The notes under the pieces were generated by a model. The model saw only the letters and a program-made list of their open reading frames with translations, had not been told where the DNA came from and searched no databases. From Saccharothrix sp. (GTDB lineage Bacteria > Actinomycetota > Actinomycetes > Mycobacteriales > Pseudonocardiaceae), in NCBI RefSeq assembly GCF_031180885.1, contig NZ_JAPSLK010000011.1, positions 62,001-126,000 on the forward strand: a DNA stretch of 64,000 nucleotides, read 5' to 3'. How positions within the stretch are numbered: position 1 is the first letter of the stretch; every line of letters starts with the position of its first letter. Positions 1 through 64,000 of the stretch are shown one piece after another. The translations under genes were made by a program, and so were the position numbers.

Positions 1-300
1 GAGGCCGTCGCCACCCCCGTCTCGATCGCCTCGGCCAGGCTCAAGCGCTGGCCGATCACGTCCACGAACGCAGCCTCGCCGATGGTGATGGTGGCGTCCG
101 GGTTCGGCCTGCGGATCGGTGGTCGGCCGCTGCTGCTGGTCGCGGGAGAGCTGGAGGAGACGGTCGAGGGCGGGCTGTTGTTCCACCGGCTCGACGAGTC
201 GGTCCTGGTGTTCACCGATACCGCCGCCGCTGGCGTTGTCCCGTGGACCACGTCGCGGCGGGGTCTCGTCCGGATCGACGAGGGCAGTCGACGCATCTGA
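1..300. other. Ambiguous partial coding region at left edge
   Basis: Open frames run through this stretch on both strands, and both have strong G/C at the third codon position, so strand choice is uncertain. The minus frame, leaving the window at base 1, ends with a segment (about bases 1-105) reading like an SCP2-type sterol-binding tail, with the pattern DATITIGEAAF then LSLAEAIETG. The plus frame from 82 gives a 72-residue product of balanced composition with no recognised family. I cannot decide between them. The left neighbour would settle it. Confidence 0.25.
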
Positions 301-336
301 CGTGCTCAGCGCCCCGGTGAGCTGGATCTCCCGGGT

Positions 337-379
337 GTCAAGGACGCGTAAAGGACCCGTTCGGGCGTGTAAGGGAGCC
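337..379 (+). promoter_or_regulatory. OmpR/PhoB-type direct repeats upstream of kdp (possible KdpE site)
   Basis: Three related 11-base units, GTCAAGGACGC (337-347), GTAAAGGACCC (348-358) and GTAAGGGAGCC (369-379), lie on the same strand at spacings of 11 and 21 bases, about one and two helical turns. OmpR/PhoB-family response regulators bind such 11-base direct repeats. The location about 95 bases before the first kdp gene makes KdpE the natural candidate, but no kdpDE genes are visible in the window. The repeats are seen; the regulator is inferred. Confidence 0.5.
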
Positions 380-474
380 ATCAGGTTCGCCGATCAGCCC
401 CACCCCCTGGCGCACGCTCTCCAGCGTCACGGCCGCCAAGTGGGCGGCTGGTTGGTCGGGAAGGGAACACGCTC

Positions 475-558
475 ATGGCCGATCTGGCCTACGCGTTGCT
501 GCTGATCGGGGTCTTCGCGGTGCTGGCGCTGGGCGTGCGCGGTCTGGACAAGTTGTGA
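475..558 (+). CDS. 27-residue membrane micropeptide preceding kdpF
   Basis: An ATG with an AAGGGA-type ribosome-binding site opens a 27-residue frame that is almost entirely one hydrophobic helix (MADLAYALLLIGVFAVLALG) followed by a short charged tail RGLDKL. Its stop codon overlaps the GTG start of kdpF, so the two should be translationally coupled. It resembles KdpF in size and topology and may be a second small stabilising subunit of the pump or a leader peptide. I know no named family for it. The spacing, ribosome-binding site and overlap argue that it is real. Confidence 0.6.
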   Translation: MADLAYALLLIGVFAVLALGVRGLDKL

Positions 559-656
559 GCGGTACGGGGGTGGTGGCGAACGTCGTCGGTGGCGTGCTCG
601 CCCTGCTGGTGATCGGGTACCTGTTCGTCGCTCTGCTCAGGCCGGAGAAGTTCTGA
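555..656 (+). CDS. kdpF: KdpF, small subunit of the K+-transporting ATPase
   Basis: This 33-residue single-span membrane peptide starts at GTG 555, overlapping the previous stop, and ends at 656, overlapping the kdpA start by one base. The C-terminal YLFVALLRPEKF is the recognisable KdpF ending. KdpF is known to stabilise the KdpFABC complex in the cytoplasmic membrane and is often missed in annotation because of its size. Position directly before kdpA confirms the assignment. Confidence 0.9.
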   Translation: MSGTGVVANVVGGVLALLVIGYLFVALLRPEKF

Positions 657-2278
657 TGTCCTCGACCACGGCCGGCCTGCTCCAGATCGGCGTGTTGCTG
701 GTCGCCTTGGCCCTGGTGCACCGGCCGTTCGGCGACTACATGGCCCGCGTCTACTCCAGTCCGCAGCACACGCGGGTGGAGCGGGTGATCTACCGCATGA
801 CCCGGGTCGACCCCGACTCCGAGCAGCGCTGGAGCACCTACGCCTACGGCGTGCTCGGGTTCTCGTTCGTCGGGATCGTGTTCCTCTATGTGCTGCAACG
901 GTTCCAGTCACTGCTGCCGTTCGACTTCGACCGCGGTGACGTCGGGCCGGGCATGGCCTTCAACACGGCCGTCAGCTTCGTGACCAACACGAACTGGCAG
1001 TCCTACGTGCCGGAAACGGTCATGGGGCACACCGTGCAACTGGTCGGGTTGACGGTGCAGAACTTCGTGTCGGCCGCCGTCGGCATGGCTGTCGCGATCG
1101 CGCTCGTCCGCGGGTTCGTGCGGAGTCGGACCGACCGGCTGGGCAACTTCTGGGTGGACCTGGTCCGCGGTGTGGTGCGCATCCTGCTGCCGGTCGCGTT
1201 CGTGTTCGCGATCGTGCTGGTGGCGTGTGGTGTGGTGATGAGCTTCAAGGCCGGCGTGGACGTGGACGGGAACACCGTCGCCACGGCCCCGGTCGCGAGC
1301 CAGGAGGCCATCAAGGAATTGGGCACCAACGGCGGCGGCGTGCTCAACGCCAACTCGGCGCACCCGTTCGAGAACCCCAACGGCTGGTCGAACCTGGTCG
1401 AGATCTTCCTGATCCTGGTCATCCCGGTGTCGTTGACCCGCACGTTCGGCACGCTGGTGGGGGAGCGGAAGCAGGGTTACGTGCTGCTGTCCGTGATGGG
1501 CGCGCTGTGGGGCGCGATGCTCGCGGTGATCTGGGCGGCCGAGGCGCACGGCCTCAGGCCGTTGGAGGGCAAGGAAGTCCGGTTCGGCATCCCGTCCTCG
1601 GCGTTGTTCGCCAACGCCACCACGGGCACGTCCACGGGCGCGGTGAACTCGATGCACGACAGCTTCACCGGCCTGGGCGGTGGCGGTGCGCTGCTGAACA
1701 TGCTGTTCGGCGAGATGACGCCGGGCGGTGTGGGCACGGGCCTGTACAGCATCCTGGTGATGGCCGTGATCGCGATGTTCCTGGCTGGCCTCATGGTCGG
1801 TCGCACGCCGGAGTACCTGGGCAAGAAGCTGGGGCGGCGGGAGGTGACGGCGGCGGCCGTGTCGATCCTGGCCATGCCGACCGTGTTGCTGATCGGCGCG
1901 GGCATCGCCGCGATCCTGCCGGGCACGCAAGGCGCGTTGAACAACCCCGGCGCGCACGGCCTGTCGGAAATCCTCTACGCCTACGCGTCGGCGTCGAACA
2001 ACAACGGCAGTGCGTTCGCCGGGATCACGGTCACCAGCGACTGGTTCCAGGCCTCGCTGGGCGTGTGCATGGCACTGGGTCGGTTCGTGCCGATCGTGGC
2101 CGTGCTGTGCTTGGCAGGTTCCCTTGCCGCGCAACGGAAAGTGCCGGTCACGGCGGGCACGCTGCCGACCACCGGGCCGTTGTTCGCCTCGCTGCTGGCC
2201 GGTGCGATCGTGCTGGTCGCGGCCCTGACCTTCGTCCCCGCTCTCGCTCTCGGTCCCATCGCGGAGGCCCTGCTGTGA
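656..2278 (+). CDS. kdpA: KdpA, potassium-binding channel-like subunit
   Basis: A 540-residue polytopic membrane protein forms the K+ selectivity and translocation subunit of the high-affinity KdpFABC pump. Four selectivity-filter-like P-loops are visible: [16 protein letters not shown] near residue 105, [18 protein letters not shown] near 225, [17 protein letters not shown] near 325 and [13 protein letters not shown] near 450. Length matches the family (about 550-560). The ATG overlaps the kdpF stop and the gene's own stop overlaps the kdpB GTG, so the operon is tightly coupled. Expression would be expected under K+ limitation through KdpDE, which is not encoded nearby. Confidence 0.95.
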
Positions 2279-4329
2279 CCGTCACGACCGATCGTCCGCA
2301 AAGGACTCCCGAGGAGGTCCGCCACGACCTGGGCCACCAGGTCGCCGCCGGCGTGTTCAACCCGCGTCAGCTCGTCACGTCGTTGCCCGACGCGCTGCGC
2401 AAGTTCCACCCGCGCCACCAGGTGCGCAACCCGGTCATGTTCGTCGTCTGGGTCGGCTCGATCCTGGTCACGGTGTTCGCGATCGGCGACCCGAGCGTGT
2501 TCACCATTGCGGTGGCGTTGTGGCTGTGGTTCACGGTTCTTTTCGCCAACCTGGCGGAGGCGGTCGCCGAGGGGCGGGGCAAGGCACAGGCGGAATCGTT
2601 GCGGCGGACCAAGAAGGACGCCGTGGCCCGTCGCCTCACCGAGGACGGCTCCGAGGAACGCGTCCCCGGCACCGAACTGCGTGTCGGTGACCTGGTCGTG
2701 GTCGAGGCCGGTGAGGTGGTCCCGGGTGACGGTGACGTGGTCGAGGGCATCGCGACGGTGGACGAGTCGGCCATCACCGGCGAGTCCGCCCCGGTGGTCC
2801 GTGAGTCCGGCGGTGACAGGTCCGCGGTGACGGGTGGGACGACTGTGCTGTCGGATCGGATCGTCGTGCGGATCACCACCAAGCCGGGGGAGACGTTCGT
2901 CGACCGCATGATCGCCCTGGTCGAGGGCGCGCAGCGGCAGAAGACGCCCAACGAGATCGCGCTGACGATCCTGCTGTCCACGTTGACGATCATCTTCCTG
3001 CTGGCGGTCGTGGCGTTGCAGCCGTTCGCGGTGTACTCCGGCGGCGAGCAGTCGGTGATCGTGCTGACCGCGCTGCTGGTGTGCCTGATCCCGACCACGA
3101 TCGGCGCGCTGCTGTCCGCGATCGGCATCGCGGGCATGGACCGGCTCGTGCAGCGCAACGTCCTGGCCACCTCAGGCAAGGCCGTCGAGGCCGCCGGGGA
3201 CATCGACACGCTCCTGCTGGACAAGACCGGCACGATCACCTGGGGCAACCGCCGCGCCACGGAGATCATCCCGGTCAACGGCACCAGCATGGAGGCCCTG
3301 GTCGACGCGGCCCGCCTGTCGAGTCTGGCCGATGGCACTCCCGAGGGCCGCAGCGTCGTCGAGCTGTGTGTGGTCGAGCACGGCCGCTCCGCCGACGCGA
3401 CCGACCACGAGAAGACCGGCGAGTTCGTGCCGTTCACCGCGCAGACCCGGATGAGCGGCATCGACCTGGACGGCCGGCGCATCCGCAAGGGCGCGGCGAG
3501 CGGGTTCGAGGTGTCCGAGGAGACCCGCCGTGTCGTGGACGGGATCGGCGCCGATGGAGGGACTCCGTTGGTGGTGGCCGAGAACGACGTGGTGTTGGGT
3601 GTGATCCGGCTGTCCGACGTCGTGAAGCCAGGCATGAAGGAGCGCTTCGCCGAACTGCGCGCGATGGGCATTCGCACGGTCATGGTCACCGGCGACAACC
3701 CGTTGACCGCCAAGGCGATCGCGGCCGAGGCGGGCGTGGACGACCACCTGGCCGAAGCCAAGCCCGAGGACAAGATGGCCCTGATCCGGCGGGAGCAGGA
3801 AGGCGGTCGGCTGGTCGCGATGACCGGCGACGGCACCAACGACGCCCCGGCGCTGGCCCAGTCCGATGTCGGCGTGGCCATGAACACCGGCACCTCGGCC
3901 GCCAAGGAGGCCGGGAACATGGTCGATTTGGACTCGGACCCGACCAAGCTGATCGAGATCGTGGAGATCGGCAAGCAGTTGCTGATCACCCGGGGTGCGC
4001 TGACGACGTTCAGCGTGGCCAACGACCTGGCCAAGTACTTCGCGATCCTCCCGGCCATGTTCGCCGCCATCTACCCGCAGCTGGACAAGCTCAACATCAT
4101 GCACCTCGGGTCGCCGCGGTCCGCGATCCTGTCCGCGGTGATCTTCAACGCCCTGGTCATCATCGCGCTGATCCCGCTGGCCCTGCGGGGCGTGCGCTAC
4201 CGCCCGTCCAGCGCCGCCGCGTTGCTGCGGCGCAACCTGCTGGTCTACGGCGTGGGTGGCATCGTGGCGCCGTTCGCCGGGATCTGGCTGATCGACCTGC
4301 TCGTCCGACACATCCCCGGAATCGGGTGA
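2275..4329 (+). CDS. kdpB: KdpB, P-type ATPase catalytic subunit
   Basis: A 684-residue P-type ATPase energises K+ uptake. Visible motifs are the actuator TGES near residue 170, the phosphorylation site DKTGT near residue 315, the nucleotide-domain MVTGDN and the hinge [10 protein letters not shown] near residue 520, plus membrane segments at both ends. GTG 2275 overlaps the kdpA stop; the preceding open frame has no plausible N-terminus. The sequence from [14 protein letters not shown] onward continues without a break to the stop, 5 bases before kdpC. All catalytic motifs are intact. Confidence 0.95.
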
Positions 4330-4334
4330 ACCCC

Positions 4335-4868
4335 ATGCTCAGGCAAGTCGCCGCGGGGCTGCGCGTCCTGCTCGTCCTGACCGTTCTCACCGGCATCCTG
4401 TACCCGCTCGCGGTGTGGGGCGTATCCCGGCTGCCCGGCCTGCACGCCAACGCCGAAGCCGTCGACACCACGTTGGTCGCGGTGGACCGAGAGGGCGACC
4501 AGTGGTTCCACACCCGGCCCTCCGCCGCCACCCTCCCGGCGTCCGGCGGGTCGAACAAGGGCGAACGCAACGCCGACTACGACACCGTGGTCGCCGAACG
4601 CCGAGCCACCATCGCCCACCGCGAAGGCGTCCCAGAAGCCCAGGTCCCCCAAGACGCCGTCACCGCCTCAGCCTCCGGCCTCGACCCGCACATCAGCACC
4701 GCCTACGCGTTGTTGCAGGCACCGCGGGTGGCGCGCGAGAACGGTCTGACCGAGGACCGCGTGCGCGAGTTGATCACCGAGCACACCGACCGCCGAGCCG
4801 CCGGCCTCCTCGGCGAACCGGGCGTCAACGTCACCGCCCTCAACCGCGCGCTCAAGGCGGCCCCATGA
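4335..4868 (+). CDS. kdpC: KdpC, accessory subunit of the K+-transporting ATPase
   Basis: This 177-residue protein has one N-terminal membrane helix (LRVLLVLTVLTGILYPLAVW) and an extracytoplasmic domain with the family's patterns FHTRPSA, ASGGSN and SASGLDPHIS, which are diagnostic for KdpC. KdpC stabilises the complex and is thought to raise K+ affinity. It starts 5 bases after kdpB and ends the operon; a LacI-type palindrome and the next gene's promoter follow at once. Length is slightly below the usual 190-200 but nothing essential appears missing. Confidence 0.93.
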   Translation: MLRQVAAGLRVLLVLTVLTGILYPLAVWGVSRLPGLHANAEAVDTTLVAVDREGDQWFHTRPSAATLPASGGSNKGERNADYDTVVAERRATIAHREGVPEAQVPQDAVTASASGLDPHISTAYALLQAPRVARENGLTEDRVRELITEHTDRRAAGLLGEPGVNVTALNRALKAAP

Positions 4869-4871
4869 GTT

Positions 4872-4929
4872 GTTAGCGCTAACTGGACACTGGGCACGTC
4901 TTGACAGCGCGTATCGCGGGCAACACTCT
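4872..4929 (+). promoter_or_regulatory. Promoter with LacI-type palindrome upstream of the GH27 gene
   Basis: GTTAGCGCTAAC at 4872-4883 is a perfect 12-base palindrome with the central CG of LacI-family operators. A TTGACA -35 hexamer follows at 4901-4906 with a weak -10 (around CACTCT, 4924-4929). The operator lies just upstream of the -35 element. A LacI-type regulator is inferred; none is encoded in the window. Confidence 0.5.
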
Positions 4930-4944
4930 GTGTGTCGAGCTTCG

Positions 4945-4962
4945 GATGTGAGCGCAAACATC
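4945..4962 (+). promoter_or_regulatory. Second LacI-type operator, shared with the rhaM promoter
   Basis: GATGTGAGCGCAAACATC is an imperfect inverted repeat with GATGT/ACATC arms around a central CG. It lies between the predicted -10 and the GTG start, a position suited to repression. It matches 16 of 18 bases of the site at 56899-56916 in front of the rhamnose mutarotase gene, which suggests a common regulator. Confidence 0.55.
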
Positions 4963-4997
4963 TGTAGGCGCCCTCTCGACGACGAGCAGGAGACAGC

Positions 4998-6821
4998 GTG
5001 GGTGGAGCCCGAATCTCATCCGTGCGGCGAGCGGGCGCGATGCTCGCCGCCGCGGTCCTGGTGGCGACGACCCTGACGTCGGGGTTGGAGGAACCCGCGT
5101 CGGCGTGGGACAACGGGGTCGCCACGACCCCGCCGCTGGGCTGGAACAGCTATGACTCGTTCAACTGGAACGTCACCGAGGCGCAGGTCAAGGCCAACGC
5201 CGACTACATGCGGGACAACCTCAAGCAGCACGGCTGGCAGTACATCGTCATCGACTGGGCGTGGTACTACCCGGGCCAGGGCACGGGGAGCCCGAACCAG
5301 GACGCCAACTTCCAGCCCCGGCTGCGCACCGACGCCGGCGGCCTGCTGTGGCCGGACACGACGCGGTTCCCGTCCGCCGCGGGCACGAACGGGTTCAAGC
5401 CGCTGGCCGACTACATCCACGCCGGGGGTCTGAAGTTCGGCGTGCACCTGATGCGCGGCATCCCGCGCCAGGTGGTCGCCGACAACCTGCCGGTGCCGGG
5501 CACGAACTGCCGGGCGAACGAGATCGACAACGGCACCACCGCGGCCTGGCTCAACCTGAACTGGGGCCTGGACATGAGCCACCCGTGCGCCCAGTCCTAC
5601 CTGGACGCCCAGTTCAAGCTGCTCGCCTCGTGGGGCGTGGACTACGTCAAGGTCGACGACATCGCCGCGCCGACCTACCGGCAGGCCGAGATCGAGGGCT
5701 ACAAGCTGGCGATCCAGCGCAGCGGGCGCCCGATGGTGCTGAGCCTGTCGCCCGGCCCGACGTCGACCGACAACGGCGCGCACGTCGCCGCCAACGCCAA
5801 CATGTGGCGGGTCGTCAACGACCTGTGGGACAACTGGCCGCAGTTGGAGGCGCTGTTCGAGCGGTTGCACGCGTGGACACCGCACCGCAGGGCGGGCGCG
5901 TGGCCCGACCCGGACATGATCCCGATCGGGCGGCTGTCCCAGCGGGGTCCGGTCGGCGAGCCCCGCTACTCCAACCTCACCCCCGACGAGCAGCGCACCC
6001 TGATGACCCTCTGGTCGATCACGAAGTCGCCGCTGATGTGGGGTGGCGACCTGACCCAGAACCGGGCGTCCGAGCTGGCGCTGATGACCAACTCCGCCGT
6101 GCTGGCCGTAGACCAGCACAGCACCAACAACCGCCAGCTGTTCAGCGGCACGCACACCGCGTGGACCGCGGACGTGCCGGGCAGCGGCGACAAGTACATC
6201 GCGCTGTTCAACCGGGGCACGGCCACGGCGACCGTGTCGGCCTCGCTCGCCGAATTCGGGATCGGCTCCGCGACGGTGGTCGACCTGTGGTCGGGCGCGA
6301 ACCTCGGCACGGTCTCCGGCACCCTGTCCCGCTCCCTGCCCGCCCACGGCGCCGGCCTGTACCGGCTCACACCGCGGACCACGGTGCCGGTGCCGCCCGA
6401 GCAGACGCTCACCGCCCGGCACAGCGGCAAGGTCGCGGACGTGTTCCAGCTGTCCACTGAGGACGGTGCGGATGTCGTGCAGTGGGCCGCGAACGGGCAG
6501 ACCAACCAGCGTTGGCGGTTCCGCGATGTCGGTGACGGCACGTTCACCGTGGTGAACGTCCACAGTGGAAAGTGCCTGGACGTCTACGGCGGGACGGGCG
6601 CGACCGCTGACGGCGTGCGGGTGGCGCAGTGGACGTGCAACGGCCAGACCAACCAGCGGTGGCGGGTGCAGGACGCGGGCGGCGGTTACGTGCGGCTGGT
6701 CGCCCAGCACAGCGGCAAGTGCCTCGACGTCACCGGCGCCGCCACCACCGACGGCGCGAAGCTGGTGCAGTGGACGTGTGGCACCGGCGCCAACCAGCAG
6801 TGGACCCGCCGCGACGCTTGA
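4998..6821 (+). CDS. Secreted GH27 alpha-galactosidase-type hydrolase with ricin-B lectin domain
   Basis: The product is 607 residues. A signal peptide ends near ASA-WDNG at residue 36. The GH27 barrel opens with TPPLGWNSYDSF; the nucleophile aspartate is in VDYVKVDD near residue 218 and the acid/base aspartate in WPDPDM near residue 302. A beta-sandwich domain follows, and from about residue 468 a beta-trefoil carbohydrate-binding domain with three HSGK-(x)n-VxQW-(x)n-NQxW repeats. GTG 4998 is preceded by AGGAG at 4988-4992. GH27 includes alpha-galactosidases, alpha-N-acetylgalactosaminidases and beta-L-arabinopyranosidases; which one cannot be told here. It is monocistronic under two LacI-type operators, one shared with a rhamnose gene, so a role in plant polysaccharide use is likely. 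Confidence 0.88.
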   Translation: MGGARISSVRRAGAMLAAAVLVATTLTSGLEEPASAWDNGVATTPPLGWNSYDSFNWNVTEAQVKANADYMRDNLKQHGWQYIVIDWAWYYPGQGTGSPNQDANFQPRLRTDAGGLLWPDTTRFPSAAGTNGFKPLADYIHAGGLKFGVHLMRGIPRQVVADNLPVPGTNCRANEIDNGTTAAWLNLNWGLDMSHPCAQSYLDAQFKLLASWGVDYVKVDDIAAPTYRQAEIEGYKLAIQRSGRPMVLSLSPGPTSTDNGAHVAANANMWRVVNDLWDNWPQLEALFERLHAWTPHRRAGAWPDPDMIPIGRLSQRGPVGEPRYSNLTPDEQRTLMTLWSITKSPLMWGGDLTQNRASELALMTNSAVLAVDQHSTNNRQLFSGTHTAWTADVPGSGDKYIALFNRGTATATVSASLAEFGIGSATVVDLWSGANLGTVSGTLSRSLPAHGAGLYRLTPRTTVPVPPEQTLTARHSGKVADVFQLSTEDGADVVQWAANGQTNQRWRFRDVGDGTFTVVNVHSGKCLDVYGGTGATADGVRVAQWTCNGQTNQRWRVQDAGGGYVRLVAQHSGKCLDVTGAATTDGAKLVQWTCGTGANQQWTRRDA

Positions 6822-7323
6822 CCCCGGCGGGAAGGATCGGCGGCGGAGCATCCCGCTTCGCCGCCTTCCCCGCCCGCCACGGCGAGCAACTGCGCCGCCT
6901 ACCTGCGCGCGCTCTACTGGTCGGGATGGCCTGCCGAGGCACTGGCCCGACTACGAGGGCGTCCTCCGCCCCGCCGACGAACCGGCGTCGATCCGGTCCG
7001 GCCTGACGGCCCTCCACCACGCGATCCTCACCAGGACCCGACCGCCGCCGCCCTCGACGTCCGTGACTACGGGAGGTGGGGCTTCGACCAGCGGAGCCAC
7101 AGCCTGTGCTGCCCGATCGACGCGCAGCAGACGACGACCGCTCCAGCGCCAAAAGTCGTCGGCCCTCTCGGGCGGTCGCGCACGTGGAAATTTGCCGGCC
7201 AAACCGGCGCACAGGTCATTCGGGGTGTTGCGGTAGGCTCTACCGCAGGTGGTGGCACTACCTCGCATTGATCAGCGTGCTGACCCGACTGTGCGGCGCG
7301 ATGGGCTGTGCCGGGCGGCTCGA
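6822..7323. other. Intergenic stretch without a convincing gene
   Basis: About 500 bases separate the GH27 gene from the end of the minus-strand regulator. No frame here looks like a complete protein; one plus frame contains a short natural-looking stretch (NCAAYLRALYWSGWPAEALARL) that may be the relic of a lost gene. At 7229-7247 there is a perfect 19-base inverted repeat, TGCGGTAG-GCT-CTACCGCA, about 75 bases past the stop of the minus-strand gene, which could act as its terminator or as a protein-binding site. Confidence 0.4.
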
Positions 7324-8529
7324 TCAGATGGCCTGGAGCATTCCCATTCGGTCCGCGAGACCACGAAGATCGGAACCTCCGGCGTCTCGCCGCGAGCGGT
7401 TCCAGATTTCACTGACGATTTCCCGCGCCCAGAAGCTGTGGCCGGTTCGGGAGGGGCCGAGCTTGTGCGCCTTCTTGAGCAGTTTGAGCACTTCGGCGTC
7501 GCGACCGCGCAGCTTGTGCAGCGCGCGGGCGTGGTCGATCAGGAACGCGACTTGCCGAGACCGTGCGGGGATGTTCTCGAGCCGCACTCGACGTGCGACC
7601 TCGGCTGCGCGTACTGGATCGTCCGCTTCGAGCGCGATGGAGATCCGCCAGAGGTCGACGTTGGTCCGGGAGAACGCCAGGAAGAACGCGTTGGTGCCGG
7701 GCGTGCGGGCCGCCAAATCGGCGGCTTCCTCGACGGCCGCCTCTGGATCGCCTGTCCCTGTGACACCGGCGCTGAAGGCGGCGGTGAGGATGGAAGTGCC
7801 GTAGACCTCGATGGACTCGGGCGTCTTCGTGTCGAGGAGTTCGGCAGCCTTCTGCGCCAGCGCCGCTGCTCGCTTGTACGCGCCGAGGCCGACAAGCGCC
7901 TGAGTCCGGGCGAACTCGGACGCGGCGATCCACAAAGGATCATCCAACTTCTTGGCGGCGGCGTTTCCGCGCTCCGCGGCGACCCATGCGAGATCCACGG
8001 CACCGAGGTTCTTCACCAACAAGGCCGTGACCTGGGTGGCCTGCACGATGCTGCGTAGCGCCTCGGGACGCTCGTCCCCGCCTTCGGCCGCGATGGCGTG
8101 CAGGTCTGTCAGCAGGGAGGGGAGCGCTCGTCCGACTTCGACGTACTTGCAGGCTTGTCGCAACTCGGCCAGGTTCGTGGTCTGCTCGGCGAGTTCAGCG
8201 ATGGTTCGCCGCGAGGGCTCATCGACGTCGTCGAGGCTCGTCGAGAGCAGGGCGTGGCGGATGGCGGGCAGAGCTCCCTGCGCCTCGCTGTCGGAGTCGG
8301 CAGGGTCGACCAGCACGTGCGTGATGCCGAAGTCGGCGATACTGCACTCTAGCGCATCCGCGATCTTCGTCAGCGTGCTGCGTCGTTCGATCGGCACCGC
8401 TCCGGTCTCGATGCGGGACAGGTAGCCCTTGGTGAATCCGGCGCGATGCGCGACCACTTCCAGCGACAGGCCGCGCATCCTGCGGATGCGGCGGATCTCC
8501 TGCCCGATGCCGAGGCTGTCCGTCTCCAT
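7324..8529 (-). CDS. XRE-family HTH regulator with helical-repeat sensor region
   Basis: The protein is 401 residues from the ATG at 8529; an upstream start at 8580 would add 17 residues with no family resemblance. Residues about 6-62 form a Cro/C1-type helix-turn-helix (IGQEIRRIRRMRGLSLEVVAHRAGFTKGYLSRIETG). The remainder is alpha-helical and TPR-like, as in many actinomycete regulators that sense peptides or small metabolites. It is transcribed away from the Prim-Pol-like gene, sharing a 127-base promoter region with it, so it may control that gene and itself. A target cannot be named from sequence. No intact membrane or enzymatic domain is present. Confidence 0.8.
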   Translation of the reverse strand: METDSLGIGQEIRRIRRMRGLSLEVVAHRAGFTKGYLSRIETGAVPIERRSTLTKIADALECSIADFGITHVLVDPADSDSEAQGALPAIRHALLSTSLDDVDEPSRRTIAELAEQTTNLAELRQACKYVEVGRALPSLLTDLHAIAAEGGDERPEALRSIVQATQVTALLVKNLGAVDLAWVAAERGNAAAKKLDDPLWIAASEFARTQALVGLGAYKRAAALAQKAAELLDTKTPESIEVYGTSILTAAFSAGVTGTGDPEAAVEEAADLAARTPGTNAFFLAFSRTNVDLWRISIALEADDPVRAAEVARRVRLENIPARSRQVAFLIDHARALHKLRGRDAEVLKLLKKAHKLGPSRTGHSFWAREIVSEIWNRSRRDAGGSDLRGLADRMGMLQAI

Positions 8530-8656
8530 GCAATCCACCGTACGGCTCGCCCATATGGGTGGTCTACAGCAAGGTTTCATGCCAGGAAACTTTCACCCGC
8601 TCGTTGGCCCTAGCGTTCCTGGCGTTGGCCGGATGGCCGGGTTGGGAGACGAAGCC

Positions 8657-9262
8657 ATGTTGGACCAAGACGCCGATGTTGGACACGTGACCTGCTCTGA
8701 GGTGCAGGTCGACGCACCTCCGGCGTTGCCAACGGTGGTCGGGGTCACAGGGGACGTGAACTCGACCGCCGTGGGCGGGAGCGGGCCGCACGTCCCGTCG
8801 ATCAGCGGAGCAGCGGCCCGCTCCCCACTTCCGCTCAGCCCGGGGGCGGCTTACTACGCCCAAGCGTTCGGCTGGCCTGTCGTGATGGCGGGCGACGCCG
8901 TGGCGGCGGTGTGCGGCACCCGGTTGGCCGCCTTCACGATGCCTTCCGGCCTTGGCGGCGAGGTCAACCACCTGTTGAAGATCCACATGCTCAACGCGCC
9001 GGTCGTGGAGCTGCTCACTGAGGCCGGCCGAACGCTGTGGGTCTTCCTCTGCGAGCCTCGGAGGTCCGCTTCCCCGGCTTCCTCGCTCACCATCCATAGG
9101 GTCGCGCACCACGGCGAAGGGTCGACCGTGCTCTTGCCTCCCACCGTTGGCACAACGGCCGGTTCACCTCGGTGGGTCGACCAGCCCCAGTTCGGCATGA
9201 AGGTCGAGTTGCCCCCGTGGATGAGTGTCTTCGCGTGCATCCGCAGGGCAACGCTTCGTTGA
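8657..9262 (+). CDS. Prim-Pol-like small protein of unknown function
   Basis: This 201-residue protein (ATG 8657, GGAG nine bases upstream) resembles the short actinobacterial proteins annotated as bifunctional DNA primase/polymerase, N-terminal. Seen features are YYAQAFGWPV near residue 75, the conserved GGEVNHLLKIHMLNAPVVEL, an LWVFLCEP strand and a late LLPPT followed by PRW. The acidic metal-binding residues expected for a polymerase are not evident, so catalysis is doubtful. It is divergent from the HTH regulator and followed 95 bases later by a small conserved gene, a grouping I associate with Pseudonocardiaceae. Assignment rests on remembered family patterns. Confidence 0.5.
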   Translation: MLDQDADVGHVTCSEVQVDAPPALPTVVGVTGDVNSTAVGGSGPHVPSISGAAARSPLPLSPGAAYYAQAFGWPVVMAGDAVAAVCGTRLAAFTMPSGLGGEVNHLLKIHMLNAPVVELLTEAGRTLWVFLCEPRRSASPASSLTIHRVAHHGEGSTVLLPPTVGTTAGSPRWVDQPQFGMKVELPPWMSVFACIRRATLR

Positions 9263-9264
9263 TC

Positions 9265-9280
9265 CAGCCCTTAAGGGCTG
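9265..9280 (+). promoter_or_regulatory. 16-base perfect palindrome between two small genes
   Basis: CAGCCCTTAAGGGCTG is a perfect palindrome beginning two bases after the stop of the Prim-Pol-like gene and 78 bases before the next start. It could be a protein-binding site for the downstream gene or a short hairpin. Function is unknown. Confidence 0.3.
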
Positions 9281-9357
9281 AGGACACCCGATCTCGGTCG
9301 GGGCATGTGCTGCGTTGGCGTACATGCTCCGACCGCGCCATCGACTCGGAGATCCCG

Positions 9358-9666
9358 ATGGACATCACGGAGATGATCAGCCGCCTGCGCTTGGAAGGCG
9401 GATTCCGGCTGTTGCCCCTGTTGAGCCACACCGGAGAGGTTGCGGGCATCCACCTGACCCGGTTCGCGGCAGGGGGTTTCGTGGACGTCATGCAGGTCTG
9501 GCAAGAAGGCTGGACGAGTTTCGCGCGTGTCAGGGACAGCCTGGACTTGGCTGCGCCGCTGGGTGTCCCACCCACCGAGCGCAAGGTGGCAGACGACTTC
9601 GCCGTCATCGCGAACGCGCTGCTGCTGGGAGAACTGCCCCCGACCACATTGCCGATCGTCCCGTAG
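9358..9666 (+). CDS. Small conserved-type protein of unknown function
   Basis: The 102-residue product starts at ATG 9358, seven bases after a GGAG element (9347-9350); the upstream extension of this frame to 9172 is arginine-rich and looks non-coding. The sequence MDITEMISRLRLEGGFRLLPLLSHTGEVAGIHLTRF is well ordered, with alternating hydrophobic residues and no signal peptide. I recognise no domain. It follows the Prim-Pol-like gene in the same orientation and ends at a bidirectional terminator shared with the lasso cluster. Cytoplasmic location is likely. Confidence 0.6.
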   Translation: MDITEMISRLRLEGGFRLLPLLSHTGEVAGIHLTRFAAGGFVDVMQVWQEGWTSFARVRDSLDLAAPLGVPPTERKVADDFAVIANALLLGELPPTTLPIVP

Positions 9667-9751
9667 CCGGGCTGTCGGTTCACAGGCCCTTCGGGATGCA
9701 GCATCACACTACCGAGTGTGCACTCACCCACCCGCTGCCCCGATGTGGAGA

Positions 9752-9789
9752 CACGGCGGGCCGAGGAGAACACTCCCCGGCCCGCCGTG
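9752..9789. terminator. Bidirectional hairpin terminator between convergent genes
   Basis: CACGGCGGGCCG (9752-9763) pairs perfectly with CGGCCCGCCGTG (9778-9789) across a 14-base loop. It lies between the ends of the plus-strand small gene (9666) and the minus-strand methyltransferase gene (9793). There is no T-run, as is usual in actinomycetes. Confidence 0.7.
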
Positions 9790-9792
9790 CGC

Positions 9793-10809
9793 TTACTCCC
9801 CGCCGCGTAGCCTCGCTCGGACGGTCCAGCCGTCCGAACCTTGCTCGAACGTGGCGGTGAGCTGGTCGTGGCCCAGTTCGCCGCACTCGTGCCAGTCGTC
9901 CACCAGTTCGGCGAGCTGGTCGGATGCCCGGCTTGTGCCCGCCTCCATGAGGGCACCGTCGGGGAGGACCACCGCGATGCTGTCGGCGAAGCCCACGCCG
10001 ATACCCCAGCCCCAGGACGTGCCGAGGCTGGCAGGCGAAGTGGTCTTCGCGAGCACGAAGGCGTTGAACGCCTCCCGCTTCGCGCGGTCGACCGGAAGGA
10101 AGCCCGGTAGTGGTGTCGATCCGTGTGCCTGGTTGAGCAGGCTGGTGGCGATCGTGCCGGGCTGGTTGTGCAGCTCGTGTGCGCTGATCCACCACGCAGG
10201 CCCGTCACCGGTCGACACCGAGGCGTCCACGTACCGGATCGGCAACCCCAGCTCGGTCACGACGTCCGGGGCCATCTCGATGAAGCTGCCCGGTTGGATG
10301 TCTCCGCCGCGGATCGGATCGGCCACCTCGCACCTGACGACCACGTTGGCGCACGCGATGTCCGCGACCTTGACCGGGGTGACGATGACGCCGTCCTCGA
10401 CGGTCTGCTCGACCCAGGGCGCTGGAATCACGTGGGGTGTGGTCCAGGCGATCACCCTGTCGAACGGCGCTCCTTGCGCCCATCCCTGGAATCCGTCGGC
10501 GGCGTGCACCTCCACGTTCTGGTGGCCGGCCTGGGCGTGGAGCGTTGCGGCGCGGGCCACCAGTTCCTGGTCGACGTCGATCGAGACGACATGACCGCTT
10601 TCGCCGACGATGCCCGCCAGCACGGCGCTGGAGTACCCGGACCCGGTTCCGATCTCCAGTACCCGTGCTCCGGGGTGGAGGTCGAGCATGGCGACCATTT
10701 TCTTGATCCGGCTGTCCGCCGTGCTTTGTCGGACCGGGCTTCCGTCGGCGTGCTTGACCCAGGTGTCGTAGTCCACGGTCGCGGCTGCCGCCGGTGGGTT
10801 CTCCGTCAC
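9793..10809 (-). CDS. Lasso-peptide protein-isoaspartate methyltransferase homologue
   Basis: The 338-residue protein starts at GTG 10809, overlapping the B2 stop. Residues about 30-190 are a PCMT fold with motif I VLEIGTGSGYSSAVLA and GHVVSIDVDQELV; about 150 further residues extend beyond the housekeeping enzyme's length. Lasso clusters with this extended methyltransferase are known to methylate an aspartate in the threaded ring, which then collapses to an aspartimide. The precursor here contains the D-T dipeptide preferred by that enzyme class. It is the last gene of a fully overlapping operon, so a tailoring role is strongly supported, though the modification itself is inferred. Confidence 0.85.
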   Translation of the reverse strand: MTENPPAAAATVDYDTWVKHADGSPVRQSTADSRIKKMVAMLDLHPGARVLEIGTGSGYSSAVLAGIVGESGHVVSIDVDQELVARAATLHAQAGHQNVEVHAADGFQGWAQGAPFDRVIAWTTPHVIPAPWVEQTVEDGVIVTPVKVADIACANVVVRCEVADPIRGGDIQPGSFIEMAPDVVTELGLPIRYVDASVSTGDGPAWWISAHELHNQPGTIATSLLNQAHGSTPLPGFLPVDRAKREAFNAFVLAKTTSPASLGTSWGWGIGVGFADSIAVVLPDGALMEAGTSRASDQLAELVDDWHECGELGHDQLTATFEQGSDGWTVRARLRGGE

Positions 10810-11255
10810 GAGGTTGTTCCTTTCCTTGTCGGTGCTGAAGAGATGACGAGCAACCGCTGATAGGTCGCGGTCGTGTCGGGTTCGCCGATCGGGTTGCCCG
10901 CGTGGTCGCTGACCCAGGCGTGCGCCTCGAACGGCGGTGTTCGGACCCCTTGGCACCAGGTCACGCCGTGTCCACGCAGGCCCAGCAAGTACACGGCCGC
11001 CAGGGACCGTTCAAGGCAGGCGACCCGGAAGGGCATGAAGCGAGCCCCGGAGTCGATCGCGTGCAGTACCCGAAGCACCTCACGAGGGGTTGCAGGACGC
11101 CGTGAATGGCGCGCGCACCAGCGGGCCGCTGCGGTCATCCGGTCGAAGGGGAGCAGGCGCAGTGCGACTCCGACGGCGAGGCTCGCCGCCGCGCCGATGA
11201 GCGTGGCCAGTGCGGAGGAGCGTTCCGGTCGCCCGGTCGCCATCGGGACGCTCAC
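10806..11255 (-). CDS. Lasso-peptide B2 leader peptidase
   Basis: This 149-residue transglutaminase-like cysteine protease removes the leader peptide so that the cyclase can act. The catalytic cysteine lies in RVACLERSLAAVYLLGLRG and the histidine in FEAHAWV, followed by the acidic residue in the IGEPD region; these are the family's hallmark patterns. GTG 11255 overlaps the stop of the B1 gene by GTGA and the stop overlaps the methyltransferase start, so all are coupled. The N-terminal 35 residues contain a hydrophobic stretch. Substrate is the precursor encoded at 13360-13503. Confidence 0.88.
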   Translation of the reverse strand: MSVPMATGRPERSSALATLIGAAASLAVGVALRLLPFDRMTAAARWCARHSRRPATPREVLRVLHAIDSGARFMPFRVACLERSLAAVYLLGLRGHGVTWCQGVRTPPFEAHAWVSDHAGNPIGEPDTTATYQRLLVISSAPTRKGTTS

Positions 11256-11518
11256 CGGTCAACCTCGACAAGCCCGGCCCGCTGCAACTGCTCCACGAAT
11301 GCGACGAGGTCCCGGCGGACCCGGTCGACGGAGACGCCGAAGCGCTCGCCCACCGCTGCCGCCGCTGCGTCGCTGTCCGTGGGATGGTCGGACAGCGCTT
11401 GCCAGATGGCCGCGCCCGTCGGGTTGCACTGATGGAGCTTGCCGGTCGCCTCCGCCAGCAGCACGAGGTTGCCCTCGGTCACGACCGCCGACACGTCAGG
11501 TCGAAGACGCACGCGCAC
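11252..11518 (-). CDS. Lasso-peptide B1 leader-recognition protein (RRE/PqqD-like)
   Basis: An 88-residue PqqD-like winged-helix protein binds the precursor leader and delivers it to the B2 peptidase. Characteristic features are the N-terminal beta-strands VRVRLRPDVSAVVTEGNLVLL, the LHQCNPTGAAIWQAL helix and the C-terminal FVEQLQRAGLVEV. The start at GTG 11518 follows a GAGAGGA element and overlaps the end of the cyclase gene by 23 bases; a longer frame to 11815 is antisense-like. Its partner residues in the leader would be the tyrosine, proline and leucine-glycine motif of the precursor. Confidence 0.85.
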   Translation of the reverse strand: MRVRLRPDVSAVVTEGNLVLLAEATGKLHQCNPTGAAIWQALSDHPTDSDAAAAAVGERFGVSVDRVRRDLVAFVEQLQRAGLVEVDR

Positions 11519-13352
11519 GGTCGACGTCCTCTCCCCGCAACGCGGCCGACCGCTTCTCCCAGCCACGCAACCACACCTCGGTGCTGACGAGGGCGTCCAA
11601 CGCCCCCAGTCCCACCGGTAGCCCGGCCGTGCCCTGGTCCACCGACCACCGCACCGCGACCTCGTCCACAAGGCCGAGGGCGCCGAGACGAGAACCGGTG
11701 AACAGTTCGTGCAGAACGTCGGCGTTGCGTCGGATGCCTTGATACGCCAGGGCGCTGTAGTCGCCCTTGGTCCTGCGGTTGGCGAGTTCCGCGGGCACCA
11801 GGCCGACTGCGGCACGCTGGATCAGCGGCTTGGCCTGTTCTGGTGTCGTCCGCACCCATGCCGGTGCCGACCAGCACGCGCGCACGACGTCGTCGTCAAG
11901 GTAGGGCGCGTGGTGGTTGACGCCGTTGGCCGCAGCCAACTCCGAATAGAGCCGCTGTTTGCGACCGAACACGTTCAGCGCCATCCAACTCGCCGAGTCA
12001 CCGATGCCGAACGGGCCAGGCACGACGGGCGAGTCATGCTCGGCGGCGTGCCGACGAAGGCGGGCCGCGACAAGGTGACGTGCTTCGGGCGTCATCCACT
12101 CCGCGACCCTGCTGTGCCCGAGCCACGTCACGAGAGTGGCGAATCCGCGTCGGCGCGTGTTCCCACCCTCCAGATGGTCGGCCTCAACCCTCAAGGCGTC
12201 GCCGTAGCCGGTCTGCCTGAGCGCGACGCCTGCCCGAACCAGCCAGTGCGGTGCTTCGTGACGAAGGCTTGCCCAGCCGTTGACGTGCTTCCCGAACTCC
12301 CGCAGGGTGCCGACCCTGGCCAGGTCACCGAGGTAGGAAGGAAGCGCGCTCAACACCGCGTCCCCGCCGTCCCCGCTCAGGTGCAGGTCCGACCCGGTGT
12401 CCGCGATGCCGCGAAGCCACCAGGCGGACCGGCTTGAGTTGGCCACGTGGGCCGCCGGCTCGTCGAGGAACGGGACGCTCTCCAGGTCGGAGTACGGGAC
12501 CACCTCTCGCGGAACGAGCCACAGCAGATGCTCAAGACCGCCGGCGTGCTCGGCGACCTTGCGCGCCGTGCCGACGTCATCCACACCAGGCACGGTCAGC
12601 GAGATCGCACTGACGGAAGCGTCCTGCGCACGCGCGGCCAGCGCCGCGACGGTGGAGGAGTCCCAACCACCGCTGAGATCGACAGTCGGATGCCTCGCTT
12701 CATCGACCCGACCCGTGACGGCACGGGACAGCGCGTGGCCCACGAGGTCACCCGCCTTGCGCACGTCGTTTTCCGGAGCGGGCAACATCGTCAACTGACG
12801 CGGCTGCACGCGGTGGCCGGTGACCTGCAAGGCCCAACCGGGGCGAAGCGCGGCCACCTCCGACCACGGTGAACCCGGCCACCACACATCGGCCGCACCC
12901 GGCACCAACAACCTCGTCGCCAACCACTCGCGGGACAACGTCCCGTCCACAAGGGACGCGAGCCGGTTCGCATGTGAACCGGCCACAGGCTGTCCTTCCG
13001 GTGTGCGCGCGTGGAACACCACGCGCTGACCGGCCAGATCGCCGGTCACCACAATCATGTCTTCACTCGCCGCGATCACGACGCAGCTTCCACCCACGGA
13101 CGTCATCGCCGTCAGGTCGCCCGCGGCGACCTGACGGGCGACCGTCCGCTGATCCTCGCGGGCAAGCGAGCAGTGGCCGAGTATCAACACCGAGGTGCCG
13201 TTCGACTCGGCCAGGTGCACGCGATCGGACGGCCCGGACGGGCCATGCCACAGTCGCATCTGTGCGACGTCGACACACGCCCAGTCCGGACCGATACCCG
13301 CTCGAACTGCGAGGTGGGAACTACGGTCGGCGAGAGTTGCCAACCATTCCAC
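11496..13352 (-). CDS. Lasso-peptide cyclase (asparagine-synthetase-like)
   Basis: The 618-residue enzyme adenylates a ring aspartate side chain and closes the macrolactam with the core N-terminus around the threaded tail. The ATP-pyrophosphatase loop VDLSGGWDSSTVAAL is near residue 225, and a YLDDDVVRACW segment is typical of the synthetase domain. The N-terminal glutaminase-like domain lacks the catalytic cysteine at residue 2, as expected for lasso cyclases, which need no glutamine. Translation starts at GTG 13352, seven bases past the precursor stop. It is the second gene of the cluster. Confidence 0.9.
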   Translation of the reverse strand: MEWLATLADRSSHLAVRAGIGPDWACVDVAQMRLWHGPSGPSDRVHLAESNGTSVLILGHCSLAREDQRTVARQVAAGDLTAMTSVGGSCVVIAASEDMIVVTGDLAGQRVVFHARTPEGQPVAGSHANRLASLVDGTLSREWLATRLLVPGAADVWWPGSPWSEVAALRPGWALQVTGHRVQPRQLTMLPAPENDVRKAGDLVGHALSRAVTGRVDEARHPTVDLSGGWDSSTVAALAARAQDASVSAISLTVPGVDDVGTARKVAEHAGGLEHLLWLVPREVVPYSDLESVPFLDEPAAHVANSSRSAWWLRGIADTGSDLHLSGDGGDAVLSALPSYLGDLARVGTLREFGKHVNGWASLRHEAPHWLVRAGVALRQTGYGDALRVEADHLEGGNTRRRGFATLVTWLGHSRVAEWMTPEARHLVAARLRRHAAEHDSPVVPGPFGIGDSASWMALNVFGRKQRLYSELAAANGVNHHAPYLDDDVVRACWSAPAWVRTTPEQAKPLIQRAAVGLVPAELANRRTKGDYSALAYQGIRRNADVLHELFTGSRLGALGLVDEVAVRWSVDQGTAGLPVGLGALDALVSTEVWLRGWEKRSAALRGEDVDRARASST

Positions 13353-13359
13353 TATCGAC

Positions 13360-13503
13360 TCAGTAGTAGTACTCGCCCATGTCGGCGGTGTCGTCCTGCG
13401 AGTTCCCGTTGGTCAGCGCCACGACGTCACCCAGCTCGACCACCTGCGGCGTCTCGTAGATCATCGCGTCCGACCCGCTCGGGGTTCCCTTGACGGCCTG
13501 CAT
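13360..13503 (-). CDS. Lasso-peptide precursor, core predicted GNSQDDTADMGEYYY
   Basis: The 47-residue precursor is too short for usual gene callers. AAGGA is placed correctly for the ATG at 13503; another ATG at 13509 is too close to that site. The leader carries the recognition motif YETPQVVELGDVVALT (Y-x2-P, LG, penultimate T). Cleavage after T-N gives the 15-residue core: Gly1 would join Asp9 in a nine-residue ring, leaving the tail MGEYYY. The ring ends in DTAD, the motif reported for methyltransferase-linked lasso peptides, with Asp6 before Thr7 as the likely aspartimide site. The three C-terminal tyrosines may act as steric plugs. The gene lies directly upstream of the cyclase. Confidence 0.88.
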   Translation of the reverse strand: MQAVKGTPSGSDAMIYETPQVVELGDVVALTNGNSQDDTADMGEYYY

Positions 13504-13509
13504 GGCCAT

Positions 13510-13761
13510 GTCCTTCCCCGTGCACTCACCCGGCGGGAATCCTGGCCACGGTTCACGATCATCGCAACCCGCAGGGTCTCTTATTACCCGATCGGGCTAA
13601 CCGAGTCCATGGCGTTGCGGTCACGTGACGACGAATGCCGCAATAGTGCGGAATCGCTTACGGCACGAGGGTCATCTGCGTGTTCTCCCGGTAACCGAGT
13701 CCTCGGCCGACGTCGCGGTATGCCAGGCTCATGGCGGGTGAGGTGCACGTAGGGGGATGGC
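13510..13761. promoter_or_regulatory. Divergent promoter region of the lasso cluster
   Basis: This 250-base region separates the lasso precursor (minus) from the nuclease gene (plus). CCCGATCGGG at 13587-13596 is a perfect palindrome extended by TTA/TAA on each side with a one-base offset, and it lies in a locally AT-richer segment (13580-13600), so it is a candidate operator or promoter core for the lasso operon. No dedicated regulator gene is adjacent, and no transporter gene is found in the cluster. Confidence 0.4.
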
Positions 13762-14391
13762 GTGGCAACGAAGTCGGGCGTCGGACTACTGCCTCTCGTG
13801 CTCGTGGCGGCCGGGGTCGTGGTCTTCTGGCCGGAGTTGCAGGAGAAGTTCGGTGACGTCGTCGGTGGTGTAACCGGAGGTGTCGAACTGGTCGGAGAGG
13901 GGGAAAACCGGTTCATGGTCGCGGCATCCGCATCGTCCCGCGTCGATCAGTGCACCCCTCAGAAGAGTCTTGCCGAGGGCGCCTGCGAAGACCTCAAGTT
14001 CATCGTCTTCGATGCCTCGAAGATGCCGTTCATCGCGCGGAACATCTCCCAGGCGTGGAAGACCGGCAGGGAAGGAGTTCTGACCAAGGACTCGCAGGCT
14101 GAACCGCAGAACCGCAAGGAGGTCTGCCTGCCCTCGTTTCCTCGCGCGTTCGGCGGCGAGTGCGACGAATATCCGTTCGCCAGTACTCGGCAAGGTGGGC
14201 GCGGCGCGCGCGAGATGGAGGTTCCGGCACGTGAGAACCGGTGTCAGGGCGGTACAATCAATGCCCAGCAGATCGTTCGCGGCATCAAGGACGGCGATGA
14301 CTACCTGGTAGTCATCATCCACCCCGAGAACATCGCAACCGGTGACTACCAAGGCGTGGACATCGCGATCGAGAAAGAGACCTGCGGGTGA
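13762..14391 (+). CDS. NucA/NucB-domain deoxyribonuclease-like protein with N-terminal membrane helix
   Basis: The 209-residue product begins with a hydrophobic helix (LLPLVLVAAGVVVFWP) and carries, in the C-terminal half, the NucA/NucB pattern CDEYPFAST followed by EVPARENRCQGG, which contains the Asp-Glu pair typical of these Mg-dependent DNases. Cysteines at several places suggest an extracytoplasmic fold. GTG 13762 follows AGGGGGA. Its stop overlaps the GTG of the next gene, so a coupled pair is made. NucA/NucB domains also occur as toxin tips, so either nutrient/sporulation nuclease or antagonistic effector is possible. Confidence 0.75.
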   Translation: MATKSGVGLLPLVLVAAGVVVFWPELQEKFGDVVGGVTGGVELVGEGENRFMVAASASSRVDQCTPQKSLAEGACEDLKFIVFDASKMPFIARNISQAWKTGREGVLTKDSQAEPQNRKEVCLPSFPRAFGGECDEYPFASTRQGGRGAREMEVPARENRCQGGTINAQQIVRGIKDGDDYLVVIIHPENIATGDYQGVDIAIEKETCG

Positions 14392-14891
14392 GCGAACCCA
14401 CGAACGTGACGAACCTCGACATCGAGATCAACCACGGCCAAGTCTACATCTACTCCGACCCGCCGTGGCGCGTCGATCCGGCCCAAGCGGAAGCGGTGCT
14501 CCGCGCACTGGACGACGCGCAGAACTCCGGCCGCTACGTCGGGGTGGCGGCGGGCCTCGTCGACCTGGTGGTCCCCACGAACTGGAACTTCAACGCGCCG
14601 ATGCGCGTCGAGGTGTGGGCCTCGGAACCGACACCGGACCATGACGACTGGGACAACGTCGTGGACGTCGACCTCAGCATCGTCGATGACACCTTGCACT
14701 TCGAGGGCTCCGGAGGGCGGCCGGCGATCAAGTGCACGGTGCCGACCGGGGACTACCGCGCGCGCGTGGCCGGGAGGGGCTACGACGAGCTGAAGGACAG
14801 GGTGGAAGGCATGGACAGCTACCGGCTGCAACTCTGGCCACGACTGGTCGATGCGCCCCCGACCCTTCACAGGCGGTGGGCAGGCTGGTGA
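14388..14891 (+). CDS. Acidic partner of the NucA/NucB protein, unknown function
   Basis: The 167-residue protein starts at GTG 14388, overlapping the nuclease stop. It has no signal peptide or membrane helix, is acidic, and reads as a beta-rich soluble domain (LDIEINHGQVYIYSDPPWRVD, then WDNVVDVDLSI and KCTVPTGDYRARVAG). I recognise no named family. Tight coupling to a nuclease and a cytosolic, acidic character fit an immunity protein, but the same layout would suit a general accessory protein. This is inference from context only. Confidence 0.55.
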   Translation: MSEPTNVTNLDIEINHGQVYIYSDPPWRVDPAQAEAVLRALDDAQNSGRYVGVAAGLVDLVVPTNWNFNAPMRVEVWASEPTPDHDDWDNVVDVDLSIVDDTLHFEGSGGRPAIKCTVPTGDYRARVAGRGYDELKDRVEGMDSYRLQLWPRLVDAPPTLHRRWAGW

Positions 14892-14939
14892 TCGGTGGCC
14901 GTGCGGATCGGTCACGAACCGGCGGGCTGTCCAGGGCGG

Positions 14940-15190
14940 TCACGAGGTGGGCGTGATCCTGGCGCGCATGGGCCGGAATTCGCCCGCTCCGGCTTCCCCG
15001 ACTCCGGACTCGTCCCGGCCGGAGGCGGAGGCGGTCTTGCGTGTCCGGGACGCGCGGGCCGCAACCGGCGTGATCAACTCTTCCATCCGGCAGCCCAGGA
15101 TGTCCGTCAACGCAACCATGGTCCGCAGGCTCAACCGCTCGGGCTTGTCCAGCACAAGGCGATTGACCTGGTTCGGCGAGAGGTGGCTCG
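14940..15190 (-). pseudogene. Truncated HTH regulator of mobile-element type
   Basis: The minus frame reads SHLSPNQVNRLVLDKPERLS, then LRTMVALTDILGCRMEELITPVAARASRTRK. This is the C-terminal two thirds of the short Cro/C1-type regulators found next to tyrosine recombinases in actinomycetes. The first helices and the start codon are missing: upstream the frame enters the 3' end of the lipase gene, which terminates at 15196. No integrase is present. I read it as a scar left by an integrated element or by a deletion that brought the two genes together. Confidence 0.6.
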
Positions 15191-15195
15191 TGCGG

Positions 15196-16941
15196 TCAGG
15201 TGGGGCAGGTCGTTGGCGCGGGGCGGTTGTCGAGGCGGTCCTGGGTCCAGGCGAGGAGTTCGGGCAGCAGGGGTGAGTCGGGCGCGACGACGCCGAGGTG
15301 GTCTCGTCCGGGGTACGTGCGGTGGTCGACGACGCCTCCGGTCGCGCACCGCCGGCGGACGTAGCCGTCCTGTACCGACGGCAGGATGAGCGGGTCGCTC
15401 CCGCCCTGTGCGACGAGCAGCGGGGCGGGGATGGGGCCGGTGGGGGTGTTCTCGCGCAGCCGCGCGCCGAACGCGCCGCTGGTGGGGTCGCCGTTCCAGA
15501 TCGGCCGGTCGAACAGCAGCGACGTCATCACCGTGACCGTGATCGACGGTTCGGTCAGGCAGCGGCCCGCCATCTCGCGTGCCTGGAGGCGGGCGGTCGG
15601 CCGGACCATGGCGGAGTAGTCGACGTCCGGGTAGATCTCGCTGTAGGACTCGATCACGTAGGCGGCCAGGACGGTGGCCTGCCGCAGCCCGCCCAGGTTG
15701 TCGACGAGCCCGGACAGGTCGGACGCGGGCGCGAGGGCGGCGACGCCGAGGACGTTGGTCTGCGGGGCGTAGGTCGGCGCGAGGATGCCGGTCCACAGCG
15801 CGGCGTGACCGCCCTGCGAGTGCCCCCAGACCACGGTCCGCTCGGCGAGGTCGACACCGCCGAGGTGGCGGGCGGCGCGGACGGCGTCCAGCACGGACCG
15901 GGCCTCGCCCTGCCCGATCAGGTACGGGTGCGGGCCCGCGGTGCCCAGGCCCGGGTAGTCGGTCGCCACGACGACCCAGCCGCGCGCGAGGACTTCGGCC
16001 GCCGCGGGGATGGCTCCGGGGCCGAAGGGATCGGCCGCCAGCGAGGGCGCGCAGCCCGGTGTGGCGCCGGTGGTCCCGTGCGCCCAGGCGATGACCGGGC
16101 GCGGACCGGGAGGGGCGTTCTCGGGCGCGAGCACCAGCCCGCTCGCCGTCGCGGGGACGCCCTCGTCGCGCGTCGTCGTGTACAGGATGCGCCACGCCCG
16201 CGCGCCGGCCGGGACACCTCGGGTGAAGGGTTCGCTGCGCAGCAACAGGCCGGGCGTGGTCGGCGCGTCGGACGGCGGGTCGTAGAACGCGTCGGGCCGG
16301 GGCGCGGCGCCGTGGACCCGCACGCTGACCACCAGCAGCGCCACCGCCACCACCAGCGCGCACACCGCCGCGACCGTGCGGGTCCAACGCGGCAGCACCC
16401 GCTTGCCGTGCCCGGGGCGGACCGCTGTGGCGACCAGGTCGACGCCCACGAGCACCAGCCGCGCCCCGAACACGACCGCGACGACGATCTCGGTGATGTC
16501 GGGCCAGCTCAGCGCGAGCACCCCGAAGACCACCGCCGCCACACCGCGCACGACCACCGTCACCCGCTGGTCCGCCGCGCCGCGCAGCCCCGTCACGACG
16601 TCCACGACACCGGCGACGATCAGCGCCACGCCGGCCAGCACGGTGATCGTGCCGATCGCGACACCGGGCAACAGGATCACGAGGAGACCCGCCACGACCC
16701 ACGCCACGCCGACGAGCAGCGCCACCCGGGGCATCGCTGACGCGCGCGCCGAGGCCAGCTCGCCGAGGCCGGCCACCGCCATCCCGACGGCGACCAGCAG
16801 CACCAGCACGGCGACGGAGCGGAACGGGTGCGCGACCAACACCGCACCCAGCAGGACGCACAACGCGCCGACGACTCCCGCGATCCACCGGACGTGAGTC
16901 TTGGGCCGCCTCGCGGCGGGTGCATGCCAAATGGCCACCAT
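15196..16941 (-). CDS. HdeD/DUF308 membrane domain fused to secretory-type lipase
   Basis: From the ATG at 16941 the protein has 581 residues; the longer open frame to 17346 is low-complexity and probably untranslated. Residues about 15-190 contain six hydrophobic helices of the HdeD/DUF308 type, then another helix, and from about 215 an alpha/beta-hydrolase of the secretory lipase (LIP) family. The nucleophile elbow is WGHSQGGHAALW, an oxyanion-type AHGTTG lies upstream, and GRDHLG near the end supplies the histidine. Combining a membrane stress-type domain with an extracytoplasmic lipase would tether the enzyme to the cell surface. The 3' end abuts the HTH relic. Confidence 0.75.
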   Translation of the reverse strand: MVAIWHAPAARRPKTHVRWIAGVVGALCVLLGAVLVAHPFRSVAVLVLLVAVGMAVAGLGELASARASAMPRVALLVGVAWVVAGLLVILLPGVAIGTITVLAGVALIVAGVVDVVTGLRGAADQRVTVVVRGVAAVVFGVLALSWPDITEIVVAVVFGARLVLVGVDLVATAVRPGHGKRVLPRWTRTVAAVCALVVAVALLVVSVRVHGAAPRPDAFYDPPSDAPTTPGLLLRSEPFTRGVPAGARAWRILYTTTRDEGVPATASGLVLAPENAPPGPRPVIAWAHGTTGATPGCAPSLAADPFGPGAIPAAAEVLARGWVVVATDYPGLGTAGPHPYLIGQGEARSVLDAVRAARHLGGVDLAERTVVWGHSQGGHAALWTGILAPTYAPQTNVLGVAALAPASDLSGLVDNLGGLRQATVLAAYVIESYSEIYPDVDYSAMVRPTARLQAREMAGRCLTEPSITVTVMTSLLFDRPIWNGDPTSGAFGARLRENTPTGPIPAPLLVAQGGSDPLILPSVQDGYVRRRCATGGVVDHRTYPGRDHLGVVAPDSPLLPELLAWTQDRLDNRPAPTTCPT

Positions 16942-17611
16942 GGCCACATCCAACCCCGCGCGTGTGCGGGCGGCTTTCGAGGAGGGCAGAGGAACCTCAT
17001 CGGGTGACGCGCCGGGCTTGCTCGGGGGGTGGTGGGAGCGGGCTCGCGACGGCGGCCCGGCGACGGTGGTGGCGCGGCGGTGGTGGCGCGGCGGGGTGTG
17101 CGGCGGGTGGTGGGGCGTTTGGGCGGGCTCTCCCACCTCTGCTTCCACCCGCCCGCCCCTCCCTAGCCGCCAGCCACAAGCCGGCGCACTGGCGCGCCCA
17201 ACGCGCTGCGCGAGTTGTTCCGCGCCGCAGGCCGTTCTGCACCGTGAGTAATGCCCGTGTGCGCGGTACACCGTGAGTAGAACGCGTCCAAATCTCCTGT
17301 AGCCCTTTCGGGTATTTCGGTTTGCGAGCAACTCGCACAGTTGCATTTATTCGCAATGCAACCGTTACACCCAATCGGGTGACACGAACATACGCTTCCC
17401 ATACGGCTTAATCGACTGGTCGGCACGCTCGGTGACCAACCGGGGACTGTGGGCGCGCTGACCTGCTGGTTCGGTCGTCGACCGGCCACCGCTATACGGC
17501 CGCGTCGATGATACCTGCCGGTGAGCTGAAATCCATTCGCATGCGCGCGAAGCGAACCGCTTCGGCAATTCCGCACGCCCATGACTGTCCCTGCCACGCT
17601 CGGGAGAATTG
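16942..17611. promoter_or_regulatory. 670-base region upstream of the halogenase operon
   Basis: No gene is convincing here. It holds two direct copies of CACCGTGAGTA (17240-17250 and 17269-17279, 29 bases apart) and a perfect inverted repeat TTGCATT-(7)-AATGCAA (17341-17361) inside an unusually AT-rich stretch (about 17281-17420). The latter looks like the promoter/operator of the downstream biosynthetic operon. The left part (17020-17160) is a purine-biased, very GC-rich stretch. Confidence 0.45.
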
Positions 17612-19315
17612 ATGACGCGAACTCCTGCTTCCGTGCTCGCCGGTCCGACCCGGGCGGTGCCCGCCGTCGGCTGGTGGGAGTTGTTCGAATGCCGGGCCCA
17701 GGCACGGCCCCGCGACGTGGCGCTGGTGGCAGACGGCGTCGGGTGGACCTTCCGCGACCTCGACCGGTGGGCCGACCGCGTCGCCCGCCGCCTGCGCGAC
17801 GCCGGGGCGCGGCCCGGCGCGGTGGTCGCGTGCGCGGTGCCGAGGTCGGCGGGGGCGGTGGTGGCGCTGCTCGCCGTGGCGAAGACCGGTGCCGCCGCCC
17901 TGCCGCTGGACCCGGCGCTGCCTGCGCGGCGGCGGGAGGCGATCCTGGCCGACGCCGACCCGGTGGTCGTGCTGACCGACCTCGACACCGACCTCGACAC
18001 CGGCCTCCAGACCGGACTTGACCTCGGCACCGGCACCGGCCTCGATCTCGGCACCGTTCTCGACGCCGGCCGTGACGGTCGGCCGTTGGGGCGGCAGGAA
18101 GAGAGGCCTGCCTACGTCATCTACACGTCCGGCTCCACCGGCACCCCCAAAGGCGTGGTCGTCGGCAACGCGAGCCTGGTCAACCTCCACGGCGAGCTGA
18201 AGGCCCGGCACTTCCCGCCGCACCGCCGGGTCAAGGTCGCCCACGGGCTGCCGTTCGGCTTCGACGCGGCGTTCGACCCGCTGTTGTGGATGGTCGGCGG
18301 GCACGAGGTGCACCTGGTCCCCGACGACGTGCGCACCGACCCCGACCGGTACGTCCGCTTCGTCGCCGACCACCGGATCGACGTGGTGGAGACCGTGCCC
18401 GCGCACGTGGTGGCGCTGGTCGACGCCGGGTTGCTCCACCACCCGCCCGAACTGCTGTTCCTCGGCGGTGAGGCCATCGGCCAGGAGTTGTGGACGCGGC
18501 TGCGCGACACCCCGGGGCTGCGCGCGGTGAACCTCTACGGGCCGACCGAGTGCACGGTGTTCGCCACGTCGTGCCGCCTCGACGAGTGCGAGGCGCCCGC
18601 GATCGGGCGGCCCGTCGCCAACACCGTGGTCGAGGTCGTGGACGACCGGTCGCGGCCGGTGCCCGTCGGGCAGCCCGGCGAACTGGTGATCGGCGGGCGG
18701 TGCGTCGCCTTGGGCTACCTCCACGGCGAGCGGTTCGACGGCTGGTTCCACACCGGCGACATCGGCCGGCTGCGGCCGGACGGGCGACTGGAGTGGTTGG
18801 GGCGCAAGGACGGCCAGGTCAAGATCCGCGGCCACCGGGTGGAGCCCGGCGAGGCCGAGCACGCCCTGCTCGCGCTGCCGACCGTGCGCCAGGCGGTGGT
18901 GCGCGCCGAGGGCGAGGGCCTGGACGTGCGGCTCGTCGCCTACGTCGTGCCCGCGCCCGGCGCCGACCTCTCCGACGTCCGGGACCGGCTGCGCGAGGTG
19001 CTGCCGGACTACCTCGTGCCCTCGGTCGTCGCGCTGGACCGGATGCCCGTCGGCCCGACCGGCAAGGTCGACCGGCGCGGGATGTCCTCGGCGCAGCGGT
19101 TGGTCGCGGACCTGTTCCGGGCGGTGCTCGGCGACGTCCGCGGGGTGACGCCGACCAGCGACTTCCTCGACCTCGGCGGGCACAGCCTGGCCGCCGCCGC
19201 CCTCGCGGCCCGGCTGCGCGTGGTGGGCGTGCCGTGTTCGACGCGGGACGTGCTGACCCTGCGCACCGTGGCCCGGCTCGCCGGGCTGGTGACCGCGCAC
19301 CCGGGGAAGGAGTGA
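17612..19315 (+). CDS. Stand-alone NRPS adenylation-carrier (A-T) didomain protein
   Basis: The 567-residue protein activates an amino or aryl acid and loads it onto its own carrier domain. Adenylation motifs are A3 YTSGSTGTPKGVV near residue 170, A5 NLYGPTE near 308, A7 HTGDIGRLRPDGRLEW near 380 and A10 PTGKVDR; the carrier site is DLGGHSLAA with Ser near residue 524. There is no condensation or thioesterase domain. ATG 17612 follows GGGAG. Between motifs A2 and A3 a repetitive Asp/Leu/Thr/Gly insert (about residues 127-150) marks recent repeat growth. Substrate code was not resolved; the neighbouring halogenase points to a tyrosine-like substrate presented on the carrier. Confidence 0.85.
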   Translation: MTRTPASVLAGPTRAVPAVGWWELFECRAQARPRDVALVADGVGWTFRDLDRWADRVARRLRDAGARPGAVVACAVPRSAGAVVALLAVAKTGAAALPLDPALPARRREAILADADPVVVLTDLDTDLDTGLQTGLDLGTGTGLDLGTVLDAGRDGRPLGRQEERPAYVIYTSGSTGTPKGVVVGNASLVNLHGELKARHFPPHRRVKVAHGLPFGFDAAFDPLLWMVGGHEVHLVPDDVRTDPDRYVRFVADHRIDVVETVPAHVVALVDAGLLHHPPELLFLGGEAIGQELWTRLRDTPGLRAVNLYGPTECTVFATSCRLDECEAPAIGRPVANTVVEVVDDRSRPVPVGQPGELVIGGRCVALGYLHGERFDGWFHTGDIGRLRPDGRLEWLGRKDGQVKIRGHRVEPGEAEHALLALPTVRQAVVRAEGEGLDVRLVAYVVPAPGADLSDVRDRLREVLPDYLVPSVVALDRMPVGPTGKVDRRGMSSAQRLVADLFRAVLGDVRGVTPTSDFLDLGGHSLAAAALAARLRVVGVPCSTRDVLTLRTVARLAGLVTAHPGKE

Positions 19316-19320
19316 GTGGC

Positions 19321-20772
19321 GTGGACTACGACGTGATCGTGGTCGGCGGCGGGCCGGGCGGGGCGACGGCGGCGACGCTGACCACCATGGACGGTCACCG
19401 CGTTCTCTTGCTGGACAAGGAGTTCTTCCCGCGCTACCAGATCGGCGAGTCGCTGCTGCCCTCGACCGTGCACGGCATCTGCCCGATGCTCGGGCTGCGC
19501 GGGGAGATCGAGCGCGCCGGGTTCGTGCGCAAGCGCGGCGGGACGTTCCGGTGGGGCGCCAACCCCGAGCCGTGGACCTTCGCGTTCGCCGCGTCCGACC
19601 GCATGGCCGGGCCGTGCTCGTACGCCTACCAGGTCGAGCGGACCCGGTTCGACGAGTTGCTGCTGGACAACGCCCGGCGGCACGGCGTGGACGTGCGGCA
19701 GGGGCACCGGGCGGTCGGGGTGGTCCGGGACGGGGGTCGGATCGCGGGCGTGCGGTACGTGGACGACGCCGGTGCGGAACGGGTCGCCACGGCCCGGTTC
19801 GTGGTCGACGCCTCGGGGCACACCAGCAGGCTGCACCACGACGTCGGCGGCCGGCGCGAGTACTCGCCGGTGTTCCGGAACCTGGCGCTGTTCGGGTACT
19901 TCGAGGGCGGGCACCGGATGCCCGCGCCGAACTCCGGCAACATCCTGTGCGTCGCGTTCCCCTCGGGCTGGTTCTGGTACATCCCGCTGTCGGATTCGCT
20001 GACCAGCGTCGGCGCGGTGGTCCGGCGGGAGTCCGCCGCGAAGGTGCAGGGCGATCCGGAGGCCGCGTACGCGGCGCTGATCGCCGAGTGCCCGATGATC
20101 GCGGGGTTCCTGCGCGGCGCGCGGCGGGCGACCCGGTCGCCGTACGACAAGCTGCGGGTGCGCAAGGACTACTCCTACGACCGCACCCGGTTGTGGGCGC
20201 CGGGCATGGCGCTGGTCGGGGACGCGGCGTGCTTCATCGACCCCGTGTTCTCCTCCGGGGTGCACCTGGCCACCTACAGCGCGCTGCTCGCCGCGCGGTC
20301 GATCAACAGCGTGTTCGCCGGCATGGACGAGGACCGGTGCTTCGGCGAGTTCGAGGCCCGCTACCGGCGGGAGTTCGGGTTGTTCCGGGACTTCCTGATC
20401 GCGTTCTACGGGCTGCACGTCGACGAGGGCTCCTACTTCTGGCAGGCCCGGCGGATCAGCGCGCAGCGCGGCGGGCGGCTGGAGGCGTTCGTGAACCTCG
20501 TGGGCGGGGTGAGCGGCGCGGACTTCGCGCGCCTGGACCCGGGGGTGGCGGGGTCGGGGGTGGCGGGCTCGGAGGAGCGGGACTCGGAGGAGCGGGACTC
20601 GGGGGTGCTGGGCTCGGGGGTGCTGGGCGAGTTGATCGCCGAAGGGGTGAACCTCCAGTTGCGGGGGCTGTTGGGCGGTGGTGCCGAGCCGCCGATGTTC
20701 CCCGGTGGCCTGTCGGCGTCCGTCGACGGTCGGCGCTGGGTGGTGCCGGCGGCGGCCGGTGCGATCCCGTGA
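19321..20772 (+). CDS. FAD-dependent phenol-type halogenase
   Basis: This 483-residue flavin halogenase closely resembles those of glycopeptide antibiotic pathways, which chlorinate beta-hydroxytyrosine bound to a carrier protein. The FAD motif VVGGGPGGATAA is at the N-terminus, a conserved lysine is in FVRKRGGTFRWG near residue 72, the halogenase signature GWFWYIPL is near residue 217 (W-x-W-x-I-P), and GDAACFIDPVFSSGVHLA is a second flavin-site motif. GTG 19321 follows AAGGAG. The C-terminus has tandem micro-repeats (GVAGSGVAGS, EERDSEERDS, GVLGSGVLG). A carrier-bound substrate from the preceding A-T protein is the natural inference; chloride or bromide cannot be distinguished. Confidence 0.88.
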   Translation: MDYDVIVVGGGPGGATAATLTTMDGHRVLLLDKEFFPRYQIGESLLPSTVHGICPMLGLRGEIERAGFVRKRGGTFRWGANPEPWTFAFAASDRMAGPCSYAYQVERTRFDELLLDNARRHGVDVRQGHRAVGVVRDGGRIAGVRYVDDAGAERVATARFVVDASGHTSRLHHDVGGRREYSPVFRNLALFGYFEGGHRMPAPNSGNILCVAFPSGWFWYIPLSDSLTSVGAVVRRESAAKVQGDPEAAYAALIAECPMIAGFLRGARRATRSPYDKLRVRKDYSYDRTRLWAPGMALVGDAACFIDPVFSSGVHLATYSALLAARSINSVFAGMDEDRCFGEFEARYRREFGLFRDFLIAFYGLHVDEGSYFWQARRISAQRGGRLEAFVNLVGGVSGADFARLDPGVAGSGVAGSEERDSEERDSGVLGSGVLGELIAEGVNLQLRGLLGGGAEPPMFPGGLSASVDGRRWVVPAAAGAIP

Positions 20773-21905
20773 TCGCGACCGCGCTGGGCGCGATCGCCGT
20801 GCTGCTCGGGCTGCTCGGGCTGGCCCGGGTGTTCGGGGCGGCGGCGGTCCGGCTCGGGCAGCCGGCGGTGGTGGGGGAGATCGCGTGCGGCGTGCTGCTC
20901 GGGGTGGTGCTCGCGGCGGGGGACGTCGAGGTGCCGGCGCGGGTGGGGACCACGGTGGACGCCGTCGCGCAGCTCGGGCTGGTGCTGTTCCTGTTCTGCG
21001 TGGGCGCGCGGCTGGCGCCGGGGGTCGGCGCACCGGGGCGGGAGGTGGTCGCCGTGCTGCCGCTCGCCGCGGGCGCCACCGTCGTGCCGTTCGCGCTGGG
21101 CGCGGCGCTGGCGGTGTGGCCGGCCGCGCGGCACGCCCCGGCGGGCACGGGCGTGTTCGTGCTGTTCGTCGGCGCGGCCGTGGCGGTGACCGCGCTCCCC
21201 GTGCTGGCCCGCGTCCTCGCCGAGCGCGACCTGCTCGACCGGCCCGAGGGGCGGCGGGCGCTGGTCGCGGCGGCGATGGCCGACGCCGCCGCGTGGCTGG
21301 CGCTCGCCGTGGTCGTCGGCGGGTCGGGGGGCGCGTCGTGGGTGCTCGTGGCCGCGTTCGCCGCGGTGCTGCCGGCGCTGTCCCGGTTGCCGCGGCGCAC
21401 GCCGGTGGCGGTGTTGGCCGTGATCGCGTGCGGGGCGGCGGCGGTCACCGAGGCGGCCGGGCCGCACGCCGCCATCGGCGCGTTCCTGGCCGGGTTCGCG
21501 GTCGGGCGCGGCGGCGCCGAGGCACTGGCCCCGGTCGCCGGGCTGCTCGTGCCGCTGTACTTCGTCCGGGTCGGCCACCGGGTCGACTTCGCGCTGCTGG
21601 ACCCGTTGCTGGTGCTGGAGACCGCGGCCGTCATCGTCGTCGCGGTGGTGGGCAAGCTCGGCGGCGGCTACCTCGGCGCGCGGCTCGCCGGGCACCCGCG
21701 CCACGACGCCGCCGTGTTCGGCGTGCTGATGAACACGCGCGGCGTCACCGAGATCGTCTTCGTCACCATCGGGCTGGAGCTCGGCGTCATCGACGGCGCC
21801 TTCCACACCGCCCTGGTCGCCATGGCGCTGGTCACCACGGCCATGACCGGACCGCTGCTCAACCGCCTGCGCGTCACCACACCGGAAAGGGGTGTCCACC
21901 CATGA
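20769..21905 (+). CDS. CPA2-type cation/proton antiporter
   Basis: The 378-residue membrane protein has about eleven to twelve hydrophobic helices and the monovalent cation:proton antiporter-2 pattern (GQPAVVGEIACGVLLG near the start, FLFCVGARL, AVTALPVLARVLAE and VLMNTRGVTEIVF near the end). GTG 20769 overlaps the halogenase stop. Antiporters of this kind sit in several glycopeptide clusters, where export or pH/ion balance roles have been suggested but remain unclear. Here it is the only transporter in the operon and may export the product or a counter-ion. Confidence 0.8.
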   Translation: MIATALGAIAVLLGLLGLARVFGAAAVRLGQPAVVGEIACGVLLGVVLAAGDVEVPARVGTTVDAVAQLGLVLFLFCVGARLAPGVGAPGREVVAVLPLAAGATVVPFALGAALAVWPAARHAPAGTGVFVLFVGAAVAVTALPVLARVLAERDLLDRPEGRRALVAAAMADAAAWLALAVVVGGSGGASWVLVAAFAAVLPALSRLPRRTPVAVLAVIACGAAAVTEAAGPHAAIGAFLAGFAVGRGGAEALAPVAGLLVPLYFVRVGHRVDFALLDPLLVLETAAVIVVAVVGKLGGGYLGARLAGHPRHDAAVFGVLMNTRGVTEIVFVTIGLELGVIDGAFHTALVAMALVTTAMTGPLLNRLRVTTPERGVHP

Positions 21906-23305
21906 CGACCTACGAGCCCGAGCCGTGGCGGATCAAGATGGTCGAGCCGATCCGCGCCACCACCCGCGCGCACCGGGAGCGGGCGATCCGCGCGGCGGGC
22001 TGGAACCCCTGCCTGCTGCGCGCCGAGGACGTCCACATCGACCTGTTCACCGACTCCGGCACCAACGCCATGTCCGACCGCCAGTGGTCGGCGCTGATGC
22101 GCGGCGACGAGGCGTACGCCGGGGCGCGCAGCTTCTACGTGCTGGAGCAGGCGGTCCGGGAGCACTACGGCTACCCGCACGTCGTGCCCGTGCACCAGGG
22201 ACGCGGCGGCGAGGCGATCCTGTCCCGCTGCCTGCTCGGCCCCGGCACCCACGTGCCCGGCAACATGTACTTCCCGACCACCCGCGCGCACCAGGAGCTC
22301 AACGGCGCGACGTTCCACGACGTGATCGTGGACGAGGCCCACGACCCGGTCTCCGAGCACCCGTTCAAGGGCGACGTCGACCTCGACAAGCTCCGCGCGC
22401 TGGTCGAGGAGGTCGGCGCGGACGCGATCCCGTGCGTGTCGGTCGCCGCGACCGTGAACATGGCCGGCGGCCAGCCGATCAGCGTCGGCAACCTCACCGC
22501 GGTGTGCGAGCTGGCGCACGCGCACGGCATCCCGGTCTTCCTCGACGCCGCGCGGGCGGTGGAGAACGCGTGGTTCGTCAAGCAGCGCGAACCCGGCTGG
22601 GGCGACAAGTCGGTCGCCGAGATCCTGCACGCGCTGTGCGCGCCCACGGACGGCGCGGTCGTGTCGGCGAAGAAGGACGGGCTGGCCAACATCGGCGGCT
22701 GGGTCGGCCTGCGGGACGCGGACCTGGCCGACCGGGTGCGCGCCGAGGCGTTGCTGTACGAGGGTTTGCACACCTACGGCGGCATGGCGGGCCGTGACAT
22801 GGAGGCCATCGCGCAGGGCATCGCCGAGTCCGTGGACGAGGAGCACATCCGGTCCCGCGTGGCGCAGGTGGAGTACCTGGGTGCACGCCTGCGGAACGCC
22901 GGGGTGCCCGTGGTGCGCCCGTTCGGGGGCCACTGCGTGTGCGTGGACGCCGCCGCGACCCTGCCGCACATCCCGCGCGGGCAGTTCCCCGGCCAGACCC
23001 TGGCCGCCGCGCTGTACGTGGTCGGCGGCGTGCGGGGCGTCGAGCGGGGCGGCGTGTCCGCGGGCCGGGACCCGCGCACCGGCGACAACCGGACACCGGC
23101 CCTGGAACTCCTGCGCCTGGCCGTCCCCCGCCGCGTCTACACCCGCTGCCACATCGACCACGTGGCCGACAGCGTCATCAAGGTGCACCAGGAGCGCGAG
23201 GAGATCACCAGCGGCTTGGTGTTCAGCCACGAACCCCCCGTGCTCCGCTTCTTCCAGGCGCGGTTCGCCCCGGCCGGCGGGGAGTCCATCTTCGGGCGAT
23301 CGTGA
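21902..23305 (+). CDS. Tyrosine phenol-lyase-like PLP enzyme
   Basis: The 467-residue protein is a class I beta-eliminating lyase. PLP-binding lysine lies in SAKKDGLANIGG near residue 256, and TDSGTNAMSD and THQGRG-like PVHQGRGGEAIL are in place. Two positions separate tyrosine phenol-lyase from tryptophanase: the arginine in VRGVERGGVSAGR and the paired phenylalanines in LRFFQARF. Both match the phenol-lyase type. The enzyme reversibly splits tyrosine to phenol, pyruvate and ammonia. ATG 21902 overlaps the antiporter stop, so it is the fourth gene of the halogenase operon, hinting at a halogenated tyrosine or phenol metabolite. Substrate is inferred. Confidence 0.82.
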   Translation: MTTYEPEPWRIKMVEPIRATTRAHRERAIRAAGWNPCLLRAEDVHIDLFTDSGTNAMSDRQWSALMRGDEAYAGARSFYVLEQAVREHYGYPHVVPVHQGRGGEAILSRCLLGPGTHVPGNMYFPTTRAHQELNGATFHDVIVDEAHDPVSEHPFKGDVDLDKLRALVEEVGADAIPCVSVAATVNMAGGQPISVGNLTAVCELAHAHGIPVFLDAARAVENAWFVKQREPGWGDKSVAEILHALCAPTDGAVVSAKKDGLANIGGWVGLRDADLADRVRAEALLYEGLHTYGGMAGRDMEAIAQGIAESVDEEHIRSRVAQVEYLGARLRNAGVPVVRPFGGHCVCVDAAATLPHIPRGQFPGQTLAAALYVVGGVRGVERGGVSAGRDPRTGDNRTPALELLRLAVPRRVYTRCHIDHVADSVIKVHQEREEITSGLVFSHEPPVLRFFQARFAPAGGESIFGRS

Positions 23306-23319
23306 CGGGAGGACCGCGC

Positions 23320-23349
23320 GGTGTGGGCCACCGGGTGGTGGCCCACACC
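23320..23349. terminator. Strong hairpin terminator at the end of the halogenase operon
   Basis: GGTGTGGGCCACC (23320-23332) pairs perfectly with GGTGGCCCACACC (23337-23349) across a four-base loop. It lies between convergent gene ends at 23305 and 23357 and can serve both strands. Confidence 0.8.
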
Positions 23350-23356
23350 GGCCTGT

Positions 23357-23881
23357 TCACCAGAAGTGCGCGACGTCGACCACCAGCCGGTTGGGCAGCG
23401 TGAACGCGCGGAACGGCAGCCGTGCGCGTGTGCCGAGCCCGACCGTCGTCCGCCCCTCGAACGACCCGGCCCACGCGACCTGCCGGAACGTCTGGTACCC
23501 GGTCACGTTCACGAGTTCGTCGCGGTTGGTGAACGTGTAGGTCGGGTTGCCCCACTGGTCGTAGGCGGGTGAGATCGCGGTGATCCGCAGCTTCGCCCCG
23601 CCCCGGAGGGGCACGAGTCTCCCCGAGCCGTCCTCGTACACCTGGTCGACGTACTGCACGTGGTAGCCGTCGCTGTTGCCGCGGAAGTCGAACACCAGCC
23701 GGTCGTAGCAGTCGTGCCTGCCGGCGCGCAGACCGATCATCTCCCCGGTCACGGTGGACGTCGCCGATTTGGGCAGCGATCCCCACGTGATGCCGCAGTA
23801 CGGCGCCGCCGAGGCCGTCGCGGGCACGACCAGGGCCGCCGCGACCAAGGTCGCCACTACCAGGACTGCTTTGCGCAGCAT
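23357..23881 (-). CDS. Secreted AMIN-like domain protein
   Basis: The 174-residue protein has a signal peptide (MLRKAVLVVATLVAAALVVPATASA-AP) and one AMIN-like domain with the family's patterns GLRAGRHDCYDRLVFDFRG and PNRLVVDVAHF at the C-terminus. AMIN-like domains are thought to bind cell-wall or surface polymers; no catalytic residues are visible. Start ATG 23881 follows GGGAGACGAAG. A perfect 31-base inverted repeat lies just upstream in the leader. A relative with two such domains is encoded at 33592-34481. Confidence 0.8.
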   Translation of the reverse strand: MLRKAVLVVATLVAAALVVPATASAAPYCGITWGSLPKSATSTVTGEMIGLRAGRHDCYDRLVFDFRGNSDGYHVQYVDQVYEDGSGRLVPLRGGAKLRITAISPAYDQWGNPTYTFTNRDELVNVTGYQTFRQVAWAGSFEGRTTVGLGTRARLPFRAFTLPNRLVVDVAHFW

Positions 23882-23896
23882 CTTCGTCTCCCTTCA

Positions 23897-23927
23897 CTTA
23901 TAGAGCCGAGCACCTCGGCTCTATAAG
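23897..23927. promoter_or_regulatory. Perfect 31-base AT-rich inverted repeat
   Basis: CTTATAGAGCCGAG (23897-23910) and CTCGGCTCTATAAG (23914-23927) are exact reverse complements separated by CAC. The element is far more AT-rich than its surroundings and lies 15 bases upstream of the AMIN-like start on the minus strand, just before its ribosome-binding site. It could be a regulator binding site or an RNA hairpin controlling translation. Confidence 0.6.
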
Positions 23928-24080
23928 GAGTGACGTCTGTCACAGGGGGAGGTTGCCTGCCGATGTCGGTCCCAGTGCGGTGCTCCGCCGCCGGCTCGCC
24001 CCGATCGTGCCGCTGGTCGCCGCGCGGTCACCATGGCCTCACGCCCTCGGCGGATGGCTGCTTGGGGCGGGCGGACCGCG

Positions 24081-24308
24081 TTACGCGGTGGTGGGCAGCT
24101 CGGGGAGCGTCACCGGTGCGCCGTCGTGCTCGCCGCCCCTGCAGGTCGCCCCGGTGCCGTCCTCGTCGGGCAGCGGCAGGCCACCGCCCAGGAGGCACTG
24201 CACGAGGGTGACCTCGTCGGGCTCCGCCGCGGCCGTCCCGGCGCTCGCCGCGACCACACCCACCGCCAGTGCGGCCGTGGTCAGCAGAGCTGTCCCGAAT
24301 CGCTTCAC
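24081..24308 (-). CDS. Small secreted protein of unknown function
   Basis: GTG 24308 preceded by AGGAGGAGG opens a 75-residue frame. The first 28 residues are a clear signal peptide (MKRFGTALLTTAALAVGVVAASAGTAAA). The mature part, about 47 residues, is acidic and has two cysteines (VQCLLGGG and GATCRGG), which may form a disulfide. I recognise no family. It is divergent from the GH74 gene by 240 bases, with nothing clearly regulatory seen between. Confidence 0.65.
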   Translation of the reverse strand: MKRFGTALLTTAALAVGVVAASAGTAAAEPDEVTLVQCLLGGGLPLPDEDGTGATCRGGEHDGAPVTLPELPTTA

Positions 24309-24550
24309 GATTGCCTCCTCCTGCGCTGCTCGTCAGCCTGCTTCTCTGCTACCACGGGCCGGACACCGCTGCTCGCGGTCTCACCCCCCGAACGACGACG
24401 TGTCCCTTTCGGGTTCACCGGGCACCGAGCGGGGGCTGGACGAAAAATCCTCGGCCGGGCGGCAACCTTCTGCGCCGGCGGCGGCAACTGGAGGGCAGAT
24501 CCGAGGGTGACCACGTGGTGGTCGCTTGGGCGACTCCAGGAGTGCTGCTG

Positions 24551-27241
24551 ATGAGTGAGACCCGGTCCGCGGGCGGCCGGCGCGGTGGTGTGGTGCCGCG
24601 TGAGGGGAAGCGTCACGGTGGGCGGTGGACGGTGTTCGCCGTGGTGATGGGAGCGGTGGCGCTTGGGAGTCCGTATCTGTTGTTCATGCGGGACGACGAC
24701 CCGGACGCGGCGAAGGTGGACGCTTCCGCCTACTACCAATTGGTCTCCGAGCACAACGGCAACGCGCTCGACGTGGCCGGGGCGGACACCGCGGACGGGG
24801 TGAGGATCCAGCAGGAGAAGCTCACCAAAGGCGCGGCCAGCCAGCAGTGGCGGGTGAAGCCGGTGGAAGAGGGCTTCTACCAGTTGGTCAACCACAACAG
24901 TGGGAAGGTGTTGGGGGTACGCCCTGCCGCCTCGCCGGCCAACGTGGAGCAGCAGTCGGACACCGGTGCCATCACCCAGCAGTGGAAGATCACCGACGCC
25001 GGTGACGGGTCGGTGAAGATCGTGTCGCGGAGCAGCGGCATGGTGCTGTGCGTCAACGACGGGTCCGACGGCCAGGCTGTCGTCCAGACCGCCGACCGGG
25101 ACAGTGCCGACCAGCGCTGGAAGTTGGCCAAGGCCGAAGTCGTCGCCACGCGCTCAAAGCCGGCCGTGGCGCAGCCGAAGCCCACCACCACCTCCGCCAC
25201 GCCCGCCCCGACAGCACCGGTCAAGTCCGGCCCCTACACCTGGCGGAACGTCCAGATCGCGGGTGGCGGCTTCGTCACCGGGTTCGTCTTCAACCCCACC
25301 CGCCAGGGCCTGCTGTACGCGCGCACCGACATGGGCGGCGCGTACCGGTGGGACGGCGCCACCAACAAGTGGATCCCGCTGACCGACTGGGTCCCCGACT
25401 GGAACATGCTCGGCATCGAGAGCATCGCGACCGACCCGGTCGACCCCGACCGCCTCTACCTCGCCACCGGCACCTACACCAACGACTGGGCGGGCAACGG
25501 CGCGATCCTGCGCTCCACCGACCAGGGCCGCACCTTCCAGCGCACCGACCTGCCCTTCAAGCTCGGCGCCAACGAGGACGGCCGCTCCATGGGCGAGCGC
25601 CTCGCGATCGACCCCGCCAACCCCGCCACGCTGTACCTGGGCACCCGCAAGAACGGCCTGTGGCGCAGCACCGACCACGGCGTGACGTGGAACCAGGTGA
25701 CCGGTTTCCCGGTCAAGGACGGCGCCGGCAGCGGCGTCGGCCTGTCCTTCGTGACCTTCGGGCCCGCCGGCAGCAAGACGATCTACGTGGGTGTCGCCGA
25801 CAAGACCACCTCCCTCTACCGCTCCACCGACGGCGGCGGCACCTGGCAGGCCATCCCCGGCCAGCCCACGGGGCAGTTGCCGCACCACGGCGTCCTGTCC
25901 GGTGACGGTTCGCTGTACGTGACCTACACCGACGCCCCCGGCCCGAACGGGGTGAAGGCCGGTTCGGTGTGGAAGTACAGCGGGTCCTGGAAGGACATCT
26001 CGCCGATCCCCGGCAACGGCTTCGGCTTCGCCGGGCTGGCGGTGGACCCGCAGCGCCCGTCCACGGTGATGGTCACGACGCTCGACCGCTGGTGGCCCTC
26101 GGACGAGTTGTTCCGCTCCACCGACGGCGGCGCGACCTGGAACGCCCTCGGGGACAAGGCCGTCCGGGACGCCTCCGCGGCACCGTACGTCGGCACCGGC
26201 ATCGGGCACTGGATGGGCGCGCTGGCCATTGACCCCTTCGACTCCGGGCACGTCCTCTACGGCACCGGATCGGGGCTCTGGGCCAGCAACGACGTCACCG
26301 CGGCCGACAGCGGCGGCCCGACGCACTGGACGGTCCCGGTGAAGGGACTGGAGGAGACCGCGGTCCTCGGCCTGGTCGCGCCGCCCGGCGGCAAGCTGAT
26401 CAGCGCGCTCGGCGACGTCGGCGGGTTCCGCCACGAGGACCTGGACCGGGTGCCGGCCGCCGCGATCTCCGGACCGCGCTTCACCAACACCACCGGCATC
26501 GACTTCGCGCAGGCCAAGCCCAACGTCGTGGTGCGCGTCGGCTACAGCAACGAAGAACGCGGCGCCTACTCCACCGATGGCGGGGCCACCTGGGAACCGT
26601 TCGCCGGTGCTCCGGTGAGCGCCGCGGGTGGTGGCTCGGTCGCGATCTCGGCGGACGGCACCACCGTGGTGTGGACCGCGTCGGGCCAGGTCCCGTACGC
26701 CTCCACGGACCAGGGCAAGACGTGGAAGGCGTCCACGGGTCTGCCCACGGGCACGGCCGTCGTGGCCGACCGCGCCACGCCGGGCACGTTCTACGCGCTC
26801 AGCGACGGCAAGTTGTTCGCCAGCACGGACGGAGGCCGCAGCTTCACCGCGCGCGCGAGTGGGCTCGGCGGGGGACGCCTCAAGGCGGCTCCGGGCAACG
26901 CGGGCGACCTGTGGATCGCGGACGGCGGCAGCCTGTCGCACTCCACCGATGGCGGGGCGAGCTTCCGGAAGCTGGACGGCGTGCAGCGGGCCGAGTCGGT
27001 CGGCTTCGGCAAGGCCGCCCCGGGCACCCGGTACCACGCGCTCTACCTCATCGGCACGGTCAACGGCGTCACCGGGATCTTCCGCTCCATTGACGGCGGC
27101 GCGGCCTGGGTGCGGATCAACGACGACCGGAACCAGTTCGGCGGGAGCGCGGCCGGCGTGATCACGGGGGACCTCGAGGTCTACGGCCGGGTCTACCTGG
27201 GCACCAACGGTCGGGGCGTGCTGTACGGTGACCCGTCCTGA
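24551..27241 (+). CDS. Membrane-anchored or secreted GH74-type xyloglucanase with N-terminal ricin lectin
   Basis: The 896-residue protein starts at ATG 24551 after AGGAG. A basic N-terminus and a hydrophobic helix (about residues 28-50) form a signal anchor or uncleaved signal. Residues about 57-200 are a ricin-type beta-trefoil with NSGKVLGV and QQW repeats; a Thr/Pro linker follows, then two seven-bladed propellers of GH74 (about 225-896). The first catalytic aspartate is expected in YARTDMGGAYRWD, the second in ALGDVGGFRHED; several STDGGxTW blade motifs are visible. GH74 enzymes cleave xyloglucan. It is separate from, and about 50 percent longer at the front than, the GH74 at 51939. Confidence 0.85.
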   Translation: MSETRSAGGRRGGVVPREGKRHGGRWTVFAVVMGAVALGSPYLLFMRDDDPDAAKVDASAYYQLVSEHNGNALDVAGADTADGVRIQQEKLTKGAASQQWRVKPVEEGFYQLVNHNSGKVLGVRPAASPANVEQQSDTGAITQQWKITDAGDGSVKIVSRSSGMVLCVNDGSDGQAVVQTADRDSADQRWKLAKAEVVATRSKPAVAQPKPTTTSATPAPTAPVKSGPYTWRNVQIAGGGFVTGFVFNPTRQGLLYARTDMGGAYRWDGATNKWIPLTDWVPDWNMLGIESIATDPVDPDRLYLATGTYTNDWAGNGAILRSTDQGRTFQRTDLPFKLGANEDGRSMGERLAIDPANPATLYLGTRKNGLWRSTDHGVTWNQVTGFPVKDGAGSGVGLSFVTFGPAGSKTIYVGVADKTTSLYRSTDGGGTWQAIPGQPTGQLPHHGVLSGDGSLYVTYTDAPGPNGVKAGSVWKYSGSWKDISPIPGNGFGFAGLAVDPQRPSTVMVTTLDRWWPSDELFRSTDGGATWNALGDKAVRDASAAPYVGTGIGHWMGALAIDPFDSGHVLYGTGSGLWASNDVTAADSGGPTHWTVPVKGLEETAVLGLVAPPGGKLISALGDVGGFRHEDLDRVPAAAISGPRFTNTTGIDFAQAKPNVVVRVGYSNEERGAYSTDGGATWEPFAGAPVSAAGGGSVAISADGTTVVWTASGQVPYASTDQGKTWKASTGLPTGTAVVADRATPGTFYALSDGKLFASTDGGRSFTARASGLGGGRLKAAPGNAGDLWIADGGSLSHSTDGGASFRKLDGVQRAESVGFGKAAPGTRYHALYLIGTVNGVTGIFRSIDGGAAWVRINDDRNQFGGSAAGVITGDLEVYGRVYLGTNGRGVLYGDPS

Positions 27242-27276
27242 CCACTCGGAGCACGCGGAAAGGACAGCCGGCGGAC

Positions 27277-27807
27277 ATGCTCGCTGATGACACGTCGGCG
27301 GAGTTCCACGCGTTCTTCGACCGGCACTACGCCGAGCTGTCGCGGCTGTCCTACCTGCTGACCGGCGAGGCGGACGCGGCCGACGACCTGGCCGCGGACG
27401 CCCTGGTCGCCCTGTGGCAGCGCTGGGACCGGCTGCGCGACGCCGAGCACCCGCTGGCCTACGCCCGCGGGGTGGTCGCGAACCTGGCCCGGGAACGCAT
27501 CCGCAGCGCGACCCGCGAGCGCCGCCGGATCGCGTTGTTCTGGTCGCACCGGCCGCAGCAGGCGCACGGCCCGGACGTCGCCGCCGTGGTGGACGTCCGG
27601 GCCGCCCTGGACCGGTTGCCGTTCCGCAAGCGGGCCTGCGTGGTGCTCCGGCACGCCTTCGACCTGTCGGAGAAGGACACCGCGCTGGCGCTGGGCATCT
27701 CGGTCGGCGCGGTGAAGAGCCAGACCTCGAAGGGGCTGGCGGAGTTGGAACGCCTGCTCGGTGCGCGAGCGGCGCAGGACGTGGCGGCGGGGAGGGGGAT
27801 CCGGTGA
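27277..27807 (+). CDS. SigE-family ECF RNA polymerase sigma factor
   Basis: The 176-residue protein has region 2 (FFDRHYAELSRLSYLLTGEADAADDLAADALVALWQRW) and region 4 (LDRLPFRKRACVVLRHAFDLSEKDTALALGISVGAVKSQ), without regions 1 or 3, as in the SigE-like ECF class of actinomycetes. ATG 27277 lies 35 bases after the GH74 stop. Its own stop overlaps the next gene, which encodes a membrane protein with an N-terminal cytoplasmic segment, the usual arrangement for a sigma factor and its controller. Confidence 0.85.
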   Translation: MLADDTSAEFHAFFDRHYAELSRLSYLLTGEADAADDLAADALVALWQRWDRLRDAEHPLAYARGVVANLARERIRSATRERRRIALFWSHRPQQAHGPDVAAVVDVRAALDRLPFRKRACVVLRHAFDLSEKDTALALGISVGAVKSQTSKGLAELERLLGARAAQDVAAGRGIR

Positions 27808-28559
27808 ACGACGAGATCAGCAGGCGGTTGCGCGAGGCCGCCGAGGCCCACCAGCCCGATCGCGGCCGGATGCTGGCCCGCGTGCAGCGCGGCCTGGCCG
27901 GCGCCACCGTCCGCCGGACCCCGGGCATCGCGCGGTCGTGGCCGCGGGTGGCGTTCGCGGGCGTCGCGGCGGCGGGTGCCCTGGCGATCGCCGGCGTGGC
28001 CGTCGCCGCGATCGTCGTCGCGCCGGAGCGCCCGGACACCGCGATCAGCGCCACCACCCCGGCCCCGAGCACGACCACCCGCACCACCGAGGCCCCGACC
28101 CCGCCGCAACAGGGTCAACCGGAGCACACCGCGAGCCGTTCGAGCGACCCGACCCCGACCTCACCCGAGAACCGGGCGTCGGACGGGCCGCTGGCGGCGG
28201 AGGGGTCGATCGACCCGCACAGCCACGCCTACTGGAGCCAGAGCCGGCTGATCCTCAAGACCACCCAGCCGCTCACGGCGCTCACCGTGGAACTGCGCAT
28301 CAGCCAGACCGGCGGCGTGCAGACCACGGGCCAGTGGCAGACCGGTCCCGCCGACGACTTCACCATCACCGTCCAGGAGGTCGACGGCACGCTGGTCTAC
28401 CGCTGGGTCCTCAAGCCGGACCGCACGGTGCCGGCCGGAGAACACGCGTTCGCCGCCCAGTACAACCACCAGAGCGGTCCCCGTGACGCCCACGCCGACC
28501 GCTACGAAGCGCAATCCGGCACCCACACGGTCCGGGGCACCTTCACGGCCGTGAAGTGA
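27804..28559 (+). CDS. Membrane protein co-transcribed with ECF sigma factor (possible anti-sigma)
   Basis: The 251-residue product (GTG 27804, overlapping the sigma stop) has about 45 cytoplasmic residues, one membrane helix (VAFAGVAAAGALAIAGVAVAAIVV), a Thr/Pro-rich linker and an extracytoplasmic beta-rich domain (SHAYWSQSRLILKT to the C-terminus). No zinc-binding anti-sigma motif (HxxxCxxC) is present. The layout fits a signal-sensing controller of the sigma factor, but the family is not recognised. It converges with the following minus-strand operon with only six bases between stops. Confidence 0.6.
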   Translation: MNDEISRRLREAAEAHQPDRGRMLARVQRGLAGATVRRTPGIARSWPRVAFAGVAAAGALAIAGVAVAAIVVAPERPDTAISATTPAPSTTTRTTEAPTPPQQGQPEHTASRSSDPTPTSPENRASDGPLAAEGSIDPHSHAYWSQSRLILKTTQPLTALTVELRISQTGGVQTTGQWQTGPADDFTITVQEVDGTLVYRWVLKPDRTVPAGEHAFAAQYNHQSGPRDAHADRYEAQSGTHTVRGTFTAVK

Positions 28560-28565
28560 GGGTCC

Positions 28566-28808
28566 TCAGCGCCGGGCGGGGTCCTCGAAGATGACGTGCT
28601 GTGTGGGTGAGGCGTCGCTGAGTGCCCACAGGGCGATGCCGTTGGCCGTCACGACCACGGCGGAGGCGAGGACGGCGACCACGAGCCGGCGGCGGCGTTC
28701 CTTGCGCCGCCACCGGGCGCGGACCTGGCGGTAGGCGTCGGGGGAGGTGGTGACCTCGTCGGCCGCGGACCGCAGCGCGTCCGCGAGCCGCTGTTCGCTA
28801 TTGCCCAC
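28566..28808 (-). CDS. Small single-span membrane protein downstream of sigma factor
   Basis: This 80-residue protein has a helical N-terminus (QRLADALRSAADEV), a basic segment RARWRRKERRRR and one membrane helix (LVVAVLASAVVVTANGIALWAL). GTG 28808 lies inside the last codons of the sigma gene (11-base overlap), so the two are coupled. It resembles small anti-sigma-like membrane partners of SigE-class factors, but carries no zinc motif. Role is inferred from context. Confidence 0.6.
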   Translation of the reverse strand: MGNSEQRLADALRSAADEVTTSPDAYRQVRARWRRKERRRRLVVAVLASAVVVTANGIALWALSDASPTQHVIFEDPARR

Positions 28809-29343
28809 CGTCGGCCTCCAGCACCGCGCCCAGCTTCGCCATGCCCCGCGCGGTGTGGGCCTTCACCGCGCCGGCGCTGATCCCCATCGCCTCGGCGATC
28901 TCCGCCTCCTTCAGCCCGAGCCAGTACCGCAGCACGAGCGCTTCCCGCTGGCGGGCGGGCAGCTCGCGCAGCGCGTCGAGCAGAGCGCGCTGGTCGTCCC
29001 GGACCAGGGCCTGCGCCTCGGCCGAGTCGACGTCCTCGCGCACCCACTCCACGTGCTTGCGCACCACCTGGAGGTGGCGCACCCGCATGCGGACCAGGTT
29101 CACGATGACCGCTCGCAAGTAGGGTAGCGCCGCTTGCGTCGAACGGAGCTTGCGCCAGTTGCGATGGAGCTCGCAGAACGCGTCCGCGACCACGTCCTCC
29201 GCCTCGGACTCCGCGCCCAGCAGCGTGGCCAGCCGGACCAGCTCCAGGTGGTGGCGGTGGAACACGTCGGACAGCGCGGCCTCCCGGTCGGCGTCGCGCG
29301 CCGCCAGGGTCTCCACGGTGTCGGGTTCGCGCTGGTCAGCCAC
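28798..29343 (-). CDS. Second SigE-family ECF sigma factor
   Basis: The 181-residue protein has region 2 (VFHRHHLELVRLATLLGAESEAEDVVADAFCELHRNW) and region 4 (LRELPARQREALVLRYWLGLKEAEIAEAMGISAGAVKAH). GTG 29343 overlaps the sodium symporter stop by eight bases and the stop overlaps the following membrane gene, giving a three-gene unit of symporter, sigma factor and membrane partner. It is not a duplicate of the sigma factor at 27277; the two differ across most of their length. Confidence 0.85.
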   Translation of the reverse strand: MADQREPDTVETLAARDADREAALSDVFHRHHLELVRLATLLGAESEAEDVVADAFCELHRNWRKLRSTQAALPYLRAVIVNLVRMRVRHLQVVRKHVEWVREDVDSAEAQALVRDDQRALLDALRELPARQREALVLRYWLGLKEAEIAEAMGISAGAVKAHTARGMAKLGAVLEADGGQ

Positions 29344-30820
29344 TGCGGCGGACCCCGTCGACCAGGGCGCTGACCGCGACCGCGACGACCAGGTTGGCGG
29401 CCAGCGCGACCACCGCCGCGTACACCTGGAAGCCGCCGATCACCACCACGGCCGAGAACCCGCCGGAGGTCACCAGCAGCGTGCCCGACAGCATCCCCAC
29501 CGCCCACCCGGCGAGCAGGCCGGGCGCGGACAGCAGCCGGGTCACCGGCCCGAGCGCCACCGCCGCGAACGTTTGCAGCACCCACACCCCGCCCAGCAGT
29601 TGGAGGTTGATCGTGTCCTGCGCGGGCAGCAGCACCGCGAAGCTCAGCGCGCCGAACTTGACCAGCAGCGACACCACCCGGGCGATCCCGTTCTGGGCCT
29701 TCGGGGTGGTGTTCGGGTTGACGTACTCGACGTAGACGTTGCGGGTGAACAGCATGGCCGCCGCGACGGACATGATCGACGCCGGCACCAGCGCCCCGAT
29801 CGCCAGGGCGCCGAACACCAGCCCGGCCGCCCACCCCGGCATCAGCCGCTCGACCAGCATCGGCACGGCCAGTTCGGCCCGGCCCTGCCCGGTCACGATC
29901 CCCATCCCGTGCGCGGCCACGCCGAGCAGCGCGAACAAGCCGAGCACCGCGGTCCACCCGAGCAGCGCCATCGAGTTGCGCCGCAGCACCTGCTCGCCGC
30001 GCGCGGCGAACGCGGCGGTCAGCACGTGCGGGTACACCAGCAGCGCCAGCGCCGACCCGACCGCGAGGCTCACGTACGCGCTGGACAGGCCCGGGTCGAG
30101 GTGGGTGGTGACGACACCGCCGTCCACGCCCGCCACGACACCACCGGCCCGCCGCTCGGCCTCCCCGAACACGTCGCCCAGGTTGCCCAGCAGCACCATG
30201 ACGACGACGATCGCCACGAAGATCAGCACGCCCTTGAGGAACGCGATCACCGCCGCCGCGCGGATGCCGTTGCGGTAGGTCGCGATCGCCAGCACCGCGA
30301 ACACCAGCGTCAGCAGCAGGTCGCCGACCACGCCCGCCGGGTAGACGCCGAGCACGACGAGCACCGTGCGGATGCCGAGCAGCTGGAGCGCCACGTACGG
30401 CATCGTGACCAGGATGCCGGTCAGCGCGACCGCCAGCGCGAGCCCGGGGGAGTCGTACCGCACGCGGACCACGTCGGCGATCGTCACCGCGCCCACGTCC
30501 CGCGCCTCCCGCCACAGCTTCGGCAGCAGCCAGAACGCCAGCGGGTAGACGATGACCGTGTAGGGCAGCGCGAAGAACCCGATGGCGCCCTGCGCGTAGA
30601 CCACGCCGGGCACCGCCAGGAACGTGTAGGCGGTGTAGATCGTGCCGCCCATCAGGAACCACGTCGTGACCGTGCCGAACCGGCGGCCGGCCACCGCCCA
30701 CTCCGTGGGAGTGGGCAGCACGTCGGCGCGGCGGAACCGGCGGGCGGTCACGGCCAGTGCCGAGGCCAGCACGAGGACGGCCGCGAAGGACAGCAGCGCG
30801 GGCACGTCGAGTCCGGTCAC
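29336..30820 (-). CDS. Sodium:solute symporter family transporter
   Basis: The 494-residue protein has about thirteen hydrophobic helices and SSS-family patterns (AGRRFGTVTTWFLMGGTIYTAYTFLAVPG near residue 45, and the central APLS-like ALVPASIMSVAAAMLFTRNVY). It resembles monocarboxylate/acetate symporters (MctC-like) rather than sugar symporters, though substrate is not certain. GTG 30820 follows GGAGG. The small DUF3311 gene often placed before such symporters is absent. Co-transcription with the sigma factor and proximity to the pyruvate/peptide transporter CstA suggests a carbon-starvation context. Confidence 0.8.
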   Translation of the reverse strand: MTGLDVPALLSFAAVLVLASALAVTARRFRRADVLPTPTEWAVAGRRFGTVTTWFLMGGTIYTAYTFLAVPGVVYAQGAIGFFALPYTVIVYPLAFWLLPKLWREARDVGAVTIADVVRVRYDSPGLALAVALTGILVTMPYVALQLLGIRTVLVVLGVYPAGVVGDLLLTLVFAVLAIATYRNGIRAAAVIAFLKGVLIFVAIVVVMVLLGNLGDVFGEAERRAGGVVAGVDGGVVTTHLDPGLSSAYVSLAVGSALALLVYPHVLTAAFAARGEQVLRRNSMALLGWTAVLGLFALLGVAAHGMGIVTGQGRAELAVPMLVERLMPGWAAGLVFGALAIGALVPASIMSVAAAMLFTRNVYVEYVNPNTTPKAQNGIARVVSLLVKFGALSFAVLLPAQDTINLQLLGGVWVLQTFAAVALGPVTRLLSAPGLLAGWAVGMLSGTLLVTSGGFSAVVVIGGFQVYAAVVALAANLVVAVAVSALVDGVRRSG

Positions 30821-30980
30821 AGCCGATCCTCCGGGGTCGCACGGCGCACGCGCCGAAACATACGCGACACGAATTTCGGCATGTGTGTAAACCGAACGAT
30901 CCGGCTGCGCAACTCATGGGTGACGCAGGCCCACGAGCAGGAGGTGCGACGGTGCACCAGGCAGTACCCCGGCGGGTGGT

Positions 30981-31313
30981 GTGGTGACCTTCCGACTGGA
31001 CACCTTGGCGCGCAACGCACTGCGCCCGGACGAGGTGGTGCTCGTCGACTGGCACGTGACCGGCTTGTGCTGCGCCGACTCCGGTGAGTTCTCGGTGCGC
31101 GCGCTGCGCCGGACCCGCCTGCCCGCCCGGGCGCGCCCCCTCGACGCCACCCCGTCCGGCGCCGTCTACGCCCACCCGACCGCCGCCGCCCACCTGGCCG
31201 GCCGCGACGTCGCGGTGAGCTGCCGACGGGTCGGCCCGATCCGCTGGTTCACCACCGACCTCCCACCCGACGCCGGCCTGCGCGCCTGCATGGGCCGACT
31301 ACCACCCGCCTAG
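30981..31313 (+). CDS. Hypothetical protein upstream of cstA
   Basis: A 110-residue frame starts at GTG 30981 or the adjacent GTG 30984. The sequence VTFRLDTLARNALRPDEVVLVDWHVTGLCCADSGEFSVR contains a Cys-Cys pair and a further cysteine late in the chain (LRACMGRL). No domain is recognised and no signal peptide is present. It is followed by a hairpin at 31334-31358 and then cstA. Codon use is typical for the region, so it is probably real. Confidence 0.5.
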   Translation: MVTFRLDTLARNALRPDEVVLVDWHVTGLCCADSGEFSVRALRRTRLPARARPLDATPSGAVYAHPTAAAHLAGRDVAVSCRRVGPIRWFTTDLPPDAGLRACMGRLPPA

Positions 31314-31333
31314 AAGTTCCCCTTCCCAGTCGA

Positions 31334-31358
31334 CCGACTGTCGCTTGTGGACAGTCGG
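31334..31358 (+). terminator. Hairpin between the hypothetical gene and cstA
   Basis: CCGACTGTC (31334-31342) and GACAGTCGG (31350-31358) form a perfect nine-base stem with a seven-base loop. It may terminate the upstream gene or act in the cstA leader, 42 bases before the start. No T-run follows. Confidence 0.5.
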
Positions 31359-31400
31359 CGTAATGCCGCACGCCCTTTTCCGTCCCGTTGAAGGAGATCC

Positions 31401-33467
31401 ATGAACGTGAAGAAGATCGCGGTGTGGACCGCGGTCGCGCTCGTCGGCGCCCTCGCCTGGGCGGTGCTGGCGCTGTCCCGAGGCGAGGAGGTGTCCGCGG
31501 TCTGGCTGGTCGCCGCGGCGCTGGGCTCCTACGCGATCGCCTACCGCTTCTACGCCCGGTTCATCGCGCGGCGCGTGCTCCGCGTGGACGACACCCGCGC
31601 CACGCCCGCCGAACGGCTGGACGACGGCGTCGACTACCAGCCCACCGACAAGCGGGTCCTCTTCGGACACCACTTCGCCGCGATCGCCGGCGCCGGACCG
31701 CTGGTCGGCCCGGTGCTGGCCGCGCAGATGGGCTACCTGCCCGGCACGATCTGGATCATCGTCGGCGTGATCTTCGCGGGCGCCGTGCAGGACATGGTGA
31801 CGATGTTCTTCTCGATGCGGCGCGACGGCAAGAGCCTGGGCCAGATGGCCCGCGACGAGATCGGCCCGGTCGGCGGGGCGGCGGCGCTGGTCGGCGTGTT
31901 CGCGATCATGATCATCCTGCTGGCGGTGCTGGCGCTGGTCGTGGTGAACGCGCTGGCGAAGTCGCCGTGGGGCACGTTCTCCATCGCGATGACCATCCCG
32001 ATCGCGTTCTTCATGGGCTTCTACCTGCGCGTGCTGCGGCCGGGCCGGGTGGCCGAGACGTCCGTGATCGGGGTCGTGCTGCTGCTGGTCGCGATCGTGG
32101 CGGGCGGCTGGGTGCAGACGTCGAGCTGGGCGGCGTTCTTCACGTTGGAGCCCCGGACGCTCGTGCTGTGGCTGGTCGGCTACGGGTTCCTCGCCTCGGT
32201 GCTGCCGGTGTGGATGCTGCTCGCGCCGCGCGACTACCTGTCGACGTTCATGAAGGTGGGCACGATCGTGCTGCTCGCGGTCGGCGTGCTGGTGACGACG
32301 CCGGTGCTCAAGACGCCGGCGTTCACGGACTTCGCGTTCAGCGGCACCGGGCCGGTGTTCGCCGGGTCGCTGTTCCCGTTCGTGTTCATCACGATCGCGT
32401 GCGGCGCGCTGTCCGGGTTCCACTCGTTGGTCGCCTCCGGCACGACGCCGAAGATGATCCAGAAGGAGTCGCAGGTCCGGCTCATCGGGTACGGGGCGAT
32501 GCTCGCCGAGTCGTTCGTCGCCGTGATGGCCCTGATCGCGGCGTGCCTGCTCGACCCGGGCCTGTACTTCGCGATGAACTCCCCGGCCGGGGTCGTCGGC
32601 ACGACGGTGCAGTCGGCGTCGGCGGCCGTGACGCAAATGGGGTTCACGATCACGCCCGAGCAGTTGCAGGCCGCGGCGGCGGCCGTGCAGGAGTCGACCC
32701 TGGTCGCCCGGACCGGTGGCGCGCCGACGTTCGCCGTGGGCATGTCGGAGATCTTCTCCGGCATGATCGGCGGGGACGCGATGAAGGCGTTCTGGTACCA
32801 CTTCGCGATCATGTTCGAGGCCCTGTTCATCCTGACCACGGTCGACGCGGGCACGCGGGTCGGCCGGTTCATGCTCCAGGACGCGCTGGGCAACGTGTGG
32901 AAGCCGTTCGCCCGGGTGTCGTGGCGGCCGGGTCTGTGGATCACCAGCGCGCTGGTCGTGCTGGCGTGGGGGTACTTCCTGTACGCGGGTGTGAGTGACC
33001 CGTTGGGCGGCATCAACCAGCTGTTCCCGTTGTTCGGGATCGCCAACCAGTTGCTGGCGGCCATCGCGTTGACCGTGTGCACGACCTTGCTGATCAAGAG
33101 CGGTCGGCTGAAGTGGGTGTGGGTGACCGCGGTGCCGTTGGCGTGGGACGTGGCGGTGACGTTGACGGCGAGCTGGCAGAAGGTGTTCAGCGCGGACCCG
33201 AAGCTCGGGTTCTTCGCCCAGCGCGAGAAGTACGCCTCGGCGTTGGAGAGTGGTCAGGTGCTGGCGCCGGCGAAGAACGCGGACCAGATGCAGTCGATCG
33301 TCACCAATTCCACTGTGGACGGTGTGCTGGCGGCCGTTTTCGCGTTGTTGGTGATCGTGGTGCTGGTGGACGCGATGCGTGTGTGGGTGCGCACGATTCG
33401 TGGTGGTGAGGTTTCGAGCACCGAGGTCCCCTACGTGGCTTCGGAGCTGGTGCCGTCCGTGCGGTGA
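31401..33467 (+). CDS. cstA: CstA-family carbon starvation transporter
   Basis: The 688-residue protein has sixteen or more membrane helices and typical CstA signatures (GHHFAAIAGAGPLVGPVLAAQMGYLPG near residue 90, FVFITIACGALSGFHSLVASGTTPKM near 330, and EALFILTTVDAGTRVGRFMLQD near 475). CstA proteins import pyruvate and/or peptides under carbon limitation. ATG 31401 follows AAGGAG. The small YbdD-type partner gene is not found downstream. Length agrees with the family. Confidence 0.9.
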   Translation: MNVKKIAVWTAVALVGALAWAVLALSRGEEVSAVWLVAAALGSYAIAYRFYARFIARRVLRVDDTRATPAERLDDGVDYQPTDKRVLFGHHFAAIAGAGPLVGPVLAAQMGYLPGTIWIIVGVIFAGAVQDMVTMFFSMRRDGKSLGQMARDEIGPVGGAAALVGVFAIMIILLAVLALVVVNALAKSPWGTFSIAMTIPIAFFMGFYLRVLRPGRVAETSVIGVVLLLVAIVAGGWVQTSSWAAFFTLEPRTLVLWLVGYGFLASVLPVWMLLAPRDYLSTFMKVGTIVLLAVGVLVTTPVLKTPAFTDFAFSGTGPVFAGSLFPFVFITIACGALSGFHSLVASGTTPKMIQKESQVRLIGYGAMLAESFVAVMALIAACLLDPGLYFAMNSPAGVVGTTVQSASAAVTQMGFTITPEQLQAAAAAVQESTLVARTGGAPTFAVGMSEIFSGMIGGDAMKAFWYHFAIMFEALFILTTVDAGTRVGRFMLQDALGNVWKPFARVSWRPGLWITSALVVLAWGYFLYAGVSDPLGGINQLFPLFGIANQLLAAIALTVCTTLLIKSGRLKWVWVTAVPLAWDVAVTLTASWQKVFSADPKLGFFAQREKYASALESGQVLAPAKNADQMQSIVTNSTVDGVLAAVFALLVIVVLVDAMRVWVRTIRGGEVSSTEVPYVASELVPSVR

Positions 33468-33482
33468 GGTCTGGGCCTGGGT

Positions 33483-33515
33483 CGCGCCGGTGGCAACCAC
33501 GGGTTCGCCGGCGCG
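33483..33515 (+). terminator. Hairpin terminator after cstA
   Basis: CGCGCCGG (33483-33490) and CCGGCGCG (33508-33515) pair perfectly across a 17-base loop that itself contains TGG/CCA pairing. It starts 15 bases after the cstA stop. Confidence 0.5.
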
Positions 33516-33591
33516 TCCTTGGTGGTGAGGGCTTCTTCGAACCTGACGTCTCCGGCGACGTCCCGCCGGACCGGTCGAAGGAGGCGTCGCC

Positions 33592-34481
33592 ATGACGACG
33601 CGAAGAACGATCACATTCGTGGCCGCCCTGACCCTGGCGCTGCTCGCCGGCTGGTCGCCCGCGGGCGCCGCGCCCACGCCGACCGGCACCTCGGACGTCG
33701 TGGTCACCCACGACGAGCCGGCCACGCCCGCGGTGGTCAGCGGCATCCGGCTGGGCCGCCACCGCGGTCACGACCGGCTGGTGTTCGACATCTCCGGCAC
33801 CATGCCCAGCTACTCCGCGCGGTACGTGCGCGCGGCCTACTCCGAGGGCGGCACGCGCGTGCCGGTGCGCGGGGCGGTGGTGCTCGTGGTGTCGCTGCAC
33901 CCGGTGGACACCACCAGGCCGCCGGCGGTGCCGGCGCGGACCGGGCTGTCGACGATCCAGGACGTGGTCGGGTTCGACCACCACGCCGGCTACCTCAACC
34001 ACGCCATCGGGGTGAGCGACCGCAACGGGTTCCGGGTGTTCGAACTGGCCAACCCGACGAGGCTGGTCGTCGACGTCGCCCACGACCTGCCCGCCCCCAC
34101 GTCGACCGCGTTGCGGGCATCGCCGGCCGGCGACGACCGCAACGCGACCCTGACCGCGATCCGCACCGGCGCGCATCCCGGTACGACCGCGTGGTCCTCG
34201 ACTTCACCGGACCGAACACCGGCCTGCGCCACGTCGTCGCCTACCGGGACGGCGCGCTCCGGGTCGACCTGGGCCACGGCACGGTACGGGACGCCACGGG
34301 CACCCCGACCTACACCGGCCCTTGGACGCTGAGTCCCGGGCTGGCGCAGGTCCGCACGATCCGGATCGTGAACGCCACGGCCGACCTCACCACGATCCTG
34401 ATCGACGTGCGCCACCAGGCCGGGTTCCGCGTCCTGACCCTGCGCTCCCCGGACCGCATCGCCGTCGACATCGCCCACTGA
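33592..34481 (+). pseudogene. Secreted protein with two AMIN-like domains, frameshifted
   Basis: ATG 33592 opens a signal peptide (TFVAALTLALLAGWSPAGAA) and a first AMIN-like domain with GRHRGHDRLVFDISG and PTRLVVDVAHDLPAP. A second domain begins in the same frame (LTAIRTGAHPG) but continues, after about base 34170, one frame over: YDRVVLDFTGPNTGLRHVV and SPDRIAVDIAH to the stop at 34481. One missing base in a CCCGG context explains the break. The intact product would be about 296 residues. Both halves are well conserved, so this may be a sequencing error rather than decay. A single-domain relative lies at 23357-23881. Confidence 0.7.
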
Positions 34482-34569
34482 CCCGAACGGGTGAGCGGTG
34501 GACTCGTGCGATACATGCGCATGGCCTAATGTCCCGGTGCGTCCAGTGCACAGTGAAAGGCGGGTTCTC

Positions 34570-34866
34570 GTGACAGCAGCACATCTGGAGCACACCGAGC
34601 ACGGTCACGCCCACGGCGAGGGCTGCGGTCACGTGGCCATCCCGCACGAGGACCACGTGGACTACGTCCACGACGGGCACCTCCACCGGGCGCACGACGG
34701 GCACTTCGACGAGTGCGAGCCCGCCGGTCACGGTGCCCACGAAGAGCACGGCCATGCGCACGGCGAGGGGTGCGGTCACGTGGCCGTCCCGCACGGCGAC
34801 CACGTGGACTACGTGCACGACGGCCACCGTCACGCCGTTCACGGCGAGCACTACGACGAGCACTGA
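34570..34866 (+). CDS. Histidine-rich metal-binding protein with two near-identical repeats
   Basis: The 98-residue product from GTG 34570 consists of two copies of a module HGHAHGEGCGHVA(I/V)PH(E/G)DHVDYVHDGH, with about a quarter histidine plus a Cys-containing GEGCGH. Such small proteins occur in actinobacteria near zinc uptake genes and are sometimes mislabelled zinc transporter permease; there is no membrane helix here. Zinc storage or delivery in the cytoplasm is the likely role. No clear Zur box was found in the short region upstream. It lies next to the metal-transport island. Confidence 0.7.
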   Translation: MTAAHLEHTEHGHAHGEGCGHVAIPHEDHVDYVHDGHLHRAHDGHFDECEPAGHGAHEEHGHAHGEGCGHVAVPHGDHVDYVHDGHRHAVHGEHYDEH

Positions 34867-34932
34867 CGCGCCGGAGGTCCGCGGTGCCGACGGGCACCGC
34901 GGACCTCGGTCAAGGCCGGACTTCGACGGCGA

Positions 34933-35568
34933 TCAGGGCTGCACGGTGAACGTGTAGCTCTTCTGGCCGGTGCTGACCGGGCTGCCGCCCGAGGTGGTCG
35001 CGGTGACCTCGAAGACGACGGTGTAGGTGCCCGCGGCCTCGAACGCCCAGTTGGCGTGGGAGTGGGTGTTGACCGCCAGCGTGCGGGTGTCGGGCAGGCC
35101 GTTGCCGCTGTCGAACCACACGGTCGGCGTGCCGAACGCGCCGGTGGTGTAGACGCTGAAGTCGTCGGGACCGGTGACGGACACGAGCTTCACGGTCACC
35201 GAGTTGTTCTGCAGCACGCCGGTGGGCACGCCCTCGGTGTTCATGCCCGGCCACAGGACCCCGCTGACCTGGCTCTGCGGCAGGACCCAGACCGTCGACC
35301 CGGGCGTGCCGAGGAACGCGTAGGCGCTGCTGGACGGGACGGTGGTCTTGCTCGCCGGCACGGCGACCAGCGTCACGGTGGACGGGTCGCGGTCGACGGC
35401 GGGGGTCACGGTGCTGTCGCGCAGGTCGAGCGTGAGCGCGCTGCCGGTCCAGTCGACGTCCAGGGCGTCGACGTGCCCGGCGGAGATGGTGACGGCGGCG
35501 TGGGCGGTGCCCGTGGTGAGCAGGGCGAGGCCGGCGGCGAGCGCGGCGGCGGCGAGGCGGGCGATCAT
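34933..35568 (-). CDS. Secreted choice-of-anchor M domain protein
   Basis: The 211-residue protein has a signal peptide (ARLAAAALAAGLALLTTGTAHA) and one copy of the actinobacterial surface-anchored repeat (TIGR03769 type): GHVDALDVDW, AYAFLGTPGSTVWVLPQ, VLWPGMNTEG and THSHANWAFEAAGTY. There is no membrane tail or LAxTG motif, so it is probably released or held through partners. The ATG at 35568 overlaps the stop of the gene before it (ATGA), making a two-gene operon divergent from the transporter operon under the Zur-like boxes. Confidence 0.85.
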   Translation of the reverse strand: MIARLAAAALAAGLALLTTGTAHAAVTISAGHVDALDVDWTGSALTLDLRDSTVTPAVDRDPSTVTLVAVPASKTTVPSSSAYAFLGTPGSTVWVLPQSQVSGVLWPGMNTEGVPTGVLQNNSVTVKLVSVTGPDDFSVYTTGAFGTPTVWFDSGNGLPDTRTLAVNTHSHANWAFEAAGTYTVVFEVTATTSGGSPVSTGQKSYTFTVQP

Positions 35569-36212
35569 GAGTTCACCTTGAAGTGGTAGGTGGCCGGGGC
35601 GGACACCACGCGCTCGCCGGTCGCGGCCAGCGTGCCGACGGCGCGGACGGTGACGCTGTAGCAGCCGGCCGCCTCGAAGGCCCAGTTGGCGTGCAGGTGG
35701 CTGGCGGGGGACAGGTCGATGCCGTCGGGCAGGCCGTTGCCGCTGTCGACCAGGACGGTCGGCGCGCCGACGGCGTCGGTGGTGAAGATGCTGAAGTCGT
35801 CGGGGCCGTAGACGCGGGTGACCTTGAGGCGCAGCGAGCCGTCGACGAACACGCCGGGCTGGATCTCCTCGGTGGCGATGCCCGGCCACAGCAGGTTGGT
35901 GTCCTCGACCTGGGGCAGCACCCAGACCGGGGCGCCGGGCTTGCCGAGGAAGGCGTAGGCGGGGTCGGCGGGCACGGTCGTGCGCGCCTCGGGCTTGGCG
36001 ACCAGCAGCACCTCGGAGGGTGCGTACTCGCTGCCGGTGGTCTCGTCGTGGACGTGCAGGTCGAACTCGCCGTCCTCGAAGGCGACGCCGAACACGTCGA
36101 CGTGCCCGGTGTCGAGCGTGGCGAGCGGTGCGGCCGTCGCCGGCGCGGCGACGAGGCCGGACAGGCCGGTCACCGCCGTCAGCAGCAGGGCGATGCGTGC
36201 GGTTCTGCGCAA
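35565..36212 (-). CDS. Secreted choice-of-anchor M domain protein, first gene of pair
   Basis: The 215-residue product is assigned a TTG start at 36212, preceded by GGAG and followed by a good signal peptide (RRTARIALLLTAVTGLSGLVAAPATAA). An upstream TTG at 36278 would overlap a Zur-like box and is less likely. The single anchored-repeat domain has GHVDVFGVAFEDGEFDLHVHD, AYAFLGKPGAPVWVLPQ, LLWPGIATEE and LHANWAFEAAGCY. Like its neighbour it lacks a cell-wall sorting signal. The conserved His residues (HVD, HLHAN) suggest metal contact, which is inference. Confidence 0.8.
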   Translation of the reverse strand: MRRTARIALLLTAVTGLSGLVAAPATAAPLATLDTGHVDVFGVAFEDGEFDLHVHDETTGSEYAPSEVLLVAKPEARTTVPADPAYAFLGKPGAPVWVLPQVEDTNLLWPGIATEEIQPGVFVDGSLRLKVTRVYGPDDFSIFTTDAVGAPTVLVDSGNGLPDGIDLSPASHLHANWAFEAAGCYSVTVRAVGTLAATGERVVSAPATYHFKVNS

Positions 36213-36272
36213 GGTCGGTGCACTCCAATCGGGTCGTGCGGTCCGGTGGGACCGCGCCGGGAGCGTCGCACA

Positions 36273-36362
36273 CGACAATCGTTTTCAATAGACCCGAACG
36301 GCCTACACGCCAACGACAGTCGTTGTCGGTAGGGCCGGATGGCGTATTGAAAACGGTTGTCA
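36273..36362. promoter_or_regulatory. Three Zur-like boxes in the divergent promoter
   Basis: CGACAATCGTTTTCA (36273-36287), CGACAGTCGTTGTCG (36314-36328) and, in the opposite orientation, TGAAAACGGTTGTCA (36348-36362) share one 15-base inverted-repeat pattern like actinobacterial Zur/Fur sites. They occupy the promoter region between the two anchor-protein genes and the transporter operon. A fourth match lies at 46102-46116. The Fur-family regulator encoded at 44617-45030 is the obvious candidate. Confidence 0.75.
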
Positions 36363-36423
36363 TTGATATTAGGTTCGCGGTGCCCCGCCGGTCGGGCGAC
36401 GGGTGTCTGGAGGTTCGAGAACA

Positions 36424-37941
36424 GTGCGTGCGCCTTTACGGGCCACCGCGTCCTTGTGTGCGGTCCTGCTCGCGGTGACCGCGTGCTCGTCGACCGGGAG
36501 TCGGGGTGACGACGGCCTGTCGGTGGTCGCCACCACCGAGATCCTGGCCGACCTGGTCCGCAACGTCGGGGGAGAGCGCGTCCGGGTCGACTCGCTGGTG
36601 CCGCCCGGCGGCGACCCGCACTCCTACGAGCCCACGCCGGCCGACGCGAAGAAGGTCGCCAAGGCGGACGTGACCTTCACGAACCACCTGCTGCTGGAGG
36701 AACAGCGGCTGATCAAGGCCATCGACGCCAACGCGCGCGAGGGGACGCCGAACGTCTCGCTGGCCGAAGCGTCGGAAACCTATGGCGCGCACGTGATCCC
36801 GCTGGTGGAGAACGTCGGGCTGGACGTGCTGTGGCTCGGGCTGCGGGTGCGCGGCGACGGCAAGCAGCGCGGCGCCACGCGCACCTCCGAGGTGCGGCTG
36901 ACCGCGACGGCCGTGGAGGGGCCGGGGAAGCTGGTGGCGTACCTGACCGAGTCGCTGGGCAAGCCGGTGGTGTACTTCGACTCCGGCGACGGTCTGTCCG
37001 ATGTGGACTCCACGACGTTGCCGCCGGCCGCGCACACCCACCTCAACTGGGCGTTCACCGCGCCGGGCACCTACCGGCTGACGCTGCGCGCGGCACTGGT
37101 CAACGGCGGCGAGGAGGTTCGGCTGGGGGAGAGCACGTTCACCTTCGCGGTGGGCGTCGACCCGACCGGCATCGCGCCCACCGTGCTGGGCCAGGGGCAC
37201 ACCGACCTGACCGTCGACCTGGACACCGGCGAGCTGTACACGTTCAACGACCGCGCCGGCGGCACCACCCAGGACGTCGTGCCCGCCGCGCAGGCCGTGA
37301 TCGAGGTGCCGAACAAGGCGATCACCACGGTGCCCGACGACCCGCGGTTCGCCTTCCTGGGCGCTCCCGGCGCGTCGGTTCACCAACTGCCGCAGGCTGT
37401 GCTGGGCAAGCACGTGCACGGCGAGATCGACCCGCACCTGTGGCAGGACGTCCGCAACGCCCGCGCGTACGCCGAGCTGATCCGCGACACGCTGCGCACC
37501 GCCGACCCTGACGGTGCGGCGGACTACGACCGCAACGCCCGCGACTACCTGGCCCGGCTCGACGAACTCGACGCGAAGGTGCGGGAGACCGTGGCGAAGG
37601 TGCCCCGGCAGCGCCGACACCTGGTCACCACGCACGACGGGTTCGGCTACTTCGCCAGCGCCTACGAGATGACCGTGGCCGGGTTCGTGGTGCCCAACCC
37701 CGCGCAGGAACCCAGCGTCGAGGACGTGCGCAAGCTGACCGAGACCATCCGCAACCTGAAAGTGCCCGCCGTGTTCATGGAACCCAACCTCGCCCAGCGC
37801 GGCTCGGTGCTCACCCAGGTGGCCCGCGACCAGGGCGTGCGGGTGTGCCTGCTGTACGGGGACTCCTTCGACGAACGCACCCGCAACTACGCGGACATGA
37901 TGCGCCACAACGCGGAGGAGATCGTTCGGTGCCTCGCCTGA
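36424..37941 (+). CDS. Anchored-repeat ABC transporter, metal-binding lipoprotein with inserted anchor domain
   Basis: The 505-residue protein (GTG 36424, GGAGG upstream) has a lipobox LLAVTAC. Residues about 30-125 are the N-lobe of a ZnuA/MntA-type cluster-9 binding protein (VVATTEILADLVRNVGG, GGDPHSYEPTPADAKKVAKAD). A choice-of-anchor M domain then interrupts it (about 128-325, with HTHLNWAFTAPGTY and FAFLGAPGASVHQLPQ), and the C-lobe resumes at HVHGEIDPHLWQDVRNA, ending with the HDGFGYFASAY and LYGDSFDE patterns. This corresponds to TIGR03772. Zinc or manganese binding is expected from the HxH and HDG histidines. It opens a six-gene operon downstream of the Zur-like boxes. Confidence 0.88.
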   Translation: MRAPLRATASLCAVLLAVTACSSTGSRGDDGLSVVATTEILADLVRNVGGERVRVDSLVPPGGDPHSYEPTPADAKKVAKADVTFTNHLLLEEQRLIKAIDANAREGTPNVSLAEASETYGAHVIPLVENVGLDVLWLGLRVRGDGKQRGATRTSEVRLTATAVEGPGKLVAYLTESLGKPVVYFDSGDGLSDVDSTTLPPAAHTHLNWAFTAPGTYRLTLRAALVNGGEEVRLGESTFTFAVGVDPTGIAPTVLGQGHTDLTVDLDTGELYTFNDRAGGTTQDVVPAAQAVIEVPNKAITTVPDDPRFAFLGAPGASVHQLPQAVLGKHVHGEIDPHLWQDVRNARAYAELIRDTLRTADPDGAADYDRNARDYLARLDELDAKVRETVAKVPRQRRHLVTTHDGFGYFASAYEMTVAGFVVPNPAQEPSVEDVRKLTETIRNLKVPAVFMEPNLAQRGSVLTQVARDQGVRVCLLYGDSFDERTRNYADMMRHNAEEIVRCLA

Positions 37942-38717
37942 TCCAGGCCCTGCTCGCGACCGCCGCACTACTGCTCTTCACCCCGGCCGCGCACGCCCAA
38001 GCGCCGGTGGTCATCGCGGACGGCCATGTCGACCTCGGTCCGCGCCTGGTCGACGGCCGGTGGACCCTCCAGATCCGCGACGACACGGGGGACGGGCCGG
38101 TGTGGCGCGAGCCCGCCGACGTCGTGCTCCAGATCGGGGACGCGGCGAAGACCACCGTGCCGAACGACCCCGCGTACGCGTTCCTGGGCACGCCGGGCAG
38201 CGAGGTGTGGGTGCTGCCGCAGGTGCAGGACCAGCGGCTGGTGTGGCCGGGCTGGAACACCCAGGACCCGAGCATCGCCGAGGTCGTCGGCCGCGAGGTG
38301 GACTGGCGGTTGCACGGCGTCACCGGACCCGGTCGCTTCGAGCTGTTCCTGACCGGCAACTTCGGCACGCCGCAGACGATCTTCAGCAGCGGACGGCCGT
38401 ACCCGCAGGAGACCGGGGTCGAGGCGGGCACCCACGTGCACGGCAACTGGGTGTTCACCGCGCCCGGCGCCTACTCGCTGGACGTGGAGATGGCCACGGC
38501 GGACGGCCGCGCCGACCGCGCCACGCTGAAGGTCCACGTCGGACCCGGCGACCCGGCGACGGCGTTCCCCACGACCTCCAGCGCACCGCCCGCCGACACC
38601 CGCGCGGGACCCGTTGAGGCGCAAGGTGTTCCGTGGGGCTGGATCGCGGCGGGCGGCGTGCTCGTGGTGGCGTTGGTGGTCCTGTTGTCGCGCCGGGCGA
38701 GGAGGAACGATGGCTGA
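37929..38717 (+). CDS. Anchored-repeat wall-type membrane-tethered protein
   Basis: The 262-residue product starts at GTG 37929, 13 bases inside the binding-protein gene. A signal peptide (IQALLATAALLLFTPAAHA) precedes one anchored-repeat domain (GHVDLGPRLVDGRWTL, AYAFLGTPGSEVWVLPQ, LVWPGWNTQD, THVHGNWVFTAPGAY). A Ser/Pro/Ala linker, a C-terminal membrane helix (WIAAGGVLVVALVVLL) and a basic tail follow, but no LAxTG motif. It is probably held in the membrane next to the transporter. Confidence 0.82.
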   Translation: MPRLIQALLATAALLLFTPAAHAQAPVVIADGHVDLGPRLVDGRWTLQIRDDTGDGPVWREPADVVLQIGDAAKTTVPNDPAYAFLGTPGSEVWVLPQVQDQRLVWPGWNTQDPSIAEVVGREVDWRLHGVTGPGRFELFLTGNFGTPQTIFSSGRPYPQETGVEAGTHVHGNWVFTAPGAYSLDVEMATADGRADRATLKVHVGPGDPATAFPTTSSAPPADTRAGPVEAQGVPWGWIAAGGVLVVALVVLLSRRARRNDG

Positions 38718-39462
38718 CCCGGTGCTGGACATCGCCGGCGCGACCGTGCACCTGGGCGGTCGGGAAGTGCTGTCCGAAGTGGACTTCCGGTTGGCGCCGG
38801 GTGAGCTGGTCGGGTTGATCGGGCCCAACGGCGCGGGCAAGACGACCCTGCTGCGCACCGCGCTCGGCCTGGTCCCGGTCCACCGGGGCACGGTGGTGGT
38901 CAACGGCCGGTCCCCGCGCCGGGCGCAGGGCTCGGTGGGGTACGTGCCGCAGCGCCACGAGTTCGCCTGGGACTTCCCGATCACCGTCGAGGGCGCGGTC
39001 GCCACCGGCCGCACCCACCTGACCGGGCCGCTGCGCCGCCGCACGGCCCGCGACCGGGACGCCGTGGCGCACGCCCTGGACCGCGTCGGCATGACGCACC
39101 TGCGGACCAGGCCGGTCGGCGAGCTGTCCGGCGGCCAGCGGCAACGGGTCCTGGTCGCCCGCGCGCTGGCCCTGCGGCCCCGGGTGCTGCTGCTGGACGA
39201 GCCGTTCACCGGCATCGACGCGCCCACCCAGGAGTTGCTGAGCACGTTGCTGTCCGGCCTGCGCGACGAAGGGGTGGCGGTGCTGACCACCACCCACGAC
39301 CTCGCCGCCGCGACCGCGTTGTGCGACCGGCTGTGCCTGCTCAACCGCACGGTCGTCGCCGACGGACCGCCGTCGGCGTTGGCGGACACCGACATCTGGC
39401 TGCGCACCTTCGGGCTGGACCGCGCGGAGCAGTTGCTCAAGGCGTTGGGGGTGACCGGGTGA
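38710..39462 (+). CDS. Anchored-repeat ABC transporter, ATP-binding subunit
   Basis: The 250-residue ATPase has Walker A GPNGAGKTT near residue 42, signature LSGGQRQRV near 138 and Walker B VLLLDEP, followed by the switch histidine in TTTHD. It is most like the metal-type ZnuC/MntB ATPases and corresponds to TIGR03771. ATG 38710 overlaps the previous stop by eight bases and follows GGAGGAAC. It should energise the permease encoded next. Confidence 0.9.
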   Translation: MADPVLDIAGATVHLGGREVLSEVDFRLAPGELVGLIGPNGAGKTTLLRTALGLVPVHRGTVVVNGRSPRRAQGSVGYVPQRHEFAWDFPITVEGAVATGRTHLTGPLRRRTARDRDAVAHALDRVGMTHLRTRPVGELSGGQRQRVLVARALALRPRVLLLDEPFTGIDAPTQELLSTLLSGLRDEGVAVLTTTHDLAAATALCDRLCLLNRTVVADGPPSALADTDIWLRTFGLDRAEQLLKALGVTG

Positions 39463-40331
39463 CCGCGTTCCTGGAGGCGCTGGCCGCGCCGTGGGAGTAC
39501 GACTTCTGGCGGCGCGCGCTGGTGGTGGCGTTGATGTCGGGTGTGGTGTGCGGGGTGATCGGCAGCCACGTGGTGTTGCGCGGCATGGCGTTCATCGGCG
39601 ACGCCGTGGCGCACGCGGTGTTCCCGGGCATCGCGGTCGCCTTCGTGCTCGGCACGAACCTGGTGCTCGGCGGCGCGGTCGCGGGCGTGGTCACCGCCGT
39701 GCTGATCGCGGTGTTCACCCAGAACCGGCGGCTGAAGGAGGACTCGGTCATCGGGATCTTCTTCGCCGCGTCGTTCGGGCTGGGCATCGTCATCCTCAGC
39801 ACCGCGCCCGGCTACGGCGGGTCGCTGGAGTCGTTCCTGTTCGGTTCGATCCTGGGCATCAGCGACTCCGACGTGGTGTCGGTCGCGGTGATCGGCGCGC
39901 TGGTGCTGCTGTGCACGGCGGTGTTCAACGGCCGGTTCGTGGCCGCGACGCTGGACCGCGAGCAGGCCCGCGCGATGGGGCTGCCGGTGTTCCGGCTGGA
40001 CGTGCTGCTGCACGTGATGGTGACCCTGGCCATCGTCATCTCGTTGCAGGCGGTGGGGAACGTGCTGGTGCTGGCCCTGCTGGTCACCCCCGCCGCGGCG
40101 GCGCGGCTGCTCACCGACCGCCTCGGCGCGATGATGCTGCTGGCCCCGCTGATCGGCGCGGGCGGCAGCGTGCTCGGCCTGTACCTCTCGTACGCGCTGG
40201 ACCTGGCGGCGGGCGGCCTGATCGTGCTGACCCTGACCGCGGTGTTCCTGCTGTGCTGGTTCTTCGCGCCGCGCCACGGCCTGCTCACCCGCCCCCGCCG
40301 GGCCGCCGCCCTCGCCGAGGAGAAGTCGTGA
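39459..40331 (+). CDS. Anchored-repeat ABC transporter, permease subunit
   Basis: The 290-residue membrane protein has eight to nine helices and ABC-3 family features (GSHVVLRGMAFIGDAVAHAVFPGIAVAF near residue 30 and NVLVLALLVTPAAAARLLTDR near 200), as in ZnuB/MntC. It corresponds to TIGR03770. GTG 39459 overlaps the ATPase stop and its own stop overlaps the next GTG. A zinc or manganese import pore is the likely function. Confidence 0.9.
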   Translation: MTAFLEALAAPWEYDFWRRALVVALMSGVVCGVIGSHVVLRGMAFIGDAVAHAVFPGIAVAFVLGTNLVLGGAVAGVVTAVLIAVFTQNRRLKEDSVIGIFFAASFGLGIVILSTAPGYGGSLESFLFGSILGISDSDVVSVAVIGALVLLCTAVFNGRFVAATLDREQARAMGLPVFRLDVLLHVMVTLAIVISLQAVGNVLVLALLVTPAAAARLLTDRLGAMMLLAPLIGAGGSVLGLYLSYALDLAAGGLIVLTLTAVFLLCWFFAPRHGLLTRPRRAAALAEEKS

Positions 40332-41698
40332 CCCCCACCCGAACCGCCGCACTGCTCGGTGTGGCCGCCGCCCTCCTGATCACCACACCCACCGCGACCG
40401 CCGAGCCCACGCCGCGTGTCGCGGATGCGGCGGACGCCGTGGACGCCGTGCTGGACGTCGAGAACGGCGCGCTGGCGCTGGAACCCCGCCCCGACCAGCC
40501 GACATCGCCCGACCAGCCGGCACCGGCCGACGCTGTCGAGGTGGCCGCCGGCGCCGAGCGGGTGGAGTTGCGCTGGGACACCACCGGCATCGAGCCGGGC
40601 ACCGTGTTCGGCGATGCCGTCCGGCTGCGCGCCTCGGTCGTCGAGTCCGCGCCAGTTGAGCCCGCGCCAGTCGACGCCGCGCCGGTCGAGTCCCCGGCGG
40701 ACGAACCGGTCGTAGTGCCCGTCGCTTCCAGCGGAACCCTGGAGCTGGACGCACTGCCGGCCGGCGAGCACCTGCTGCGCGTCGAGGCCACGGCGCACAC
40801 CCTCGACGGCACCCCGCTGACCGCCACCCGCGACTACCCGGTGTCGGTCGCCGCCGCACCGAAGGCCCCCGACGTCCCGGAGGCGCTTCCGCAGACCCCG
40901 GCCGTCGCCGCGCCGCAACCGCGCATCGAGGCCGCCGCGCAGCAGCCGCCCACCGCCACCGGCCGCGTCACCCTCAACCAGGGCCACGTCGACGCCGTCG
41001 CGCCCCGCCTGCTGCCCGACGGCCTGCACGTCCAGGTCAAGGACGGCACCGCCACCGGTGTCACCACCTGGCGCGAACCCGCCGACGTCGAGTTCCGCGT
41101 CCCTGCCGCCGCCCGGACCGAACTGCCCGCCCAACCGGCGCTGTCCTTCCTCGGCAACGCGGGCAAGCAGGTGTTCCTGCTGCCGCAGACCCAGCGGACG
41201 GACCTGCTGTGGACCGGCTGGAACACCGAGGAGCTGCGCCCCGCCGACGTGTCCGGCGCGGTGACGTGGCGGCTGACGGCGGTCGACGGGCCGGGTCCGT
41301 TCGGCCTGTTCACCACGGGCTCGTTCGGCGCGCCCGAGGTCATCTTCAACAGCGTCGACGGCCTGCCGGACACCCTCTCGGTCCCGCTGGGCACCCACGC
41401 GCACGCCAACTGGGCGTTCGCCGAACCCGGCCGGTACCGGCTGACGTTCGCCGTCGACGCGCAGGCCGCCGACGGCCGTCCGCTGACCGACACGGAGACC
41501 TTCACCTTCGTCGTCGGCGACGGCGGACAAGCGCAGCAGCCGGGCGGCACCGACCGGCAGACCGGCACGCCGAGCCGCCTGGCCTCCACCGGTCCCGCCG
41601 CCCTACCCGCCACGACGGGTCTCGCGCTCGCCCTGATCGTGACGGGCACGGCCGTCCTCGTGCTCACCCGCCGCCGCCCCGCCAAGGAGAACCCGTGA
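40328..41698 (+). CDS. Cell-wall-anchored repeat protein with LAxTG sorting signal
   Basis: The 456-residue product has a signal peptide, an Ala/Pro-rich N-terminal half with a beta domain (about residues 75-180) and an imperfect PVE/PVD repeat near residue 100, then one anchored-repeat domain (about 210-395: GHVDAVAPRLLPDGLHVQVKD, LSFLGNAGKQVFLLPQTQ, LLWTGWNTEE, THAHANWAFAEPGRY). It ends with LASTG, a hydrophobic helix and RRRPAKENP, the signature of sortase-E-type substrates. GTG 40328 overlaps the permease stop. Confidence 0.85.
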   Translation: MTPTRTAALLGVAAALLITTPTATAEPTPRVADAADAVDAVLDVENGALALEPRPDQPTSPDQPAPADAVEVAAGAERVELRWDTTGIEPGTVFGDAVRLRASVVESAPVEPAPVDAAPVESPADEPVVVPVASSGTLELDALPAGEHLLRVEATAHTLDGTPLTATRDYPVSVAAAPKAPDVPEALPQTPAVAAPQPRIEAAAQQPPTATGRVTLNQGHVDAVAPRLLPDGLHVQVKDGTATGVTTWREPADVEFRVPAAARTELPAQPALSFLGNAGKQVFLLPQTQRTDLLWTGWNTEELRPADVSGAVTWRLTAVDGPGPFGLFTTGSFGAPEVIFNSVDGLPDTLSVPLGTHAHANWAFAEPGRYRLTFAVDAQAADGRPLTDTETFTFVVGDGGQAQQPGGTDRQTGTPSRLASTGPAALPATTGLALALIVTGTAVLVLTRRRPAKENP

Positions 41699-43299
41699 CA
41701 ACCCCGGCCCGCGCGCGGGCGGTGGTCGCCGCCCTCGCGGTCACCGCGTTCGCCGCCCTGTCCCTCACCGCGCTGTCCCACGGCCCGGCCACCGCCGAGC
41801 AGGCCCCGACCGTCGTGGACGTGGGTCACGTGGACCTGCTCGCCCCGGTCGTCGGCGAAGACGGAGCGCTCGACATCCGCTACACCTGGCAGGGGACGGA
41901 CTTCGCCCCCGAGCGGGTCGTCACGCACGTCAAGCCCGGCGCGTACACGACGGTGCCGGACGTCCCCGGGTACGAGTTCCTCGGACCGGTCGGCAGCGAC
42001 CTCTGGCTCATCCCCGAGGTCCAGAACGACAACCTGGTCTGGGCGGGCTGGAACACCGAAGACCTGACCTCCGCCGACGTCGACCCGGCCTCGGTGCGCT
42101 GGAGCCTGGACGCCGTCGCCGGCGACGCGCCCGGCAGCCCCGCGCCGGGCCGGCTGACCGTGTTCGCCACGAGCCCGGTCGGCGAGCCCCTGCCGCGCGT
42201 GTTCGACACGTCCCAGCCGCTGCCGCAGCGCAACCCGCTGGCCACGGGCACCCACGCGCACGCCAACTGGACGTTCTCCGCCGAGGGCGTCTACCGGCTG
42301 ACCTTCACCGTCGAGGCCACCACCCCGGACGGGAAGCCGCTGCGCGACACCGCCACCTACGCCATCGCCGTGGGCGAGATCGACCCCAAGACCGTCAAAC
42401 CCGGCACCGGCGTCGACCCCACCACGACCACCACGACGACCACCACCACCACGACAACCACGACCACGACGACCACCCAGACGACGACCACGACCGTCCC
42501 GCCCGGGTCGTGCGTGGTCCTCAACGACGGCCACGTGGACCTCATCGCCCCGCGCCTGCACGACGGCGCGCTGCGCACGGAGGTCAAGGACGGCACGGCC
42601 GGCCCGGACAAGGCCGTGTGGCGCGACCCGGCGGACGTGGTGGTGCACCTGGTCCCGGCGGCCCGCAACACCGTGCCCGCCGACCCGGCCTACTCGTTCC
42701 TCGGTGCGCCGGGCTCACCGGTGTGGCTGATCCCGCAGACCCAGATCCCCGGCGTCGTGTGGGCAGGGTGGAACACGGAGTCGTTGCCTCCGCAGGAAGT
42801 CTCCGGCGATGTGAAGATCCGCGTGACGGCGGTGGAGGGTCCCGGGCGCGTAGGGATCTTCCTCAGCGGTGTGGCGCCGACCGTGCTGGTGGACTCCGGT
42901 GACGGGCTGCCCGACACCATCTCCGTGATCCTCGGCACCCATGCGCACGCCAACTGGGCGTTCGGCGCGGAGGGCACGTACCGGCTCACCGTCGAGGTCA
43001 CCGCGACCCTCGCCGACGGCCGCACGACCACCGACTCCGACGTGTTCACCGTCGCGGTCGGCAACGTCGACCCGACCGCCGGCAAGACCTGCGCACCCCC
43101 GACCACGACCACGTCGACCACGACCTCGCCCGGCCCGGTCCCGACCACCTCGCCGGCGGGGTCCTCACCCAAGCCGGCGGGCTTGGCGTCCACCGGCGTC
43201 GGCGGGGTGGGCACGGCGGTGCTGCTGGGCATCCTGCTGACCACCGCGGGCGTCGCGGCACTGGTCCTCACCCGACGCAGGCGCACCCACAGCGGCTGA
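41695..43299 (+). CDS. Cell-wall-anchored protein with two anchored repeats and poly-Thr linker
   Basis: The 534-residue protein has a signal peptide (VVAALAVTAFAALSLTALSHG), two choice-of-anchor M domains (about 40-235 and 275-460) with THAHANWTFSAEGVY and THAHANWAFGAEGTY, and between them a run of about 25 threonines broken once by glutamine. A Thr/Pro/Ser stalk leads to LASTG, a membrane helix and RRRRTHSG, a class-E sortase signal. It is the last gene of the operon, overlapping the previous stop. The stalk probably lifts the domains off the wall to present them or capture ligand. Confidence 0.86.
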   Translation: MTTPARARAVVAALAVTAFAALSLTALSHGPATAEQAPTVVDVGHVDLLAPVVGEDGALDIRYTWQGTDFAPERVVTHVKPGAYTTVPDVPGYEFLGPVGSDLWLIPEVQNDNLVWAGWNTEDLTSADVDPASVRWSLDAVAGDAPGSPAPGRLTVFATSPVGEPLPRVFDTSQPLPQRNPLATGTHAHANWTFSAEGVYRLTFTVEATTPDGKPLRDTATYAIAVGEIDPKTVKPGTGVDPTTTTTTTTTTTTTTTTTTTQTTTTTVPPGSCVVLNDGHVDLIAPRLHDGALRTEVKDGTAGPDKAVWRDPADVVVHLVPAARNTVPADPAYSFLGAPGSPVWLIPQTQIPGVVWAGWNTESLPPQEVSGDVKIRVTAVEGPGRVGIFLSGVAPTVLVDSGDGLPDTISVILGTHAHANWAFGAEGTYRLTVEVTATLADGRTTTDSDVFTVAVGNVDPTAGKTCAPPTTTTSTTTSPGPVPTTSPAGSSPKPAGLASTGVGGVGTAVLLGILLTTAGVAALVLTRRRRTHSG

Positions 43300-43372
43300 C
43301 TGGGGGCGGCGGGCGCACCTGCGGCGGCTGACGTGGAGGCGGTGCAGGCGCACCACGGCGGCCGACCGCGGC

Positions 43373-43403
43373 GCGGGGTCCGGGCGCACTGGCCGGACCC
43401 CGC
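43373..43403. terminator. Hairpin terminator between convergent operons
   Basis: GCGGGGTCCGG (43373-43383) and CCGGACCCCGC (43393-43403) are exact complements with a nine-base loop, located between the ends of the transporter operon (43299) and the GTPase gene (43412). It can act on both strands. Confidence 0.75.
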
Positions 43404-43411
43404 ACCGCGCC

Positions 43412-44587
43412 TCAGCGCTCGGGCACTGGCCGGGGGAGCGGGAAGACGTGGTCGTGGTCGTGTGGCTCGAAGTCCTCCCACAGCGGCAAAGGGTCGTCCA
43501 GCAGTCGCCACGCGGCGGGACCCTCGGCCAGTTCGGCATCGGTGAGCAGCGCCGGGTCCAGGCGGCGGCGCGGCTCGTCGGGGTCGAGGCCGATGCCGAT
43601 GAAGACCAGTTCCTGGCGGGCGGCGTGGCCGTCGAGGAGTTCGCCCGGTTCGATGGTCAGGTTCGGCCCGGCCTGGGACCACACGGCGAGGGTGTGCGGT
43701 CGGCTGGCGATGTGGCAGAAACCCTTGCTGCGCACCACACCCTCCCAGTCCGCCAGCGCCGCGACCAGGCGCGCCGGGTGGAAAGGCCGGTCGGCGCGGT
43801 AGGTGACCGAGCGGATGCCGTACTCCTCGGTCTCGGGGGTGTGCGACCCGGCCAACTCCTCGGCCCAACCGGGTGCGGTGGCGGCGGTGACGGGGTCGTA
43901 GCGGCCGGTGTCGAGCACCTCGGCCAGGTCGACCACGCCCCGTCGAGCCCGGACCAGCCGGGCGTTCGGGTTGAGCTTGCGCAGCAGACCTTCCGTGGTG
44001 GCCAGCTGTTCCGGCGTGGCCAGGTCGGTTTTGTTGAGCACCAGCACGTCGGCGAACTCGACCTGGTCCACCAGCAGGTCGGAGATGCCGCGTTCGTCGT
44101 CCTCGGCGGCTTCCAGGCCCCGTTGGTCGAGCCGGTCGCCGCGTTCGACCTCGGCGAGGAACTGGGAGGCGTCGACCACGGTGACCATGGTGTCGAGGCG
44201 GGCGTGGTCGGACAGGCTCGTGCCGTCCTCGAAGGTCCACTCGAAGGTGGCGGCCACCGGCATGGGTTCGGAGATGCCGGTGGACTCGATGAGGATGGTG
44301 TCGAAGCGGCCGGTGCGGGCCAGTTCGCCGACGCTGTCGAGCAGGTCTTCGCGCAGGGTGCAGCAGATGCAGCCGTTGGTCAGCTCGACCAGCCGTTCCC
44401 CGCCCCGGCCGGAGACCAGCGAAGCGTCGATGTTGACCTCGCTCATGTCGTTGACCACGACCGCGACCCGGCGTCCCTCGCGGTTGGCCAGGACGTGGTT
44501 GAGCAGCGTGGTCTTGCCCGCGCCGAGGAAGCCGGACAGCACGGTGACGGGGACGCGCCGATCGGCGGTCGGGTGGTTCTCTGACAA
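43412..44587 (-). CDS. COG0523 (CobW/ZigA-type) metallochaperone GTPase
   Basis: The 391-residue G3E-family GTPase has Walker [13 protein letters not shown] near residue 22, the metal-binding GCICCT (CxCC) near 75, the NKTD base-recognition motif near 175 and a C-terminal CobW_C domain ending in a His/Asp-rich [12 protein letters not shown]. Zur-controlled members deliver zinc to client proteins under starvation. The frame extends far upstream, but the TTG at 44587 is preceded by GGAGGAA, so I place the start there. It is the third gene of a unit with the Fur regulator and a methyltransferase. Confidence 0.87.
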
Positions 44588-44616
44588 GGTTCCTCCGATG
44601 GGCGTGGTGTCGACGA

Positions 44617-45030
44617 TCAAGCGGTGGTCCGGCACCGCGCGCAGACGCCGGTCAAGGTGATGGACGGGCGAACATCCGTGAAGCCGTGGTCCGCGGCGGT
44701 TCTCCCGGCCCACCGCGCCACGACCGCGGCGTCGACGGGGACACCGCTGCCGCACCTCGTGCACATGAGGGTGGTGGCGTGCTCGCCGCCGGACCGCAGG
44801 TAGTAGAGGTGCATGCCGGCGTCGTCGACCATCGTGGCGGCGGTCCCCGCCCGGACCAGCAGGCCGAGGTGGCGGTAGATCGTCGTCAGGCCGATCCGCG
44901 CGCCCGTGCGCTGCGCGTGGTGGTGGATCGCGTGCGCGGTCGAAGGGCCGGGCAGTTCGTCGAGCGCGCGCAGCACCACGTCGCGCTGCGCCCTCGGCCG
45001 CGGTCCTTTGACGCCCCCGAAGGAGTGCAC
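44617..45030 (-). CDS. Fur-family metal regulator, probably Zur
   Basis: The 137-residue protein has the winged-helix half ([41 protein letters not shown]) and the dimerisation half with MCTRCGSG and VCARCR, the two Cys pairs of the structural zinc site, and an [17 protein letters not shown] sensory region. Conserved H and E residues fit a Zur. GTG 45030 is used because the next candidates lie inside the DNA-binding domain; a hairpin (CCCCCGA/TCGGGGG) surrounds this start. Adjacent Zur-like boxes and metal transport genes support the zinc assignment. Confidence 0.82.
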
Positions 45031-45039
45031 CGTCGGGGG

Positions 45040-46077
45040 TCAGGCCGCAACGGCTTCGACGAGGCAGAAACCCGAGGGCGGCAACGGGACCACGTCCTCG
45101 ACGGCGAACCCGGCGCCGCGCAGCAGCACCTCGAACTCGTCCCGGGTCCGCTCCTTGCCCCCGAGGTTGACCAGCATGTTGAGGTCGCTGAGGTAGATCA
45201 CGGGCGCGACGACGTCCGCCACCGCTTCCGGCAGGACCGGCTCCACCACGAGCAGCCGGCCGTCGTCGGGCAGCGCTTCCCGGCAGTTGCGCAGGATCGT
45301 CGTGGCGCGCTCGTCGTCCCAGTCGTGCAGGACGCTCTTGAGCACGATCGCGTCCACTCCGCCGGGCACGGACCCGAAGAAGTCGCCCGTCCGGATCTCG
45401 CAGCGGCCGGCGAGACCCGCCGCGGCGAACACGTCCCCGGCCCGGGCCGAACCTTCGGCGGTGTCGAACAGCACCCCGCGCAGGTTCTCGTGCCGGCCCA
45501 GGATCGCCGCGAGCAACGTGCCGTCGCCGCCACCGACGTCCGCGATCGCCGCGAACCGGCCGAAGTCGTAGGCACCCGGCAACACCGCGGCGGTCACGTG
45601 GGTGCCCTGGCTCATGGCGGTGTTGAACGCGGCGCCCAGTTCCGGTTCCGCCTTGAGGTGGTCGAAGAACTCCACGCCGAACGCCTGCTCGAACGTGGTG
45701 CGGCCGGTGCGCACGGCGTCGTCGAGCCGGTGCCACGCCGTCAGCATCACCGGATCGGTGAACACCCGCGCGAAGGCGCTCAACGACCCCGGCCCCGTCG
45801 ACCGCAGCAGCATCCCGGCCTCCGTGAGCGCGAACCGCCCCGGCCCCGGCTCGGCCACGAGTCCGATGGCCGTGGCCGCGCGCAGCAGCCGGTGCATGGT
45901 GTCGGTGGGGGTCCCGCACGCGGCGGCCACCTGGCCGACCGAGCGCTCGGCGCCGTCCAGGGCGTCGGCGACGCCGAGCTTGACGCACGCCGCGACGACC
46001 TGCGCCGACATCGAGCCGAAGACGAGGTTCACCACGGCGAGCCGTGCGGCCGCGGTCGTGTCTGGTGAGTCGGACAT
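45040..46077 (-). CDS. SAM-dependent O-methyltransferase (acetylserotonin/COMT-like), Zur-box controlled
   Basis: The 345-residue enzyme has an N-terminal dimerisation winged-helix ([31 protein letters not shown]) and a methyltransferase domain with motif [13 protein letters not shown] near residue 170, RTGDFF and the catalytic-type LHDWDDERA near residue 245, as in plant-type small-molecule O-methyltransferases. ATG 46077 is preceded by GGGGGCC and lies 25 bases after a Zur-like box. It leads the unit with Fur and the GTPase. A methyl acceptor is unknown; a metallophore step or zinc-saving function is possible. Confidence 0.8.
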
Positions 46078-46101
46078 GGTGGCCCCCGGATGGCGTGCGG
46101 A

Positions 46102-46116
46102 CGACAATGATTATCA
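46102..46116 (-). promoter_or_regulatory. Zur-like box upstream of the methyltransferase
   Basis: On the minus strand the site reads TGATAATCATTGTCG, the classical Zur/Fur inverted-repeat pattern and related to the three boxes at 36273-36362. It lies just upstream of the methyltransferase start, in a position to repress the three-gene unit when metal is plentiful. Confidence 0.75.
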
Positions 46117-46155
46117 AAACCACCATACCGAGGTCGGGCCGCCCGCCGCCACGCG

Positions 46156-46315
46156 TCACCGGTTTTGGCTGAAGGTCCGCCGGTAGGCGCCGGGGTGGTG
46201 CCCAGGTGCACCCGGAAACGGCGACGCAGGTTGACCGCCGAGGCGAGGCCGACCCGGGTGGCGATGGCCTCCACCGGGAGGGTGGTCTGTTCCGGCAGGA
46301 TCCGTGCGGCGTCGA
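46156..46315 (-). pseudogene. C-terminal fragment of an AraC-family regulator
   Basis: Reading [16 protein letters not shown], then [30 protein letters not shown] shows the second helix-turn-helix of an AraC/GlxA-type regulator. The end ([11 protein letters not shown], stop at 46156) is one frame over; a missing base near 46191-46195 explains this. The first 250 or so residues are absent, replaced at about 46315 by the hydrolase fragment in the same orientation. A deletion joining the two genes is the simplest reading. Confidence 0.65.
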
Positions 46316-46710
46316 GGCGGGCGGCGCTGCGCCATCGCCCATGCTGTGCCCGACCAGGACGACCGGTCCGTGTTCGGCGACCCGGCGGACGACATCGGTG
46401 ACGTGCGCGACGTTGTCGGCCAGGCGGAGCCCGGCGAGTGCGACGGTGCCGCGGCCAGGGCGACCGGGTCCTGCGGAGCCTGGTAGGAGGGCGGGAAGTG
46501 GCCGGCGGGTCCGTGGCCGGGCAGGTCCACGGCCAGCGCCCGTCGGCCCTCCTTCACCAGTCCGGCGATCAGCGGGGCGAAGGAGCCCGCGTTGCCGTTG
46601 GCACCGTGCACGAGCACGAAGGTCGGTTCACCGCCCGGCGTGCACACCGCCGCCGCGCCCGCGCCGAGCACGGCGGTGCCCAGGAAACGTCGACGGGACA
46701 GTTCAGCCAC
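46316..46710 (-). pseudogene. N-terminal fragment of a Tat-exported alpha/beta hydrolase
   Basis: GTG 46710 begins SRRRFLGTAVLGAGAAAV, a Tat-type signal, followed by [18 protein letters not shown] and [15 protein letters not shown]. After about base 46430 the frame shifts and continues as [29 protein letters not shown], the nucleophile elbow. The rest of the hydrolase, including the catalytic Asp and His, is lost at the fusion with the AraC fragment. Related intact enzymes are esterase/lactonase-like. Confidence 0.65.
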
Positions 46711-46727
46711 GAGCGGCCCCCCTGCCG

Positions 46728-46804
46728 CGCCCGATCAGCGCCCGCCCGATCAGCGCCCGCCCGATCAGCGCCCGCCCGATCAGCGCCCGCCCGATCAGCG
46801 CCCA
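46728..46804. repeat. 15-base tandem repeat, five copies
   Basis: The unit CGATCAGCGCCCGCC occurs five times (GATCAGCG at 46733, 46748, 46763, 46778 and 46793). On the minus strand it encodes ALIGR repeated five times, at the end of a short frame (VVGGLGGALLAW then ALIGR repeats) whose stop overlaps the hydrolase start. Whether this peptide is made is unknown; a TGA lies not far upstream, so only about 45 residues are possible. Confidence 0.75.
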
Positions 46805-46851
46805 CGCGAGCAGCGCTCCGCCGAGCCCGCCGACCACGAAATCCGCCCATG

Positions 46852-47022
46852 CGGACCGGGCAGGACACCGGGCGGATCAGGCCCGAAGTCGACGTCGACA
46901 GCGAGGTGGACGCGCTCATCACCCTCGCCGACGGCCTGACCGTGCAGGTCCTGCTCGGCAGGCACACACCCGAGTCGGCACTCGCCGCACTCCGCCGGCG
47001 CACCGCCGCCCTGCGGACCTGA
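46852..47022 (+). pseudogene. C-terminal fragment of a TetR-family regulator
   Basis: The plus frame IRPEVDVDSEVDALITLADG, then LTVQVLLGRHTPESALAALRR matches the ligand-domain end of TetR regulators (the VDVDLEVDALVALADGL pattern). The DNA-binding half is missing; upstream lies the tandem repeat and the minus-strand relics. An ATG at 46852 could start a 56-residue peptide, but it would not be a functional regulator. Confidence 0.6.
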
Positions 47023-47104
47023 TCGGGCAACACCCTCGCCGGGCCGGTCCGCGGGGACTCTATGGTCAGCCGGACGGCAAGAACAGAAGTGAAGCGGAGC
47101 AACG

Positions 47105-47764
47105 GTGATCCGGGTAGTGGTGGTGGACGACGAGGCGCTGGTCCGGTCCGGGTTCGGGCTGATCCTGGGCGCCGCGGAGGACATCGAGGCCGTCGCGACG
47201 GCCGGCGGGGGTGACGCCGTGGAGACCGTCCGCCGGACGCGGCCGGACGTCGTGCTGCTGGACATCCGGATGCCGGACGTGGACGGGCTCACCGTGCTGC
47301 GCGCGTTGCGGGCGATGCCGGATCCGCCGGTGGTGGCGATGCTGACGACCTTCGACACCGACGAGTACATCCTGACCGCGTTGAACTCCGGCGCCGCCGG
47401 CTTCCTGCTCAAGGACACCGAACCCGAGCAGTTGCCCCACCTGGTCCGCACCCTGGCCGCGGACGGCGTCGTGCTGTCCCCCAAGGCATCGCGGACACTA
47501 TTGCGCGGCCACCCCGGCACCGAACCGGCCCTCGACGAGGACGCGGCCCGCGTCCGGCTGCTCACCGCCCGGGAGCGTGAGGTCCTGGTCCTGGTGGCGG
47601 AAGGGCTGTCGAACGCCGACATCGGGGCGCGCGTCCACCTCGGTGCCGGCACGGTGAAGGACCACGTCAGCGCGATCCTCTCGAAGCTCCGGGTGACGAG
47701 TCGGGTCCAGGCCGCGCTCCTCGCACAACGCGCCGGGCTGCTCGACGAGGAGGTCGGTCGGTGA
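47105..47764 (+). CDS. NarL/LuxR-family response regulator
   Basis: The 219-residue protein has a receiver domain with the acidic pair DDE, phosphoacceptor Asp in VVLLDIRMPDVDG near residue 54, Thr in MLTTFDTDEY and Lys in FLLKDTEP, then a LuxR-type helix-turn-helix (LTAREREVLVLVAEGLSNADIGARVHLGAGTVKDHV). GTG 47105 is the only good start. Its stop overlaps the kinase GTG. The order regulator-then-kinase and the convergent ABC exporter suggest control of that exporter, though this is inferred. Confidence 0.88.
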   Translation: MIRVVVVDDEALVRSGFGLILGAAEDIEAVATAGGGDAVETVRRTRPDVVLLDIRMPDVDGLTVLRALRAMPDPPVVAMLTTFDTDEYILTALNSGAAGFLLKDTEPEQLPHLVRTLAADGVVLSPKASRTLLRGHPGTEPALDEDAARVRLLTAREREVLVLVAEGLSNADIGARVHLGAGTVKDHVSAILSKLRVTSRVQAALLAQRAGLLDEEVGR

Positions 47765-48858
47765 AGTGGGCCAAGCGCGTGCCCGCGCCGGTCGTCGACC
47801 TCGCCCTCGTGGTGGTGGCGGCCGTGGACGTGTGGCTGAACCTGGACGACACACCGCTCGGCGTCGCGCTGGCCGTGCCCGGCTGCGTCGCGCTGGTGTT
47901 CCGGCGCAGGTTCCCACTCGTGGTCTTCCTGCTCACGCTGCCGATCGCGTTGACGCAGGACGTCGCCCTCGCCCCGCTCATCGCGCTGTTCACGCTGGCC
48001 GAACGCTCCCGCGACCGCCGTCTCCTCGCGCTGTGCGCCGCCCTGCTGGCCGTCGCGAGCAGCGTGCCGTGGCTCCTGGAGAGCGACGGCAGCCGGACCA
48101 TGACGCTGGTCGTCTTCGTCTACAACCTGGCGACCGCCGCGGTCCCGGTCCTCGTCGGCCAACTCGTCCAGGCGCGGCGGGACCTGGCGCGCCGGCTGGA
48201 GGAGATCGAGGAGGCCAAGGAGCACGAACGGGTGTTGCACGCCCAGGCCGTGCTCGCCCGCGAGCGCGCCCAGCTCGCCCGCGAGATGCACGACGTGGTC
48301 TCCCACCAGGTCAGCCTGATCGCCGTGCGCGCCGCAGCTCTGCAAGTCGCCACCAAGGACCCGGACGCCGAGGACGCCGCCCGCACGATCCGTTCCCTGA
48401 GCGTCACCACGCTCGACGAACTGCGCACCATGGTCACCTTGCTGCGCGCCTCGGGCGGCCGGGACACCGAACTGTCGCCGCAGCCCACCCTGGCCGACCT
48501 GCGCGGGCTGGTGGCGTCGAGCGGCACCCACGCGGAGCTGACCGGTGAACTCCCGCCCACCGTCGGAACACCCGCCCAGCGGGCCGTCTACCGCACGGTC
48601 CAGGAGGCGTTGACCAACGTCCGCAAGCACGCCCCCGGCGCGACGGCCCGCGTCGAGCTGTGGCACGACGGCCCCGACGTCGGCGTGACCGTCACCAACA
48701 CCGCGCCCACCCGCCCTTCGCTGTCCCTCCCCGGATCGCGGCACGGTCTGGTCGGTCTGCGGGAACGTGCCGAGATCCTGGGCGGAACGCTGGAGTCCGG
48801 CCCGACCGCGGAGGGCGGGTACCGGGTGCGGCTGCGGCTTCCCCTCAACGCGGACTGA
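47761..48858 (+). CDS. Two-component sensor histidine kinase (HisKA_3 type)
   Basis: The 365-residue kinase has four to five N-terminal membrane helices (about residues 10-140), a coiled segment and the HisKA_3 phosphoacceptor box LAREMHDVVSHQVSLIAVRA with His near residue 178. The ATPase domain has EALTNVRKHAPGA (N box) and GLVGLRERAEILGG (G box). GTG 47761 overlaps the regulator stop. There is no extracellular loop of size, so the signal is probably in or near the membrane. The gene end overlaps the end of the ABC exporter gene by 14 bases. Confidence 0.88.
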   Translation: MKWAKRVPAPVVDLALVVVAAVDVWLNLDDTPLGVALAVPGCVALVFRRRFPLVVFLLTLPIALTQDVALAPLIALFTLAERSRDRRLLALCAALLAVASSVPWLLESDGSRTMTLVVFVYNLATAAVPVLVGQLVQARRDLARRLEEIEEAKEHERVLHAQAVLARERAQLAREMHDVVSHQVSLIAVRAAALQVATKDPDAEDAARTIRSLSVTTLDELRTMVTLLRASGGRDTELSPQPTLADLRGLVASSGTHAELTGELPPTVGTPAQRAVYRTVQEALTNVRKHAPGATARVELWHDGPDVGVTVTNTAPTRPSLSLPGSRHGLVGLRERAEILGGTLESGPTAEGGYRVRLRLPLNAD

Positions 48859-50665
48859 GACCGGGGGTCAGCAACTGGGTGGCGGCCAGCCGCGCGTACA
48901 GCTCGTCCGCAGCCACCAGTTCCTCGTGGGTGCCCACGGCCCGCACCCGTCCGGCGTCCATGACGACGATCCGGTCGGCGCCGGTCACCGTCGACAGGCG
49001 GTGGGCCACCACGAGCACGGTGGTCTCACGCGCCACGTCCGCGACGACCTCCCGCACCGCCAGTTCGTTGACCGCGTCGAGCTGCGAGGTCGCCTCGTCC
49101 AGCAACAGCAGTCGGGGCTTGCGCAACAGTGCACGCGCGATGGCGATGCGCTGCCGTTCGCCGCCCGACAGCTTCGAACCCCGGTGGCCCACCGGCGTGT
49201 CGAGGCCGTGGGGGAGGCGCTGGACGAGGGTGTCGAGCCTCGTCCGGGCCAGGACGTCGCGGAGGTCGTCTTCCGTGGCGCTGGGGGCGGCGAAGATCAG
49301 GTTCTCGCGGAGCGTGCCGGCCAGCACCGGAGCGTCCTGCTCCACGTACCCGATGGCCGCGCGCAACCCGTGCAGCGGCCAGTCGCGGACGTCCTTGCCG
49401 TCGACCAGGACCCGGCCGCCGGTGGCCTCGTAGAACCGTTCGAGGAGCGCGAAGACCGTCGACTTGCCCGCTCCCGAAGGGCCGACGAAGGCCGTCATCC
49501 CGGTGCCCGGCACGTCGAAGCTCACGTGCTGGTGGATGTACGGCCGGTCCGGGCGGTAGCGGAAGGACACGTCCTCGAAGCGGACCGACGCCGGCGTCTG
49601 CGGGGCGGTCTCGTGCCGTGCGGTCTCGTGCCGTGCGGTCTCGTGCTGGGCGGTCTCCTGCTGGGTGGCCGGCTCCGTGGACAGGCGTTCCACCTGCGCG
49701 ATCCGCGCGATCGCGGCCGCGCCCTCCTGGTAGTGGGACACCGCGTCGACCAGCCTGGACACCGGCTCGATCAGGTAGAACAGGTACAGCAGGAACGCGA
49801 TGAGCGTGGAGAGCGGCATCGCCCCGGATGCCACTCTGGCCCCGCCGATCCCCAGCACCGCCAGGAACGCCAGCTGCACGGCGAACCCGTCCGCCGAGCC
49901 CGCCACGGCCTCCCACTTCGCGCTCTTCACGCCGTGCCGCCACGCCCGCGTCGCCGCCGCGTCCACCCGGGCGGTCTCCCGCTCCTCGGCACCGGACGCC
50001 TTCACCGTGCGGAACGCGCCGAAGACCCGTTCCAGCGCGATGGAGATCTCCCCGACCGCCTCCTGCGAGCGTTCGGTGGCCTTGGCGATCTTCGGCATCA
50101 CCAGCGCGACGGCCCCGCCGGCCGCCGCGACCACGCCGAGCGTGACGCCCAGCAGAACGATGTCCAAGACTGCCATGACGACGATCGCCGCGACGAACGC
50201 GACCGCACCCGTGGCCGCCGACACGACCGCCTGGGTGCTGACCGCGCGCAGCAGCGTGGTGTCCGAGGTGACCCGGGACATCAGATCGCCCGGCGGGACC
50301 CGCTCCCACTCCGCGAGCCGCAGCCGCAGCAGCCGCCCGATGAGGGTGCGCCGCGCGGCCAGCACCACCGACTCCGCGGTGCGCTCCAGCACGAAGGCGC
50401 CGAGCGCTTCCACGACGGTGCTCAGGACCACGAGGGCGGTGAGGGCCAGCACGATCCCGGCGATGGTCGCACCGGAGGAGAGCCGGTCCACCAGTGCCTT
50501 GGTGGCCAACGGTTGCAGCAGCCCGCCGGCGGCCCCGATCAGGGCGCACAGGAGACCGAGGGCGACGGCCCACCGGTGTGGCCGGACGTGTGCGTGCAGT
50601 GCCTTGAACGTCTGCCGGGCGGACAGGGGAGTGTCATCCGTCACCGGGGCGGACGCGGTGTTCAC
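48845..50665 (-). CDS. ABC exporter, fused membrane-ATPase half-transporter
   Basis: The 606-residue ABCB-type protein has six membrane helices (about residues 35-320) and an ATPase domain with Walker A GPSGAGKST near residue 405, Q-loop, signature KLSGGERQR and Walker B LLLLDEATSQLD. Start GTG 50665 follows AAAGG. Between domains four 15-base repeats (49606-49665) encode HETAR-like units. It most resembles homodimeric drug/lipid exporters. Convergent with the two-component genes, which may sense its substrate. Confidence 0.87.
   Translation of the reverse strand: MNTASAPVTDDTPLSARQTFKALHAHVRPHRWAVALGLLCALIGAAGGLLQPLATKALVDRLSSGATIAGIVLALTALVVLSTVVEALGAFVLERTAESVVLAARRTLIGRLLRLRLAEWERVPPGDLMSRVTSDTTLLRAVSTQAVVSAATGAVAFVAAIVVMAVLDIVLLGVTLGVVAAAGGAVALVMPKIAKATERSQEAVGEISIALERVFGAFRTVKASGAEERETARVDAAATRAWRHGVKSAKWEAVAGSADGFAVQLAFLAVLGIGGARVASGAMPLSTLIAFLLYLFYLIEPVSRLVDAVSHYQEGAAAIARIAQVERLSTEPATQQETAQHETARHETARHETAPQTPASVRFEDVSFRYRPDRPYIHQHVSFDVPGTGMTAFVGPSGAGKSTVFALLERFYEATGGRVLVDGKDVRDWPLHGLRAAIGYVEQDAPVLAGTLRENLIFAAPSATEDDLRDVLARTRLDTLVQRLPHGLDTPVGHRGSKLSGGERQRIAIARALLRKPRLLLLDEATSQLDAVNELAVREVVADVARETTVLVVAHRLSTVTGADRIVVMDAGRVRAVGTHEELVAADELYARLAATQLLTPGLSPR
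49606..49665. repeat. 15-base tandem repeat in the ABC exporter linker
   Basis: CGGTCTCGTGCCGTG-type units begin at 49606, 49621, 49636 and, more diverged, 49651. On the minus strand they encode ETARH/ETAQH units between the membrane and ATPase domains. The reading frame is kept, so copy-number change would only alter linker length. Confidence 0.7.
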
Positions 50666-50824
50666 ACAATGCCTTTCTGGACTGGGGTTGTCTGCCTTCC
50701 AGGGTGGGAGGCGCGGCCACCGCGTGCCCATCCGGCAACTGGCGGGTCCACCCCCGCCGGGTGGCGGGTGGAACCGAAGACTGCCGGATGTCCTACGACC
50801 CGTGCGCACCGCAACGGTTGTCGT

Positions 50825-51732
50825 ATGACAGAAACGCAGGAGACCACGGCCTCGCCGGGGACTTCGACGGGGCGGCTGGTCGGCGTGGACCTGGCCCGCG
50901 CGCCGGCCGTGTTCGGCATGTACACCGTCCACATCGGACCTCCATTGTCCGCTGTGGACGGTGTCGGCGGCTGGATCCGGATTGCGGGCCAGGACGCTCG
51001 CGATCACCGCGGGTGTGCTCGCGCTCGTCACCCCGCAGGTGGCGTTCGTCCTGAAATCGCTGGTCGAGCCGATCCGGCAGAGCGTCAACGCCTACGACCC
51101 GCTCGAACGGCTCGGTGGCGTGGGCGTGCTCGACCTGCTGCTCACCGGCTCCTACCCGACGATCACGTGGATGTCGTTCGTGATCGCCGGCATGGCGCTG
51201 GGCCCGCCTCGACCTCGCCGCGACCACCGTCCAACGGCGCCTGGCCGCACTCGGTGCCACCCTCACCGTGACCGCCTACGGGATGTCGTTGCTGCTGGGC
51301 GGAAAGGACGCATTGAAGAGTGCGGCGGAAGACGGGGGAGCGTCCGGTTCGGTGTCCTTCGACGCGTTCAAGCCGGACATGTCGGCCTCGTCGCTGGTGA
51401 CGGCCGGGCCGCACAGCGGGACCACGTTCGACATCGTCGGCAGTGCCGGGATCGCGATCCTCGTGATCGTGGGCGCGACGGTGGCGATGGACCGCCTGCC
51501 GCGACTGCGTCGCCTGGCGAGGCCGGTCATCGCCGTGGGTGGCATGTCCCTGACTGCGTACGTGGGCCACTTCTTCATGCAGTCCGCGCTGCCCGGGGAC
51601 TCGTGGGTGCCGTTGCTCGTGCTCGTCCTCGGGGCTGTCGTGTTCGCCACGACCTGGTCCCACTTCTTCCGCCGCGGACCGCTGGAGCAGTTGCTCAACG
51701 TCGCCACCAAGCCGGCGAAGCACATCCGGTGA
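50825..51732 (+). pseudogene. DUF418/YeiB-type membrane protein, internally deleted and frameshifted
   Basis: ATG 50825 starts TGRLVGVDLARAPAVFGMY and HIGPPLSAVDGVGGW, the N-terminus of a DUF418 acyltransferase-like protein. Near 50975 the expected 60-70 residues are missing and the sequence resumes one frame over with LRARTLAITAGVLALVTPQV through SFVIAGMALG; near 51205, after an extra base in GGGCCCG, it shifts again to LDLAATTVQRRLAALG and runs to KPAKHIR, stop 51732. The deletion makes loss of function certain even if the indel is an assembly error. Confidence 0.75.
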
Positions 51733-51765
51733 TGGTCCGGTCGGGGGGCACCATTGGCTCGCGAA

Positions 51766-51893
51766 GTCGAATCGCTTCACCTGCCGGCGCGCCGCCGGGA
51801 TTAAACAGCATCCTCAACGCACGCACAACGCCTTGCGTGACCTGACTCACCGCTCATAGTGTCTGTCCGGCGACGTTGTCGAAGCGCTTCGAC
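51766..51893 (+). promoter_or_regulatory. Promoter and LacI-type operators of the second GH74 gene
   Basis: GTCGAAGCGCTTCGAC (51878-51893) is a perfect 16-base palindrome with a central CG, 45 bases before the start, typical of sugar-responsive LacI-family sites. An imperfect copy, GTCGAATCGCTTCACC, lies at 51766-51781. A plausible -35 TTGCGT (51833-51838) and -10 CATAGT (51855-51860) place the perfect operator just downstream of the promoter. Confidence 0.6.
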
Positions 51894-51938
51894 TGCCAGT
51901 GCCGCGAGCTGTCTTCCCTGCGACGAAGGGTGATCCCA

Positions 51939-54275
51939 GTGTCGAGTTCCCCTGACTCCCCGTCCTCCTTCCCCGCCGCACCAGGCCCCGACAGGCGCAC
52001 GGTCCTGCGGGCGGCGGCCGCGGCGGCCGTTGCCGGTGGCGTTCCGTTGGTGTCGGCCGGCAACGCCAACGCATCGCCAGGTCACTCCGGGCGGTATTCC
52101 TGGCGCAACGCGGAGATCGTCGGCGGAGGGTTCGTCACCGGGATCGTCTTCAGCCAGCGCGAGCCGGGCCTGGTCTACGCGCGCACCGACATCGGCGGCG
52201 CCTACCGGCTCGACAAGCGCACCAAGCGCTGGATCCCCCTGCTCGACTGGGTCGACTGGGACCACTACGGCCACACCGGCGTGATCAGCATCGCCACGGA
52301 CGAGGTCGACCCCGACCGGGTGTACGCGGCCGTGGGCACCTACACGATGCCGGAGTGGGACCCGACGATGGCGGCGATCCTCCGCTCCTCGGACCGCGGC
52401 CGGACCTGGCAGACCACGATGCTGCCGTTCCGCCTGGGCGGGAACATGCCGGGCCGCGGGATCGGCGAGCGCCTGGTGGTCGACCCGCACCGCAACAGCG
52501 TGCTCTACCTCGGCGTGCGCGGCGGCCACGGGCTGTGGCGGTCCGTCGACCACGGCAAGACCTGGGGCAAGGTCGAGAGCTTCCCCAACGTCGGCAACTT
52601 CGTCCCGGACCCCAACGACACCGGCGGCTACAACGGCGACAACCTCGGCGTGCTCCAGGTCGTGTTCGACAAGCGCACCGGACGGCGCGGCCGGCCCACG
52701 AAAATGATCTACGTCACGGTGGCCGACAAGGAGAACATCCTCTACCGCTCCACCGACGCCGGCCGGACCTGGCAGCGGGTGCCCGGCCAGCCCACCGGCT
52801 TCATCCCGCACAAGGCGGTGTTCGACCACAAGAACGGCTACCTCTACCTGGCCACGAGCGACACCGCCGGCCCGTACGACGGCGCCAAGGGCGACGTGTG
52901 GAAGCTCGACACCGCGACCGACACGTGGACGCGCATCAGCCCCGTGCCCTCCACCAGCCCCGACTGCCGGTGGGGCTACTCGGGCCTGTCCATCGACCGG
53001 AGCAACCCGAGCACCCTCATGGTGACCACCCAGATCCACTGGCACCCCGACATCATCATGTTCCGCTCCACCGACGGCGGCGCGAGCTGGACCCGCGCCT
53101 GGGACCTGGTCTCCGACACCGAGCGCACGTTCCGCTACACCATCGACATCTCGGCCGCGCCCTGGCTGACCTGGAACGCCACCCCCGAACCACCCGTGTT
53201 CGCGCCGAAGCTGGGGTGGATGACCGAGGCGCTGGAGATCGATCCCTTCTCCTCCAACCACTTCCTCTACGGCACGGGCGCCACGATCTACGGCTCCGAC
53301 AACCTCACCGACTGGGACACCGGGGGCACCGTGCGGATCGACGTCCGCGCCGGGGGCCTGGAGGAGACCGCGGTCCTGTCGCTGATCAGCCCTCCGGTCG
53401 GCGCGCACCTGTTCTCCGCGGTCGGGGACGTCGGCGGCTTCCGGCACACGGACTTCAGCCGTGCCACCAAGATGTACGACACCCCCACTTTCACCACGAC
53501 GGTCGCCCTGGACTTCGCCGAGAAGGCACCTCGCACGATCGTCCGGGTCGGCCACCCCACGAGCGGCTGGACCCAGCGCTTCGCGATCTCGACGGACGGC
53601 GGCGACACCTGGACCCCCTCGGGGAGCGAACCGCCCGGCGTGACCGGTCCGGGCGTCGAGGACACCGCCGTCGCGGTCGCGGCGGACGGCGGCCGGGTCG
53701 TGTGGGCGCCGGCCGGGGCGCCGGTGAGCTGGAGCGCCGATGGCGGCGGGACGTGGACCGCCTGCGAAGGTGTGCCTTCGGGGGCGCTGGTGCGCGCCGA
53801 CCGCGTCAACCCGGCGGTCTTCTACGCCTGCCACACGGGCACGTTCTACCGGAGCACCGATGGCGGCAAGCGCTTCACGCAGACCGCGGCGACCGGCCTG
53901 CCCGCCGAGGGCAACGTCCGGTTCAAGCCGGCGCCCGGCCACGAAGGCGACATCTGGCTAGGGGGTGGCAAGAAGGGCAAGGTCTACGGCCTGTGGCGCT
54001 CGACCGACGGCGGCACCTCCTTCACCCGCCTGCCGGGCATCGAGGAGGGCGACAACGTCGGCTTCGGCAAGGCCGCTCCGGGCAGCGCCTACCCGGCGGT
54101 CTACGCCAGCCTCCGCATCGGCGGGGTGCGCGGGGTCTTCCGCTCCGACAACGCCGGCCGGACGTGGATCAGGATCAACGACGACCGGCACCAGTACGCC
54201 TGGACCGGCAGCACCATCACCGGCGACCCGCGCATCTACGGCCGCGTCTACTTCGGCCCAACGGCCGCGGCGTGA
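51939..54275 (+). CDS. Secreted GH74-type xyloglucanase
   Basis: The 778-residue protein starts at GTG 51939 after GAAGGG. A Tat signal (DRRTVLRAAAAAAVAGGV) precedes two propeller halves. Catalytic aspartates are expected in VYARTDIGGAYRLD and in VGDVGGFRHTDF; blade motifs STDAGRTW, STDGGASW and STDGGKRF recur. The last residues read FGPTAAA, but one frame over the DNA gives the normal ending NGRGVICGEPTRP (to 54316), so one base is missing near 54260. Most of the fold would be unaffected. Unlike the GH74 at 24551 it has no lectin domain. Two LacI-type sites precede it. Confidence 0.85.
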   Translation: MSSSPDSPSSFPAAPGPDRRTVLRAAAAAAVAGGVPLVSAGNANASPGHSGRYSWRNAEIVGGGFVTGIVFSQREPGLVYARTDIGGAYRLDKRTKRWIPLLDWVDWDHYGHTGVISIATDEVDPDRVYAAVGTYTMPEWDPTMAAILRSSDRGRTWQTTMLPFRLGGNMPGRGIGERLVVDPHRNSVLYLGVRGGHGLWRSVDHGKTWGKVESFPNVGNFVPDPNDTGGYNGDNLGVLQVVFDKRTGRRGRPTKMIYVTVADKENILYRSTDAGRTWQRVPGQPTGFIPHKAVFDHKNGYLYLATSDTAGPYDGAKGDVWKLDTATDTWTRISPVPSTSPDCRWGYSGLSIDRSNPSTLMVTTQIHWHPDIIMFRSTDGGASWTRAWDLVSDTERTFRYTIDISAAPWLTWNATPEPPVFAPKLGWMTEALEIDPFSSNHFLYGTGATIYGSDNLTDWDTGGTVRIDVRAGGLEETAVLSLISPPVGAHLFSAVGDVGGFRHTDFSRATKMYDTPTFTTTVALDFAEKAPRTIVRVGHPTSGWTQRFAISTDGGDTWTPSGSEPPGVTGPGVEDTAVAVAADGGRVVWAPAGAPVSWSADGGGTWTACEGVPSGALVRADRVNPAVFYACHTGTFYRSTDGGKRFTQTAATGLPAEGNVRFKPAPGHEGDIWLGGGKKGKVYGLWRSTDGGTSFTRLPGIEEGDNVGFGKAAPGSAYPAVYASLRIGGVRGVFRSDNAGRTWIRINDDRHQYAWTGSTITGDPRIYGRVYFGPTAAA

Positions 54276-54299
54276 TCTGCGGCGAGCCGACCCGACCGT

Positions 54300-54737
54300 T
54301 CACCGGCGAGGCGTGACAGGTTCGGGGGCCGCCGTCCGGGAGACGACGGCGTCGAGGTCGTCGAGCCGGCGCTGGACGCGTTCGACGTCGGCGCTGCTGC
54401 CCTGTTGCCGGTACAGCTCAAGGGCTTCCTGCCACACCGCGCGGGCCTGCTCGGGCCAGCCGAGGGCGGAGTGGGGACCGCCGAGCTGGTCGAGGGCGTC
54501 GGCGGCCCTGGTCGTGTTGCCGAGGGCGCGGCACAGGGCGACGGCCTGCTCGTGGTGGCGGACGGCCTGGCGGTGGTGGCCGGTGCGGTGCTCGATGTAG
54601 CCCAGGCCGTCCAGGGCGCCGCCTCGCCGGCGGAGTCGTGGTGGTGCCGGTACAGGGCGAGGGCGGCCTTGCAGTGGGCGGGCGGTGTCGTGGTCGCCCA
54701 GGCAGGCGGCGTACCACCCGACCGTGTTGAGCGCGAC
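54300..54737 (-). pseudogene. C-terminal TPR fragment of an AfsR/SARP-type regulator
   Basis: Minus-strand reading ALNTVGWYAACLGDHDTARAH and CKAALALYRHHHDSAGEA, then, after a frame change near 54630, LGYIEHRTGHHRQAVRHHEQ and a further TPR run to PVTPRR (stop 54300). These are the tetratricopeptides at the end of large AfsR-like regulators. The DNA-binding and NTPase parts are gone; at about 54738 the sequence becomes the plus-strand haloperoxidase fragment. Confidence 0.65.
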
Positions 54738-55354
54738 CCGGACCGCGGAGCAGACCCGGATCGCGCACTTCTGGGCCAACGACCTCGACGACACCTACAA
54801 GCCGCCGGGCCAGCTCCACGCGCACACCCAGATCGTCGCCAAGCAGCGCGGACTCGGCACACCGGACAAAGCCCGGCTGTTCGCCCTGGTCGGCCTCGCC
54901 ATGGGGGACGCGGGCATCGTCGCCTGGGACGCCAAGTACCAGACGTCCATCGACCTGTGGCGACCGGCGAGCGCCATCCGGCTCGCCGACACCGACGGCA
55001 ACCCCGGCCACCACCGCGGACCCGAACTGGCGGCCCCTGTCCCCGGACGCGGACGGCACCCCGTTCTCGCCGCCGTTCCCCGCCTACGTCTCCGGACACG
55101 CCACCTTCGCCGGCGCGTGGGCGGGCGCGATGCAGGCCTACTTCGGCACCGACGCCATCACCTTCACCGCCACCACCGAAGACCCGTACGCGATCGGCGT
55201 GACCCGCACCTTCACCACCTTCAGCGCCGCCGCGCGCGAGAACGCCCGCAGCCGCGTCTACCTCGGCGTGCACTACCAGTTCGACGCCGACAGCGGCCTG
55301 TCCGCCGGAACCGCGCCGGCGCAGCACGTCGCGGCCACGTTCCTCCGCGACTGA
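54730..55354 (+). pseudogene. Vanadium-dependent haloperoxidase, N-terminally truncated and frameshifted
   Basis: The plus frame TRTAEQTRIAHFWANDLDDT, then KARLFALVGLAMGDAGIVAWDAKY and SIDLWRPASAIRLADTDGNP, shifts near 55006 (an extra G) to PNWRPLSPDADGTPFSPPFP, AYVSGHATFAGAW and RVYLGVHYQFDADSG. The SGH and R-x-H motifs bind vanadate in this family. The first half of the enzyme is missing; what precedes is antisense to the AfsR relic. No function is expected. Its C-terminal half is otherwise intact. Confidence 0.7.
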
Positions 55355-55411
55355 CGGCTCGCCCGGTCTCCGGCGACGGTTGCCCGTCGCCGGAGACCGG
55401 GTTCCGCGCGA

Positions 55412-56848
55412 TCAGGGCTTGGCGCGGACCGGGAGGCCGGGGTTGCCGGACGGTTTGAAAGTGGCCCACGCCGCCGGGTCGCCGGAGTGGTAGATCGTCG
55501 CGGCCGGGCTGTCGGTGAAGACGTCGGCCTCCTGGCGGGGCGGTGTCGGACCCAGGTGGACCGCGGTCAGGGCCGGGTTGCCGCGCATGGCGCCCGGCCC
55601 GAGGCGGGTGACGGCCGGGGTGACGAGGGTGGTCAGCTTCGGGTTGTTGGTGATGGCGTTGTGCCACACCGTGGTCAGGCGCGGGGCGTGGAGCCAGCGC
55701 AGGTTCGCGAAGCCGGTGACCGCGTTCTTGTCCATCTCGGTGAGCGCGGGCAGGCGCAGGCCGAGGAGTTTGTGGTTGAGGTCGAAGCAGTTGATGCCCA
55801 GGTACTCCAGCTTGGGCAGGTTGACCGACACCAGTTCGTGGCTGTCGTTCAACGCGTTGCGGCCGAGGCGGCGCAGTTCGGGTGCGGTGAAGTACCGGAG
55901 GCGGGAGGCGTCGTCGAAGGCGAAGTCGTCGACCGCGGTGGCGCTCGGCAGGTTGACCTTGAGCAGGTACTGGTTGCGGCGGAAGGCGTCGTGGGCGATG
56001 GTGTCGACGCTGGGCAGGTAGAGGACGCTGAGCTTGGCGTAGGGGGCGTGGCCGAACGCCATCACGCCGATCGACCTGGCCGCGCGCAGGCTCACCTCGG
56101 CGAAGTTGTGGTTGCTGAACGCGCCGTCGGGCACCGCGTCCAGGTCGTCGAGGACGAGCTGCTTGACCCAGGTGTCCCACCAGCCGTTGTGCCAGAGGTA
56201 GGGGAATTTCCCGCCTCGGGCCTGTTGTCCCGCGCACGGCAGACCGGAGGCGGGGGTGCACTCGCGTCCGCTTTGGATGGTGCGCAGGTTGTAGACGTGG
56301 AGCCGGGTGAGGTTGTTCAGGCCGAGGTCGCGGTGGACGCCTTGGAGTGCGGCCAGGTCGGGGTCGGAGAGCGCGGTGCCGCCGGTGAGGTACAGAGCGA
56401 TCCCGGTGGCCTTGGCCAGGTCCGGTTTGCGTTGGGCCAGAAGGGTTTTGAGGGTGTTGGTGGTGACGTCGTACTGGAGGGTGAGGGTGCCCTCGGGCAG
56501 TCGGTGGTCGCCGGGTTTGCTCGCCCGGTAGGTGTAGCGGTCGTTGCGGCTCAGGTCGGGGTCGTTGGCGAAGACCGGGTCCGGGCCGGGGTCGGCGGTC
56601 GGGTCCTCGGGCAGCACCCCGTCCGAGTACGGCAGGACCGGTGGCGCGCTCGGAGTGGTGGACGTGGAGGTCGGCGACGAGGTGGTCGTCGGTGCGCTTG
56701 AGGTGGCGACAGCGGTGGTGGTGGGCGTGGTGTCTGCTGTGGACGTGGGAGGCTGGGCGGAGTCTTCACCCGAGGTGAGGATGACCGCTCCGATGCCCGA
56801 GGCGGCGAGGACGATGCCGACGACCACCAGGATGGCTTTGCGCTTCAT
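55412..56848 (-). CDS. Surface protein with BspA-type leucine-rich repeats
   Basis: The 478-residue protein has a signal or membrane anchor (KAILVVVGIVLAASGIGAVIL), a long Thr/Ser/Pro linker (about residues 33-75) and then a leucine-rich region (about 220-450) of irregular repeats such as LPSVDTIAHDAFRRNQYLLKV, broken here as LPSATAVDDFAF and LPKLEYLGINCF, matching LRR_5/BspA. Two cysteines in CTPASGLPC and one late may form disulfides. Such proteins bind host or surface polymers in other bacteria and are uncommon in actinomycetes. The start ATG 56848 has no near neighbour on this strand. Confidence 0.72.
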   Translation of the reverse strand: MKRKAILVVVGIVLAASGIGAVILTSGEDSAQPPTSTADTTPTTTAVATSSAPTTTSSPTSTSTTPSAPPVLPYSDGVLPEDPTADPGPDPVFANDPDLSRNDRYTYRASKPGDHRLPEGTLTLQYDVTTNTLKTLLAQRKPDLAKATGIALYLTGGTALSDPDLAALQGVHRDLGLNNLTRLHVYNLRTIQSGRECTPASGLPCAGQQARGGKFPYLWHNGWWDTWVKQLVLDDLDAVPDGAFSNHNFAEVSLRAARSIGVMAFGHAPYAKLSVLYLPSVDTIAHDAFRRNQYLLKVNLPSATAVDDFAFDDASRLRYFTAPELRRLGRNALNDSHELVSVNLPKLEYLGINCFDLNHKLLGLRLPALTEMDKNAVTGFANLRWLHAPRLTTVWHNAITNNPKLTTLVTPAVTRLGPGAMRGNPALTAVHLGPTPPRQEADVFTDSPAATIYHSGDPAAWATFKPSGNPGLPVRAKP

Positions 56849-56898
56849 ATCGGTGTTCTGCGTCCCGCCGCCGAGTCGTAGGTGCTTCCGGGTCGAGG

Positions 56899-56916
56899 GA
56901 TGTGAACGCTAACATC
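56899..56916 (+). promoter_or_regulatory. LacI-type operator in front of rhaM
   Basis: GATGTGAACGCTAACATC, with GATGT/ACATC arms, lies 46 bases before the rhaM start. It matches 16 of 18 bases of the site at 4945-4962 before the GH27 gene. A shared rhamnose- or arabinose-type regulator is likely, but is not encoded here. Confidence 0.6.
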
Positions 56917-56961
56917 CACTCGTTGCCGCCAACAAGGTCGACGTCGCCCGAGGAGAACCGC

Positions 56962-57309
56962 ATGAGCCCCGTCCAGCGCTACGGCACGGTGATCCGGCTG
57001 CGCCCGGAGAAGCGCGAGGAGTACCTGCGGCTGCACTCGGCCGTGTGGCCCGCGGTCGAGCAGACGCTGCTCGACGCCAACATCCGCAACTTCACCATCT
57101 TCCTGCACGGCGACCTGCTGTTCGGCTACTACGAGTACATCGGCGAGGACCACGACGCCGACCAGACCCGCATCGCCGCCGACCCGGAAACCCGCCGCTG
57201 GTGGACCTTCACCGACCCGTGCCAGGAATCCCTCGCCCCACCCGGCTCCGGCCACTGGTGGACCCCCATGCAGGAGGTCTGGCACCTGAACGACCCCGAA
57301 ACGTCCTGA
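56962..57309 (+). CDS. rhaM: L-rhamnose mutarotase
   Basis: The 115-residue protein interconverts alpha and beta anomers of L-rhamnose. Family features are RYGTVIRLRPEKREEYLRLHSAVWPAV with the catalytic-type histidine, NFTIFLHGDLLFGYYEYIGED and the C-terminal WWTPMQEVWHL. ATG 56962 follows AGGAG. No rhamnose isomerase, kinase or transporter lies next to it; downstream is a stretch of gene relics, so the rest of the pathway is elsewhere or was lost here. Confidence 0.9.
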   Translation: MSPVQRYGTVIRLRPEKREEYLRLHSAVWPAVEQTLLDANIRNFTIFLHGDLLFGYYEYIGEDHDADQTRIAADPETRRWWTFTDPCQESLAPPGSGHWWTPMQEVWHLNDPETS

Positions 57310-57374
57310 CCCCTGCTCGGCATCGCTCGCGCTCCGCTTCCGGTCGCGCGCCCGGACCGCGACGAACAGCACGA

Positions 57375-57775
57375 TCACGATGGCCCTCGCCGCGATGACG
57401 ACGTACTGGAACGGGTTCGTCCAGCACACGCCGACGACGGCGCGAGCTGTTCGGTCAACCGTTGGAGAGCTGCGCGACCGTCCGCACTGATCTCGGCAAG
57501 ACCGGCGTCGTCGGCTGCGCGGATCGTCCGTTGCACCTGGTGCGGCAACCGGTGGACTTCGGCAGCGGTCAGCGCCGCTCGGAACGCCTCCGTCGCGCCG
57601 TCGCGATGCCGGGCGCTGGCGGCGCTCTGCGCGCCCCGATCCGTGCTGTTCGGCGGTGCGTCCGGCCACCTCGGCGCGGTCTTCACCGAGTACGACGGCG
57701 GACGCGTCACCACGGATGGCGACCAGTCCCGCCAAGGCTGGGAACGCACGCACCGCCGCCTCGTCGCTCATACCG
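57375..57775 (-). pseudogene. Relic of a helical-repeat regulator
   Basis: Two minus frames give regulator-like text: MSDEAAVRAFPALAGLVAIR at the start, and ARHRDGATEAFRAALTAAE, then VHRLPHQVQRTIRAADDAGLAEIS and LQRLTEQLAP (near 57440). The latter resembles the TPR end of XRE-type regulators. They are in different frames and no complete protein can be built. The flanking bases 57310-57374 hold only a short hydrophobic minus-strand frame that I cannot name. Confidence 0.4.
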
Positions 57776-57998
57776 CGACGCTCCGCACGCGCGTGGAAAT
57801 GCCGGTCCGGATGCCGAGGTGCGGAAGCGGGTTCGCGTTGACGCGGTGCACCACGCGGTGTCCGGTGAACGCTCGCCGACCGTGCAGCCATCGGTGGTTG
57901 TCGAGGATGTAGCCCTGTCCGGCGCTCAGGTCCAGGTCGGTCACGTGCTGATCGATCGCCGCTCGCAGCGTGACCAGATGTGCGTCTGCGGCTGTTTT
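57768..57998 (-). pseudogene. C-terminal fragment of a 2-oxoglutarate/Fe(II) dioxygenase (TauD/clavaminate-synthase type)
   Basis: The minus frame DAHLVTLRAAIDQHVTDLDL, then SAGQGYILDNHRWLHGRRAF and HRVVHRVNANPLPHLGI carries the distal histidine and the 2-oxoglutarate-binding arginine of the family (the DNHRWLHGR pattern). The N-terminal part with the HxD iron motif is missing, cut at about base 57998 exactly where the plus-strand radical-SAM fragment begins. Confidence 0.65.
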
Positions 57999-57999
57999 G

Positions 58000-58716
58000 C
58001 GGGTCGGGATGACGTCCAACGGAGAGCACGGAGCGGAGGTGCTTCCCGACTGCGCCGCCGCTGGACTCGATCGGGTGAACTTCTCGATCTTCGGCACGAC
58101 GGCCGACGAACTCGCCGAGACCCAGCACGCCCGCTACCGCAACCCCGAACGAGCGCAGCGAAAGATCGACGCCCTGAAACGCTCGATCGCCGTCTGCGAG
58201 GCGCACGGGGTCAACGCCGGCGCGAACATCGTGGTGCTCGACTACAGCCACGCGCCGCGCGTGCACCGCCTGCTCGATGAATACTCCCCACACCTGGCGG
58301 TCCGACTGCTCAACTCGCTGGACCACGGCCCGGCCTCCGTGGAGGCCATCGAGCGCATCCTGGCCGAACGCGGAGCGGTCGCCGAAGCGCACTACATCAC
58401 CGCAGGTGTCTCCGCAGCACGCACCGCCTACCGCCTCCCGGACGGACGTCGGGTGTACTTCAAGCAGATTCGGCGCGTCCGACTGCCTGAGACGTGCACC
58501 GGATGCCGGTTCAACAACGACACCGACTGCCAGGAGGGCTTCTACGGCGTGCGGCTCTACTACGACCGCGCCGGCCGCTACCAGGTCGGTGTCTGCATCC
58601 AACGGATGGATCTGACCATGCCCCTCGACGACTTCCTCACCGGGCCGATGCCGGCACAAGTGCTGGCTCTGCGTGAGGTCGAATACGACCGACTCACCCG
58701 CCGCCACGCGGCATGA
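58000..58716 (+). pseudogene. Radical SAM protein lacking its N-terminus
   Basis: The sequence RVGMTSNGEHGAEVLPDCAA, then AGLDRVNFSIFGTTADELAE is the middle of a MoaA-like radical SAM barrel; the C-terminus has CTGCRFNNDTDCQEGFYGVR and VCIQRMD, cysteines that could hold an auxiliary cluster. The CxxxCxxC motif and about 80-100 residues before it are missing. An internal ATG at 58009 could start translation, but the product could not bind the SAM cluster. The CYTH gene follows after 27 bases, so they were probably one operon. Confidence 0.65.
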
Positions 58717-58743
58717 CCGATCGACAGGGAAGGACGCACGCGA

Positions 58744-59307
58744 GTGCGGATCGAGCACGAAGCCAAGATCCTCGACATCGACCCGGCGGAGATGGAACGA
58801 CGCATCCTCGACAAGGGCGGCCGGAAGCTCGGCGAGCGGTTCATGCGCCGCTACGTCTACGACATCACGCCCGGCGATCAGTCGAAGTGGATCAGGCTGC
58901 GCGACACCGGGGACGAGGTGACGCTGACGGTCAAGCAGATCACCAGCGACGCCATCGACGGCACGCACGAGACCGAAGTGACCGTGAGCGACTTCGACGC
59001 GACCAACGCCCTGCTCGGTGTGCTCGGGTTCACCGCGAAGTCGTACCAGGAGACCAAGCGCACGAGCTTCGTCCTCGACGGCGCACAGGTCGAGATCGAC
59101 ACGTGGCCGCGCATCCCGCCCTACGTCGAGATCGAGGCCGGATCGAAGGACGAGGTCGTTCGGGTCGCCGCGCTGCTCGGCTACGCCGAGGAGGAACTGA
59201 CCGGGGCGAACACCATCAAGGTCTACGCCCGCTACGGCATCGACCTCGACAACATTCCCGAGCTGCGCTTCCAGGCATCGTCCGGTGTGGCAGACCAGGG
59301 ACGGTAG
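58744..59307 (+). CDS. CYTH-domain protein (class IV adenylate cyclase-like)
   Basis: The 187-residue protein begins with the CYTH signature IEHEAKILDID (ExExK) and continues with YVYDITPGDQSKWIRLRDTGD, LTVKQI and VEIDTWPRIPPYVEIEAGS, matching CyaB-like members that act on phosphate-containing substrates. GTG 58744 follows GGAAGGA. In a CyaB it would form cAMP; many CYTH proteins are instead triphosphatases, so activity is uncertain. Linked to a broken radical-SAM gene, it may be the surviving part of a lost biosynthetic unit. Confidence 0.75.
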   Translation: MRIEHEAKILDIDPAEMERRILDKGGRKLGERFMRRYVYDITPGDQSKWIRLRDTGDEVTLTVKQITSDAIDGTHETEVTVSDFDATNALLGVLGFTAKSYQETKRTSFVLDGAQVEIDTWPRIPPYVEIEAGSKDEVVRVAALLGYAEEELTGANTIKVYARYGIDLDNIPELRFQASSGVADQGR

Positions 59308-59408
59308 CGCCCGGCAGCGACCAACGTGATCGGGACGGAATTGGCGTGTCCTCGCTGGTCGCGTCGGGCGTCGTCGACCTGGTCATCGCCCGGCTCTTCA
59401 CGACGTGG

Positions 59409-60068
59409 TCAGTGGTGGTCGAGTAGGCGGCGGCCCGTTCCTTCGCCGACCATGTCGTGGAGTTTGCGGTGCAGGTAGCGGCGGGCCCAGGTGGGCATGG
59501 GGACGCCTTCCAGTTGGCGGTCCAGCCACTCGTTGATGTCGCGGTAGCGCAGCACCGCGCCCCAGGGACCGGGCTGGTGGCCCAGGCCGCGCATGTCCCG
59601 TGGATAGGGCGGCAGTTCGGGGGCCGGTGGGGTGACGTCGCCGAGTGCGGGGCGTTCGGGACCCGGGGTCGGTGCCGGGGTTCCGTCCAGCGCGTGGCGT
59701 CCCGGGAACGCCAGGTCGAGGACGGTGTCGTCGGTCAGCACGGCGGCGGCCGGCACCGCGGCGCGAACCCGTTGCAGCACTTGCGGTCCGGGCTGTGACC
59801 GCACCCGGGGATGCGCGTCGAGCCAGCGGGCCACCTGGCCGATCGCGCTGACGTGCTCCCGCCGGACCAGGTCGAGCCGCGGGTCGACCAGGTCGAGCGC
59901 GCGTGGTGGTCCGGGTTGCGGGTCCCGCTGCGCGGTGATCGCGGCGGTCACGGCGCTGTTGCCGACCAGGCCCTGCAACGAGAGCACGTGGTGCGCCGTG
60001 GGCGGCGGGGTTCGCGGTCCGGTCCCGCGCCGGCTGGTGCCACCCTCGACCGCCCGTGCTCTCGACAC
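59409..60068 (-). CDS. Hypothetical protein with LQ-x(4)-GN-x-AV N-terminal motif
   Basis: The 219-residue product starts at GTG 60068, 12 bases after the NACHT gene stop, so the two form an operon. The N-terminus contains HHVLSLQGLVGNSAVTAAI, resembling the short LQ..GN.AV motif at the front of many actinobacterial proteins linked to contractile injection systems and polymorphic toxins. The rest is proline-rich in the middle and basic, ending WARRYLHRKLHDMVGEGTGRR. No catalytic motif is recognised. A role as effector or partner of the NACHT protein is speculative. Confidence 0.55.
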   Translation of the reverse strand: MSRARAVEGGTSRRGTGPRTPPPTAHHVLSLQGLVGNSAVTAAITAQRDPQPGPPRALDLVDPRLDLVRREHVSAIGQVARWLDAHPRVRSQPGPQVLQRVRAAVPAAAVLTDDTVLDLAFPGRHALDGTPAPTPGPERPALGDVTPPAPELPPYPRDMRGLGHQPGPWGAVLRYRDINEWLDRQLEGVPMPTWARRYLHRKLHDMVGEGTGRRLLDHH

Positions 60069-60080
60069 CCCGGGAGGGTC

Positions 60081-62378
60081 TCACCCCTCGACGTCCACGG
60101 GAGCGTCCGAACGGGCAGTCGACCGGACACCGGTCCCCGCCTGGCGCAGCGTGTCCGCCAGCCGTTCGTGCCGGAACTGGTGCGCCGCGCCCACCTGGCG
60201 CAGGAGTCCCCGGTAGTGGGCGTCGCGCAGGAACGCGATCACGTGCAGCGGCAGCTTCCCCGTGCCCCACAACCACAACCTGGCCAGCACGAAGCGCCCC
60301 CACGCGGTCACGTGCACCCCGCTCCACCCCTGGTCCAGTCCGCCGACGAACGACCGGGTGACCGCCGCCGCCAGTCCCGCCGCGAGACCGGCGGAGAGGC
60401 CGCGGAACACGCCGAACGCGAGCCCGCAGGCGAGCCCGCCGACCAGCCCCTGGGCGAGCGCCACGGTGCGGTCGCTGCGCAGGACGGTCTCCGGGCTGGT
60501 CGACGACGTCCCGTCGACCGGCACGCTGACCCAGTAGTCGACCGTCCGCGCGACCGCGACCGCCGTGAACGTGGCGAGCCCGGCGTTGGCGCCGTTGGCC
60601 AGCGCGGCGTCGAAGCCGCTCGTCGACGCGACCGCGGCGGTCACCACACCGGTCACGCACAGGCCACCGGCGAAGCCGATCCCGAGCCCGTCGGCCAGGT
60701 GCCGCCACAGCGGTCGTCGGGACCAGTCGGGCGGGTGCGTCCGCCAGAACCGCACCGGCACCACCGAGGGCAGCGCCGGTCGCGCGGTGGCCAGCACGAG
60801 CAGCGCGGTGCCGCCGAACGATCCCGCCGCCACCGCGCCGATCGCACCCCACAGCACCGCCTCGGCGGCCCGACCACCGATGACCAGCGGCAACCCGATC
60901 GCCGCGCCGACCGTCACCGCGAAGACCAAGCCGCCCAGCAGCGCGATCACGGACCGGGGCACCGCGCGGTCGAGTTCCCACCAGGTCACCTCGGACGTGT
61001 CGAGCCGCCGCACGTGCCCGGCGAGGAACGCGAGCCACCGCGTGGCGTCCTCGGTCGAGGGCGTGGGTGTCATCGGTCGGCGGACCCGCGTCGGCACCGG
61101 CCCCCGATCGGCGACCCAGGTCGGGTGGTACCGGGTCGTCACCAGCTGTTCGAGGAGGTGCTGCTCGATCGCGCCTCGGTCGGTGAACGCCAGCAGGTCC
61201 GCGGGGTCGGCGGCGCCTTCGACGTACCGGACGGTGGCCAACCACGCCATGAGGGGCGTGGACAGCGCGGCGGCGAGCGGCCCGTCGGGACGGCGGTCGA
61301 GGTGGTCGAACACCGCGTCCCACATGTCGGGTCGGAGCTTTGCCGTGGCGCTGCGCAGCAGGTAGCGGCGGACCGCGTCCAGGCGGGGCACCTCCATGTC
61401 CGCCACCGCCGTGGCCGCCAGCACCTCCCCGCCGCGGTGCCGGACGGCCGCCCGGTACTCGCCCGCGCGGGACGCCAGCAGCAGCGGCACGCCCTTGCGG
61501 AGCATGCCGTTGACCCGTCGCAGCGCCAGCGGCCGCAACCGCTCGGGCATCTCGTCGAAACCGTCCAGGACGGGCATCACCAGCCCCGACCCGACCAGGT
61601 CGGCCGCGCGGCCGGGGTGCCGGACCGAGGGGTACCTGGCCACCAGCTGCGCGGCCAGCCACTCCTCCAGGCTGTTCGTCGTGGGGTCCCAGTCGCGCAG
61701 GGGCGCCACGACGGGCACCGGTTCGCCGTCCTTGCGGCGACCCAGCAACCCCAGCACCACGTGCGCCAGCGTCACGGTCTTGCCGACACCGGGTTCGCCG
61801 AGCAGCACCAGGCGGTGCCGGGGCAGGCGGATCAGGAACTCCACCGCGTCGTCCAGTTCGCCGTCGAACACCTCGGGGCCGCTGGGCAGGACCAAGCCGC
61901 GCTCGTCGGCCACGTCCCACGTCAAGGCCCACCGGGCCGGCATCGCTTTGAGCAGGTGCTCGCCCTGCCATTGCCGACCGACGTCGGCGGACAGCTCGTC
62001 GAGCATCGTGCGCAGGGTCGGCGAGGTGGTCCGCCGCCACGGGATCACCGGTTGGAACTCGGGGAGGTCGAGCAGGGCGCTGCCGTTGTCCTCGACCTCC
62101 GTTCCGCCGGATGCGCGGTACAGGCGGGCGTGGAGTTCCTCCCACCGGAGCTTCAACTCCGCCGGGTCGACCCGGTAGAACTCGAGGAGCTTCCCGATCG
62201 TGTGCCAGGTCCGCAGCGACGCTTTGCCGTTCTCCAGCCCGGACAACCACGCGGGCGAGCAGTCGGTCCGCCGTGCCACGTGGCGCAGGGAGAGCCGGCG
62301 CTCCACCCGCAGCTCGCGCAACGCGCCGCCGAACCGCCGTCGCGCCTCGTCGAGCGTCTCCGGCACCTGCTCGGTCAT
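60081..62378 (-). CDS. HTH-NACHT NTPase with C-terminal membrane helices
   Basis: The 765-residue protein starts at ATG 62378. Residues about 14-75 are a Cro/C1 helix-turn-helix (RELRVERRLSLRHVARRTDCSPAWLSGLENG). The NACHT NTPase follows: Walker A LLGEPGVGKTVT at 192-204 and Walker B VLDGFDEMPERL near 265, then helical segments, and from about 465 several hydrophobic helices (VIALLGGLVFAVTVGAAIGL and others, at least four). STAND-type NACHT proteins include regulators and anti-phage sensors; the membrane end might be an effector pore. It is autoregulation-ready, with inverted repeats just upstream. Confidence 0.82.
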   Translation of the reverse strand: MTEQVPETLDEARRRFGGALRELRVERRLSLRHVARRTDCSPAWLSGLENGKASLRTWHTIGKLLEFYRVDPAELKLRWEELHARLYRASGGTEVEDNGSALLDLPEFQPVIPWRRTTSPTLRTMLDELSADVGRQWQGEHLLKAMPARWALTWDVADERGLVLPSGPEVFDGELDDAVEFLIRLPRHRLVLLGEPGVGKTVTLAHVVLGLLGRRKDGEPVPVVAPLRDWDPTTNSLEEWLAAQLVARYPSVRHPGRAADLVGSGLVMPVLDGFDEMPERLRPLALRRVNGMLRKGVPLLLASRAGEYRAAVRHRGGEVLAATAVADMEVPRLDAVRRYLLRSATAKLRPDMWDAVFDHLDRRPDGPLAAALSTPLMAWLATVRYVEGAADPADLLAFTDRGAIEQHLLEQLVTTRYHPTWVADRGPVPTRVRRPMTPTPSTEDATRWLAFLAGHVRRLDTSEVTWWELDRAVPRSVIALLGGLVFAVTVGAAIGLPLVIGGRAAEAVLWGAIGAVAAGSFGGTALLVLATARPALPSVVPVRFWRTHPPDWSRRPLWRHLADGLGIGFAGGLCVTGVVTAAVASTSGFDAALANGANAGLATFTAVAVARTVDYWVSVPVDGTSSTSPETVLRSDRTVALAQGLVGGLACGLAFGVFRGLSAGLAAGLAAAVTRSFVGGLDQGWSGVHVTAWGRFVLARLWLWGTGKLPLHVIAFLRDAHYRGLLRQVGAAHQFRHERLADTLRQAGTGVRSTARSDAPVDVEG

Positions 62379-62415
62379 GCGCACTCCCCGCTGGCGGCGT
62401 TCCTGCTGTTCAAAG

Positions 62416-62442
62416 GTGTTCACGGCGGTGGCCCGTGAACAC
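62416..62442. promoter_or_regulatory. Inverted-repeat operator in the NACHT promoter
   Basis: GTGTTCACGG (62416-62425) and CCGTGAACAC (62433-62442) are exact complements seven bases apart; further GTTCA/TGAAC half-sites lie at 62408-62413 and 62443-62449. The element begins 38 bases upstream of the NACHT start, so the protein's own helix-turn-helix may bind here. Confidence 0.5.
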
Positions 62443-62553
62443 GTGAACAGCTACGAACGCAGTCGTACCGCGTCCTCGACTCCCGGAACCCGCAGATTTG
62501 AGGACAGCGCCCGCACCGATCGGGTTAACCACCGCGCACCATCTGGAGGCCCC

Positions 62554-63513
62554 ATGGCATACGCCACCGCCGCCGTGTACCCCTCTGCCCGCAACAGACA
62601 TCGTCTGCGGGTCCTGTGCCAGGCGACCGCGGTCCTGCTCGTGGCCGCGGTGTGCGTCGACACGGTGGACCGCGTGCGCCTCGACGTCGCCGCGGACTCG
62701 CCCACGACGAACACCGCCACGAACACCGCCACCGCTTTCGACAGCCACCCGTCCGCGCCCGCCGCGATGATGCCCGACGCCCGTGTGGCGCGCGGCGACA
62801 CGACCGGCACCCCGAATCCGCAGGACCCGGCTCCGCAGGACCCGGCTCCGGCACCACCTCCGACGGTGGCTCCGGTGGCCGAGACCGACAGCATCCCCGA
62901 CACCATGGCGACCGGACACGACGTCGAGCCCACGCCCGACGAGTCCCCGTCGACAAGGGATGCCACGTCGGTGTTGCCGGACCTGCGAACCGGCTCGGCG
63001 GAAGCCGGATCGGCTCCGGAGACCCGACCCGAGACGAAACCCGAGACCCGATCGGAGACCCGACCCGAGACGAGGCCCGCGGGTGAGCCGGCGAAGACCT
63101 CCGCCCACCCGGCGGCGCGGCCGGCCGAGCAACCCCGGACCGAGGAGCCCGCCCGACCGGCCAAGGAGCCGCTGACCGCAGTGCCCGCGCGACCGGCCAA
63201 GAAGCCGCAGACCGCGGTGCCCGCGCAGCCCATGGGCCATCCGCAGGCGGTGGTCACCTGCGGGTCCGGCTCGGCCATGACCCAGCCGGTGCCCGCGACA
63301 CCGGTGGAGCGCGTGATGGTCGGCATTCCGGTCGACATGAACGGGGGCGCCACGCCCACCATGCCCGGCCTGTCGCCTTCCGGGATGACCGCGGCCGGCG
63401 ACCTGATGCCCGCGCGAGGGCCGGTGGCGGCGATCCCGATCCTCGCCCCTCCGGGAATGGTCGGCGCCTGCCCGGTTCAGACGGGCGGCACGCACGACCG
63501 GTCGATGGGCTGA
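62554..63513 (+). CDS. Proline-rich secreted or membrane-tethered protein
   Basis: The 319-residue product from ATG 62554 (GGAGG upstream) has a hydrophobic segment (VLCQATAVLLVAAVCVDTV, residues about 23-42) acting as signal or anchor, then a low-complexity body rich in Pro, Ala, Thr and Glu with PETRPETKPETRSETRPE repeats near residue 155 and RPAKEP/RPAKKP repeats. The last 80 residues are Met/Gly/Pro-rich with two cysteines. No enzymatic domain is visible. It is followed six bases later by another membrane-type gene, so the two may be co-transcribed. Confidence 0.6.
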   Translation: MAYATAAVYPSARNRHRLRVLCQATAVLLVAAVCVDTVDRVRLDVAADSPTTNTATNTATAFDSHPSAPAAMMPDARVARGDTTGTPNPQDPAPQDPAPAPPPTVAPVAETDSIPDTMATGHDVEPTPDESPSTRDATSVLPDLRTGSAEAGSAPETRPETKPETRSETRPETRPAGEPAKTSAHPAARPAEQPRTEEPARPAKEPLTAVPARPAKKPQTAVPAQPMGHPQAVVTCGSGSAMTQPVPATPVERVMVGIPVDMNGGATPTMPGLSPSGMTAAGDLMPARGPVAAIPILAPPGMVGACPVQTGGTHDRSMG

Positions 63514-63519
63514 CAACGG

Positions 63520-64000
63520 ATGCGGGCGCAGGAGGACGACCGGGCGGAGGCGCCCCGGTCGGTGCGGAACCAGGTGTCCGATGTGGTCGGCCCGGTGGTG
63601 CAGGCCGACCACATCGGAACCCTCACCCTGCACTCGGCGCCGGCGAGCGCCCCGCCGCCCGTCCGCCCGTCCCGTCGGCGGCGGCTGCTGCGCGTCCTGG
63701 TGCCGGTCGCGGCGATCGGGACGGTTTCGGTCGTCCTGCTCTACGCGTTCGGGGTTCCGGACGGGTGGTTCGGACCGACCGCGGCGCGGAGCAAGGCGTG
63801 CCTGGTCAAGGTGGACCCGTCCGTGAAGGCCGGGTACGTCTGGGCGGACCGGCCTCGCGAGTCGTCCTACGCGCCGTCCGAACCGCACCAGTGCAACTCC
63901 ACGGGCGCGGTGAACACCGTGACCCGGGCAAGTGCCGGTCGCTACGCGGTGCGGTTCCCCGGTCTCGGGACCGACAGCGGAACGGTCGACGTGACCAGCG
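63520..64000 (+). CDS. Membrane protein, truncated by the window edge
   Basis: ATG 63520 opens a frame that runs to the last base without a stop. The N-terminus, SVRNQVSDVVGPVVQADHIG, followed by TLTLHS, resembles the short VVQA-type motif at the front of many actinomycete sensor or effector proteins. A basic stretch and one membrane helix (LLRVLVPVAAIGTVSVVLLY) follow, then an extracytoplasmic part with CLVKVDPSVKAGYVWADRP and later HQCNSTGA. The two cysteines may pair. The family is not recognised and the C-terminus is not available. Confidence 0.6.
   Translation, partial: MRAQEDDRAEAPRSVRNQVSDVVGPVVQADHIGTLTLHSAPASAPPPVRPSRRRRLLRVLVPVAAIGTVSVVLLYAFGVPDGWFGPTAARSKACLVKVDPSVKAGYVWADRPRESSYAPSEPHQCNSTGAVNTVTRASAGRYAVRFPGLGTDSGTVDVTS

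Follow-up and report, generated by a model that had tools for sequence, protein, structure and literature searches.

Why would a cell encode a lyase that cleaves a carbon–carbon bond of tyrosine next to a halogenase of the glycopeptide type? The question is raised by an operon of Saccharothrix sp., which lies in a stretch of 64,000 nucleotides (hereafter the window) and also encodes a stand-alone A-T protein and an antiporter. The answer that we consider reasonably likely is that this operon encodes a self-contained pathway that turns tyrosine into a halogenated phenol.

The operon and its recurrence

All four frames are open on the + strand where the initial annotation had placed a four-gene operon, in the order A-T didomain, carrier-type FAD halogenase, CPA2 antiporter and tyrosine phenol-lyase (TPL), followed by a hairpin.

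17612..19315, + strand: A-T didomain protein, 567 aa (PF00501, PF13193 and PF00550 above cut-off; LGGHSL carrier serine motif)
19100..19291, + strand: carrier (T) domain inside the A-T protein (PF00550, residues 497-560)
19321..20772, + strand: FADH2-dependent halogenase, CndH/glycopeptide type, 483 aa (PF04820, 221 bits)
20769..21905, + strand: CPA2-type monovalent cation/proton antiporter, 378 aa (PF00999, 112 bits)
21902..23305, + strand: TPL, remodelled subtype, 467 aa (PF01212; TIGR02618, 642 bits)
22010..22012, + strand: Cys codon, TPL position 36 in C. freundii numbering (F in C. freundii; F36C)
22274..22276, + strand: Pro codon, TPL position 124 (T in C. freundii; T124P)
23039..23041, + strand: Val codon, TPL position 379 (M in C. 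freundii; M379V)
23319..23350, + strand: hairpin, 14 bp, 3' of the last gene and between convergent genes (folding of 23300-23360)

The overlapping stops described by that annotation hold for two of the three junctions, halogenase/antiporter (GTGA at 20769) and antiporter/TPL (ATGA at 21902), with 4 bp each, but not for the A-T/halogenase junction, which is a 5-bp gap. The terminal hairpin that it had noticed is present, and its region (23300-23360, 61 bases) folds at -38.3 kcal/mol (z = -3.0), with 2 of 200 shuffles equally stable. There is no T run, and a consensus scan does not call the hairpin a terminator; over 17000-23500 the scan found no promoter-like sites and a single weak terminator-like one ahead of the operon, whereas shuffled sequences gave more.

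Joint conservation of the four genes is borne out by a comparison of gene neighbourhoods, the check that the initial annotation had itself proposed. The set is whole in 20 further loci, which excludes a chance arrangement, and thus occurs in 21 distinct loci from 20 genomes and several genera (one genome contributes both L135 and L136). The cassette residue alignment has 25 rows for these 21 loci, owing to four duplicate records (L021=L132, L022=L137, L023=L139 and L144=L027). Flanking gene families are rarely common to cassette loci (16 of the 21 compared). In an even class sample of 394 genomes, 10 of which have a TPL at E <= 1e-140, the cassette was not found elsewhere, and none of the eight TPL loci read (up to 20 kb around each) has the halogenase.

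The set is not a decayed glycopeptide cluster, in agreement with the initial annotation, which saw no obvious sign of one. The nine flanking ORFs within 13.8-33.5 kb (by Pfam, a lipase/DUF308 protein, a NucA/NucB nuclease, an AMIN-like protein, a lectin/BNR protein, a sigma factor, an SSF symporter, CstA and two without matches) include neither NRPS modules nor crosslinking P450s, and elsewhere the complete set is found in mostly different surroundings, which rules this origin out.

Halogenase, carrier protein and their companions

The glycopeptide-type assignment of the halogenase stands: its closest solved relative is 3e1t (516 bits, against 241 bits for the runner-up), and it displays the sequence features of the CndH/glycopeptide type, that is, GxGxxG (GGGPGG), WxWxIP (WFWYIP) and, in alignment, a lysine ahead of RGGTF as in 3e1t. 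It is 59.5% identical (tblastn; 61% in a second comparison) to a halogenase in the A. orientalis genome, which adjoins P450-motif and glycosyltransferase-like genes, a locus that we read as the vancomycin cluster of that genome. By analogy with its kin, the enzyme would act on an aminoacyl carrier. Among these, Tcp21 has been reported to halogenate carrier-bound tyrosine, free amino acids giving no activity, while balhimycin BhaA was inactive on carrier-bound tyrosine, its substrate being beta-hydroxytyrosine (PMC5620994). The window halogenase resembles Tcp21, BhaA, VhaA and 3e1t, and is predicted to act on a carrier-bound tyrosine, but differs from the glycopeptide enzymes in serving a stand-alone A-T protein beside a lyase, with no peptide assembly genes in the tested flanks.

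The A-T protein is predicted to activate and carry tyrosine. In a comparison of 16 A-T proteins, its A-domain pocket code reads DADEFGLVFK, with one alignment gap near position 239 that makes this position uncertain, and the main branch has DAD/N-E-L/F/I-GLVFK. As aligned, neither is a textbook tyrosine code, and we take both to be partly like glycine/ornithine codes. Two relatives with the same halogenase-antiporter-TPL set, in which A-T is fused to a thioesterase (L027 and L146), have DASTIAAVCK, presumably the canonical tyrosine code.

The lack of a thioesterase, remarked upon in the initial annotation, is true of the window but not of the cassette in general. A thioesterase is found in 19 of the 21 loci (as a separate gene in 17, fused to A-T in two), which suggests that release is part of the pathway; the window and L125 are the exceptions, and none of the 23 PF00975 matches in the window's genome is on its contig. 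No flavin reductase, exporter or beta-hydroxylase occurs among the cassette genes. The antiporter, which scores 90 bits against TIGR00932 (cut-off 238), is present at all 21 halogenase loci and at one of two loci with an FMO-type flavoprotein. It goes with the halogenase and not with the TPL. TPL requires a monovalent cation, and a role of the antiporter as potassium supplier is disfavoured because none of 74 ordinary and nine methyltransferase-type TPL loci has one.

The TPL pocket and the neighbouring genes

The closest solved relatives of the lyase are TPLs (1c7g/1tpl, 534 bits; top tryptophanase, 433 bits), although its TIGR02618 score of 641.9 bits is under the equivalog cut-off of 720.7. 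Aligned to C. freundii TPL, it retains Y71, K257 (the PLP lysine), R381, R404 and F448. Members of the TIGR02618 family cleave L-tyrosine to phenol and pyruvate. Tryptophanase identity is ruled out by R381/F448: in the window's genus, the 18 paralogues of tryptophanase type carry D124, have L, C, V or M at 381 and, at 448, H or in one case P. Leinamycin-type (LnmJ) TPL-like domains embedded in polyketide synthases are described as being without Tyr71 and Arg381 (PMC3870968), and both are retained in all 25 cassette rows, which disfavours action on a carrier-bound substrate in the manner of these domains.

What has changed are the ring and hydroxyl contacts. The window enzyme has P124 and V379 in place of Thr124 and Met379, as do 25 of 25 cassette rows, and C36 is found in 24 (20 of 21 without duplicate records). 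In C. freundii TPL, Thr124 bonds the substrate OH, and M379A raises kcat/KM for 3-chlorotyrosine from <4 to 430 while lowering that for tyrosine from 17,500 to 148, a more than 100-fold loss (PMC9262865). A screen of positions 36, 288, 379 and 448 led to the choice of M379V for 3-methoxytyrosine (PMC4583198). The published kinetics cover M379A; the combination in the window is V379/P124/C36.

Do these residues follow the neighbouring genes? Our survey comprised 109 distinct loci (the window, L024-L100, L125-L148 without L144, and L207-L214), leaving aside L001-L020 (L002 repeats the L032 TPL and flavoprotein), the short search loci and, outside the window, two of the class sample's ten places; of the 72 loci L029-L100, 71 entered the residue alignment. 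TPL-type loci, defined by R381/F448, number 106. Ordinary F36/T124/M379 enzymes account for 74 of these, none with the queried tailoring genes nearby; they are the nearest ones and not a random draw (best 80 matches of a genome-contig search), the queries for their neighbours were limited to tailoring genes that came from the other groups, and 53 have 3 kb on both sides. All 23 P124/V379 TPLs have a flavoenzyme close by, a halogenase in 21 and an unrelated FMO-type flavoprotein in two. In the remaining nine, T124 is kept and residue 379 is A, V, T or I; O-methyltransferase matches lie within 10 kb of them, the match at L148 being partial, 34% and ~8 kb away (its TPL is split in two pieces, position 36 lying in the unread one). 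At L208, a P450-A-T fusion, a hydrolase and O-methyltransferases adjoin a T379 TPL, the same design as the cassette with another tailoring enzyme.

The P124/V379 TPLs stand at three places on the TPL tree, whose deep branch order is not fixed, and the fused-type halogenases do not join those of the main cassette on the halogenase tree; judged from these trees, few deep events underlie the match between pocket and neighbours. The flavoprotein gene at L032/L145 is at most a candidate for a single-component halogenase of the AetF/Bmp5 type. AetF is named neither among 33 single-sequence matches nor among the 60 of 124 profile matches listed, and the predicted structure (pLDDT 36) is too poor for a catalytic-lysine reading.

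A probable route from tyrosine to a halophenol, and the alternatives

From the genes present, their synteny, the altered pocket and its correspondence with the genes nearby, we infer substrate, halide, halogen number, direction, release step and antiporter role as follows: (i) the A domain would load tyrosine onto its own T domain, (ii) the halogenase would chlorinate (or brominate) the carrier-bound ring ortho to the OH, (iii) a thioesterase, in the window genome supplied from elsewhere, would free 3-halo- or 3,5-dihalotyrosine, (iv) the remodelled TPL would cut it, releasing pyruvate, ammonia and a 2-halo- or 2,6-dihalophenol, and (v) the antiporter may restore ion/pH balance against the membrane-active phenol, protecting the cell. 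The idea of the initial annotation that halogenase and lyase share a path to halotyrosine or a halophenol is supported by synteny (21 loci) and, independently, by the pocket residues, the strongest new evidence obtained here. It had suggested that tyrosine or a halotyrosine is made from or broken to a phenol and pyruvate; the lyase most likely works in the direction of breakdown, on a ring-substituted tyrosine and not on tyrosine itself. It counts against our reading that the loss of Thr124 could also lower activity, and so do the A-domain code of the window and main branch, the contig's lack of a thioesterase, the set's lack of a flavin reductase, an exporter and a beta-hydroxylase, and the BhaA result.

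Halotyrosine could instead be the product, the TPL merely recycling or detoxifying a surplus, or a halotyrosyl carrier could feed a synthetase elsewhere in the genome. This is unlikely but deserves some credit, since the set has no halophenol-using gene, the halogenase has kin within or beside peptide-assembly genes, and pathways fed by stand-alone A-T-halogenase sets are known. However, the cassette genes are constant in mostly different surroundings (16 loci), hence no fixed partner synthetase, the thioesterase recurs, and conservation within the set is highest for the TPL (across the 17 loci L125-L141, 77-82%, as against 54-59% in A-T).

It is distinctly improbable that the A-T protein carries a non-tyrosine substrate (a non-aromatic amino acid, say, or beta-hydroxytyrosine) and that the TPL-like enzyme has a different amino acid as its substrate. 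The non-canonical code of the window and main branch, the TPL score under cut-off and the beta-hydroxytyrosine demanded by BhaA-type halogenases (PMC5620994) would fit, but R381/F448 mark a TPL as opposed to a tryptophanase and the set has no hydroxylase. The code of the two fused proteins, presumably that for tyrosine, speaks against it too. We give very little credence to a TPL working in the synthetic direction, with phenol, pyruvate and ammonia yielding a tyrosine or substituted tyrosine that is then loaded and halogenated: the enzyme is reversible and has also been used to make 3-substituted tyrosines, but the set is without a phenol source, and the cost of a small residue 379 for tyrosine activity, as reported for M379A, fits use after ring substitution (PMC9262865).

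The favoured halophenol route has partial counterparts. Bmp5, a single-component flavin halogenase, acts on a free aromatic acid in the marine bromophenol route, which is likewise a dedicated bacterial way to halophenols but has no carrier and no TPL. Bmp5 has been named a phenol halogenase (PMC10306068). In Streptomyces sp. FJNU027, a TPL-like polyketide synthase domain has been proposed to form phenol, tyrosine-to-phenol chemistry being suggested (PMC12669078). Such domains share the Beta_elim_lyase fold and a biosynthetic setting with the window TPL, which in contrast stands alone and keeps Tyr71 and Arg381. The latter resembles Citrobacter/Erwinia TPL (1tpl, 1c7g) and its M379V/M379A variants in family, catalytic residues and size change at 379, but has P124/V379 naturally (nearly always with C36), is tied to a halogenase and is predicted to be specific for halotyrosine. 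No described pathway with such a gene set was found in PMC open-access text (titles and abstract openings, among the matches listed).

We lean, if only just, towards a broader picture, in which actinobacteria would possess modular pathways where tyrosine first receives a ring substituent from a halogenase, a P450 or a hydroxylase/methyltransferase (carrier-bound if an A-T protein is present) and a dedicated TPL then converts it into an ortho-substituted phenol, the substituent being readable from residues 36, 124 and 379, with nature and engineers sharing the M379V/A solution. The window would be the halogen branch, a new chlorophenol route with antiporter self-protection. If so, chlorophenols, mostly regarded as pollutants, would have a dedicated biosynthesis from tyrosine in soil actinobacteria, including Amycolatopsis orientalis, the vancomycin species, a sequence rule would predict which substituted tyrosine a given TPL cleaves, and these enzymes would be natural candidate catalysts for the production of 3-halo- and 3-methoxytyrosine.

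The four-gene set and its distribution

The operon lies on the forward strand of the window and was correctly described in the initial annotation as regards its four genes, their families and the terminal hairpin, which measures 14 bp and is located 3' of the last gene.

17612-23305, + strand: A-T didomain, FAD-dependent halogenase, CPA2 antiporter and relative of tyrosine phenol-lyase (TPL)

The overlapping stops reported there are found at the halogenase/antiporter and antiporter/TPL junctions (4 bp each) but not at the A-T/halogenase junction, a 5-bp gap. Nine ORFs in the flanks were tested (lipase, nuclease, AMIN-like, lectin/BNR, sigma factor, symporter, CstA and two without a match), and none has an evident link to the operon. 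At 24632-27241 lies a gene for a protein of 869 aa that combines ricin-type lectin and BNR repeats; it is followed by a gene for a sigma-70-family factor.

In the window's family, TPL was found at E <= 1e-140 in 24 of 390 genomes (25 loci). When the sequence surrounding the 24 non-window loci, about 20 kb per locus, was searched for all four genes, the full set proved to be present, window counted, in 20 of 25 loci and 19 of 24 genomes. An Actinoallomurus locus (L026, from genome contigs) brings this to 21 distinct loci in 20 genomes, with hosts including Amycolatopsis vancoresmycina, A. orientalis, A. xylanica, Pseudonocardia spinosispora and Actinoallomurus iriomotensis. The comparison of neighbourhoods proposed earlier thus finds that the set travels together, and it stands on its own, since flanking gene families are seldom common to these loci (16 of 21 clustered by neighbourhood), exceptions being two loci with extended common flanks (L023 and L138) and a few others with two or three common genes. 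The cassette is not widespread: a class-wide even sample yielded TPL at E <= 1e-140 in 10 of 394 genomes, and none of the eight further TPL loci read from it has the halogenase. A comparably close TPL is absent from all 24 other same-genus genomes examined, which suggests that the operon reached the window's lineage horizontally.

Halogenases 54-60% identical (tblastn) also occur away from TPL, adjoining large proteins with A-T-like matches (loci L156 and L157) or glycopeptide-type genes (L166, from ORFs), with no TPL within the 20 kb read at each. A further halogenase (L165, 59% identical by tblastn) in the A. orientalis genome belongs neither to the cassette nor to the glycopeptide-type locus; we read its neighbours as an A-T-containing gene and oxidase-like genes.

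A TPL pocket that matches its neighbours

Aligned to Citrobacter freundii TPL, the window enzyme keeps the PLP lysine, Tyr71, Arg381, Arg404 and Phe448 and carries three changes, F36C, T124P and M379V. Among 109 distinct loci compared, 106 have R381/F448 and the other three the tryptophanase pattern I381/H448. The ordinary F36/T124/M379 combination (nearest relatives, from the best 80 contig matches) accounts for 74 of the 106, with none of the queried tailoring genes nearby; at 53 of these loci the sequence extends 3 kb or more to either side. P124/V379 is found in 23 (residues 36/124/379 being CPV in 22 and VPV in one), every one of them near a halogenase (21) or an FMO-type flavoprotein (two). 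The remaining nine, all T124 loci with a changed residue 379 (STA in five, GTT in two, CTV in one, and T124/I379, two positions read, in L148), have O-methyltransferase matches within 10 kb, that of L148 being partial, 34% and about 8 kb distant. In a tree of 38 TPLs, which does not resolve deep order, P124/V379 enzymes occupy three places, and the halogenase tree likewise does not join the two loci with a fused thioesterase (L027, L146) to the main cassette group, so that the match between pocket and neighbours is not merely one clade's signature; the independent events behind it are few. Tryptophanase-type paralogues (L003-L020, about 46% identity, mostly from the window's genus) have D124, H448 in 17 of 18, and one of L, C, V and M at position 381.

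Loci with other tailoring genes beside TPL
L024, 7568-11380: S36/A379 locus
L025, 7352-11398: S36/A379 locus
L207, 6591-11374: S36/A379 locus
L208, 10007-17511: G36/T379 locus; P450-A-T fusion, then hydrolase, two flanking O-methyltransferases
L032, 8456-11377: flavoprotein and TPL
L145, 8450-11377: flavoprotein (split over two reading frames) and TPL

S36/T124/A379 TPLs are accompanied in four loci (L024, L025, L207 and L143) by O-methyltransferases and a hydroxylase-like gene that Pfam does not name and that we read as SfmD-like. These four carry a catechol-type O-methyltransferase (PF01596) and three of them a second O-methyltransferase (PF00891), and the S36/A379 locus L028 has one O-methyltransferase in the sequence examined; the predicted pathway leads from tyrosine through DOPA and 3-methoxytyrosine to guaiacol and veratrole. 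G36/T124/T379 TPLs adjoin an A-T protein in L208 and L147 (the latter with an A-T match, two O-methyltransferase matches and an ORF similar in length), which by gene content represent a third version of a carrier-then-lyase design. In the two P124/V379 loci without a halogenase (L032, L145), an FMO-superfamily flavoprotein lies directly upstream, with relatives at E <= 1e-60 in 18 of 394 class genomes, the window's included. It is possibly a single-component halogenase, AetF and Bmp5 being halogenases related to flavin-dependent monooxygenases (PMC10306068).

Proposed carrier-bound halogenation and release

By analogy, the halogenase is of the kind whose substrate is tyrosine or beta-hydroxytyrosine bound to a carrier. 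Among 16 aligned A-T proteins, those of the two fused-type loci (L027, L146) have the A-domain code DASTIAAVCK, which corresponds to the tyrosine code. The window code (DADEFGLVFK, position 239 uncertain owing to a one-residue alignment gap) and those of the main branch, DAD/NELGLVFK with I at the fifth place in one protein, could not be assigned to a substrate. Tcp21 is reported to be active on carrier-bound tyrosine and not on free amino acids, while BhaA does not accept carrier-bound tyrosine, its substrate being beta-hydroxytyrosine (PMC5620994). Since the four-gene set includes no beta-hydroxylase, a Tcp21-type halogenase is expected.

The initial annotation noted the lack of a thioesterase, which holds for the window's contig (others are present in the genome) but not for the cassette, since 19 of 21 loci have one. 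It is encoded upstream of the A-T gene in 17 (PF00975 confirmed for two, the remainder by tblastn), and the A-T protein is extended by thioesterase and MbtH-like domains in L027 (Pfam) and L146 (tblastn and by eye), leaving only the window and L125 without. The usual pathway would thus include a step in which the amino acid is freed from its carrier by hydrolysis.

The antiporter is present in all 21 halogenase loci, one of two FMO-type loci, none of 74 ordinary TPL loci and none of nine methyltransferase-type loci, and thus goes with the halogen rather than with TPL. Chlorophenols are weak-acid protonophores, and our preferred role for the antiporter is restoring ion and pH balance.

A predicted route to halophenols

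Engineered TPLs bear on the remodelled pocket. The M379A variant is reported to have a kcat/KM of 430 for 3-chloro-L-tyrosine (wild type <4) and of 148 for tyrosine (wild type 17,500), with product yields stated as similar to those of M379V, and the space left by Met379 is partly filled by a shifted Phe36 (PMC9262865); a screen of positions 36, 288, 379 and 448 had yielded M379V for 3-methoxytyrosine (PMC4583198). A small residue at 379 thus trades tyrosine for 3-chlorotyrosine, a preference that would be the need of a lyase acting after a halogenase. The substrate hydroxyl is bonded by Thr124 and Arg381 (PMC9262865), and loss of the former with the latter kept may suit phenolate, halogenated phenols ionising more easily. 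Unlike assembly-line TPL-like domains, which are without Tyr71 and Arg381 (PMC3870968), the window TPL has both and should cleave the free amino acid.

Judged by sequence, the cassette enzymes all belong to known families. Searches of open-access literature text yielded, among the papers listed, no description of the gene combination or of this natural TPL subtype. The initial idea of a halogenase and a tyrosine C-C lyase in one path is supported and sharpened by the conserved set and the remodelled pocket: the operon most likely encodes a tyrosine-to-halophenol pathway, in which tyrosine would be halogenated while bound to the A-T protein, the halogenated amino acid released by a thioesterase, and its C-C bond split by the remodelled TPL to give a halophenol.
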